Assembly (NCBI GenBank): GCA_022566795.1
Contig: JADFIF010000014.1
Coordinates: forward strand, 1-34,910
DNA from: Chloroflexota bacterium
GTDB taxonomy: Bacteria; Chloroflexota; Dehalococcoidia; Lucifugimonadales; G022566795
DNA length: 34,910 nucleotides
Direction: 5' to 3'
Shown here: positions 1 through 34,910 of the stretch, piece after piece
Layout: every line of letters starts with the position of its first letter
How positions within the stretch are numbered: position 1 is the stretch's first letter
Position numbers and translations under genes: made by a program
Notes under the pieces: model-generated
What the model was told of the DNA's origin: nothing
What the model saw: the letters and a program-made list of their open reading frames with translations, nothing else
The model's database searches: none

Positions 1-1322
1 TTTTGCGCCAGCGCCAGGACCTTTTCCTCGGTGGATGCCTCTTCGGGATAGAGGTAGCTAATTTTGGGCGTGTCACCCTTGGTCGCGTCGATCAGCGCCT
101 CGGCGAGGTCGACCCCTCCAGCGCCGCCCTCGGCGAACACGCGGGTCTCGACCGCCGCATGGGCGCAAGCAGCCTCGGCCCCTCGCTTCACGATGGCCAT
201 CTCGCCTTTGGTGTCGGTGGGGAATCGGTTGATCGCGACGACGACCGGCAGCCCAAAGGACCGGACGACGCCAATCAGGTGCTCCAGATTCGGCATACCC
301 TTACGAACGGCGTCTTCGTTCGGTGAGTCCAGCTCTCGGACTCGGACCCCGCCGTGGGACTTCAGCGCGCGCACCGAGGCGACCAGCACCGCGGCACGGG
401 GCTCCAGGTCGTTGAACCGCGCCTTGATGTGCATGAACTTTTCGAACCCCAGGTCTGCGCCGAACCCTGCCTCCGTGAGCACGTAATCGGCGTACCCGAG
501 GGCAAGACGGTCGGCAACGACGGAGCTGCATCCGTGGGCGATGTTTCCGAACGGGCCTGTGTGGACCATCACCGGCTGCCCTTCGGACGTCTGTACCAGA
601 TTGGGCTGAATGGCGTACCTGAGCAGTGACATCATCGAGCCCACGGCTCCGACGTCCGCAGCCGTGACCGGCTTCGCCTCGTTGGTGAATCCAACGACGA
701 TCCGAGACAGCCTGGCGCGGAGGTCCTCGAGACCGGACGACAGCGCGAGCAGGGCCATAACCTCTGACGCCGTCACGATGTCGAAGCCGGTCTCGCGGAC
801 CGGCGCGTTGGCGGAACCGCCGAGTCCGGAGATGATCGTGCGCAAGGCCCGGTCCTCGACGTCGGTGACTCTCCGCCACGTCACGCCGCTGGGATCGAGC
901 CCGTCGATCTGTTGCCGCTGGACCGCGTTGTCGGTCAGGGCTGCCAGCAGATTGTGGGCCGAGCCGACGGCATGCGCGTCTCCCGTGAAGTGGACGTTGA
1001 TCTCGTCCTGCGGCTCGACGGTGGCCTTGTCTCCTCCTGTCCCGCCGCCCTTGATGCCAAAAATTGGGCCCAGCGAAGGCTCACGCAGCGTCGCCACGAC
1101 GCGTCTGCCCAGCCTTCCCAGCCCCTGGGTCAGCCCGACGGTGATCGTCGTCTTGCCCTCGCCCGCGCGGGTAGGCGTGATGCCCGTGACCACCACCAGC
1201 TTGCCTCTGCTGCCGCCCTGTTTGATCGCCTCCAGTGGGATCTTGGCCTTGTAGTGTCCTTGCGGGATCATGACCTTCGGGTCCAGTCCCATCTTCTCGG
1301 CGATCTCGGCTATGGGCAGCAT
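1..1322 (-). CDS. fhs: Formate--tetrahydrofolate ligase, 5' portion (runs off left edge)
   Basis: This enzyme makes 10-formyl-tetrahydrofolate from formate, THF and ATP in the cytosol, feeding one-carbon metabolism or the methyl branch of the Wood-Ljungdahl pathway. I translated the minus strand directly; about 440 of the usual ~557 residues lie in the window and the frame is open to the edge. Diagnostic segments follow the family in order: HYKAKI near residue 23, the P-loop TPTRAGEGKTT near 50, REPSLGPIFGIKGGG, INVHFTGDAHAVG, DPSGVTWRRV, TEAGFGADLGFEKF and AINRFPTDT. The ATG at 1322 gives an N-terminus that aligns with characterised enzymes lacking the short extra leader. A promoter candidate lies 75-110 bp upstream. 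Family assignment is certain; the pathway role cannot be decided here because no other Wood-Ljungdahl genes are visible. Confidence 0.96.
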   Translation of the reverse strand, partial: MLPIAEIAEKMGLDPKVMIPQGHYKAKIPLEAIKQGGSRGKLVVVTGITPTRAGEGKTTITVGLTQGLGRLGRRVVATLREPSLGPIFGIKGGGTGGDKATVEPQDEINVHFTGDAHAVGSAHNLLAALTDNAVQRQQIDGLDPSGVTWRRVTDVEDRALRTIISGLGGSANAPVRETGFDIVTASEVMALLALSSGLEDLRARLSRIVVGFTNEAKPVTAADVGAVGSMMSLLRYAIQPNLVQTSEGQPVMVHTGPFGNIAHGCSSVVADRLALGYADYVLTEAGFGADLGFEKFMHIKARFNDLEPRAAVLVASVRALKSHGGVRVRELDSPNEDAVRKGMPNLEHLIGVVRSFGLPVVVAINRFPTDTKGEMAIVKRGAEAACAHAAVETRVFAEGGAGGVDLAEALIDATKGDTPKISYLYPEEASTEEKVLALAQ

Positions 1323-1405
1323 TGAGGCTCCTTCGGCGGTATCGGGCGGCCGTATCAGGCTGTGGTCCGGTTGAAGCTAGCGGCCTTTGCCGCGGGACCT
1401 CGCGG

Positions 1406-1433
1406 ATTGTAGCATACGCCCTCGAACCGGCAA
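1406..1433 (-). promoter_or_regulatory. Candidate sigma-70-type promoter of fhs
   Basis: On the minus strand TTGCCG (1433-1428) and TACAAT (1411-1406) are separated by 16 bp. The -10 box matches 5/6 and the -35 box 4/6 of the consensus. It would give a leader of about 75 nt before the fhs ATG. Called by eye. Confidence 0.45.
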
Positions 1434-1616
1434 GCCTAGCGTTAGTCAAACCCCCGTGGGCACGCACGAAATACGGCACCGATTTGGAAGCAAAGCGGCT
1501 CTCAGATTCCCTGAGAGCCGCGGGCAAGGTTGAATGCTGGCTGAAGCTCGGATGGAGGGCGCTATACTGGGCAGGCTGCCAAGTTACCGGCGCAAGCTTC
1601 GGAGGCGCGCGCGAAA

Positions 1617-2366
1617 CTAGCGGGCGATGAAACCGCCGTCGATGACGAGCTCTGTGCCGGTCACGAAGGACGCCTCGTCCGACGCCAGGAACAGCACGCC
1701 GTAGGCCACCTCGATGGTCTCGCCTGTCCGGCGCAAGGGCGTGAGGCGCACGAGCTCGTCCCGCACCGCCGGGTCGGCATGCCGGACCGACCGCATCGGC
1801 GGCATGAACCCCGGGTGCACCGAGTTCACGCGTATGCCGTCCGGCCCGTACTTGACCGCCATGGCCTTCGTGAGGAGCCGTACTGCTCCCTTCGAGGCGT
1901 GGTAGGCCGGGTGCCCGCCCTCGCCCCCAACGAAGCCCATGATCGAAGAGATGTTCACGATGGAGCCGCCTCCCAGTTTCTGCATCTCTGGAATCGCATG
2001 CTTCGTGCCCAGGAAGACTCCGGTGGCGTTGACATCCATGATGCGCTGCCAGCCCTCGGTGCCGAGGGTATCCTCGAAGGCGCCGCTGCTGATGCCGGCG
2101 TTGTTCACGAGGATGTCGAGCCTTCCGAAGCGCGAGACCGTCTGCCCGACCACGCGCTCCCAGTCTGCCTCGACCGTGACATCGGTCCGAACGAAGGCGG
2201 CCTTGCCACCCGACTCGTTGACCTCGGCCTCGACCCGCTTACCCTCGTCCTCGAGCAGGTCTGCGATTACGACCGAGGCGCCTTCCCTGGCGAACAGCCG
2301 GACCTCTTCGGCGCCCATCCCATTGGCTCCACCGCTGATAAGCGCCACTTTGCCTTCCAGTCGCAC
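1617..2366 (-). CDS. SDR-family NAD(P)-dependent oxidoreductase (classical, glucose/3-oxoacyl reductase type)
   Basis: A cytosolic short-chain dehydrogenase/reductase of 249 residues, the normal size of the classical family. It carries the nucleotide-binding glycine motif SGGANGMG (about residues 11-18), the NNAG motif (88-91), NISS (138-141) and the catalytic YHASK with Tyr155 and Lys159. It ends in a typical VIDGGF tail. The frame can be opened at a TTG (2381), but I prefer GTG 2366: GAGGAGG lies just upstream, and the protein then starts at the usual V-R-L-E-G-K position. The substrate cannot be told from sequence; such enzymes are often named cyclopentanol, glucose or 3-oxoacyl-ACP reductases. 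It stands alone, transcribed away from the duplicated-domain gene, with a divergent promoter region between them. Confidence 0.9.
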   Translation of the reverse strand: MRLEGKVALISGGANGMGAEEVRLFAREGASVVIADLLEDEGKRVEAEVNESGGKAAFVRTDVTVEADWERVVGQTVSRFGRLDILVNNAGISSGAFEDTLGTEGWQRIMDVNATGVFLGTKHAIPEMQKLGGGSIVNISSIMGFVGGEGGHPAYHASKGAVRLLTKAMAVKYGPDGIRVNSVHPGFMPPMRSVRHADPAVRDELVRLTPLRRTGETIEVAYGVLFLASDEASFVTGTELVIDGGFIAR

Positions 2367-2415
2367 GTCTTCCCTCCTCAATCAATGGTCGGCTTCCGCT
2401 GGGTCGATTGGCGCC

Positions 2416-2444
2416 ATTCTGCGACACGAGAACGAGTTTGTCCA
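2416..2444 (-). promoter_or_regulatory. Candidate promoter of the SDR gene
   Basis: On the minus strand TGGACA (2444-2439; 5/6 match) is followed after exactly 17 bp by CAGAAT (2421-2416; 4/6 match). The leader to GTG 2366 would be about 45 nt. Visual call only. Confidence 0.35.
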
Positions 2445-2520
2445 GAATCGCCACAGACGCGGGTGGCTCCCCGTCTTTCTTGTGAACACCAGGGTAGACA
2501 CCGGACGACGAGGGCGAGGG

Positions 2521-2549
2521 TTTACGCTGGCGGGCGCGCTGGATATAAT
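2521..2549 (+). promoter_or_regulatory. Candidate sigma-70-type promoter of the duplicated-domain gene
   Basis: TTTACG (2521-2526) and a perfect TATAAT (2544-2549) are spaced by exactly 17 bp on the plus strand. The gene start at 2716 would have a leader of about 160 nt. The 349-bp gap 2367-2715 otherwise shows only the divergent SDR promoter candidate. Confidence 0.5.
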
Positions 2550-2715
2550 CCGTGTGCTCCCCTTCCCAGCAGCAGGCCGGACGTGGGACCTTCGACGCTG
2601 GTGCGACGGCCAAACAGGCTGGTGGAAACCTTGGGGAGTGTAGGCGGGGACCGGGGCCAGAAGGATGGCCCAAAGGGTTCGGAGCACCATGCTAAGCATT
2701 CGAGGAGGAGTCACC

Positions 2716-3507
2716 GTGAGCGAACGAGGAGACGTCATAGTTGGACATGGAGCCATCAGGTTTGGGCTGGAGTATCGCGACCTAATGTCGGACCAGGGCT
2801 TATGCATCCACGCGCTGGGCGAGACTAATGGCGCAGAGGTCGAGCTGCTGAGATTCGACTGCTTCGACCACCAACCCCACTACCACTACGGGCCGGAGAA
2901 GCGCAATGAGCGGCTGATGCTGGACAAGACGACCGAGGGCGACCCCCTCGAGTGGACGCTCACGCAGCTCAGTGAGCGGCTGCCCGAGATGATCAGCAGA
3001 GCGGGATACGACGATCTTGCCGAGCAAGCGCGGTCGGCAGATCTTGGCCCGACCCTGTCGGAGTTGGGCTCGACCGCCCGAAAGATGTCGCGCGAGGGCC
3101 GCAGGACGGTCAAGCACGATCGCGGCGAGGTCATCGTCGAGGCGGGTGCGGTGCGGTTCGGAATCGAGTTTCGCGAGCTTGCAAACGACCGCGGCGTGGC
3201 CATCCACGTGTTGGGCGACGTTGGCTCGGAGGAGGTCGAGCTTCTCACCTTCGACTGTTTCGAGAAGGCGCCACACTACCACTATGGTCCACGTGCCAAG
3301 AACCAGCGACTCTACCTCGACACCACGACCGTGCATGACCCGCTGCGCTGGGCGCTGGACCTGTTCAAGGGCGGCAAGCTCGCCTCGATGCTCGAGCGGG
3401 CAGGGTATCGCGACCATGCCGCAGCGCTGAACCCATCGGTGCTGAGCGAGCGGGTCCGCGAGGTCGAGTCGGTGGCCACGGGCATGCAACAGGCCAACGC
3501 CCGGTAG
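2716..3507 (+). CDS. Unrecognised protein made of two tandem copies of a ~100-residue domain
   Basis: I do not recognise a named function. With the GTG start at 2716 (preceded by GAGGAGG six bases upstream) the protein has 263 residues; an in-frame ATG at 2665 exists but has no comparable ribosome site. Residues about 4-105 and 136-238 are copies of one domain. Both open with RG(D/E)VIV, then GA(I/V)RFG, IH-LG, EVELL-FDCF, PHYHYGP, a RL-LD-TT stretch and DPL-W, and close with RAGY. The HYHYGP motif (55-60 and 187-192) with its paired His, and the Cys in FDCF, are kept in both halves and could bind a metal or a polar ligand. No signal peptide or membrane segment is seen, so it is probably cytosolic. 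It converges on the MFS gene. Confidence 0.8.
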   Translation: MSERGDVIVGHGAIRFGLEYRDLMSDQGLCIHALGETNGAEVELLRFDCFDHQPHYHYGPEKRNERLMLDKTTEGDPLEWTLTQLSERLPEMISRAGYDDLAEQARSADLGPTLSELGSTARKMSREGRRTVKHDRGEVIVEAGAVRFGIEFRELANDRGVAIHVLGDVGSEEVELLTFDCFEKAPHYHYGPRAKNQRLYLDTTTVHDPLRWALDLFKGGKLASMLERAGYRDHAAALNPSVLSERVREVESVATGMQQANAR

Positions 3508-3562
3508 GCCGCGTCCATCGAAGGGTTACACGGTCCCTCACGGACTGCCCCGCCCAGCAGGG

Positions 3563-4939
3563 CTACGCCATCTGCCGAAGACGCCTTTGTGTAATTAGGA
3601 TGATGGCTGTGAACGCCAGCAGCAGCACGGCCAGGATGCCGATGGCCCACTGTGCCCCGAGGACCTGCGCGGCCACTCCGGTCGGCAACACACCGAGAGG
3701 CATCAGGCCGAAGTTCATCATGAATACGCTCATCACCCGGCCTCTGTACTGGTCCTCGACCTCCTCCATGATGAGCGCCTGGTTCAGCGTCTGGCGTCCC
3801 GCGTCGCCGAGCCCAAGGATGACCATGATGCCGACCGCGACGAAGTACATCGGAACCAACGCCACCATCAGGAGGGCGATGCCAGAGAGGAAGCTGCCCA
3901 CGATGAGCAGCAATCCCCTTCGCCACCTGCCCAGGGAGGCGATGAACATCGACCCGGCCAGCGACCCGGCCCCCATGACGCTGACCATCAGCCCGAGGGC
4001 TTCAGGTCCGCGGCCGTAGATGTCGACGATGAACACGGGCATCAGGAATCGGAAAGGCATCGCCAGAAGCGCCGTCGCCAGGCCCATTAAGAGGAGCACC
4101 AGAACTATGGGGCTGCCCCGGATGTAGATGAGCCCTGCCTTGATATCGCTCACCATTGGAGCGGCAGGCCTGGCGGGACCGCCGTCTATCTTTCTGATGA
4201 AGCCCGTCAGCACGACGCTCCCAAAGCCAAAGGCGGCGATGAGATAGTAGACCTCCGCTGGGCCTATCCAAGCGTACAGGGTGCCCGCGACGGTTGGTGC
4301 GATCAGGGTTGTGGCACTCATTGCGGCCGCATTCAACGCCATGGCGTTGGTAAGGTTCTCCTGTCCCACGAGCTGAGGAATGATCGCCTGGCGCGCAGGC
4401 ATCAGGAAGGAGAAAACCACCCCCTGGAACATGGACGCGAGCAAAAGATGGTACCAGCTCACCACTCCCATCGAGATTGCCACGGCTACGAAGAGCGCTA
4501 TGAAGCCCGCCCCGACCTGGCCGAGCTGTATTACTCGCTTTCGCTCCATGCGGTCGGCGATGGCGCCGCCGAAGAGCGCCAAGCCGAGCATCGGCAGCGC
4601 GAATCCCGCGTTCACGAGACCCAAGAGAAAAGGGGAGGCCGTCAGCTCGTAGGTCAGGTACCCTCTTGCGATCATCTGCATCTGCATGCCACCCATCAGG
4701 AGCAGCAGGCTGAACCACAGAAATCGAAAATCGGGGTTGCTCAGGGAGCTGAACGTATAGCGCCAGGTGCCGGCTTTTGGTGGGCTCGCGGCGGCCTCGG
4801 TGCTGTTGGGTTCTGGGCGCCGAGACGACTCGTTGGGTGCGGGGGGAGCGGAGGTGGGGCGCTGTGTCAGGGGGAGATTGCTTGCCGATCGACCTGAGGG
4901 GACGTCTGCTCCATTACTTGAGGGCGAATCGCCATTCAT
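3563..4939 (-). CDS. MFS transporter, drug/siderophore-exporter (DHA3/EntS-like) type
   Basis: A 458-residue inner-membrane protein with about 12 hydrophobic helices from residue ~72 onward. Visible family features are an FRFLWFS entry segment, the loop motif GGAIADRMERKR after the second/third helix (MFS motif A region), and the FLMPARQAIIPQLV stretch typical of the MFS_3/EntS-like exporters. The first ~60 residues are rich in Pro, Ser and Asn and look like a disordered cytosolic extension, which is unusual in length for this family. The likely role is proton-driven export of a small molecule; the substrate cannot be inferred. It stands alone, convergent with the duplicated-domain gene and divergent from aroC. 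Its ATG lies only six bases after a -10-like box, which suggests leaderless mRNA. Confidence 0.88.
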   Translation of the reverse strand: MNGDSPSSNGADVPSGRSASNLPLTQRPTSAPPAPNESSRRPEPNSTEAAASPPKAGTWRYTFSSLSNPDFRFLWFSLLLLMGGMQMQMIARGYLTYELTASPFLLGLVNAGFALPMLGLALFGGAIADRMERKRVIQLGQVGAGFIALFVAVAISMGVVSWYHLLLASMFQGVVFSFLMPARQAIIPQLVGQENLTNAMALNAAAMSATTLIAPTVAGTLYAWIGPAEVYYLIAAFGFGSVVLTGFIRKIDGGPARPAAPMVSDIKAGLIYIRGSPIVLVLLLMGLATALLAMPFRFLMPVFIVDIYGRGPEALGLMVSVMGAGSLAGSMFIASLGRWRRGLLLIVGSFLSGIALLMVALVPMYFVAVGIMVILGLGDAGRQTLNQALIMEEVEDQYRGRVMSVFMMNFGLMPLGVLPTGVAAQVLGAQWAIGILAVLLLAFTAIILITQRRLRQMA

Positions 4940-4945
4940 GAATCA

Positions 4946-4974
4946 ATTCTACTGCGGAGGTAGTGGCGATGCAA
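4946..4974 (-). promoter_or_regulatory. Candidate leaderless promoter of the MFS gene
   Basis: On the minus strand TAGAAT (4951-4946; 5/6 match) ends six bases before the ATG at 4939, and a weak TTGCAT lies 17 bp upstream (4974-4969). Transcription would start at or next to the A of the start codon. No Shine-Dalgarno sequence is visible. Confidence 0.4.
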
Positions 4975-5260
4975 ACGCGCGGGGAACGCCCAGAAGCCGA
5001 ATGCGGACGCGGGCAGCGGGGACAGGCCCTTATGATACTGGGCAGTCGGACAGGTCATCGAGCGGCCATCATAATACCCAGCTAAGAAGCGGCGCCAGAG
5101 GGCCAAAAAAGGGGCCCGGGCTACGAGCGGCGCTCATTCGCGACTAGCGCGAAAGGCGCTCGCAGGTGTTCAGCCCGGACCCGTCGTCCACGTTTACCTT
5201 GCCAGCAAGCTGACCGTCGCCCATCGTAACATAGGGCTAACGCGAATGGTAGGATATAAG
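4975..5260. other. Intergenic region between MFS gene and aroC, no gene seen
   Basis: The divergent gap 4940-5307 holds the MFS promoter candidate at its left end and the 10-bp direct repeats at its right end. Between them I see no convincing ORF, RNA gene or strong hairpin. An AT-richer patch, TAGGATATAAG (5250-5260), could hold the aroC -10 element but lacks a good -35 partner (GTAACA at 5226-5231 is the best). Confidence 0.5.
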
Positions 5261-5290
5261 GGGTCACGCTGGGTCACGCTCAGTCACGCT
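5261..5290 (+). repeat. Three tandem 10-bp repeats in the aroC leader
   Basis: Three consecutive 10-bp units lie here: GGGTCACGCT, GGGTCACGCT and CAGTCACGCT. The last eight bases are identical in all three. The array ends one base-run before the aroC ribosome site. One unit per DNA helical turn would place all copies on the same face of the helix, so a regulator site is possible; a slipped-strand repeat without function is the alternative. Confidence 0.8.
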
Positions 5291-5307
5291 GGGGCAGGAT
5301 GCACGAG

Positions 5308-6390
5308 ATGGGCAACTCCTTCGGCCACATGTTCCGCATTACCACATGGGGCGAGTCCCATGGGGACGCCGTCGGTGTCGTCGTCGACGGGTGTCCGCCC
5401 GGTCTATTGCTAGACGTGGAGGAGATCCAGAAACAGCTCGACAGGAGACGCCCTGGACAGAGCGAGATCTCGACTCAACGCCGCGAGGGGGACAGGGCGA
5501 AGATCCTATCAGGGGTGTTCGAGGGGAAGACCCTGGGCACGCCCATATTCATCGGGGTGTGGAACGAGGATGCCCGGGGCAGGGACTACGAGCACATGCG
5601 GACGAAGTTCCGACCGTCGCATGCGGACTACACCTACCAGGCCAAGTTTGGCATCCGCGACTGGAAGGGCGGTGGAAGGGCCAGCGCCCGCGAGACGATC
5701 GGGCGTGTGGCCGCAGGGGCCATCGCGCGGAAGATCCTCGAGCTGGACCACGGCGTCGAGATCGTCGCCTACGTCAAGCAGGTGTGGGAGCTGACCGCCG
5801 ATGTGGACTCGGACACCGTCACGGCGGCGGACGTCGAGTCCAACGACGTCCGGTGTCCCGACCAGGACGTGGCAATCCAGATGATCGAGCGCATCAAGGC
5901 CGCTCGTAAGGATGGCGACTCACTGGGCGGGGTGGTCGAGGCCGTGGCGCGCAACGTGCCGGTGGGACTCGGCGAGCCGGTCTTCGACAAGCTGGAGGCC
6001 GATCTGGGCAAGGCGATGCTGTCGCTGCCGGCGTGCAAGGGCTTCGAGGTCGGATCGGGCTTCGGGGGTACGACGATGACAGGCTCGCAGCACAACGACC
6101 CCTTCTACAACGCCGGCGGCCGTATCCGAACGCGGACCAACTACTCCGGTGGCATCCAGGGCGGCATCAGCAACGGCGAGAACATCGTCATTCGCGCGGC
6201 GTTCAAGCCGACGGCCACTATCCTTCGCCCGCAGGAGACGGTTGACGTCGACGGCAATCCCACGACGCTGGAGGGCAGGGGACGCCACGACCCGTGCGTC
6301 CTGCCCCGCGCGGTGCCCATCGTCGAGGCGATGATGGCGCTGGTGCTGGTCGACCACCTGCTGCGCCAGCGCGGGCAGGTGGGTGGGTAG
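5308..6390 (+). CDS. aroC: Chorismate synthase
   Basis: The last enzyme of the shikimate pathway, converting 5-enolpyruvylshikimate-3-phosphate to chorismate with reduced FMN, in the cytosol. The 360-residue protein has all family signatures: [19 protein letters not shown] at the N-terminus, [13 protein letters not shown] in the middle, and the FMN/substrate segments [24 protein letters not shown] and [12 protein letters not shown] near the C-terminus. I start at ATG 5308 because homologues begin at MGN and AGGA lies eight bases upstream; the in-frame ATG 5299 abuts that site. It has no aromatic-pathway neighbours here. Its last ~80 bp occur again at 7163-7243 after the toxin-antitoxin pair, so its present C-terminal codons may be an acquired copy. 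Confidence 0.97.
6308..6387 (+). repeat. Direct repeat, copy 1 (3' end of aroC)
   Basis: The 71 bases 6308-6378 are identical to 7163-7233, and seven more match after a two-base difference (6381-6387 versus 7236-7242). This copy codes for the aroC C-terminus ending in Q-V-G-G-stop. A short CTGCCC (6301-6306 / 7155-7160) extends the similarity to the left across a one-base gap. Confidence 0.95.
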
Positions 6391-6473
6391 GCGCTCACGC
6401 ACGCTGCGGTCGCCGGCTAGGCCGCGGGCATTGGGCAGGGGCGCGGGTTAGCGGAGTCCGCCGTCTTGCACAA

Positions 6474-6509
6474 TTGACCGGTGACATCGCCCTCGCTATC
6501 ATCGTGATA
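6474..6509 (+). promoter_or_regulatory. Promoter and probable operator of the antitoxin-toxin pair (leaderless)
   Basis: TTGACC (6474-6479; 5/6 match) and TATCAT (6497-6502; 5/6 match) are 17 bp apart. The antitoxin ATG begins at 6509, seven bases after the -10 box, so the mRNA should be leaderless. A perfect inverted repeat TATCA-TCG-TGATA (6497-6509) covers the -10 box up to the start codon. That is the expected place for a ribbon-helix-helix antitoxin to repress its own operon; the operator role is inferred. Confidence 0.6.
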
Positions 6510-6733
6510 TGGAGCGCACCACCATCTCCATTCCAAAGGAGCTTCTGCGACGCCTGCGTCTGATGGCCGCGGAGCGGCGCACCTCTGTTGCATCCCTGGT
6601 CCGAGAGGCCCTGGAAGACAAGACCAGGAGCTATAGCCCGCGACCGCGAAGCCTGGGGATTGGAGCCTCCGGACACACCGACACCGCCCGTCGTACCGGT
6701 GAGGAACGGGTGCAGCCGCGCTCGCGGCGCTGA
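6509..6733 (+). CDS. vapB: Ribbon-helix-helix (CopG/VapB-type) antitoxin
   Basis: A 74-residue protein with a ribbon-helix-helix DNA-binding fold in its first ~40 residues: the strand MERTTISIPKELL, then helices RRLRLMAAERR and SVASLVREALEDK. Antitoxins of this class dimerise, bind an operator in their own promoter, and use the C-terminal tail to block the partner toxin. The tail here is Arg-rich (SPRPRSLGIGASG onward), as in many VapB-like proteins. The gene lies between the two aroC 3'-end repeats and overlaps the toxin start as CTGA. The promoter places transcription start on the ATG itself. The RHH class is clear; the name vapB is used in the broad sense of PIN-partner antitoxin. Confidence 0.82.
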   Translation: MERTTISIPKELLRRLRLMAAERRTSVASLVREALEDKTRSYSPRPRSLGIGASGHTDTARRTGEERVQPRSRR

Positions 6734-7146
6734 TCCTGGACACCGGCCCGCTGTATGCCTCGCTGGACCGGAGCGACGCCGACTACGCCGCGTGCCGTAA
6801 GGTCATCGAGGAAGTGGACGAGCCACTTGTTATCCCGGCGCCGGTCTTAGTCGAAGTGGACTACTCGGTCCACGCCCGCCTGCACCCGGGCGTGTTGGTG
6901 GCCCTTCTTGATGACATCGTCGCTGGAGCCTATCGCGTCGAGGACCTGCGACCCGAGGATTACCGGCGCATCCGCGAGATCTGTGACCGTTACGCGGATT
7001 CCGACGTAGGGTTCGTGGACGCGGCTGTCCTTGCTGTAGCCGAACGGCTCAACGAGCCCAAGCTGGCTACCCTGGACCACCGCCACTTTCGGCTCCTCCG
7101 GCCCCGCCATGTGGACACGCTGCGGCTGCTCCCCGAAGAGCACTAG
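6730..7146 (+). CDS. vapC: PIN-domain ribonuclease toxin (VapC-type), probably CTG-initiated
   Basis: The PIN fold begins directly at 6730 with LILDTGPLYASLDRSD. It includes the acidic residues expected for the Mg-dependent RNase site: Asp4 in LDTGP, the Glu in VLVEVDY, and Asp residues in the DSDVGFVDAAVLA segment. Starting at the first internal GTG (6814) would delete the first strand and the catalytic Asp. The in-frame stop at 6700 leaves no ATG, GTG or TTG upstream of the domain; the only sensible start is CTG 6730, whose last two bases are shared with the antitoxin TGA (CTGA overlap). That gives 138 residues, normal for the family. Toxins of this type cut specific tRNA or rRNA sites; the target is unknown here. 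Confidence 0.82.
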   Translation: MILDTGPLYASLDRSDADYAACRKVIEEVDEPLVIPAPVLVEVDYSVHARLHPGVLVALLDDIVAGAYRVEDLRPEDYRRIREICDRYADSDVGFVDAAVLAVAERLNEPKLATLDHRHFRLLRPRHVDTLRLLPEEH

Positions 7147-7162
7147 CTTGGCGCCTGCCCAG

Positions 7163-7246
7163 GCGCGGTGCCCATCGTCGAGGCGATGATGGCGCTGGTG
7201 CTGGTCGACCACCTGCTGCGCCAGCGCGGGCAGACGGGTGGGGCGT
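7163..7246 (+). repeat. Direct repeat, copy 2 (displaced aroC 3' end)
   Basis: The second copy of the aroC tail. Read in the aroC frame it still encodes the C-terminus from A-V-P-I-V-E to R-Q-R-G-Q-T-G-G-A followed by TGA (7245-7247 region), so it looks like the original end of aroC separated from its gene by ~855 bp. No start codon or ribosome site serves it, so it is a remnant and not a gene. Confidence 0.9.
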
Positions 7247-7335
7247 GAGAAGGGGGTCCTCGCCCCTTAGCTCTAGACTCCCGAGTTAGCACAGCTCCCG
7301 CCGTCGCCCAAGCTCGGAGTTACAATCCAACGGAC

Positions 7336-7365
7336 TTGACGCGCGGCACCTAGATACCTTATGCT
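7336..7365 (+). promoter_or_regulatory. Candidate promoter of the MarR-type gene
   Basis: TTGACG (7336-7341; 5/6 match) is followed after 18 bp by TATGCT (7360-7365; 4/6 match). If used, transcription would start near 7372. That would exclude the ATGs at 7361 and 7367 as translation starts. Confidence 0.4.
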
Positions 7366-7402
7366 TATGAACAGTGTATATGCATCTAATAACTATGTAG
7401 AA

Positions 7403-7852
7403 ATGGATAACTCAGCCAAATGTAATGAGATCCTTTCAATTTGCGTATGCCTTCGGCTGCGGAAGGCGAGTCGACTGGTCACGCGGAGCTATGATGACGT
7501 GTTGCGGCCGGTCGGCCTACGCTCTACACAATTGCCTATCCTTGTGGCTCTGTCATTAACTCACTCCGCTCCGATGTCAGTTCTAGCCGACCAACTCGTA
7601 ATGGACCGCACCACCTTGACGCGTAACCTCAGACCGCTCGAAGAGCGGGGGCTGGTAGAAGTCGTTGCCGGGGAAGACAAGCGGACGCGGGAAGTGAAAC
7701 TGACAATTCAAGGCCGAGAGGCCGTAGCCAAGGCCATCCCACTTTGGGACAAAGCCCAAGGCTACGCAGTGGAAGCATTAGGCGAGGGTCGGTGGCAAAG
7801 GCTGCACGACTCTTTGTCCCAGCTTCTTTCCTCTCCAGGCGGACACCAATAG
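7403..7852 (+). CDS. MarR-family winged-helix transcriptional regulator
   Basis: A 149-residue cytosolic DNA-binding protein when started at ATG 7403. The frame extends to ATG 7361, but the best promoter's -10 box overlaps that codon. The order is MarR-like: dimerisation helix with SICVCLRLRKASRLVTRSYD, then LRPVGLRSTQLPIL, the recognition helix region VLADQLVMDRTTLTRNLRPL, and the wing ERGLVEVVAGEDKRTREVKL. The Cys pair in CVC sits where a frequently seen Cys-x-Cys of one MarR subgroup lies, which hints at redox or electrophile sensing but does not prove it. It precedes the large kinase-receiver fusion by 108 bp. Codon use is less GC-biased than in aroC. Confidence 0.85.
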   Translation: MDNSAKCNEILSICVCLRLRKASRLVTRSYDDVLRPVGLRSTQLPILVALSLTHSAPMSVLADQLVMDRTTLTRNLRPLEERGLVEVVAGEDKRTREVKLTIQGREAVAKAIPLWDKAQGYAVEALGEGRWQRLHDSLSQLLSSPGGHQ

Positions 7853-7960
7853 TGTTTTCCCAGGTGGGTATGAAGATTAGATGTACGAGAGAGACTCTCT
7901 TGAGGTTCACTGGTTAAAGAAAGAGCTGAACTAGAGAGGGAGCAGGCGAAAGGTACCACG

Positions 7961-10660
7961 ATGACCAGCACCAGCACGACCGGAGAGAAACGTCACGAGG
8001 CGAGAGTTTCGAGGCGGAGAAGGCGGAGCTATCGCTCTCTCTATGAAAACACCCCTGTAATGATGCACTCGATAGACCAAGATGGGCGTCTGGTGGCAGT
8101 TAGCAATCGCTGGTTGGAGGTTCTCGACTACGAACGTAGCGAAGTCATAGGACGCAGGTCCACTGACTTCCTGACGCCGTCCTCTCGTCGCTACGCATTT
8201 GAGGTAGCTCTGCCTGCGTTCTTCGAAAAGGGGAAGGCTGAAGGGGTCCACTATCAGATGGTCAAGAAAGACGGCGAGGTGCTAAGCGTGTCGCTTTCAG
8301 CCACCGCCGAACTAGACGAAGGCGGAGGGGTCGTCTCCAGCCACTGCTACATCGTCGATATAACCGAGCTCAAGCGTGCTGAGGAAACATTGCGTGTCAC
8401 CCGTGAGAGCGAGGAACGGTACCGGCGCCTGGTGGAGCAGGACGCGGATGCATTCTTCTTGACCGAACGCGACGGCAGAATCATTGATGTCAACCAGACG
8501 GCGTGTGAAAGCCTCGGATACACCCGAGAGGAGTTGCTCACGCTATCTTTGCGCGATATCGCTCTAGAGATGGATGCTAAGACGGTTTCAAGGGTGATCG
8601 AGAGCACGGAGCCAGGCGCACCCATCACGCGAGAAGGATTCCATCGGCGGAAGAACGGAACCACGTTCCTGATCGAAGCACGTGGAGGGTTGATCGAGCT
8701 GGATGGACACCGACTCGCCTTCGCCATGGTCAGGGACATCACCGCGCGCAAAGGTGCGGAGTCGGCGTTGCGCGAGCGCGAAGAAGAGGCAGGTCGACTG
8801 GCTCGCGAGAATGCCGTAATCGCCGAGATTGGAAGGATCATCAGCTCCTCGCTTGAAATCCATCGAGTGTACGAAGGGTTTGCTGAGCAGGTCAGGCAGC
8901 TAACGCCATTCGACCGAATTACCATTTCCGAAGTCGACTTCGAGGCTCGGACTCTGACGCCAGCCTACGTGGCAGGATTTCAGGTCGCTGGCTGGGAGCA
9001 GGGGAAGACTCATCCACTCTCGCACAGTCGGCTTGAGCCAGTTGTGTATGAGCGCGCGTGTTTGCTGTTCGACGACAAGTCCACCGAGCAGCATGCGCAG
9101 CAGAACCCCGAGACCGCGGCAGGGGCGCATGCTGGGCTCCGCTCCGGAGTTGCGGTGCCCCTGATTTCGCGGGGCCAAGTGGTTGGTGCGCTGAACCTGA
9201 GCTCGTTACAAGCCAACGCCTACGCGGAGCGCGACCTGCACTTGGTGGAACGCGTTGCCGCCCAAATAGCCGGTGCAATATCGAACTCACAGCTTTACGC
9301 GGCGTATAGGCGTGCTGAGGGGAGGCGAAGGGAGCTGGCCGTGGTTGAGGAGCGAAACCGGCTAGCCCGAGAGATTCACGACACGCTGGCCCAGTCACTG
9401 ATTGGTATCACGATTCAGTTAGACAAGGCGGGTAAGTTGCTCGACCATGAGCCCGAGACAGCCAGGAGCGAAATAGAGTCTGCGCGCGAGCTGGCGCTCC
9501 ATAGTCTGGAGGAGGCGCGCCGGTCGGTATGGGATTTACACCCGGCCCAGCGCGGACCTGCGGGCCTTAACGAAGCACTCCGGCGAGAGGTCGGAACGAC
9601 CACGGAACACGGCGTCCAAATCTCTCTTGAAGTAGACGGGCATGAACCTCAGTCCATTGATGCACGCAATGAACTAGCTGCTCTTCGAATCACCCAGGAA
9701 GCGCTAAGCAACGTCCGGCGCCATTCCAATGCGAAAACAGCGACGGTACGACTAACCTACGGCGCCTCAGATATGCGAATCCTCGTGTCGGACGACGGCG
9801 TCGGCTTCGAGCCCTTCCAGGGGGAAAGAGCGCTGCTGCCTACAGAGGGCGGGTTCGGCCTGATCGGCATGCGAGAACGGGCATGGTTGGCTGGCGGCGA
9901 TATGGAGATACGTAGTGCTACGGGCTTGGGCACCGAAATCGACGCCCGGATTCCGTACCGGGTCAGCCCTGAGGAACGCCCAATCGCGAACAGGACTTCG
10001 GCTGATGCCGGCCTGACGCAGGCGGGAGCCTCGCGGGATATCCGCGTTCTTATAGTGGACGATCACGAAATGGTCCGACGCGGCATCCGTGGAGTGCTAG
10101 AGCAGTCCGAAGGCTTAGTCGTCGTGGGTGAAGCAGCGGATGGTGAGGAAGCCATAGAACAAATCCAGGCGGTTGCTCCGGACGTGGTCCTGTTGGATAT
10201 TCAGATGCCGAAGCTGGACGGCGTGGAGACGTTGAAGCGGCTGCGCGAGCTGGGAGTGTTGACCCCAGTCATTCTCCTGTCTGTTTATACCAAAGATGAG
10301 TATATATTCGAAGGGCTTCGCGCCGGAGCTCGTGGCTACCTGCTGAAGGATATAGCCGGAGACGAGCTGGTGAGTGCCATCCAGAGGGTACACGAAGGAG
10401 GCTCTTTATTGCAGCCCTTGATAGCGAGGCGACTGATTGAGCGCCTAGACCCTGGAGCAGACTCACGTCTGACACAACGGGAGCTAGAGGTGCTCCAGTT
10501 ACTGGCATTGGGCAAGCGATATAAGGATATTGCTGAGGAGCTGTCGGTGAGCGTCAACACCATCAAGTCCCACACCGAAAGCCTGTACGAGAGCCTGGGC
10601 GCCCACAATCGGACCCAGGCGATAAGATCTGCTCGCGAGCGTGGCATATTGAACGCATAG
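7961..10660 (+). CDS. One-piece PAS-PAS-GAF histidine kinase fused to a NarL/LuxR-type response regulator
   Basis: An 899-residue soluble protein carrying a complete two-component pathway in one chain. Domains in order: PAS (about 22-138), PAS (about 150-263), GAF (about 283-445), HisKA_3 dimerisation domain with REIHD and phospho-acceptor His473, HATPase_c (about 565-665; N-box region ALRITQEALSNVRRHSN and G-box GGFGLIGMRER), receiver (about 694-810; DD at 700-701, phospho-acceptor Asp746, Lys796), and a LuxR-type helix-turn-helix (about 834-897; LTQRELEVLQLLALG, then TIKSH). No membrane segment or signal peptide is seen, so PAS and GAF should sense a cytosolic signal such as redox state, light or a ligand. 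Kinase and regulator of this NarXL type are normally separate proteins. A strong terminator follows directly. Confidence 0.92.
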   Translation: MTSTSTTGEKRHEARVSRRRRRSYRSLYENTPVMMHSIDQDGRLVAVSNRWLEVLDYERSEVIGRRSTDFLTPSSRRYAFEVALPAFFEKGKAEGVHYQMVKKDGEVLSVSLSATAELDEGGGVVSSHCYIVDITELKRAEETLRVTRESEERYRRLVEQDADAFFLTERDGRIIDVNQTACESLGYTREELLTLSLRDIALEMDAKTVSRVIESTEPGAPITREGFHRRKNGTTFLIEARGGLIELDGHRLAFAMVRDITARKGAESALREREEEAGRLARENAVIAEIGRIISSSLEIHRVYEGFAEQVRQLTPFDRITISEVDFEARTLTPAYVAGFQVAGWEQGKTHPLSHSRLEPVVYERACLLFDDKSTEQHAQQNPETAAGAHAGLRSGVAVPLISRGQVVGALNLSSLQANAYAERDLHLVERVAAQIAGAISNSQLYAAYRRAEGRRRELAVVEERNRLAREIHDTLAQSLIGITIQLDKAGKLLDHEPETARSEIESARELALHSLEEARRSVWDLHPAQRGPAGLNEALRREVGTTTEHGVQISLEVDGHEPQSIDARNELAALRITQEALSNVRRHSNAKTATVRLTYGASDMRILVSDDGVGFEPFQGERALLPTEGGFGLIGMRERAWLAGGDMEIRSATGLGTEIDARIPYRVSPEERPIANRTSADAGLTQAGASRDIRVLIVDDHEMVRRGIRGVLEQSEGLVVVGEAADGEEAIEQIQAVAPDVVLLDIQMPKLDGVETLKRLRELGVLTPVILLSVYTKDEYIFEGLRAGARGYLLKDIAGDELVSAIQRVHEGGSLLQPLIARRLIERLDPGADSRLTQRELEVLQLLALGKRYKDIAEELSVSVNTIKSHTESLYESLGAHNRTQAIRSARERGILNA

Positions 10661-10685
10661 ACTCGTCGGGTCGCGACTTACGGCG

Positions 10686-10715
10686 AAAAAGGGTGAGCTG
10701 CATCTCACCCTTTTT
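10686..10715 (+). terminator. Rho-independent terminator after the kinase-regulator fusion
   Basis: A perfect 12-bp inverted repeat AAAAAGGGTGAG / CTCACCCTTTTT with the six-base loop CTGCAT ends in a T-run (10711-10715), 25 bp past the stop codon. The A-run on the left means it could also work in the reverse direction. Confidence 0.9.
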
Positions 10716-11020
10716 CGTTACATGAAAACCCCCCATAGTCCGGTTGTGGGGCGCACCGCTCTCCCTCGATGCTGTGGTAGGAGAGTCTCTAGGGGCGTCG
10801 GTATGGCCCGCCGCCGGTCTAGGATGGCGGGAATGTCACACAACAGCGCAGGAGCGGAGGTCAAGACCTTCCGCGCCTGTGCTGATTCACGTCGGGCTGG
10901 GGAGTAGGCCTTACGGGCCTGCGGGATCAACAAGCGACATTCGGGTGACGATGAAGTGTGCTGGAGCCGGATAGATAACGCTGACCCCGTACCTGAGGGC
11001 TAGGACGATGAATCGACTCA
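10716..11020. other. Intergenic region between the two kinase genes, nothing clear
   Basis: After the terminator I see only a weak inverted repeat, CTCTCC (10759-10764) with GGAGAG (10780-10785). There is no convincing promoter, ORF or RNA. Short open frames on the plus strand have no ribosome sites or protein-like composition. Confidence 0.4.
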
Positions 11021-13165
11021 GTGTCGAAAAACAGTGGAGAGGACGGAGAAGCCGGCTACCGCTTGGGCACTAGCACGTCCTACAATTCCAGTTGGCAAAA
11101 CAGCAAGATCGGACGGGGTTTTGAAATGGGGCAGACGGATAGCTTAGACAGGCAACACGCAAATGAACCCGGGGGAGCGAGCAGAGGCATCGCCGATTTG
11201 ATGCAGCTGGCATACGATGAAGCGCAGTCTCAGGGCGCCGGGCCACATAAGACGTCGATCGTCGCGTTCGCGTTACAGGCGGCACGGATGACCATGTTCT
11301 GCCTGAAGGCGCGGACTGGAGAGAGCATTTTTGTCGGCGATATCAAAGGCGTATACGGCGTCGACTCACCGGCCCCGTTCACGACGTTCGAAGCCTTTCT
11401 CGAAAACGTTCACCTCGAAGATCGCGAACGACTCGCACAGGAGAACGCCCGAGGATTCGCAACTGGGAGTGTGCCAGACACGGAATTCCGCGTGGTATGG
11501 CCTGACGGCGAGATGCGTTGGATCGCAGCTCGTGGCCAGTTGATTAGAGATGACCTCGGTTGTCCGACCGCTTTGGTCGGGATCCACCTCGACATCACTG
11601 AGCGGAAAAGAGCCGACGACGAGTTGCGAAGGGTCGAACAGAAATATCGTGAGCTCTTCGATTCAGCGCCGGTCGGATATCACGAGCTAGATGCTGACGG
11701 TCATATCGTACGAGTCAACCGGACAGAGCAGGCCATGCTGGGATACCGCAGCGATGAGATGCTCGGGAGACACATTTGGGACTTCATCGCAAAGCCCGAC
11801 AACGCTCAAGAGGACTTTCACGACGTGATGGCTGGTCGCTCGCGGCTCGCCCGTGCAGCGGAGCGCGAGTATCTGCGAAAAGATGGCACCGCGCTGCAGG
11901 TGATAGCTGAACGAAATCTGCTGAAGGACGACCGCGGCCGGGTCTCCGGAATGAGAGTTACACTGCAGGACATTTCCGGCCGGAAACGCCTCGAGGAGCA
12001 GTTGCTGCAGCTTCAGAAGATGGAGGCCGTCGGCCGGCTAGCTGGCGGCATTGCGCACGACTTCAATAACATCCTTACGGCGATCATAAACTACGCCTAC
12101 CTCGCGAGGGTGAGTGAACGAATGCAAGACGCCGTTGGCTTCTTGGAGGAGGTGGAGAAGGCCAGTGAACGAGCGTCGCAACTCACGCAGCAGCTTCTGG
12201 TCTTCTCTCGACGGCAAATGATCGAGCCTCGCACTGTAAGTCTGAACGACGTGATCGTCGATATGGAAAGCATGTTGCGGCGTCTCATCAGCGAAGACAT
12301 CGAGCTCGTAACGCTCCTCGGTGATTCCCTCAACCTCGTCGTAGTAGATCCGCGTCAGATGGAGCGCGTCTTGATTAACCTGGTGCTAAACGCCCGTGAC
12401 GCCATGCCAGAGGGGGGTAAACTAATCATTCAGACATCCAACGCGATGGTTGACGAAGATGGTGTCCCGGGGTTTCCATCGTTGAGTCCCGGTCCGTACG
12501 TGAAGGTAACGGTTGGCGACTCTGGAGTTGGCATCTCCGAAGAAGTCAGACCCCATATCTTCGAGCCTTTCTTCACCACCAAGGGCATAGGAGTGGGTAC
12601 TGGACTAGGCCTATCCACTTGCTATGGGATAGTTGGTCAAAGCGGCGGTCACATGGTAGTAGATAGCGAGCAAGGGAAGGGCACCACCGTAGCAGTCTAC
12701 CTTCCTAGCGCTGAGGGAGAGGCTTCCCCTTTGCCTCTGCGGGACGAAGATGGATTTCTGCCGACAGGCAACGAGACGGTGATGCTTGTCGAGGATGAAC
12801 CTTCGGTGCGCGAGGTCACAGCCAGGGTCCTTCGAGGACAAGGCTATTCGGTTGTTGAGGCCGCAAATGGTGTGGACGCGATGAAAGCCCTGGTAGCAAG
12901 CTCTCTTGAGGGTGTTGACCTTGTTTTAACGGACCTCGTCATGCCCCTGATGGGTGGAACAGAGCTGGTCGCCGATTTGAAGCAGTTAAGACCCAGCCTC
13001 CAAGTGCTGTACGTGTCTGGCTACTCTGACGACACAGCGGTGCGCCGCCAGGTGATAGAGGAGGGTGCCGCCTTCCTCCACAAGCCCTTTACCCCTTTGC
13101 AGCTGGCGCAAAAAGTGAGAGCCGTACTGGATTCAGGACGTTCCAAACGTCCCCCTACGGAGTAG
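11021..13165 (+). CDS. Hybrid sensor histidine kinase (PAS-PAS-HisKA-HATPase-receiver)
   Basis: A 714-residue soluble kinase from the GTG at 11021; an ATG at 11126 would remove a 35-residue low-complexity start and leave all domains intact. Domains: PAS_3-like (about 85-195; DGEMRWIAARGQL and LDITERK ending), PAS (about 205-320), HisKA with phospho-acceptor His346 in GGIAHDFNNILTAI, HATPase_c (about 445-575; VLNARDAMPEGG, GDSGVGIS, GLGLSTCYGIV), and a receiver (about 590-705; phospho-acceptor Asp638 in LVLTDLVMP, Lys in FLHKPF). This H-box type is common in orphan hybrid kinases of environmental bacteria. No output domain or downstream phosphotransfer protein is encoded nearby. It converges on the SDR gene with a 15-bp gap. 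Confidence 0.92.
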   Translation: MSKNSGEDGEAGYRLGTSTSYNSSWQNSKIGRGFEMGQTDSLDRQHANEPGGASRGIADLMQLAYDEAQSQGAGPHKTSIVAFALQAARMTMFCLKARTGESIFVGDIKGVYGVDSPAPFTTFEAFLENVHLEDRERLAQENARGFATGSVPDTEFRVVWPDGEMRWIAARGQLIRDDLGCPTALVGIHLDITERKRADDELRRVEQKYRELFDSAPVGYHELDADGHIVRVNRTEQAMLGYRSDEMLGRHIWDFIAKPDNAQEDFHDVMAGRSRLARAAEREYLRKDGTALQVIAERNLLKDDRGRVSGMRVTLQDISGRKRLEEQLLQLQKMEAVGRLAGGIAHDFNNILTAIINYAYLARVSERMQDAVGFLEEVEKASERASQLTQQLLVFSRRQMIEPRTVSLNDVIVDMESMLRRLISEDIELVTLLGDSLNLVVVDPRQMERVLINLVLNARDAMPEGGKLIIQTSNAMVDEDGVPGFPSLSPGPYVKVTVGDSGVGISEEVRPHIFEPFFTTKGIGVGTGLGLSTCYGIVGQSGGHMVVDSEQGKGTTVAVYLPSAEGEASPLPLRDEDGFLPTGNETVMLVEDEPSVREVTARVLRGQGYSVVEAANGVDAMKALVASSLEGVDLVLTDLVMPLMGGTELVADLKQLRPSLQVLYVSGYSDDTAVRRQVIEEGAAFLHKPFTPLQLAQKVRAVLDSGRSKRPPTE

Positions 13166-13180
13166 CCCAGGTGGCGGGAA

Positions 13181-13972
13181 TCACACCACCGTCGAGGTGC
13201 CGCCGTCGATGTTCACCGCGATGCCGGTCAGGTAGCTGGCCCGCGCGGAGGCCAGGAAGGCGATGACGTCGCCGGCCTCCTGGGCCTCGCCGACGCGTCC
13301 CAGCGGGACCCTGCCGCCCATGTCGTCGTACCAGGCGTCCAGCGTGACGTCCGCATTGGCCTCTTTCTGTCGCTCCCAGCGATGCTCGTGCTGGCCTGAC
13401 TTGATGAGGCCGATGCAGACCGTGTTGACCAGGATGTTGTCGGCGGCGTAGTCCTTGGACAGCGCCTTCGTCAGCGCAACCCCCGCCGCGCGGCTGACGG
13501 ATGTCGGCACGGAGCGTGCACCGGGAGCCTTGGCGCCCAGATTGGTGACGTTGATGATGCGGCCGCCGCCGCGAGCCTTCATGATGGGAATGGCCGCGCG
13601 AGAGCAGCGGATGGCGCCGAAGAGCTTGAGGTCCAGGTCGGCCTGCCACACGTCGTCGGTAATCTCCTCGAAGTAGCCCGCGGCCGACGTGCCCGCGTTG
13701 TTCACCAGGATGTCCACCCCGCCGTAGGCGCCGACGACCTTGTCGAAGAGCGCCTTCACGCCGTCTGCCTTGGACATGTCGGCCTGTACCGCCAACACCT
13801 CCCCGCCGGTCGCGGCGCGAATCTCCTTCGCGGCATGTTCTAGCACCTCAAGCCGGCGGGCGCATATGGCCACCCGCGCTCCCTCAGCGGCCATGCTCTG
13901 GGCCGCGGCTTTCCCGATGCCTTCGCTGCCTCCGGTCACTATTGCGACTTTGCCCTTAAGTCCAAGGTCCAT
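13181..13972 (-). CDS. SDR-family protein lacking the catalytic Tyr and Lys
   Basis: A 263-residue short-chain dehydrogenase-like protein with an intact NAD(P)-binding half: TGGSEGIG (13-20) and NNAG (91-94), ending with the usual AVNIDGG stretch. The catalytic region is altered. Where classical SDRs have Ser and Y-x-x-x-K, this one reads NVTN (141-144) and PTSVSRAA, so Thr157 replaces Tyr and Arg161 replaces Lys. The frame and flanking residues are otherwise well conserved, so I read this as a divergent subfamily and not as decay. It may use other residues, act on a different chemistry or only bind cofactor. An ATG at 13972 fits the N-terminal M-D-L-G-L-K-G-K pattern. It is transcribed alone towards the hybrid kinase gene. 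Confidence 0.88.
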   Translation of the reverse strand: MDLGLKGKVAIVTGGSEGIGKAAAQSMAAEGARVAICARRLEVLEHAAKEIRAATGGEVLAVQADMSKADGVKALFDKVVGAYGGVDILVNNAGTSAAGYFEEITDDVWQADLDLKLFGAIRCSRAAIPIMKARGGGRIINVTNLGAKAPGARSVPTSVSRAAGVALTKALSKDYAADNILVNTVCIGLIKSGQHEHRWERQKEANADVTLDAWYDDMGGRVPLGRVGEAQEAGDVIAFLASARASYLTGIAVNIDGGTSTVV

Positions 13973-14022
13973 CGTTATCTCCTTTGCTTCGGCTTACGTA
14001 CCTGATGGGCGGAGGCGCACTA

Positions 14023-14107
14023 TGTCATTTTGAGACCGCTTCGGCGGACGAAGAATCTAGGGCGACATGCTTTAGATTCTTCCTCGCTACGCTCTTCAGA
14101 ATGACAG
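14023..14107. repeat. Imperfect inverted repeat of the GAAGAATCT intergenic type
   Basis: Left arm 14023-14059 (begins TGTCATTTTGAG, ends GAAGAATCTA) pairs with right arm 14073-14107 (begins TAGATTCTTC, ends AGAATGACA). The outer ten bases and inner ten bases match closely while the middles differ. It could form a long hairpin in RNA from either strand. Such elements recur in the intergenic spacers of several environmental phyla. Confidence 0.75.
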
Positions 14108-14203
14108 TTTGGGGGTTGCGACCACCGTAACGAAGAATGAAAATACCCGGCCCGGGTGCACAACTGTCCGAGTGCGCACTGATCCTCTGTCACCACTTCA
14201 GCA

Positions 14204-14234
14204 AATCCTTCGCTGCGCTCGAGGACAGGGCTCA
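14204..14234 (+). repeat. 31-bp dispersed repeat, copy 1
   Basis: AATCCTTCGCTGCGCTCGAG followed by GACAGGGCTCA is identical to 20687-20717, 6.5 kb away. The surrounding spacer (14180-14310) also repeats smaller pieces, for example GTCACCACTTC and CAGGCTCTGAGGCC, each twice. Confidence 0.9.
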
Positions 14235-14380
14235 GGGCAGGCTCTGAGGCCTCTATTACTGTCACCACTTCGGCAGGCTCATTGCAGGCTCTGAGGCCGC
14301 AGCCGAAGGGTCTGGGGCGGTGCGCAGTCTCCATTGGCAGGGTGGCCTCGTGTTGCATCTGAGCCACACGCTCCCCACCC

Positions 14381-14410
14381 CAGATTCTTCACTCGTGGGT
14401 TCAAAATGAC
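14381..14410 (-). repeat. Further half-copy of the GAAGAATCT element
   Basis: The minus strand reads GTCATTTTGAAC, then ACGAGTGAAGAATCTG. It matches one arm of the inverted repeat at 14023-14107. The whole gap 13973-14469 (497 bp) consists of such repeat pieces and holds no gene I can support. Confidence 0.65.
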
Positions 14411-14469
14411 CTACGTTCATACCAATGACAGCTTTGGGGTGAACGCTTAAGAATGGCAGTTGCTGAACC

Positions 14470-15792
14470 TCACTGGCGGTCCTCCGCTCGGTAGGCCTCG
14501 TCGAGAAGCTCGACCACGTAACGCATGTCGATCGGCAGCCCCCGCTTTGCAGCTCCGTACTGGAGCTGCAACAGGCACCCGGGGTTGGCCGTGGCGACCA
14601 CGTCAGCCCTCGTCTCCTCGACGTCGTTCATCTTCGAGTCGAGCAGGCGTAGCGAGAAATCTCTCTCGGTAAGCGTGTAGGTCCCACCTGCCCCACAGCA
14701 GACCGACGCCCTCGGTAGCTCGACGAACTCGACTCCGGGTATCGACTGCAGCAGGTCTCTCGGGGGCTGCGTGATTCGCTGAGCGCTCGAGAGGTGGCAG
14801 GAATCCTGGTACGCCACCCTGTAGTCGAGCGTCCCGGACGGCGCCTCGAAGGGAAGTGCCACCAGGAACTCGTGAATGTCCCGCGTCATCGCGCTGAGGC
14901 GGCCCGCTTTCTCCGCGTAATCCAGGTCTTCCCTGAGCAGATGGCCGTACTCCTTCATGCGCGACCCGCACCCAGCGGAGGCGACTACTATCGCTTCGAC
15001 CCCACTGTCCAAGAAGGCGTCTATGTTGCGCCTCGCCAGGTTGCGGGCCGTCTCCAGGTCTCCGACGTGAGAGTTTAGCGCCCCGCAGCAGACCTGGGCC
15101 TTGGGCACGACCACCTCGCATCCGTTCCGCGCCAGGACCCTGGTGATGGCGTGCATCTGAGGCCCGTGGACCAGGGGCATTACGCACCCGGACAGCAGCG
15201 CGACTCGGGCCCTAACCTCACCACGGGCCGGGATTACCTGGCCCGTGGCCCGAAAGGTCGTTCCGGGGATTGCCGGCAGCGATTCCTCCATCTCCGCGAG
15301 CTGTCCGGAGAGGGCCCTGAGCAGTCCGCTCTTTCTGACCGCCCGCTGCAGGCCGGAAGTCTGGTAGAGGCGCAGGGCTCCGACCGCCATGCCCAGCCGG
15401 GACTGGTGGGGCAGCAGGCGCCTCAGCGAGATGTCGGACACTATCCGCGGGATGAGGCCAAGTTTGCGCTTGGTCTCAACCTGTGCCATCGTCGCCTCGA
15501 TTAGCCTGCCATAAGGCACCCCCGAGGGACATGCGACCTCGCAGGCACGGCACTGAATGCACAGCTCCCAGTGGCGGATGACGCCATCGGTGAGTCCCAC
15601 GCGGCCCTCGTTCACTGCCTTCATCAGCGAGATTCTGCCGCGTGGCGACTCGGTCTCCAGGCCGGTCTCGAGGTAGGTCGGGCACGCCTGCAGACAGAAC
15701 CCGCAGTGCACGCACTTGTAGAGGTCCGACTCGCTGGGGGCGTCGGGCCCCGAAAACAGCAGCGGCACCTCTCCAGATGGAGTCCCCGTCAT
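14470..15792 (-). CDS. glcF: Glycolate oxidase iron-sulfur subunit
   Basis: A 440-residue protein that carries electrons from the flavin subunits of glycolate oxidase to the membrane quinone pool. Two 4Fe-4S ferredoxin motifs are near the start: CVHCGFCLQACP (Cys27, 30, 33, 37) and CIQCRACEVACP (Cys78, 81, 84, 88). Two CCG domains follow with VCCGALNS and VCCGAGGTY cores, the usual DUF224/CCG pair. I start at ATG 15792, whose A is the last base of the glcE TGA (TGATG overlap), in place of a longer frame opening at 15894. The overlap shows translational coupling in a glcD-glcE-glcF operon. The same architecture also occurs in D-lactate dehydrogenase complexes, so the 2-hydroxyacid substrate is inferred. 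Confidence 0.93.
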   Translation of the reverse strand: MTGTPSGEVPLLFSGPDAPSESDLYKCVHCGFCLQACPTYLETGLETESPRGRISLMKAVNEGRVGLTDGVIRHWELCIQCRACEVACPSGVPYGRLIEATMAQVETKRKLGLIPRIVSDISLRRLLPHQSRLGMAVGALRLYQTSGLQRAVRKSGLLRALSGQLAEMEESLPAIPGTTFRATGQVIPARGEVRARVALLSGCVMPLVHGPQMHAITRVLARNGCEVVVPKAQVCCGALNSHVGDLETARNLARRNIDAFLDSGVEAIVVASAGCGSRMKEYGHLLREDLDYAEKAGRLSAMTRDIHEFLVALPFEAPSGTLDYRVAYQDSCHLSSAQRITQPPRDLLQSIPGVEFVELPRASVCCGAGGTYTLTERDFSLRLLDSKMNDVEETRADVVATANPGCLLQLQYGAAKRGLPIDMRYVVELLDEAYRAEDRQ

Positions 15793-17114
15793 CAGATGCC
15801 GCCTACGAATCTGCCGGGGTTCAGCACGTTTCCCGGGTCGTACTGCTCCTTGAGCCGGCGCATTATGGCGATGGGCTCTCCCACCTGGTCCCACATGTCG
15901 AGGCCCGCCTTCACGGGCAGGGGACAGCGCTCGATGTTCATCCGGCCACCCACCGCGTGAACGGCCTTCCGCGCGCGGGTAGCCACCTCCGCGATCGCGT
16001 GGGTCGGCGGCTCGGGACCATCGGCGAACCAGTGGATAAGCGCCGTCCCGTAGCCGACGTGGCAGAGCGTTTCGCAGCGCAATGCCGCCGGGCTATCGCC
16101 ATTGGCGATGGTCTCCACGATCTCGGCGAGCTTAGTCGGAGGAACAGAGGCTCGGGCAGACATCAGCGGCGCCGTGGCCTCATCCCAGCCAAAGTCTGCC
16201 AGCTTTCTCCAGGCCGCAACTGCGTCGGCTTCGCCCAACGCCTCGACGGTCGTCGCGCCGCCCTGGTGGCACAGAGACCGGCACTCGCGAAGGGCGCGCT
16301 GCAGCGTCAGCGGTCTGCCGCCAAGGCGGACCGCCAGGAGGTGATGGCCCTTCACTGGCGCCACATGTGCTCTTTCGTCGACCGCGGCATCGTACGCGGC
16401 CAGGGCCAACGGAGTCACCACGCTATGAAACACGGCCAGACCTGCTGCCAAGCATCGGGTGGTCGAGTCGAAGGCGGCGACTAGAGTGGCCTCGCCTTGA
16501 GGCAACGGCGTCAGCTTGAACGAGACCTCGGCGATAACTCCCAGCGTGCCGAGGCCGCCCACGTGAAGACGGGCCATGTCGTACCCGCTAACGTTCTTGA
16601 CGACCTGTCCTCCGCTGCTTACGACGGTTCCATCGGCCTGCACCACTTTCATCCCGAGTACCAGGTCTCTCGGATGGCCGAACTGCCACTTCGTCGGTCC
16701 GCTGCCTCCGACGGCTAGGGTACCGCCCACCGTGGCCCGGTCGGGCAAGGGAGGATCGATGGCGAGGAACTGCCCTTGCTCTGCCAGGTGACGTTGCAGC
16801 TCGGCAACGGATATCCCGGCCTCGACGGTGGCCGTGAGATCAGCGGGGTTGTAATGCACGATGCGGCTCAGACGCGAAAGGTCGAGGATCCTGTCGAGAC
16901 GCGCGGGCCGGTTTCCAATAGCGGCCCTGGTGCCACCTCCCCACGGGGCTACGGCAAGGCCGTCCTTCGCCGCCTCGGAGAGTGCGTCGCTAAGCCCCTG
17001 CAGATCGGACAGGCAAACGGCAGTAGGCTGGAGTCCGTCTATCGAGTATGCGTCGTTGTGGTTCGTGATCTCTCCGAGTGCGTCAGCAGGGCGTTGAAAA
17101 ACTCTTTCTACCAT
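15792..17114 (-). CDS. glcE: Glycolate oxidase FAD-binding subunit
   Basis: A 440-residue flavoprotein of the PCMH/FAD_binding_4 family. The FAD-binding part is visible as VAPWGGGTRAAIG (about residues 56-67), TATVEAGISVAELQ, DRATVGGTLAVGGSG and KNVSGYDMARLHVGG, followed by GTLGVIAEVSFKL. The C-terminal part has the glycolate-oxidase-type ending DPGNVLNPGRFV. It is about 90 residues longer than the E. coli protein. It pairs with GlcD and passes electrons to GlcF. It is transcribed after glcD across a 165-bp gap that contains a dispersed repeat and before glcF with a one-base overlap. The short ATG-M-V-E-R start at 17114 follows GGAAGGG at somewhat long spacing. Confidence 0.92.
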   Translation of the reverse strand: MVERVFQRPADALGEITNHNDAYSIDGLQPTAVCLSDLQGLSDALSEAAKDGLAVAPWGGGTRAAIGNRPARLDRILDLSRLSRIVHYNPADLTATVEAGISVAELQRHLAEQGQFLAIDPPLPDRATVGGTLAVGGSGPTKWQFGHPRDLVLGMKVVQADGTVVSSGGQVVKNVSGYDMARLHVGGLGTLGVIAEVSFKLTPLPQGEATLVAAFDSTTRCLAAGLAVFHSVVTPLALAAYDAAVDERAHVAPVKGHHLLAVRLGGRPLTLQRALRECRSLCHQGGATTVEALGEADAVAAWRKLADFGWDEATAPLMSARASVPPTKLAEIVETIANGDSPAALRCETLCHVGYGTALIHWFADGPEPPTHAIAEVATRARKAVHAVGGRMNIERCPLPVKAGLDMWDQVGEPIAIMRRLKEQYDPGNVLNPGRFVGGI

Positions 17115-17156
17115 CCGTCTGTCGCCCTTCCAGCGAGGGAAGGGAAGAAGTTGTAT

Positions 17157-17232
17157 CTGAGGGACACCCTCAGACTCCCGTCAATGCCGACGGATCGGGA
17201 CTACACTCCCGGTTTTTCATCAGCCCGCTAGG
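17157..17232. repeat. 62-bp dispersed repeat, copy 1, with adjacent hairpin
   Basis: Bases 17171-17232 match 20744-20805 at roughly four of five positions without gaps. Both begin CAGACTCCCG and end in GCTAGG, with GTTTTTCATC inside. Just left lies a perfect hairpin, CTGAGGG-ACA-CCCTCAG (17157-17173). The CGGGA-(6)-TCCCG-GTTTTT part resembles a small plus-strand terminator. It fills the glcD-glcE gap. Confidence 0.8.
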
Positions 17233-17279
17233 TTTTCGTCGTCGGAGATCCGGCGGGTGCCGGTTCCATACGGCTAGGA

Positions 17280-18722
17280 TCAGATCCAGGCGCCTGGCCC
17301 CACCTTAGAGACTGCTGCCTGAAAGACGTCGGCGCATGACGCCCCGGTAGGGAAGACCTTACCTGGGTTGAAGAGATCGCCGGTCGCGAAAGCCGGCTTG
17401 AGCCGCGCCATCGCGTTCATGTCAGCTTCCGAGAACATTAGCGGCATGTACTCCTGCTTCTCCAGGCCGATCCCATGCTCTCCCGAGAGCACTCCGCCAA
17501 CCTCGACGCACAGCTCGAGGATCCGCCCGCCGATCTCGAGGGCCTTCTTCGTGTCGCCGGGCTTGCGCTCGTCGAACAGGACGGAGGGATGAAGGTTGCC
17601 ATCGCCAGCGTGAAGCAGGTTCGCGATGGGGAACCCGGACTCGACGGACATCTCCTTGATGCGGGCCAGGACCTCTACGAGCTTGGTGCGAGGTATCGTG
17701 CCATCGACCAGGTAGTAGTTCGGGGCCAGCCGGCCGAGGGCGCCGAGCACCCCTTTGCGGCCTGCCCACAGCCTCTCGCGCTCGCCGGCGTCTGTGGCCG
17801 TGCGAATCTCCATGGGGCCAAACTGCCGGCAGATCCGCTGTATCTCCTCGGACTCCTCCTCCACGGCCTCGCTCAACCCGTCGACCTCGACCAGCAACAC
17901 CGCGCCCGCTCCGTCCGGATAGCCAGCGTGCACCGAGGCCTCCGCGGCCTCTATGCAAAGGTCGTCCATCATCTCAAGAGCGGCCGGAACGATGCCCGCC
18001 CCGATAATACCCGAGACCGCCGCGCTGGCGTCGTCCAGCTCTTTGAACACGGCAAGGAGCGTCTTCACGGCCTCAGGCTTCTTCAGGAGGCGTAAGATCA
18101 CTTTGGTGACGATGGCAAGGGTGCCCTCGGAGCCGACGAGGACCCCACGCAGGTCATAGCCGGTGGACTCGCGGGTCCTGTCGCCGAGCCACTGGATGGA
18201 ACCATCGGCCAAAACCACCTCCATGCCCAGGACGTGGTTGGTCGTGACGCCGTACGCCAGGCAGTGGGGACCGCCGGCGTTTTCCGCGACGTTGCCGCCT
18301 ATCGTGCACACCTTCTGGCTCGAGGGGTCGGGAGCGAAGTAAAGGCCGTGGCCGGAGACCGCGTTGCTGAGCTCGAGGTTCACGAGGCCGGGCTCGACGA
18401 CGGCGATCCGGTTCTCGACGTCGACCTCCAGAATGCGCGTCATGCGGGTCAGCGCGATTACTATGCCGCCCTCACTGGCGACTGCGCCCCCGCTCAGACC
18501 CGTGCCGGCGCCCCTGGCGACGATCGGCGCTCGATGGGTTCGAGCGGCGTTGACAACCAACGAAACGTCCTGCGCTGAGTCGGGCAACACGACCGCCAGC
18601 GGCAGCCCCTTGTCGACCGACCCGTCGTATTCGTAGACGATGAGATCATCGGGCTCGTGCACCACATAGGTGTCACCCACAATGGCCTTTAGCTCGGTGA
18701 TGAGGCTGTTCTGGTCGGTCAT
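17280..18722 (-). CDS. glcD: Glycolate oxidase catalytic FAD subunit
   Basis: The catalytic flavoprotein oxidising glycolate to glyoxylate (or a related 2-hydroxyacid such as D-lactate). The 480 residues match the usual GlcD size. FAD_binding_4 motifs are clear: PIVARGAGTGLSGGAV, AVVEPGLVNLELS, PDPSSQKVCTIGGNVAENAG and TGYDLRGVLVGSEGTLAIV. The C-terminal FAD-oxidase domain has NLLHAGDGNLHPSVLFD and GGVLSGEHGIGLEK, both typical of the family. I use ATG 18722, giving MTDQNSLI; the frame stays open upstream to 18803 without a better start. It is the first gene of the glcDEF operon. A -10-like TATCAT lies about 27 bp upstream, and a small palindrome sits between it and the ATG. Confidence 0.95.
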   Translation of the reverse strand: MTDQNSLITELKAIVGDTYVVHEPDDLIVYEYDGSVDKGLPLAVVLPDSAQDVSLVVNAARTHRAPIVARGAGTGLSGGAVASEGGIVIALTRMTRILEVDVENRIAVVEPGLVNLELSNAVSGHGLYFAPDPSSQKVCTIGGNVAENAGGPHCLAYGVTTNHVLGMEVVLADGSIQWLGDRTRESTGYDLRGVLVGSEGTLAIVTKVILRLLKKPEAVKTLLAVFKELDDASAAVSGIIGAGIVPAALEMMDDLCIEAAEASVHAGYPDGAGAVLLVEVDGLSEAVEEESEEIQRICRQFGPMEIRTATDAGERERLWAGRKGVLGALGRLAPNYYLVDGTIPRTKLVEVLARIKEMSVESGFPIANLLHAGDGNLHPSVLFDERKPGDTKKALEIGGRILELCVEVGGVLSGEHGIGLEKQEYMPLMFSEADMNAMARLKPAFATGDLFNPGKVFPTGASCADVFQAAVSKVGPGAWI

Positions 18723-18731
18723 ATCACGGGT

Positions 18732-18777
18732 CCCACTTACGTGGGCTAATGATAGAGGATGGGTTCGTGCTGCGCAA
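18732..18777 (-). promoter_or_regulatory. Candidate glcD promoter with a palindrome in the leader
   Basis: On the minus strand TTGCGC (18777-18772; weak) is followed after 17 bp by TATCAT (18754-18749; 5/6 match). An inverted repeat CCCAC-GTAA-GTGGG (18745-18732) lies between it and the ATG at 18722. It could be a repressor site or a small leader hairpin. Confidence 0.35.
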
Positions 18778-18800
18778 CACGAGGCGCGGAACGACGGACA

Positions 18801-18849
18801 CAAAAAGACGCCCTCGATGCGGAGTGTTCCACCGCCATCGAGGGCGTCT
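18801..18849 (-). terminator. Rho-independent terminator at the end of the polysaccharide cluster
   Basis: A perfect 14-bp inverted repeat AGACGCCCTCGATG / CATCGAGGGCGTCT (arms 18849-18836 and 18819-18806, 16-base loop) is followed on the minus strand by TTTTTG. It lies between the stop of the BY-kinase gene and the glcD promoter and separates the two units. Confidence 0.92.
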
Positions 18850-18901
18850 CTGCGCTTTTTAGCCGGGCCCGGGCCCCTCGGCTGCTCGTTATGCGCTGGC
18901 G

Positions 18902-20500
18902 CTACCGTCCCTTGAACTTACCGAGCACTGTTTTGGCCTTCTTGGTGAACCCGCTGTAGACCTTGCCATTGCCATTCCCGTTCACGTGGACCTGCTCGGG
19001 GTCTGCGTAGTAGCTGTAGTTGGAGGAGTAGTAGTAGTAGTGGTAAGGATAGGCATAGCCATACCCGAATCGAGAAGGCTTGAGCTTATTCATGATCACG
19101 CCGAGAATGTTCACGTGCGTATTGCGCATGGCGTCCAGGGCTGCCCTCAGCGAGGATGAGCGCGTGTTGAACCCATCGACCACCATGATCACTCCGTCGG
19201 CCTGAGATGCCATGATAGAGGCGTCGGCCACCAAGAGGACGGGCGGGCTATCCAGCAGCACATTGTCGTATCGCTGAGACAGCTCCTGCAGCAAGGTGCC
19301 CATTTTCGGCGACCCCAGCAGCTCGGCCGGGTTGGGTGGACTGGGGCCGCCTGGGATCACGTGGACGCCCTCAACCTCGGTCGGTTGGATAACGTCCGAA
19401 ACCTCGATATTGAGATCGGCGAGATAGTTGCTCAGACCGGGCTCGCGGTTGACTGCACCGAAGAGCTTGTGAACGGTAGGGCGTCGCAGGTCGCCGTCGA
19501 TGGTTACGACCCGCTTGCCCGTGTGCGCAAGGGCCACGGCGAGGTTGCTGATGACGGTCGACTTCCCCTCCTGGGGGCCCGGCGAAGCAACCAAGAGGAT
19601 CTTGTTCGCACGGTTGGCCGTGGCGAACTGGAGATTGGCCCGGATCTGCCTGAACGCCTCTGCATAGCTCGAAGTCGGCGCAGTCAGCAGGACCGGCGAG
19701 ACGCCATTCGTTTCGTGCGTCGACCACTTGAAGATGCTTCCGAGGCCTTCGACACCGAAGCGTCGCGAGAGCTGGTCTGGGAACCTCACCGTGTCCCGGA
19801 TGTTATCGAGCAGAGCCGCTGCTGCGGCGGCCAAGACGAGGCCCAGGATGGCGCCGAGGGCGATGTTCAGACGGGTGCGCGGGACTACCGGCGAGCCCGG
19901 GGTCAGGACCGGCTCCAGCAAGGACAGGCTGTCTATCGCGGCCAGCTGAGCAGTGACCAGGTCCTCGCCGGTCGAGATGCCCTGACTCGCCGCGGCGCTG
20001 CTGAGGCGAGCGAACTCAGCGAGCCTCTGCTCTATCGCGAAGTCGATGAATTCTTCAGCGACGATCTGGGCCGATACGGCGGCCAAATTGGGGTCGCGAT
20101 GCCTGGCCTTTATCTCGAGCACAGGCGGGTTGGAGGCAGTCGACGCGGAGATGACGGACGCCAAGTTTACGCCGTTGAGGGCATCCCCGCCGTTCTGCCG
20201 GGCCACTTCGAGAAATGGGTTGGCTGTCACGAGCCGGCGATACGTCGCCGCTAGCTCCTCGCTCCGTCTGAAATCGCTGAACCCCGGAACGAGCCCACTG
20301 CCCCGGTACTGAACCAGGATCGTCGCCCTGGCTTCGTAGACCGGGTCCTGCGTCTGGCTGTAGAAGTAGCCTGCGGCGCCACCCACCGCTGGCAGCAACA
20401 CCAGGAGCCACCAGTAGGTGAGAAACACCCCTACGTAACGCCTCAGGTCAATTGTGTCGTCGTCTATGTCGGTACTCCTCACGTGTGCGGGTGGAGGCAT
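18902..20500 (-). CDS. Polysaccharide chain-length protein fused to BY-type tyrosine kinase (Wzz-Wzc-like)
   Basis: An inner-membrane co-polymerase that controls chain length and export of a surface polysaccharide and autophosphorylates on tyrosines. From ATG 20500 it has 532 residues (a GTG at 20530 would add ten). Layout: first membrane helix about 24-46, periplasmic Wzz domain with the long coiled region up to ~205, second helix about 212-231, then the cytosolic kinase. Kinase motifs are Walker A SPGPQEGKST (306-315), Walker A' VVTIDGDLRRP (331-341) and Walker B VLLDSPP (414-420). The C-terminus holds a tyrosine cluster (about ten Tyr in residues 480-498), the usual autophosphorylation tail. 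It is the last gene of the glycan cluster, with its own promoter and a strong terminator. Confidence 0.93.
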   Translation of the reverse strand: MPPPAHVRSTDIDDDTIDLRRYVGVFLTYWWLLVLLPAVGGAAGYFYSQTQDPVYEARATILVQYRGSGLVPGFSDFRRSEELAATYRRLVTANPFLEVARQNGGDALNGVNLASVISASTASNPPVLEIKARHRDPNLAAVSAQIVAEEFIDFAIEQRLAEFARLSSAAASQGISTGEDLVTAQLAAIDSLSLLEPVLTPGSPVVPRTRLNIALGAILGLVLAAAAAALLDNIRDTVRFPDQLSRRFGVEGLGSIFKWSTHETNGVSPVLLTAPTSSYAEAFRQIRANLQFATANRANKILLVASPGPQEGKSTVISNLAVALAHTGKRVVTIDGDLRRPTVHKLFGAVNREPGLSNYLADLNIEVSDVIQPTEVEGVHVIPGGPSPPNPAELLGSPKMGTLLQELSQRYDNVLLDSPPVLLVADASIMASQADGVIMVVDGFNTRSSSLRAALDAMRNTHVNILGVIMNKLKPSRFGYGYAYPYHYYYYSSNYSYYADPEQVHVNGNGNGKVYSGFTKKAKTVLGKFKGR

Positions 20501-20549
20501 TGCTCCACACCGTCTGTGGGCCCCCGGCACGTCTCATTCCAAAAGTTTA

Positions 20550-20578
20550 ACTATAGGTAAGGCCCAACGCGGTATCAA
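20550..20578 (-). promoter_or_regulatory. Promoter of the BY-kinase gene
   Basis: On the minus strand TTGATA (20578-20573; 5/6 match) and TATAGT (20555-20550; 5/6 match) are spaced by exactly 17 bp. Transcription should begin near 20543, giving a leader of about 13 nt to GTG 20530 or 43 nt to ATG 20500. Confidence 0.6.
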
Positions 20579-20686
20579 GCTGAGAATGTCGCCTTTTTGC
20601 CCCGTTGGTGGCCCTCCGTCCGACCTGGCGTTCGAGGCATGACCGTGTCGTTCCGCAGAGTCGTGGTTTGCGATTCGCGGTTCGAC

Positions 20687-20717
20687 AATCCTTCGCTGCG
20701 CTCGAGGACAGGGCTCA
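20687..20717 (+). repeat. 31-bp dispersed repeat, copy 2
   Basis: Identical to 14204-14234. It lies in the 517-bp gap 20501-21017, which holds the BY-kinase promoter, this repeat and the 62-bp repeat, and no gene I can support. Confidence 0.9.
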
Positions 20718-20743
20718 CCACAGCTTTGCTCAGAGCAGGCTCT

Positions 20744-20805
20744 CAGACTCCCGGCAATCCAGACGGATTGGGACTGCACCGCCCGTTTTTCATCCGTCTG
20801 CTAGG
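20744..20805 (+). repeat. 62-bp dispersed repeat, copy 2
   Basis: Ungapped match to 17171-17232, about 80 percent identical by eye, with the same CAGACTCCCG start, GTTTTTCATC core and GCTAGG end. Here it directly follows the 31-bp repeat, so the two may be parts of one larger composite element. Confidence 0.8.
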
Positions 20806-21017
20806 AGACATCATCAACCGATTGGCCGTGAATCCAAACATTCCGCGCCGTTCTCATAGCCATACGCGAACCGGCAAAGCCGCTCAAGGTGAGCCATTCG
20901 GGACCTTGGTTTCGATCGTCGTGGACGATGGAGATGGATACTGGCTCCAGGTCAACGAACGGCGCGTAGGGCCGGCGCACCATGGGCGGGCAGGTCGGAT
21001 GCGTCGCCTTTGCCCCG

Positions 21018-23069
21018 TCAGTCGGCCGGCACCGTTGCGCCGGTGGCGTCACACTTGACGGGGCTCAGCCCCAATGCGCGGTGACGGTAGGTTTCGCCCA
21101 GGCAGTTCAGGGTCGCGCCCACATCCGGCCCATCGAGAAAGCTGATGCCCATGAACCCGTCCGTACTCGCATTGGCCACATCGCGCCAGGTCTTGTAGAA
21201 GAACCAGCGCTCGATGTTCTTGCTGGACGAATTGGCCTCCAGCCAGTCGAGTACCCTGATGATGTAATCGCTCAGCCCATCCCAGTGATAATCCCCCACC
21301 GGCACGAAGTTGCCCGAGCCGGGCGGGTCCTGGGTCCAGCCGTCATATCCGACGTGCAGCGAGATTTCGGTGATCCAGATAGGCGTGCCGGCGTACTCGG
21401 GGATCGTGGCAAGGTAATCCCTCAGACCCGTAATCTGGTCTATGACGATTTGGGCGTGAGGGACACCCGCGTTCGGAGTCCGTACCCAGTCTATGGGATA
21501 GGTATCCATGGCCCAGGCGTCGACGTCGGGCTTTGCTCCGTAGCGGCTCTCGTATGCGCTTATGAACCCGGCAATCCAGTTCTTGCCCGGCTCGTAGTAG
21601 CAGAGCTGATAGCACGTCCAATCCCAGTTCAGGAGGCTGGGGCTGACGATCTTGGCGGTCGGGTCTCCGGCCCTGATGTGGCTGGAGAGGTGGTGGAACA
21701 TCGGCGCAAACCGCGCTCCCGTAATGAATCCGTACTTGTTGGGCTCGCCGAACAAGTACCAGGTCGTGCCTGGAGAGGCCGCGGCCATCTGCTCGAGCTC
21801 TGTCGCCGTCAGCACCCCGAGGGCCGCGACTTCGTCGTCAGACATCTCGTTGACGCCGTCGTACGCTTCGGAGCCCCACTCGGAGGCGCCCACGGGTACC
21901 CGCAGGTAGGCGACCTTCGATGCGCCCGCGGGCACTTGAGACATATCGGACTCCAGGTCCAGATACCATCTAACCCCAAGCTGGTCCAGGAAGTAGGCGT
22001 TGTCGGACTGAGAGCGTGAGTGGAGGACCACTCCGAACCTGTCGTCGGGCCCTGTCGGAGTCGCGGTCGGGGTAGCGATCGGATCCGGCGTGGCGGTGGG
22101 TGGAGACGGAGATGGCGCAGGACCGGTCGTACCAATGGGCTCCGGAGCCGCGTCAGGCGTTGCCGTTGCACCCGGCGTCGCAGTTGCTGATGCCTCGGGG
22201 ATTGCCGTCGCCGTCGTCTCGGGCGCCGGCACGGAGGTCACAGTGGGAGTTGGCTTTAGGGCGACGGTCGCGGTTGCGACAGGCGCTAAGCTGTCGGGCG
22301 TCGGATTCGGTGGCGAGGCGGGGATCCATTCGGAGGTCGCACCGATAGTCGCTGTTGCCTCCGCGGTTGCGGAGGGCCGGGCTGTCGGGCTCGCGGTCGG
22401 CACCATAAGAGCGGTTGCAGGCGTCGGTGAGGACGGAACGCTCCGCATCGGGGTGACGGTGGGTACCCGCGCGGCTTGCAGCGGTCTGAAGCCTCTGGGC
22501 ACCCTTGGCCCAGAGGCCGTTGAGGTGCGGGAGGCTACTATGGCGAACACCGAGAGCCCCGGAGACACTGCCCTAAACCGTATATGGCTGCTCGATTGTC
22601 CGTTGACCCAGGTCGACAGGGACGTCCAACCGTCGGAGAGTCTGGCCAATGTAATGGAATCCGGCTCGTAGCCGTTGGCTTCCAGCCATCGTTTGGGCAC
22701 GGCAAAGGACAGGGTCACCGAGCGGATCTCGGCATCCTCGAACCCTTCCGCTGCCACCTCCACGTACTGGAAAACATCCCCTACGAGGGCCAGAGGGTTA
22801 CGGGCCGGTTCGCCCAGCAGTCGAGCCACCTCGACCCGTGCGGTACCCGCCGTGTCGCGGGCCTCGAACGAGATATGGACAAAGGCGATCGCCGCGTTGC
22901 TGATGAACATCTGTGCCATGCCTTCGCTGGAGATGTCCAGGGTCTTCGACTCGAACGCGCCGATCTCGAATCCATTGGCTGGCATGAGGAGTCGAGGGGT
23001 GGGCGCTCGTGAACAAGCAACGGCCAGGGTCAGTGCGGCCAACGCCGCTATTAGGAACCACCTGCTCAT
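21018..23069 (-). CDS. Secreted lipoprotein: PGF-pre-PGF-like domain, Thr/Pro/Ala linker, glycosidase-like TIM-barrel domain
   Basis: A 683-residue exported protein. It has a signal peptide with probable lipobox AVAC (Cys19). Residues about 100-180 resemble the PGF-pre-PGF domain known mainly from archaeal surface proteins: VTLSFAVPKRWLEANG, then a DGWTSLST stretch and SPGLSVFAIVAS. Residues about 200-342 are a low-complexity linker of Thr, Pro, Ala and Val, probably a wall-spanning or glycosylated stalk. Residues about 344-670 look like a clan GH-A-type glycosidase barrel, with YLFGEPNKYG (Glu442, possible acid/base) and PIWITEISLH (Glu568, possible nucleophile). In the cluster it could trim or process the polysaccharide outside the cell. 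The catalytic residues are inferred from motif position; a non-catalytic carbohydrate-binding role is possible. Confidence 0.8.
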   Translation of the reverse strand: MSRWFLIAALAALTLAVACSRAPTPRLLMPANGFEIGAFESKTLDISSEGMAQMFISNAAIAFVHISFEARDTAGTARVEVARLLGEPARNPLALVGDVFQYVEVAAEGFEDAEIRSVTLSFAVPKRWLEANGYEPDSITLARLSDGWTSLSTWVNGQSSSHIRFRAVSPGLSVFAIVASRTSTASGPRVPRGFRPLQAARVPTVTPMRSVPSSPTPATALMVPTASPTARPSATAEATATIGATSEWIPASPPNPTPDSLAPVATATVALKPTPTVTSVPAPETTATAIPEASATATPGATATPDAAPEPIGTTGPAPSPSPPTATPDPIATPTATPTGPDDRFGVVLHSRSQSDNAYFLDQLGVRWYLDLESDMSQVPAGASKVAYLRVPVGASEWGSEAYDGVNEMSDDEVAALGVLTATELEQMAAASPGTTWYLFGEPNKYGFITGARFAPMFHHLSSHIRAGDPTAKIVSPSLLNWDWTCYQLCYYEPGKNWIAGFISAYESRYGAKPDVDAWAMDTYPIDWVRTPNAGVPHAQIVIDQITGLRDYLATIPEYAGTPIWITEISLHVGYDGWTQDPPGSGNFVPVGDYHWDGLSDYIIRVLDWLEANSSSKNIERWFFYKTWRDVANASTDGFMGISFLDGPDVGATLNCLGETYRHRALGLSPVKCDATGATVPAD

Positions 23070-23122
23070 CTCCTTAAGGTCCAGCGGAACGAGCGGACTT
23101 CAGTTAGAGGTTGCCCGGCTCA

Positions 23123-24541
23123 TCAGTCAGCTTCAGACGGACGAACGGCCGAGCGCTGCTCAAACGTAAGTCCCGGCGCGGGTTCGATGATCGCCTGTGA
23201 CTGCACCCTCGCTGGCCTGGCGATTTCGTGAAGGGACGACAACGCGCCCGCCATCATCAGGAAGAGCTCGAAAGGTCCATGATCCATCGATGAAGGGTAG
23301 TGGAGGTCCGAGCCGTACACGACGACCAGCCCGATGAAAGCCAGGCCGAAAAACTTGAACTGGGCGGTCCGGGTCAAGCGGGTCGAGTACCTGATCGCCA
23401 CCAGCATAGCGGATAGCACAAGCAAGGCCCATCCAAACCCGAAGTAGATCGGGAATCCGGTCCCTCGCAGCTCCGAGAATCCGCTAAAGGAACTCGGGCT
23501 TGTGGCGTTTGCCAAATTGCTCCCAATGATGTGGGCGCCAAAAAGGAACGAGTAGAAATCGGATTCCAAGTACCCTTCGACGACTCGTTGCGCGTCCACG
23601 GTATAGGCGAAGATCGTCGTGCTCGTTCCGAACTCTCCGATCTCCACAGGGGTCAGAAACTGAGCCCGAACAAGACTTGATATTGCCCCAAAGGCGAACA
23701 ACAGGCCCACTGCAACCAAGACCGACGTAAAGAACAGCGACCGGGCCGAGCGTAAACTCAACAGGCCGATCGCCAGTGCGAGCGCCGCCGCTAGGATGGC
23801 CGTCTTGTTCTGAAGATGAAACGCCATGAACGCCAGTGCCCCCAGGAGAACGACGTTCACTACAGGATTGAAAAGCGAGGAGCGAAACCACGAGTCCTCG
23901 CGGTGCCTCTGGCGGAGGGTGTAAAGGAACGGTAATACCAACACGAAGAGCGCGGCGGCCGCCATCCCGGGTCTCTTTAGACCGTTCAGAATGGTGATCA
24001 CGCGCCCCGAGTTATACTGCTCAAAAAGGTCTGGGGTCATCACCGCGACCTTTTTGACGATCTCCTGACGGACCCATGGAATGGATGCTCCTGACTCGCG
24101 AATCTCGACTACGTATAACTCGACGAAGAAATCGGCGAGCAACACGGCTGCCAGAATCCAGGCCAGTTTCGTTACGTTCATCACGTTGGCGGCAGACCCA
24201 AGGGTGTACCGCCGGGCGATGAAATAGATGATCACCGGAAAGTAGTAGTGGACGAAAACGCGGACGATCTGCGGCTCGCCAGCCCCAAGAAACAGCACCG
24301 CGACGACGCTCATGAACGCGCCGTACATGACGTACAACAGCGCTATGCGGTCGAGGGCATTGAGACGCATCTTCGAATACCTTCGACGGACGGTGAGAAG
24401 ATAGAGCCCTGCCACTATGGGGACGACGATGATCCAGGCAAAGACATCGAAAAAGACTGCCCTGAGGGGAAAGTAAAAGAAGGCGGCAGCCAATGCTGCC
24501 GCAAGCAAGGCCAACTCCAATTTTTCGGTGCGAACTACCAC
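23123..24541 (-). CDS. O-antigen ligase/polymerase-like integral membrane protein
   Basis: A 472-residue multi-pass membrane protein with about ten hydrophobic segments, among them LALLAAALAAAFFYFPL near the start, paired helices at about 38-50 and 65-88, and further clusters between 205 and 420. Residues ~305-345, between helices, form a longer polar loop, as in Wzy/WaaL-type proteins. No sequence motif allows a firm choice between polymerase and ligase; these families diverge strongly. Its place between glycosyltransferase genes and the Wzz/BY-kinase argues for polymerisation of repeat units. It follows the GT4 gene at nine bases and precedes the secreted lipoprotein by 53 bp. The start at 24541 (M-V-V-R-T-E-K) is the first available. 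Confidence 0.72.
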   Translation of the reverse strand: MVVRTEKLELALLAAALAAAFFYFPLRAVFFDVFAWIIVVPIVAGLYLLTVRRRYSKMRLNALDRIALLYVMYGAFMSVVAVLFLGAGEPQIVRVFVHYYFPVIIYFIARRYTLGSAANVMNVTKLAWILAAVLLADFFVELYVVEIRESGASIPWVRQEIVKKVAVMTPDLFEQYNSGRVITILNGLKRPGMAAAALFVLVLPFLYTLRQRHREDSWFRSSLFNPVVNVVLLGALAFMAFHLQNKTAILAAALALAIGLLSLRSARSLFFTSVLVAVGLLFAFGAISSLVRAQFLTPVEIGEFGTSTTIFAYTVDAQRVVEGYLESDFYSFLFGAHIIGSNLANATSPSSFSGFSELRGTGFPIYFGFGWALLVLSAMLVAIRYSTRLTRTAQFKFFGLAFIGLVVVYGSDLHYPSSMDHGPFELFLMMAGALSSLHEIARPARVQSQAIIEPAPGLTFEQRSAVRPSEAD

Positions 24542-24550
24542 ATTCAGCCC

Positions 24551-25768
24551 CTACGATGCACTGTGCGGGACCGCCGCCCCACCGGACAGCAGGCGCTCGT
24601 ACAGCGAAAGCATGTGCTCCGTCACGATCTTGTCGTCGAACTCCCGGACGGCTCGCGCTCTCGCAGCGGCGCCGAATCGCGCTCTCAGGGAGGAGCTCCC
24701 CAACAGCGCCTCGACGCCCTCCGCCAAGGCCTGTCCGTCTTTGGGAGCGACGATCAACCCGTTTACGCCATCATCCACAACTTCTCTGCATCCCGGCACG
24801 TCGGTCGTGACAATCGGCCTGCCCATCGCACAGGCCTCCAGAAGCACCCGAGGAAATCCCTCGCGGTACGAGGGCAGGGCAACGACGTCGGCCATTGCCA
24901 GCAGCTCGCGGATGTCGGTACGTTCGCCAAGAGAGGTGATCAACCCCTCGCCGGTCCAAGCCGCCAGCTGCTCGTGTGGAATCGCGGCCGGGTTACCAGG
25001 GTCTGTCGGGCCGACCAGCAAGAAGCGCGCGCCGAGCCTGGGCCCAAGCAACCGGGCGCATTCGACGAACTCCCGAATTCCCTTGTGCCAGAGCATGCGC
25101 CCGACGAGCAGCACCACCGGGGCGTCGCGGGGAATCCTCAAGGACTTCCGGAGACGAACCACCTCGGCGAGAGTGACTGCATCCGGTGAGAAGACGGCCA
25201 CATCGACGCCGGAGCCGCCTGGGACGTGCACGGCCCGTCCAGGGGGCAGCATGCCGTAGCCCTCCAGCTCACTCATATCATCTTTGTTCTGGACCACTAC
25301 TGCATCGTTCAGCCGGAACGCAATTCGGTACAGCATCGTCACGATGGGTCGGATCAGAGAGGACATCCAGTCCTCACCGGTGAAGACGTAGCCAAGGCCA
25401 TTAACTGAGGATATTGACACGGGAACGCCCGCCAACCGGCAAGCGATTGCGCCGTAGATGTTGGGCTTCGGGGTGAAGTGATGCGCGATGTCCGGCCTTA
25501 TTCGTCTGTAGATAGTCCAGAGATTAAGGATGCTGAGCATCTCTACTGCCGGATTCACTCCGCGGCGCGGTAGCGACCAGGGCACGAAAGTGGCGCCGGC
25601 GTCTTCGATGGCGGACACCGCGGGCCCAGCGGGAGCGATGGCGTAGACCTTATACCCCTCAACTTTGAGCGCCCGAAGCAAACCTCCCCGCAGACGGTGA
25701 AGGTACACATCGGTGTTGTACACCAGCGCAATAGTCCGGCCCGGGGACGTCTGACCGTCGAGCGTCAT
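24551..25768 (-). CDS. Glycosyltransferase family 4 protein (third of three in a row)
   Basis: A 405-residue GT-B-fold enzyme that would move a sugar from a nucleotide donor to the growing lipid-linked repeat unit at the inner membrane. N-terminal GT4-like part: IALVYNTDVYLHRLRGGLLRAL and HHFTPKPNIYGAIA (the segment typical of the EpsD/CapM-like group). C-terminal donor-binding part: VLLVGRMLWHKGIREFVECA and the E-x7-E motif EGFPRVLLEACAMGRPIV, ending in TDVPGCREVV. Its ATG overlaps the stop of the preceding glycosyltransferase by four bases (25765-25768). The sugar is unknown. Confidence 0.9.
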   Translation of the reverse strand: MTLDGQTSPGRTIALVYNTDVYLHRLRGGLLRALKVEGYKVYAIAPAGPAVSAIEDAGATFVPWSLPRRGVNPAVEMLSILNLWTIYRRIRPDIAHHFTPKPNIYGAIACRLAGVPVSISSVNGLGYVFTGEDWMSSLIRPIVTMLYRIAFRLNDAVVVQNKDDMSELEGYGMLPPGRAVHVPGGSGVDVAVFSPDAVTLAEVVRLRKSLRIPRDAPVVLLVGRMLWHKGIREFVECARLLGPRLGARFLLVGPTDPGNPAAIPHEQLAAWTGEGLITSLGERTDIRELLAMADVVALPSYREGFPRVLLEACAMGRPIVTTDVPGCREVVDDGVNGLIVAPKDGQALAEGVEALLGSSSLRARFGAAARARAVREFDDKIVTEHMLSLYERLLSGGAAVPHSAS

Positions 25769-26931
25769 CGGTGGGCCCTAACCGCGCGAGCGCCCGCGCC
25801 GGCGGCAGCCCGCACGAAGATCTCCTCGTAGGCGTCAGCCATCGCTGCCCAGCAGAAGCGGTCGCGCACGGCCTTCTTGCCCGCTTCCGCCATCCGCAAA
25901 GCATTCTCGCGGGCCTCCAGCAGCTCTACGCCGGCTGTCGCCACCGCGTCGGCATCGTACTCGACTACAAGGCCCGTCTGCTGATTAAGAACAGCCTCGC
26001 CGCAGCCGGTGGTGTCTGTGGTGACCGTTGGCACTCCGGCGGCCTGTGCTTCGAGAAGCGCCCTGGGCAGGCTGTCGCTGGAGTCCGGCGGCGATGCGTA
26101 CAGGAATAGATCGGCGGTCGCCAGCAGATCGGGGACGTCGCGGCGATTGACGTCTAATCTGATCCGGTCCGCCAGCGGATGCTGTCTCAGATAGCGCCTA
26201 AGGTCGTCGACCGCCGCCGGGTTCTCGCTCTTGGCGGCGATGAGGTACGTGGCGTCTGACACGCGCCGACCGATTTTCTCGAAGGCGTCCAGCAGAAGCC
26301 TCACGCCCATGGACTTACCTTCGAAGTGAAGCGTGACCACCGAGAGGACACGTTTCTGGCCGGGAAGCCATTCCTTCGGGACCCTTCGACCGGCCTCGAT
26401 GCCGTCGTAGTCTATGCCGTTATACACCGTCGTGACCTTGCGAGCATGCCGCGGCACGACTTCGCGAAGGGCCTGGGCAAGAAAGTGGCTGTTCGCCACG
26501 ACAGCGTCCGCTCCTCCGACGGCCAGCCTGAGAAGCGCTCCGTAAAACATCGACTTGGCCGCCGAGAGTGCCACGGGCAGGCTGCGCTCTGAGTAGTAGC
26601 TCCAGATGGCTCCGTTCAGGGTGTACACGTATGGCCGCCCGGTCAGCCATTTGTTGAGTCGAAGCTGGACCACAGGCACGAATGAGCGCGAGGTGAAGAA
26701 GACGTCGTGGTCCAAGCCCCTGAGAACTCGTAGACCAACCAGTGGCCCGTAGTCGACCCGCCGCACGCGGTCCTGGTCCCATGGGACCGGAAGGCTGTGG
26801 TAGATCGTCACGCGGTGGCCGCGCCGCGTAAGCTCCTCGGCCAACCGTGCGCCACGTTCGGGCCGGGGGAACCAGAATCCCAAGTTCAGGCCGTCCGGCT
26901 CAATTGCCTGAGCGTCGTCGGCTCCTGGCAT
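25765..26931 (-). CDS. Glycosyltransferase family 4 protein (second of three)
   Basis: A GT-B-fold glycosyltransferase of 388 residues from ATG 26931; the frame opens as far as 27048, but that would overlap the preceding gene by 80 bp. A TTG at 26949 is another possible start. The N-terminal part reads LGFWFPRPERGARLAEELTRRGH, with VYTLNGAIWSYYSERSLP in the middle. The C-terminal donor site has VVTLHFEGKSMGVRLLLDAF and LPRALLEAQAAGVPTVTTD, with the tail CGEAVLNQQTGLVV. It overlaps the next gene by ATGA. Acceptor and donor are unknown. Confidence 0.88.
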   Translation of the reverse strand: MPGADDAQAIEPDGLNLGFWFPRPERGARLAEELTRRGHRVTIYHSLPVPWDQDRVRRVDYGPLVGLRVLRGLDHDVFFTSRSFVPVVQLRLNKWLTGRPYVYTLNGAIWSYYSERSLPVALSAAKSMFYGALLRLAVGGADAVVANSHFLAQALREVVPRHARKVTTVYNGIDYDGIEAGRRVPKEWLPGQKRVLSVVTLHFEGKSMGVRLLLDAFEKIGRRVSDATYLIAAKSENPAAVDDLRRYLRQHPLADRIRLDVNRRDVPDLLATADLFLYASPPDSSDSLPRALLEAQAAGVPTVTTDTTGCGEAVLNQQTGLVVEYDADAVATAGVELLEARENALRMAEAGKKAVRDRFCWAAMADAYEEIFVRAAAGAGARAVRAHR

Positions 26932-26965
26932 TTTGGTCTCGTGTCTCAAGTGAGCTCTTGACCTC

Positions 26966-28186
26966 CTAGACCTCGGCTTCGAGGGGCATCCGGTTGGGCC
27001 TTCGACTCTCTCGCGCCTGCTGGAATAGGTCCTCATAGCGCCTGGCAACCTTCTCCCACGTGCAGGACGCGACGAACTCGAATGCTTTGGTTACGAGTCT
27101 CTCCCTGAGCTGTGCATCGCTCAGGGCTCTGCCCAGCTCTTGTGCGAATGAGTCGACATCGCCGGCGCGGGCCTGCAGTCCGTTCTCGTTGTGTTTCACC
27201 AGCTCCCGACAGCCGGGCGCGTCTGTCGAAACGTAGGCGGCCCCGGCGGCCATTGCTTCGAGCTGGACCATGGGGAAATTCTCGATCAGAGTAGGGAAGG
27301 CGTAGACGTCGGCCGCCTGGTACATGCGGACGAGCCTTCGGTCGGGGAAGCGCCAATCATCGTCCCCGCCTCGGCTAACACCGATTTGGCCTATGGTGAT
27401 CACATGACCGTCCAGCCCTCTAGAACGGACCTCGGCGTCGATCCTGTCGGTTCCCAGGCCGACGACGTACCACCTGAACTCATGCCCGCGGGCCCGCAGT
27501 CTCTCAGCGATGGCCGGAATCAGGTGAAAGCCTTTCTTTTGGTGATTGCGGCCTGTAGTGAGGATTACGGGTCTATCGCTGGGCCAGCCCAGGTCCGACC
27601 TAAGTTCGGAGACCTCACGTTCCCGACGGAACCAGTCGGCGTCGACGCCGTTGGTGATCGTCGCGATGTTTTCGTCGGCGACGCCTAGCTCCCGAAAGTC
27701 CTCCCGGGAGGCCTCGGTCATCGCGACCACCTTGTCGTACGCGGTCACAGTCCGCTTGATTCTGGCCGCTTGGACAGCGTTCAGGCGCATCCCGTACCCA
27801 AGCTCCGGCGACCGTTGGATATCCTCTCCCGAGGCCCTCAGGACGATTGGGGCGTGGTCCCGAAGCGTCGTCCCTGCGTAGCCGCCCGGATACGTCCCCA
27901 CGACCAGCCACACGTCGTAGGCCTTGTCGCGCTGCCTGCGCTGGAGGTAACGAGCGGCTCTGTACATGCCCAGGGACGACAGGCGGCGCACGGCGCCGTG
28001 GAACTTCCACGGCAAAGGTGTCAAGAGCGAGCGATAGCGGGGGTCGAGCGCGTGGAACTGGTCGGACGGCACGTAGACATCGACGTCGTGTCCAAACTCG
28101 GCGAGCTGCCGGGAGATATTGTGTGAGAAGACCTGGGCGCCGCCCACCTTTGGGAGGAACGAGCCGGTTAGTATCCCGATCTTCAA
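26966..28186 (-). CDS. Glycosyltransferase family 4 protein (first of three)
   Basis: A 406-residue GT-B-fold enzyme. The glycine-rich N-terminal loop is plain (MKIGILTGSFLPKVGGAQVF), as is the donor-binding half with VILTTGRNHQKKGFHLIPAI and the E-x7-E region ENFPMVQLEAMAAGAAYVST, followed by DAPGCRELVKHNENGL. Its ATG overlaps the stop of the methyltransferase gene by four bases (28183-28186), so both are translated together. It probably adds one of the sugars of the repeat unit at the cytosolic face of the membrane. Confidence 0.92.
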   Translation of the reverse strand: MKIGILTGSFLPKVGGAQVFSHNISRQLAEFGHDVDVYVPSDQFHALDPRYRSLLTPLPWKFHGAVRRLSSLGMYRAARYLQRRQRDKAYDVWLVVGTYPGGYAGTTLRDHAPIVLRASGEDIQRSPELGYGMRLNAVQAARIKRTVTAYDKVVAMTEASREDFRELGVADENIATITNGVDADWFRREREVSELRSDLGWPSDRPVILTTGRNHQKKGFHLIPAIAERLRARGHEFRWYVVGLGTDRIDAEVRSRGLDGHVITIGQIGVSRGGDDDWRFPDRRLVRMYQAADVYAFPTLIENFPMVQLEAMAAGAAYVSTDAPGCRELVKHNENGLQARAGDVDSFAQELGRALSDAQLRERLVTKAFEFVASCTWEKVARRYEDLFQQARESRRPNRMPLEAEV

Positions 28187-29055
28187 TCTTCACCCACATC
28201 GAGTCCATTCGGTGCACCGGGCATCTCGACGCGGCGTTGGTGGCCGTTGCGTGAGACAACCAGCGCGGTCAGGTCCGAATGCCTGCCGGCCTTCCTCAGC
28301 ACGTACCCGTTGCACGACGCGACCCCGAGCTTTGAGAGCACCCTTCGAGGCGCCTCAAGGCCGAAGCGGTAGGGCGAGTGAGCTGGAAGACCGTGAATTC
28401 GGCCTGCCGTCTCGAGTCCGGCCGAGGCGAACAGCGGCTTCCAGTACGATGCTCCCATTCCGATGAACTCGGAGTAGTGGCCGGCGTACTCGCCGTGGAC
28501 AGCCGGAATGAGATTGCGCTCCACGAAGGACGGCCGTCCGCTCTTCAGGTTGTTTCCCCTGCTCTCGACTCTGCCTATCGACTCTCGCCTCTGCCGGGAC
28601 AACGCGATCTCCGCCAAAGAGAGGGCCTGGCTCGGGTAGAAGAGCGCAAGATGCAGTATCTTCCAGAGACGATTGGGCACTATATGGATCATGACTCCGT
28701 CGTCGCGCAGGACCCGGCTCATCTCAGACAGCGCTCGCGCCGGGTTCGGCAGGTGCTCCAGCAGGTTCGACGAGTAGACGAGATCGAACCTGCCCGCCTC
28801 GTAGGGCAGGGCCTCGGCGTCACAGATAGCGTAGGCTACCTTTGGGTCGTTCACTCGTTGTAGCCGCTCGTCGTTGAGGTCGGTGCACAGGACCCTCTTC
28901 GCGTAGTGGGCGAGAAGCGGCGCCTGAAATCCGTCTCCGGCGCCGAGCTCGAGGGCCTCTCCGAAGGTGTCCTCAGGCACCGCCCGGAAGACGGCTTCGA
29001 TCTCGCGACGACGTAATGAGCGCCTCAGCTTGGCGCTATCCGCTCTGATCGGCAT
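28183..29055 (-). CDS. Class I SAM-dependent methyltransferase
   Basis: A 290-residue protein with the Rossmann-type SAM site: motif I ALELGAGDGFQAPLLAHYA (about residues 34-52), acidic CTDLNDERL as motif II, CDAEALPYEAGRFDLVYSS as motif III/IV, and LLEHLPNPARALSEMSRVLR after it. This is the Methyltransf_11 pattern. The C-terminal ~130 residues are a variable substrate part with no motif I recognise. In this setting it may methylate a sugar of the polysaccharide or a lipid-linked intermediate. It overlaps the first GT4 gene by ATGA. Confidence 0.88.
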   Translation of the reverse strand: MPIRADSAKLRRSLRRREIEAVFRAVPEDTFGEALELGAGDGFQAPLLAHYAKRVLCTDLNDERLQRVNDPKVAYAICDAEALPYEAGRFDLVYSSNLLEHLPNPARALSEMSRVLRDDGVMIHIVPNRLWKILHLALFYPSQALSLAEIALSRQRRESIGRVESRGNNLKSGRPSFVERNLIPAVHGEYAGHYSEFIGMGASYWKPLFASAGLETAGRIHGLPAHSPYRFGLEAPRRVLSKLGVASCNGYVLRKAGRHSDLTALVVSRNGHQRRVEMPGAPNGLDVGED

Positions 29056-29104
29056 CAGACATGGAAGTGAGTTTAGCCGTGTAAGATTGCATAGGGAGCG
29101 ATCA

Positions 29105-29845
29105 CTACTCCTGCACGAGATCGATCTTGCTGTCCAGGGAGGCCTTCAGCGCGACAAGGTCAGGGTGGAAGTCTATTTCCGCCCAATCGCCTGGAGCGCA
29201 TGTAACGTAGTTGACGGGAAGGCCGGCATCCATCAGCGCCTGAATAGCGCTCAGGTAGTAGACGTTCAGGTTGTCTTTGATCCGGACCATACGGTCAAGC
29301 TCATCGGCGAACCATCGCCGGCCCTGGCCCTGGAACCTGATCATGCCGATGGACTCGCCGTTGGCTTCTTCTGCCGTCAGCTCCTTCGATACCTTGTAGA
29401 CGCGGTCACCCGAGATATGGACCTTCATGTCGTCTTCGTCGTATGACTCCTTGCGCGACACCACCATGACGACGTCTCCATCGGCTGCCAGGAGGTTCTC
29501 GAAGACCTCGCTACGGTAGATGTCGTCCCCGTTCACGAGAACGAAGTCGTCATCGATGTGGGGCATTCCCATCCAGGCGGAGATCAAGTTGTTGGACACG
29601 TCGAAGAAAGGGTTGTAGACGATCTGGAAGTTGAAGTCCTCGTAGTACTGGATCTTCGCCTCGATCTGCGCCGACCTGTACCCGGTAAGAAGAACGATGT
29701 CTGTGACGCCGCTGGGCTTTATCGCGTCTAGCTGTGTCTCCAGCAGCGTGAGGCCGCGGCCCAGGTCGAGGAGGCTCTTGGGGGTGTTCCGAGTCAGCGG
29801 CCAGAGCCGCGACCCTGTTCCGGCCACGAGGATCAGGACTTTCAT
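29105..29845 (-). CDS. Sugar- or polyol-phosphate nucleotidyltransferase
   Basis: A 246-residue nucleotidyltransferase from ATG 29845, where the family N-terminus begins (MKVLILVAGTGSRLWPLT, then RNTPKSLLDLG). The frame runs further upstream to 30013 only by overlapping the lipoprotein gene. FVLVNGDDIYRSE holds the metal-binding Asp pair. The size and the G-x-G-S-R-L-x-P-L-T...P-K-S-L signature fit LicC, inositol-phosphate cytidylyltransferases and small sugar-1-phosphate nucleotidyltransferases alike. A CDP-alcohol transferase-like gene in the same cluster makes a cytidylyltransferase role attractive, but this is inference. It starts four bases after the stop of the lipoprotein gene. Confidence 0.87.
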   Translation of the reverse strand: MKVLILVAGTGSRLWPLTRNTPKSLLDLGRGLTLLETQLDAIKPSGVTDIVLLTGYRSAQIEAKIQYYEDFNFQIVYNPFFDVSNNLISAWMGMPHIDDDFVLVNGDDIYRSEVFENLLAADGDVVMVVSRKESYDEDDMKVHISGDRVYKVSKELTAEEANGESIGMIRFQGQGRRWFADELDRMVRIKDNLNVYYLSAIQALMDAGLPVNYVTCAPGDWAEIDFHPDLVALKASLDSKIDLVQE

Positions 29846-29849
29846 GAGG

Positions 29850-31205
29850 TTATCGGCCAGGCTCCCAGGTAATGTTCGGGTTCGCCTCGACCCCTCTCTC
29901 CTGTAGCCACAGAGGCGGGTCCTCGATCTCGCAGGTGAAGCCGGTCTGCTCGCTCGCCGGCAGCGACGCGAAGGCGCTATCACAGGCCGCCAGGTGTGAG
30001 CTGTACCAGTCACGCTTCGGGATGTCGCTGAAGAATACGAAGCTCTGGCCGGTCACCTGCTCCAGGGCCTTTATCGCTCCGCACCAGTCCACGTAGACCT
30101 CCTTGCCGAGGTACTCGTTGGCGGAGTGGAACGCCCAGGGGTATTCGCAGTCCTTCGCCGGCACCTGATCGAGGAGCGTCGCTGGATGCGAGGAGAGTTG
30201 AGTTGTGTTCCCCGCCTCGTCTATTGCGAACACCCCGACTGTGCCCCCGACGTCGTCGGCGTAGAGGCCGGCCTGATTAGCTGTCAACCCAGAGAAAGCT
30301 GTGCCGTCAGGCAGGATGATGCCGGCGGTACCAGTCGCTGGAGTGTTGCCCCCCACCGTGATGACGTTGAAGTTGGTATCGAGCCCGCCCACGATTTCGA
30401 CGCGACCGGCAGTTACGCTGAGGCTGGTAAGTGGTGATGTAGGGTTGAGGGTTGCGCCCGATGTCTTAGTTAGCAGCATAAGTCGCCCTGCCCCACCGTC
30501 GATCCAATAGCAGATGGCAGCACGTGTCAACTCGGTGCTAGGTGCCCTGGTGTCCATGGCGCCGCCGAAGCCGATGCACCCTCCGGGATTGTTATCCCCT
30601 ATGAGGTCGGGGCGCTCGCGCTGCCAGATGGTTATGGCGTTGTGGTTTTCGGCCACCATTCCGCCGTAGTCCTTCGTAAACACGGCCGCGTTGGAGTCGT
30701 AGCTGTCGGCTGTAGGTGAGAAAGCATTGATCCGAGGGGACGCCGGAGCAGCAGCAGCCACCACCTCCTCCACGAAAGTTTTGACTGCTACGGCGACGGC
30801 TTCTTGCACCAGTGCCCTGATTCCCTCTTCGCTCGCCCCCCCGGTCGCTGACACTGCAGGGGCGGTTGCTGCCACCGCTTCTTGCACGAGAGATCTGACT
30901 TCTTCGGCGCTCGGTCTGGTTGCCACCTCCTCTTGGACCAGCGAGATGACCTCTTCCACGCTGGGTACCGCATTCATCGTTTGCTCTACTAGAGATATGA
31001 TCTCAACAGGACTAAGCCCCGAGTGGGCTGGGGTAGGAGCGATTGGAGGTGTCTCGGCAGCGACAGCCGCGGCAGCCGCTTCCCGAAAAGTAGCGATCAG
31101 CTCCTGTCTCGTGACGACGGTCTCGCCACCGCCACCGCAGGCGGTAGACACAAGCCCTATGAGCGTGAGCGTCGAGAGCAGCCCTAGCAATGCCTGAATT
31201 CTCAT
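29850..31205 (-). CDS. Lipoprotein with N-terminal repeats and an unrecognised C-terminal domain
   Basis: A 451-residue exported lipoprotein. Signal peptide MRIQALLGLLSTLTLIGLVS is followed by T-A-C, with lipid-bearing Cys23. Residues about 55-145 contain four or five copies of an acidic helix repeat of the form S-x-E-E-(V/I)-x-S/A-LVQE-A/E-V-A with a period near 20 residues; this may form a coiled coil or stalk. The C-terminal two thirds are a beta-rich-looking domain with paired cysteines (GGCIGFGG, AAICYW, KDCEYPW, VDWCGAI, AACDSAF, GFTCEIE), plausible disulfides. I choose ATG 31205, six bases after GGAG, which overlaps the stop of the methyltransferase fragment as ATGA. Function unknown; a surface or glycan-associated role is inferred from location. 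Confidence 0.82.
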   Translation of the reverse strand: MRIQALLGLLSTLTLIGLVSTACGGGGETVVTRQELIATFREAAAAAVAAETPPIAPTPAHSGLSPVEIISLVEQTMNAVPSVEEVISLVQEEVATRPSAEEVRSLVQEAVAATAPAVSATGGASEEGIRALVQEAVAVAVKTFVEEVVAAAAPASPRINAFSPTADSYDSNAAVFTKDYGGMVAENHNAITIWQRERPDLIGDNNPGGCIGFGGAMDTRAPSTELTRAAICYWIDGGAGRLMLLTKTSGATLNPTSPLTSLSVTAGRVEIVGGLDTNFNVITVGGNTPATGTAGIILPDGTAFSGLTANQAGLYADDVGGTVGVFAIDEAGNTTQLSSHPATLLDQVPAKDCEYPWAFHSANEYLGKEVYVDWCGAIKALEQVTGQSFVFFSDIPKRDWYSSHLAACDSAFASLPASEQTGFTCEIEDPPLWLQERGVEANPNITWEPGR

Positions 31206-31555
31206 ACTATTCTCCACTCAAACGTTGCCCTGGAGGATGCGTAGGCCCCTTGTCTCATGACGACTCCCTCCGAGTCAGGCAATCCCTCGAAGGAGTCGAA
31301 GGCAAAGAACCGCATCTCGTCCAGTCCATGCTTACGCGCCAGCCTGCAGGCATTGATAAAAGAGGTTCCGCGGAACACTCCGAACTCCAGATAGTCGCCT
31401 GCGCTTTGGGATTCAGACACGGCGCGAAACACACAGTCGAACAGTGAGTCCCGGCGATCGACGTAGAGGTAAGTCCTCGCCATCGCATACGCCCACTTCG
31501 ATATCGGCGAAGGGGCGTGGGTGTAGAGGCTGAAAAGTGTCTCCTTGATCTTCAT
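31202..31555 (-). pseudogene. Truncated TylF/macrocin-type O-methyltransferase (N-terminal half only)
   Basis: A 117-residue frame from ATG 31555 whose residues 53-92 fit the SAM-binding start of TylF-type methyltransferases: GDYLEFGVFRGTSFINACRL, then FFAFDSFEGLP. Full members have roughly twice this length and carry the metal-binding and catalytic residues in the missing second half. The frame ends at TFEWRIV-stop, exactly at the ATG of the lipoprotein gene, and the rest of the enzyme is not found in any frame nearby. I therefore read it as the remnant of a gene cut by a deletion or by arrival of the downstream gene. A short functional protein cannot be excluded. Confidence 0.7.
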
Positions 31556-31567
31556 GGTCGCAGCCTG

Positions 31568-31596
31568 AGTATACATATGGCATTGTGCCGCTTAAA
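31568..31596 (-). promoter_or_regulatory. Weak promoter candidate inside the cluster
   Basis: On the minus strand TATACT (31573-31568; 5/6 match) has TTTAAG (31596-31591; 3/6 match) 17 bp upstream. It lies in the 92-bp gap between the asparagine-synthase-like gene and the methyltransferase remnant, the largest gap in this half of the cluster. Confidence 0.3.
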
Positions 31597-31647
31597 GGCG
31601 TAAGTGGCGCGTATGGAGGGTTCACGGGGGAGCGTGGCAGGGCCGCC

Positions 31648-33441
31648 TCACACTGCTTCGGCCAGCAGCTCCAGGTTCCTCTGCGTCCACATTTTGTAGT
31701 CTACAGCGCCTTCCGGATGCCCTTGCGAGTAGAAGGAGGAAGGGATTGGGAACCCCATCTTGCGCCGCTCCACGATCTGCAACGGGAGCATCTTTCTGCC
31801 TATGTCCTTCAGCATTACTTTTGGAATATCGTGGACCTCGCTGATCTCGTCGGCCACGAGCCCGGTCAGCTCGGAAAGCGGCCGGATGGGCCGGACCTTG
31901 TACTCGATTGGCAGGGTATTGACGAACTCCACAAGACGGTGATCGAGGAAGGGCACCCGCGCCTCGACCGAGTGCGCCATGGTGGCGGCGTCGACGCGAT
32001 AGAGAAGTCCCGGCAGATGGAGGTTCTGGAACAGCAACAGCATTCGGTTGAACGGCGTGTCGGCATCCAGCGCGTCGTGCAGGCGGCGCACGTCCCCCTC
32101 GACCGACTCTCGCAGTGCCTCGCCGTCGACACTGCCTATCCAGGGGCGCAGAGCCTCCACGGCGTATTCGTGGGGCGTATAGCCGTAGCGCTGAAAGAAC
32201 AGGTCCATGAACGATTCCGGCATGGATTTTCCATAGCGCCTCTCCAGCTTCTCTCTTACCCCTGCCGTCGCACCTCGGTTATGGCCGATGAGCTCCCAAT
32301 CGTGGGGAAGCAAGAATATCCGTCCGTAACCTGCGAATATCTCGTCGGCTCCCTCACCGGAGAGCACCACGCGATGGGTCTCGGAGATGCCCCGCGACAG
32401 CACCTTGATCGCGACCTGGTTGGGCACTCCCAAAGGCTCTTCGAGCTCGGCGACCATGGCGAGGTGCTGATCGGCGAACTCCTCCGGTCCGAGCATGTAA
32501 GGGTGATGGTGCGTCCCCAACTGCTCGACGACCTTATGTGCGAAGGCGGACTCATCGAACTCCTCGGCCCCACATATGCCGATCGAGTAGGTGTCGAGAC
32601 GCTCCTTATTGCGAGAAGCCACGGTGGCCAAGACGCTCGAATCGAGGCCTCCGGACAAGAACGTCGAGAAGTCGTGGTCGCTTCGCATGCGGAGCTCGAT
32701 AGCCGAGTGAAGCAGCGCCTCGACCTCGCTCAGGGCATCCTCGTAGCTACCGCCGAACCCACCGGCCGAAAGGTTCGTCCACCAGCGGACCGCCGTCTCC
32801 TCACCGTCGGCCGCGACGCGCAGAAGGTGGCCCGGCATGAGCTGTCGAATCCTGCGGTCGAAGCTTCGCGACATGATGGGGTACCGGAACCGGAGGTAAG
32901 AGTAGAAGCCCTCAGGGTCCGGCTGGAAGGGGAGCCCCGTCAACAGGCGCACGGTCCTGGTTTCGGAGGCAAATACCATACCCCCCTCGACGCGCGAGTA
33001 GAACAGAGGCTTGATGCCAAGCCTGTCCCGCACGAGGGTCGTCGAGCCGGTGTCGAGGTCGTGATAGGCGAATGCGAACATCCCGTTGAGGCGCTGGAGA
33101 AACTCATCGCCGTACAACCTCAGCCCCTCGACCAGCACGACGGAGTCTGAGCGCTCTCGGCGCCGGCAGATGTCTCGCAGTACCGCGTCGTCCTCCATCA
33201 GCTCGAGGTAGTTGTATATCTCTCCGTTGAAGACCAGCGCGCCTCGGCCGTCGAGGCTTCTTATGGGCTGGGGAATCGGGCTGTCGCCGATGATCGACAG
33301 GAGGGTGTGCCCCAGGCAGACGCCGGGCAGCGACACGGTGTCCCGGCTGTCAGGTCCGCGATGCGCAAGGCTGCTCATGGCCCGCTCTACGCGACTGGGC
33401 TCCAGCGTCTGCCCGCCGATGCTGCCAAATATGCCGCACAC
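31648..33441 (-). CDS. asnB: Glutamine-hydrolysing asparagine synthase-like amidotransferase
   Basis: A 597-residue enzyme of the AsnB family. The N-terminal class II glutaminase domain begins with nucleophile Cys2 (M-C-G-I-F-G), with AHRGPDSRD near 26-34 and VFNGEIYNYLEL near 70-81. The C-terminal synthetase domain has the PP-loop FLSGGLDSSV (261-270) and SGEGADEIFAGYGR. The family adenylates a carboxylate and replaces it with an amide. In polysaccharide clusters such proteins (WbpS-like) amidate uronic acids; in housekeeping they make asparagine. The setting favours the first, but both fit. It starts only four bases after the CDP-alcohol transferase-like gene. Confidence 0.92.
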   Translation of the reverse strand: MCGIFGSIGGQTLEPSRVERAMSSLAHRGPDSRDTVSLPGVCLGHTLLSIIGDSPIPQPIRSLDGRGALVFNGEIYNYLELMEDDAVLRDICRRRERSDSVVLVEGLRLYGDEFLQRLNGMFAFAYHDLDTGSTTLVRDRLGIKPLFYSRVEGGMVFASETRTVRLLTGLPFQPDPEGFYSYLRFRYPIMSRSFDRRIRQLMPGHLLRVAADGEETAVRWWTNLSAGGFGGSYEDALSEVEALLHSAIELRMRSDHDFSTFLSGGLDSSVLATVASRNKERLDTYSIGICGAEEFDESAFAHKVVEQLGTHHHPYMLGPEEFADQHLAMVAELEEPLGVPNQVAIKVLSRGISETHRVVLSGEGADEIFAGYGRIFLLPHDWELIGHNRGATAGVREKLERRYGKSMPESFMDLFFQRYGYTPHEYAVEALRPWIGSVDGEALRESVEGDVRRLHDALDADTPFNRMLLLFQNLHLPGLLYRVDAATMAHSVEARVPFLDHRLVEFVNTLPIEYKVRPIRPLSELTGLVADEISEVHDIPKVMLKDIGRKMLPLQIVERRKMGFPIPSSFYSQGHPEGAVDYKMWTQRNLELLAEAV

Positions 33442-33444
33442 GAT

Positions 33445-34206
33445 CTACCGCCGAAAATCCCGCCGCATCGGCAATTTGTCTCTGCGCGCCGTAACGACCA
33501 CGCGTCCGAGGGCTACCGCGGTAAAGATGATCGAATAGGCCGCCACTACCCAGTCGCGAGTTTCCAGCCCGAATGCGGAGCCGTCGATCAGGTAGGCCGC
33601 GGCGTAGAAGAACAGAAGGCCGTCGAATCCGGAGATGTGCAGCACCGGACCGACCAGCCGCCTCACCGCTCCGAATCTGGAACCGGGAGCAGCGCCTTCT
33701 GACGACTCGGCGGGTGCTTCGCCGGAGGAGTAGAGCACCCTGTAGTAGACGTTCTTGACCCCCAGGTCTGTGCTCTTTGCGATCATCCCTACCAATGCGA
33801 AGCCGACGACCGCCAGCTCAGCTTCTCCGAAGAGCCGGCCGAGAGCCAGGCCCGCCAGTATCGCGGGGTAGGTAAAGGTGTGTATGAGCTGGTCCCAGTA
33901 GACACCGAACCGCGATACCTGGTTGCGATACCGGGCCACCTCTCCGTCGCTCACGTCCAACAGGACGTGCAGACGAAAGAGCGCGAACGCGAGCACGGCG
34001 AAGGCGAAGCTGTCCGCCAGCAGCGACACGGCGACGCCGACGCCGCTGGCGAACATCAACATCGTGACCTGATTCGCGCTCAGTCCTATGTTGATGAACA
34101 CCCACGTCAGCCATGAAGATACGCGTCCGCTGAACGGGTGCACCCACACGTTCTCCTCGTGATTATGGCGGCGAGAGCGTTTGACGACGTCAGCATGCGA
34201 GATCAT
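33445..34206 (-). CDS. CDP-alcohol phosphatidyltransferase-like membrane protein
   Basis: A 253-residue integral membrane enzyme from ATG 34206, which overlaps the upstream glycosyltransferase stop by ATGA; the frame runs to 34266 only inside that gene. The active-site pattern of the family is present: D84-x2-D87-G88-x2-A91-R92-x8-G101-x3-D105-x3. The last position, normally Asp and the proposed base, is His109. About six hydrophobic helices follow the N-terminal amphipathic part. The family moves a phospho-alcohol from a CDP-activated donor to an alcohol, as in phosphatidylinositol-phosphate or di-inositol-phosphate synthesis. The lipid or polyol here is unknown; with the nucleotidyltransferase at 29.1 kb it could attach a phospho-polyol to a lipid or glycan. 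Confidence 0.82.
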   Translation of the reverse strand: MISHADVVKRSRRHNHEENVWVHPFSGRVSSWLTWVFINIGLSANQVTMLMFASGVGVAVSLLADSFAFAVLAFALFRLHVLLDVSDGEVARYRNQVSRFGVYWDQLIHTFTYPAILAGLALGRLFGEAELAVVGFALVGMIAKSTDLGVKNVYYRVLYSSGEAPAESSEGAAPGSRFGAVRRLVGPVLHISGFDGLLFFYAAAYLIDGSAFGLETRDWVVAAYSIIFTAVALGRVVVTARRDKLPMRRDFRR

Positions 34207-34910
34207 GAGGCGATTCCCAGCAGGTCCTGGTATATCTCGAAGTGGCGGTCTCTGTAGGCCTGCCACGTGAACTGCCGGGCGCGAGCGGTACCGTCGGCTC
34301 CCAGCTTGCGTCGTAGGCCGGCATCGGAGATCAGAGAATCGAGGGCCTCAGCAAGGGCGGGCGCGTCTTGTGGAGCGACGATCAGCCCCGCATCGGCGAC
34401 GGCGCCTCTGCACTCGCCTACGTCCGTGGCGACGCAGGCACATCCACTGGCCATGGCCTCCAGCAGCACCTTGGGCAACCCCTCGGTCACGGAGCTCATG
34501 GCAAAAATCTCGCTGGCGGCTAGCTCCTGAGCGACCTGATCTTGAGGCAAGTTGCCCAGCAAATGCACGCGTCCGTGGAGGCCCAGGTCCGAGATAGCTC
34601 CTTCCAAATCGTCCCGCAGCTCCCCATCGCCGACGATCGCAAGCTCCCAGGCGGGGTGGCGGCCGGCGATCTCGGCGAAGGCGTGGATCAGACCTCGATG
34701 GTCCTTGTGCCAGCGCAGGCTACCGACCGATATGATCCTGCGCTGTCTACCGTCGTCCGGAACGCGAGAGGGGGAGAAGCGATCGACGTCTACCCCGTTG
34801 TACACGGCGCATATCCGCTTCGAGGGAAGCAGCTCTGCCAGCTCGCCGACGAATCGGTCCGACACGCACAGCACCCGGTCGATAGGCGACAGCGTGCGTC
34901 TCAGGAGGCG
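34203..34910 (-). CDS. Glycosyltransferase family 4 protein, C-terminal part (runs off right edge)
   Basis: About 235 residues of the C-terminal half of a GT-B-fold glycosyltransferase; the frame is open to the window edge, and the first residues in the window are R-L-L-R-R-T-L-S-P-I. Landmarks are RICAVYNGVDVDRFSP, SVGSLRWHKDHRGLIHAFAE, the E-x7-E motif EGLPKVLLEAMASGCACVAT, and DVGECRGAVADAGLIV. The stop overlaps the ATG of the CDP-alcohol transferase-like gene by four bases. It shows that the glycan cluster continues beyond the right edge. Confidence 0.9.
   Translation of the reverse strand, partial: RLLRRTLSPIDRVLCVSDRFVGELAELLPSKRICAVYNGVDVDRFSPSRVPDDGRQRRIISVGSLRWHKDHRGLIHAFAEIAGRHPAWELAIVGDGELRDDLEGAISDLGLHGRVHLLGNLPQDQVAQELAASEIFAMSSVTEGLPKVLLEAMASGCACVATDVGECRGAVADAGLIVAPQDAPALAEALDSLISDAGLRRKLGADGTARARQFTWQAYRDRHFEIYQDLLGIAS

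Follow-up and report, generated by a model that had tools for sequence, protein, structure and literature searches.

A gene of a SAR202-type Dehalococcoidia bacterium (MAG size 2.77 Mb) encodes a predicted lipoprotein in which an archaeal-type PGF-pre-PGF domain is joined by a long stalk to a TIM barrel resembling GH128 enzymes and PslG, and the gene lies in a polysaccharide cluster. The build of the protein is unusual yet lineage-typical, and it is well supported as real. What is new here is a variant of the hydrolase-in-exopolysaccharide-cluster theme that has an archaeal-type module, in bacteria with an archaea-like envelope. By analogy, we consider it fairly probable that this is a membrane-tethered, PslG-like and endoglycosidase-like protein that belongs to the pathway for the cell's own exopolysaccharide (or S-layer glycan) in a bacterium without peptidoglycan. 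SAR202 bacteria abound in the ocean, and an archaeal-type domain linked to their proteins for polysaccharide and signalling offers a handle on how their envelope is built and how proteins are anchored to it.

Domain order and gene setting

The gene was found in the window, i.e., the whole 34,910-nucleotide stretch of DNA analysed, and its coordinates (Table 1) are exactly those given in an earlier note made from the sequence alone: one minus-strand open reading frame of 683 codons. Residues 1–20 are the sole hydrophobic segment of the protein, with the lipobox LAVAC coming after, and there is no C-terminal transmembrane segment. The lipobox, which the earlier note had also placed ahead of the PGF-pre-PGF domain, was called by inspection rather than with a dedicated predictor, and inspection of the fused homologues found a Cys at the position equivalent to Cys19. 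The protein thus appears to have the signal peptide with lipobox Cys that marks a bacterial lipoprotein. At the start of the gene, AAGGAG abuts the ATG with zero spacer (window positions 23070–23078), an odd spacing for a ribosome-binding site; no in-frame alternative start with better spacing was seen for this frame.

The TIGR04213 profile matched residues 39–179 at 70.7 bits (E 1.3e-19; curated cut-off 28 bits) over profile positions 9–153 of 153. The domain had been recognised correctly in the earlier reading, which placed it at about residues 100–180; it begins about 60 residues sooner. Likewise, the stalk has the Thr/Pro/Ala-rich composition described for it (77% P, T, A, S and V) and is, at 162 residues, longer than the 140 or so first estimated.

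Table 1. Coordinates of the gene, its parts and its neighbours in the window
Feature	Coordinates	Strand	Basis
Whole gene: lipoprotein + PGF-pre-PGF + stalk + GH128/PslG-like barrel	21018..23069	-	683 aa; single ORF
Signal peptide and lipobox LAVAC; Cys19 lipidation predicted	23013..23069	-	sequence; hydrophobic segment; homologue Cys
PGF-pre-PGF domain (TIGR04213), residues 39–179	22533..22955	-	profile match; all-beta model, GAIN-like
Pro/Thr/Ala-rich stalk, residues 180–341	22047..22532	-	composition
TIM barrel, GH128/PslG-like, residues 342–683	21021..22046	-	AlphaFold2, Foldseek, homologue alignment, profile
Glu442, predicted catalytic acid/base (motif GEPN here, NEPN in distant homologues)	21744..21746	-	alignment
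Gly441, in place of Asn of the GH-A NE motif	21747..21749	-	alignment
Asp522, where GH128 has the His contacting the -1 sugar	21504..21506	-	alignment
Glu568, predicted catalytic nucleophile (WITE)	21366..21368	-	alignment
Wzz/BY-kinase (chain-length determinant + tyrosine autokinase), next gene downstream	18902..20530	-	profile matches
10-TM protein, no family match, directly upstream; candidate Wzy polymerase/ligase	23123..24541	-	profiles, TM count
Three GT4-type glycosyltransferases, upstream	24551..28186	-	profile matches
Rest of cluster: methyltransferase, sugar-1-phosphate nucleotidyltransferase, second lipoprotein, asparagine synthase-like protein	28183..33441	-	profile matches

The second lipoprotein of the cluster (29850–31217, minus strand) has coiled SVEEVxxLVQEAV repeats and no family match. 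The polysaccharide-cluster setting, already noted for the window, was found again around the barrel genes of relatives. Among 14 barrel loci, BY-kinase homologues were present in two (next to the barrel gene in L041; upstream in the L042 locus) and PF02397 bacterial sugar transferases in four (L035, L037, L040 and L041); a UDP-sugar dehydrogenase was present in L043 and a GDP-mannose dehydratase in L033. DUF4012 homologues occurred in seven of the 14 (L033, L034, L036, L038, L040, L042 and L043), where the DUF4012 membrane protein adjoins the barrel gene or lies within a few kb of it, and where an Ig-like-domain lipoprotein often comes next. The source genome has such a DUF4012/lipoprotein pair on another contig. 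Because glycan-synthesis genes recur near the relatives' barrels, the association is conserved although the clusters differ; given the varying gene content, either the lineages make different polymers or the association is a loose one.

MraY carries out the first membrane step of peptidoglycan synthesis. None of 59 genomes of the order, the source genome included, had a MraY match, while 12 of 14 control genomes were positive. This absence agrees with published work on SAR202, in which peptidoglycan is absent, an S-layer-like layer is present and some strains have archaella (PMC10444878, PMC11994032). Given the lack of peptidoglycan, a lipid-anchored protein would sit on the outer face of a wall-less cell; that the cell has a single membrane we infer from its lineage.

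The barrel and its proposed function

The earlier note had proposed a glycosidase-like barrel with a plausible GH-A Glu pair at 442 and 568, and had named the lack of a profile match or a fold other than a TIM barrel as grounds for dropping its reading; profile searches and structure prediction gave neither outcome. The AlphaFold2 model of the barrel, made from a 14-sequence alignment, had a mean pLDDT of 90.1 and a pTM of 0.90. In a Foldseek search of the PDB, the top match was PslG of P. aeruginosa (5bx9, E 9e-10), followed by GH128 endo-beta-1,3-glucanases (6uax, 6uaw and 6uaq; TM by target 0.68–0.73) and then by other clan GH-A enzymes. When the 14-sequence profile was compared with the PDB, GH128 chains were the sole significant matches (6uav, E 8.5e-6). 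In that alignment both Glu are in register, Glu442 on the Glu of NEP and Glu568 on that of W-V-T-E, and both are invariant across the 14 homologues. The barrel therefore shows what characterises GH128, a TIM fold in which the NEP and WxTE strands carry the catalytic Glu, and the assignment can be made nearer GH128 and PslG than a generic GH-A enzyme. Pfam Glyco_hydro_cc (PF11790) scored the window protein at 19.5 bits, just under the gathering cut-off of 21 bits, and relatives' barrels at 21.4–38.1 bits, above it. The Pfam scan of the window protein gave no match to GH39, the CAZy family of PslG, so the likeness to PslG is one of fold.

In GH128 CBM6E, the residues in contact with the -1 sugar are N167, beside the acid/base, and H245, near the nucleophile; Y247 activates the nucleophile (PMC10956234). 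By alignment, the activating Tyr is kept in the window protein as Tyr524, and the Asn and His contacting the -1 glucose are absent, with Gly441 and Asp522 in their places. The combination of the two changes is retained in most close relatives, and the most distant homologues (L045 and L046) have NEPN and His, an ancestral-looking state. The catalytic machinery thus seems intact and the sugar-recognition site altered. Since the changes fall at substrate-contact positions, the sugar recognised is probably different from that of GH128, and the -1 subsite suggests a substrate other than plain beta-1,3-glucan.

The editing of the cell's own polymer by a tethered hydrolase is proposed because of the analogy to PslG, an endo-glycosidase of the Psl cluster. 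Both proteins have a clan GH-A barrel with two Glu and are encoded by exopolysaccharide-cluster genes, and PslG is membrane-associated; in one study, full Psl production depended on this association and on the catalytic residues, although the need for PslG in Psl synthesis is disputed (PMC6813494). PslG is a retaining endo-beta-glucosidase (PMC11912335). The two differ in that identity is about 16%, that the window protein is a lipoprotein with a PGF-pre-PGF domain and a stalk, and that its host is a presumably single-membrane bacterium without peptidoglycan. In the proposed mechanism, the lipid on Cys19 would hold the protein at the external side of the sole membrane, where the PGF-pre-PGF beta-sandwich would serve as a membrane-proximal docking or structural module in an archaea-like proteinaceous envelope. 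The long stalk would bring the barrel through or above the S-layer; if extended, it would span tens of nanometres (estimated at about 0.3 nm per residue), enough to cross that layer. The barrel would then cut newly made polymer by a retaining mechanism, with Glu442 as acid/base and Glu568 as nucleophile, and cleavage might serve to shorten chains, to free polymer or to remove chains that are misplaced.

The position of the gene between the Wzy-like 10-TM protein and the Wzz/BY-kinase argues for action on the cell's own polymer; the Gly and Asp substitutions, the score of the barrel alone below the Pfam cut-off and the variation among relatives' clusters argue against it. Might the protein instead be a nutritional surface hydrolase acting on foreign (algal) polysaccharide, its tether keeping released sugars near the cell? 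SAR202 live among phytoplankton polymers, and a surface GH128-like endo-glucanase would fit laminarin-type glucans. We think this unlikely, as no sugar uptake genes were recognised beside the gene within the window, the loci hold synthesis genes (BY-kinase, glycosyltransferases, PF02397) instead of uptake sets of the SusCD or ABC type, the -1 subsite is unlike that of the GH128 glucanases, and a cultured SAR202 is reported to have few glycoside hydrolases (PMC10444878). The same altered subsite, with its retention in most close relatives, would suit a weak or dead barrel that acts as a lectin-like scaffold and holds nascent polysaccharide at the surface. Degenerate enzymes, however, usually lose the catalytic Glu or the activating Tyr first, and here both Glu and Tyr524 are invariant or conserved, which makes a scaffold improbable. 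The earlier reading of a surface-anchored polysaccharide-processing protein is thus supported, and its action on the cell's own polysaccharide is what we infer.

The PGF-pre-PGF domain and its fold

The description of the domain as archaeal-type held up. In a tblastn search of 72,556 plasmids, 11 records matched and all 11 were archaeal (haloarchaea and Methanosarcinales; best identity 42%). Of 98 genomes of the order, 22 carried TIGR04213, compared with three of 400 sampled across the phylum, the source genome counted. The domain is therefore both archaeal-type and enriched in this lineage. It resembles the domain of archaeal surface proteins (TIGR04213 / IPR026453) in scoring far above the curated cut-off and in its W-L-P-T...PGFS-FAI pattern, which haloarchaeal and methanogen proteins also have. 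It differs in position, being N-terminal behind a bacterial lipobox and not ahead of a C-terminal PGF-CTERM. To our knowledge, the domain has no experimentally known role in any organism. Archaeal contamination of the bin was rejected: bacterial genes (chorismate synthase-like, glycolate oxidase-like and BY-kinase) lie on the contig, the protein has a lipobox, and the fusion is found again in other Chloroflexota genomes.

The PGF-CTERM sorting signal and archaeosortase A, a setting that is typical though not obligatory in archaea, were not found here. Sorting by this route was rejected for want of support in the source genome, which gave no match to archaeosortase A (TIGR04125); since none of 59 genomes of the order had a match above the cut-off, the archaeal sorting route is not implied. 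Small exosortase/archaeosortase-like proteins of about 190 residues do occur in some genomes of the order (G012, G047 and G020; TIGR04125 30–35 bits, below the cut-off), the source genome not among them.

The AlphaFold2 model of the domain had a pLDDT of 82.7 and a pTM of 0.81 (three sequences; the other four models 64–70). The three best PDB matches in Foldseek were GAIN domains, from the two adhesion GPCRs CD97 and BAI3 (probability 1.00, E 1e-3 to 5e-3, TM 0.45); GPR110 and ankyrin ZU5-type chains ranked below them. The W...PGFS-FAI of the domain and the W...HLT-FAV of the GPS have the same order and similar spacing, about 25 versus 23 residues from W to the cleavage site. At the sequence level, hhalign put the domain and five GPS sequences from the PDB in that register, but the match was weak (E 0.12), and among 200 column-shuffled controls 4% scored as high. 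HMMER with the PGF profile against the PDB gave no match to GAIN-type domains, a Pfam scan of 22 PGF-pre-PGF members gave none to GAIN/GPS domains, and the GPS HMM (PF01825), run over 59 genomes, did not match the PGF-pre-PGF loci. The 22 aligned members lack GPS cysteines, and all 22 lack the His of the HxS/T autoproteolysis motif, most having Gly there (G/P-L/F-S). In the literature searched, no paper linked the names PGF-pre-PGF and GAIN.

These likenesses and differences can be accommodated, tentatively and somewhat short of an even chance, if the domain is a prokaryotic branch of the GAIN/ZU5 (GPS) domains, known from adhesion GPCRs, polycystin, PIDD and bacterial ZU5 proteins, with PGF(S) a decayed HFS/HLT autoproteolysis site. 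In the peptidoglycan-less SAR202 it would have become a general membrane-proximal surface module of glycosidase lipoproteins, receptor Ser/Thr kinases and repeat-rich surface proteins, paralleling adhesion GPCRs. Some surface proteins of bacteria are known to have ZU5-superfamily domains, in certain cases together with glycohydrolases (PMC3482391), much as the window protein has a putative one, and so the link would extend a known superfamily. If true, it would connect the domain in which adhesion GPCRs are cleaved with an archaeal domain that is poorly described. The GAIN matches, and the placement of PGLS-FAI where GPS has HLT-FAV, could also be read as an active GAIN/ZU5-type autoprotease that cuts itself to release or expose the barrel. 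That is very improbable: self-cleavage is not expected when the cleavage His is missing throughout the aligned members, and HMMER support is absent.

Fusions and other domain partners in relatives

That the build is unusual was borne out, but it is not unique: at least two relatives have the complete PGF-pre-PGF and barrel fusion (L043, 755 aa, and L041, 873 aa), and several more have halves at contig ends. In G002 and G046 the two halves lie at contig ends with the break in the repetitive stalk, and in G078 and G090 the domain runs into the start of the barrel and the frame then ends; all four are probable fusions. Seven barrel proteins lack the PGF-pre-PGF domain (L035, L036, L038, L040, L042, L045 and L046). 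The barrel tree was poorly resolved and the fusion label costs three changes on it, so that a single origin of the fusion is not established. One of the seven, the close barrel homologue L035, is on a contig labelled as a Rhodospirillaceae MAG (PBVE01000022.1), which is either misbinned or reflects transfer.

Elsewhere in the order, the PGF-pre-PGF domain forms the presumed extracellular part of four Ser/Thr kinases (L028, L030, L031 and L032; Pkinase 166–201 bits), a receptor-kinase design that is apparently typical of the order. These are membrane kinases with Pro-rich stalks, from G085, G055, G076 and G088. In five surface-like proteins (L002, L003, L013, L027 and L048), the domain is accompanied by MgtE_N-like helical repeats, CARDB or both, and by a C-terminal transmembrane segment. 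In L013, L027, L029 and L048, which look secreted, long KAAEILxxV helical repeats precede the domain; the repeats have MgtE_N/FliG_M-like Pfam matches in L013, L027 and L048, and most of these repeat proteins have a C-terminal transmembrane segment and basic tail, without PGF-CTERM. L002 and L003 are two further PGF-pre-PGF genes of the source genome (contigs C136 and C148), both at contig ends; they are 97% identical over 660 bp and diverge afterwards in the stalk.
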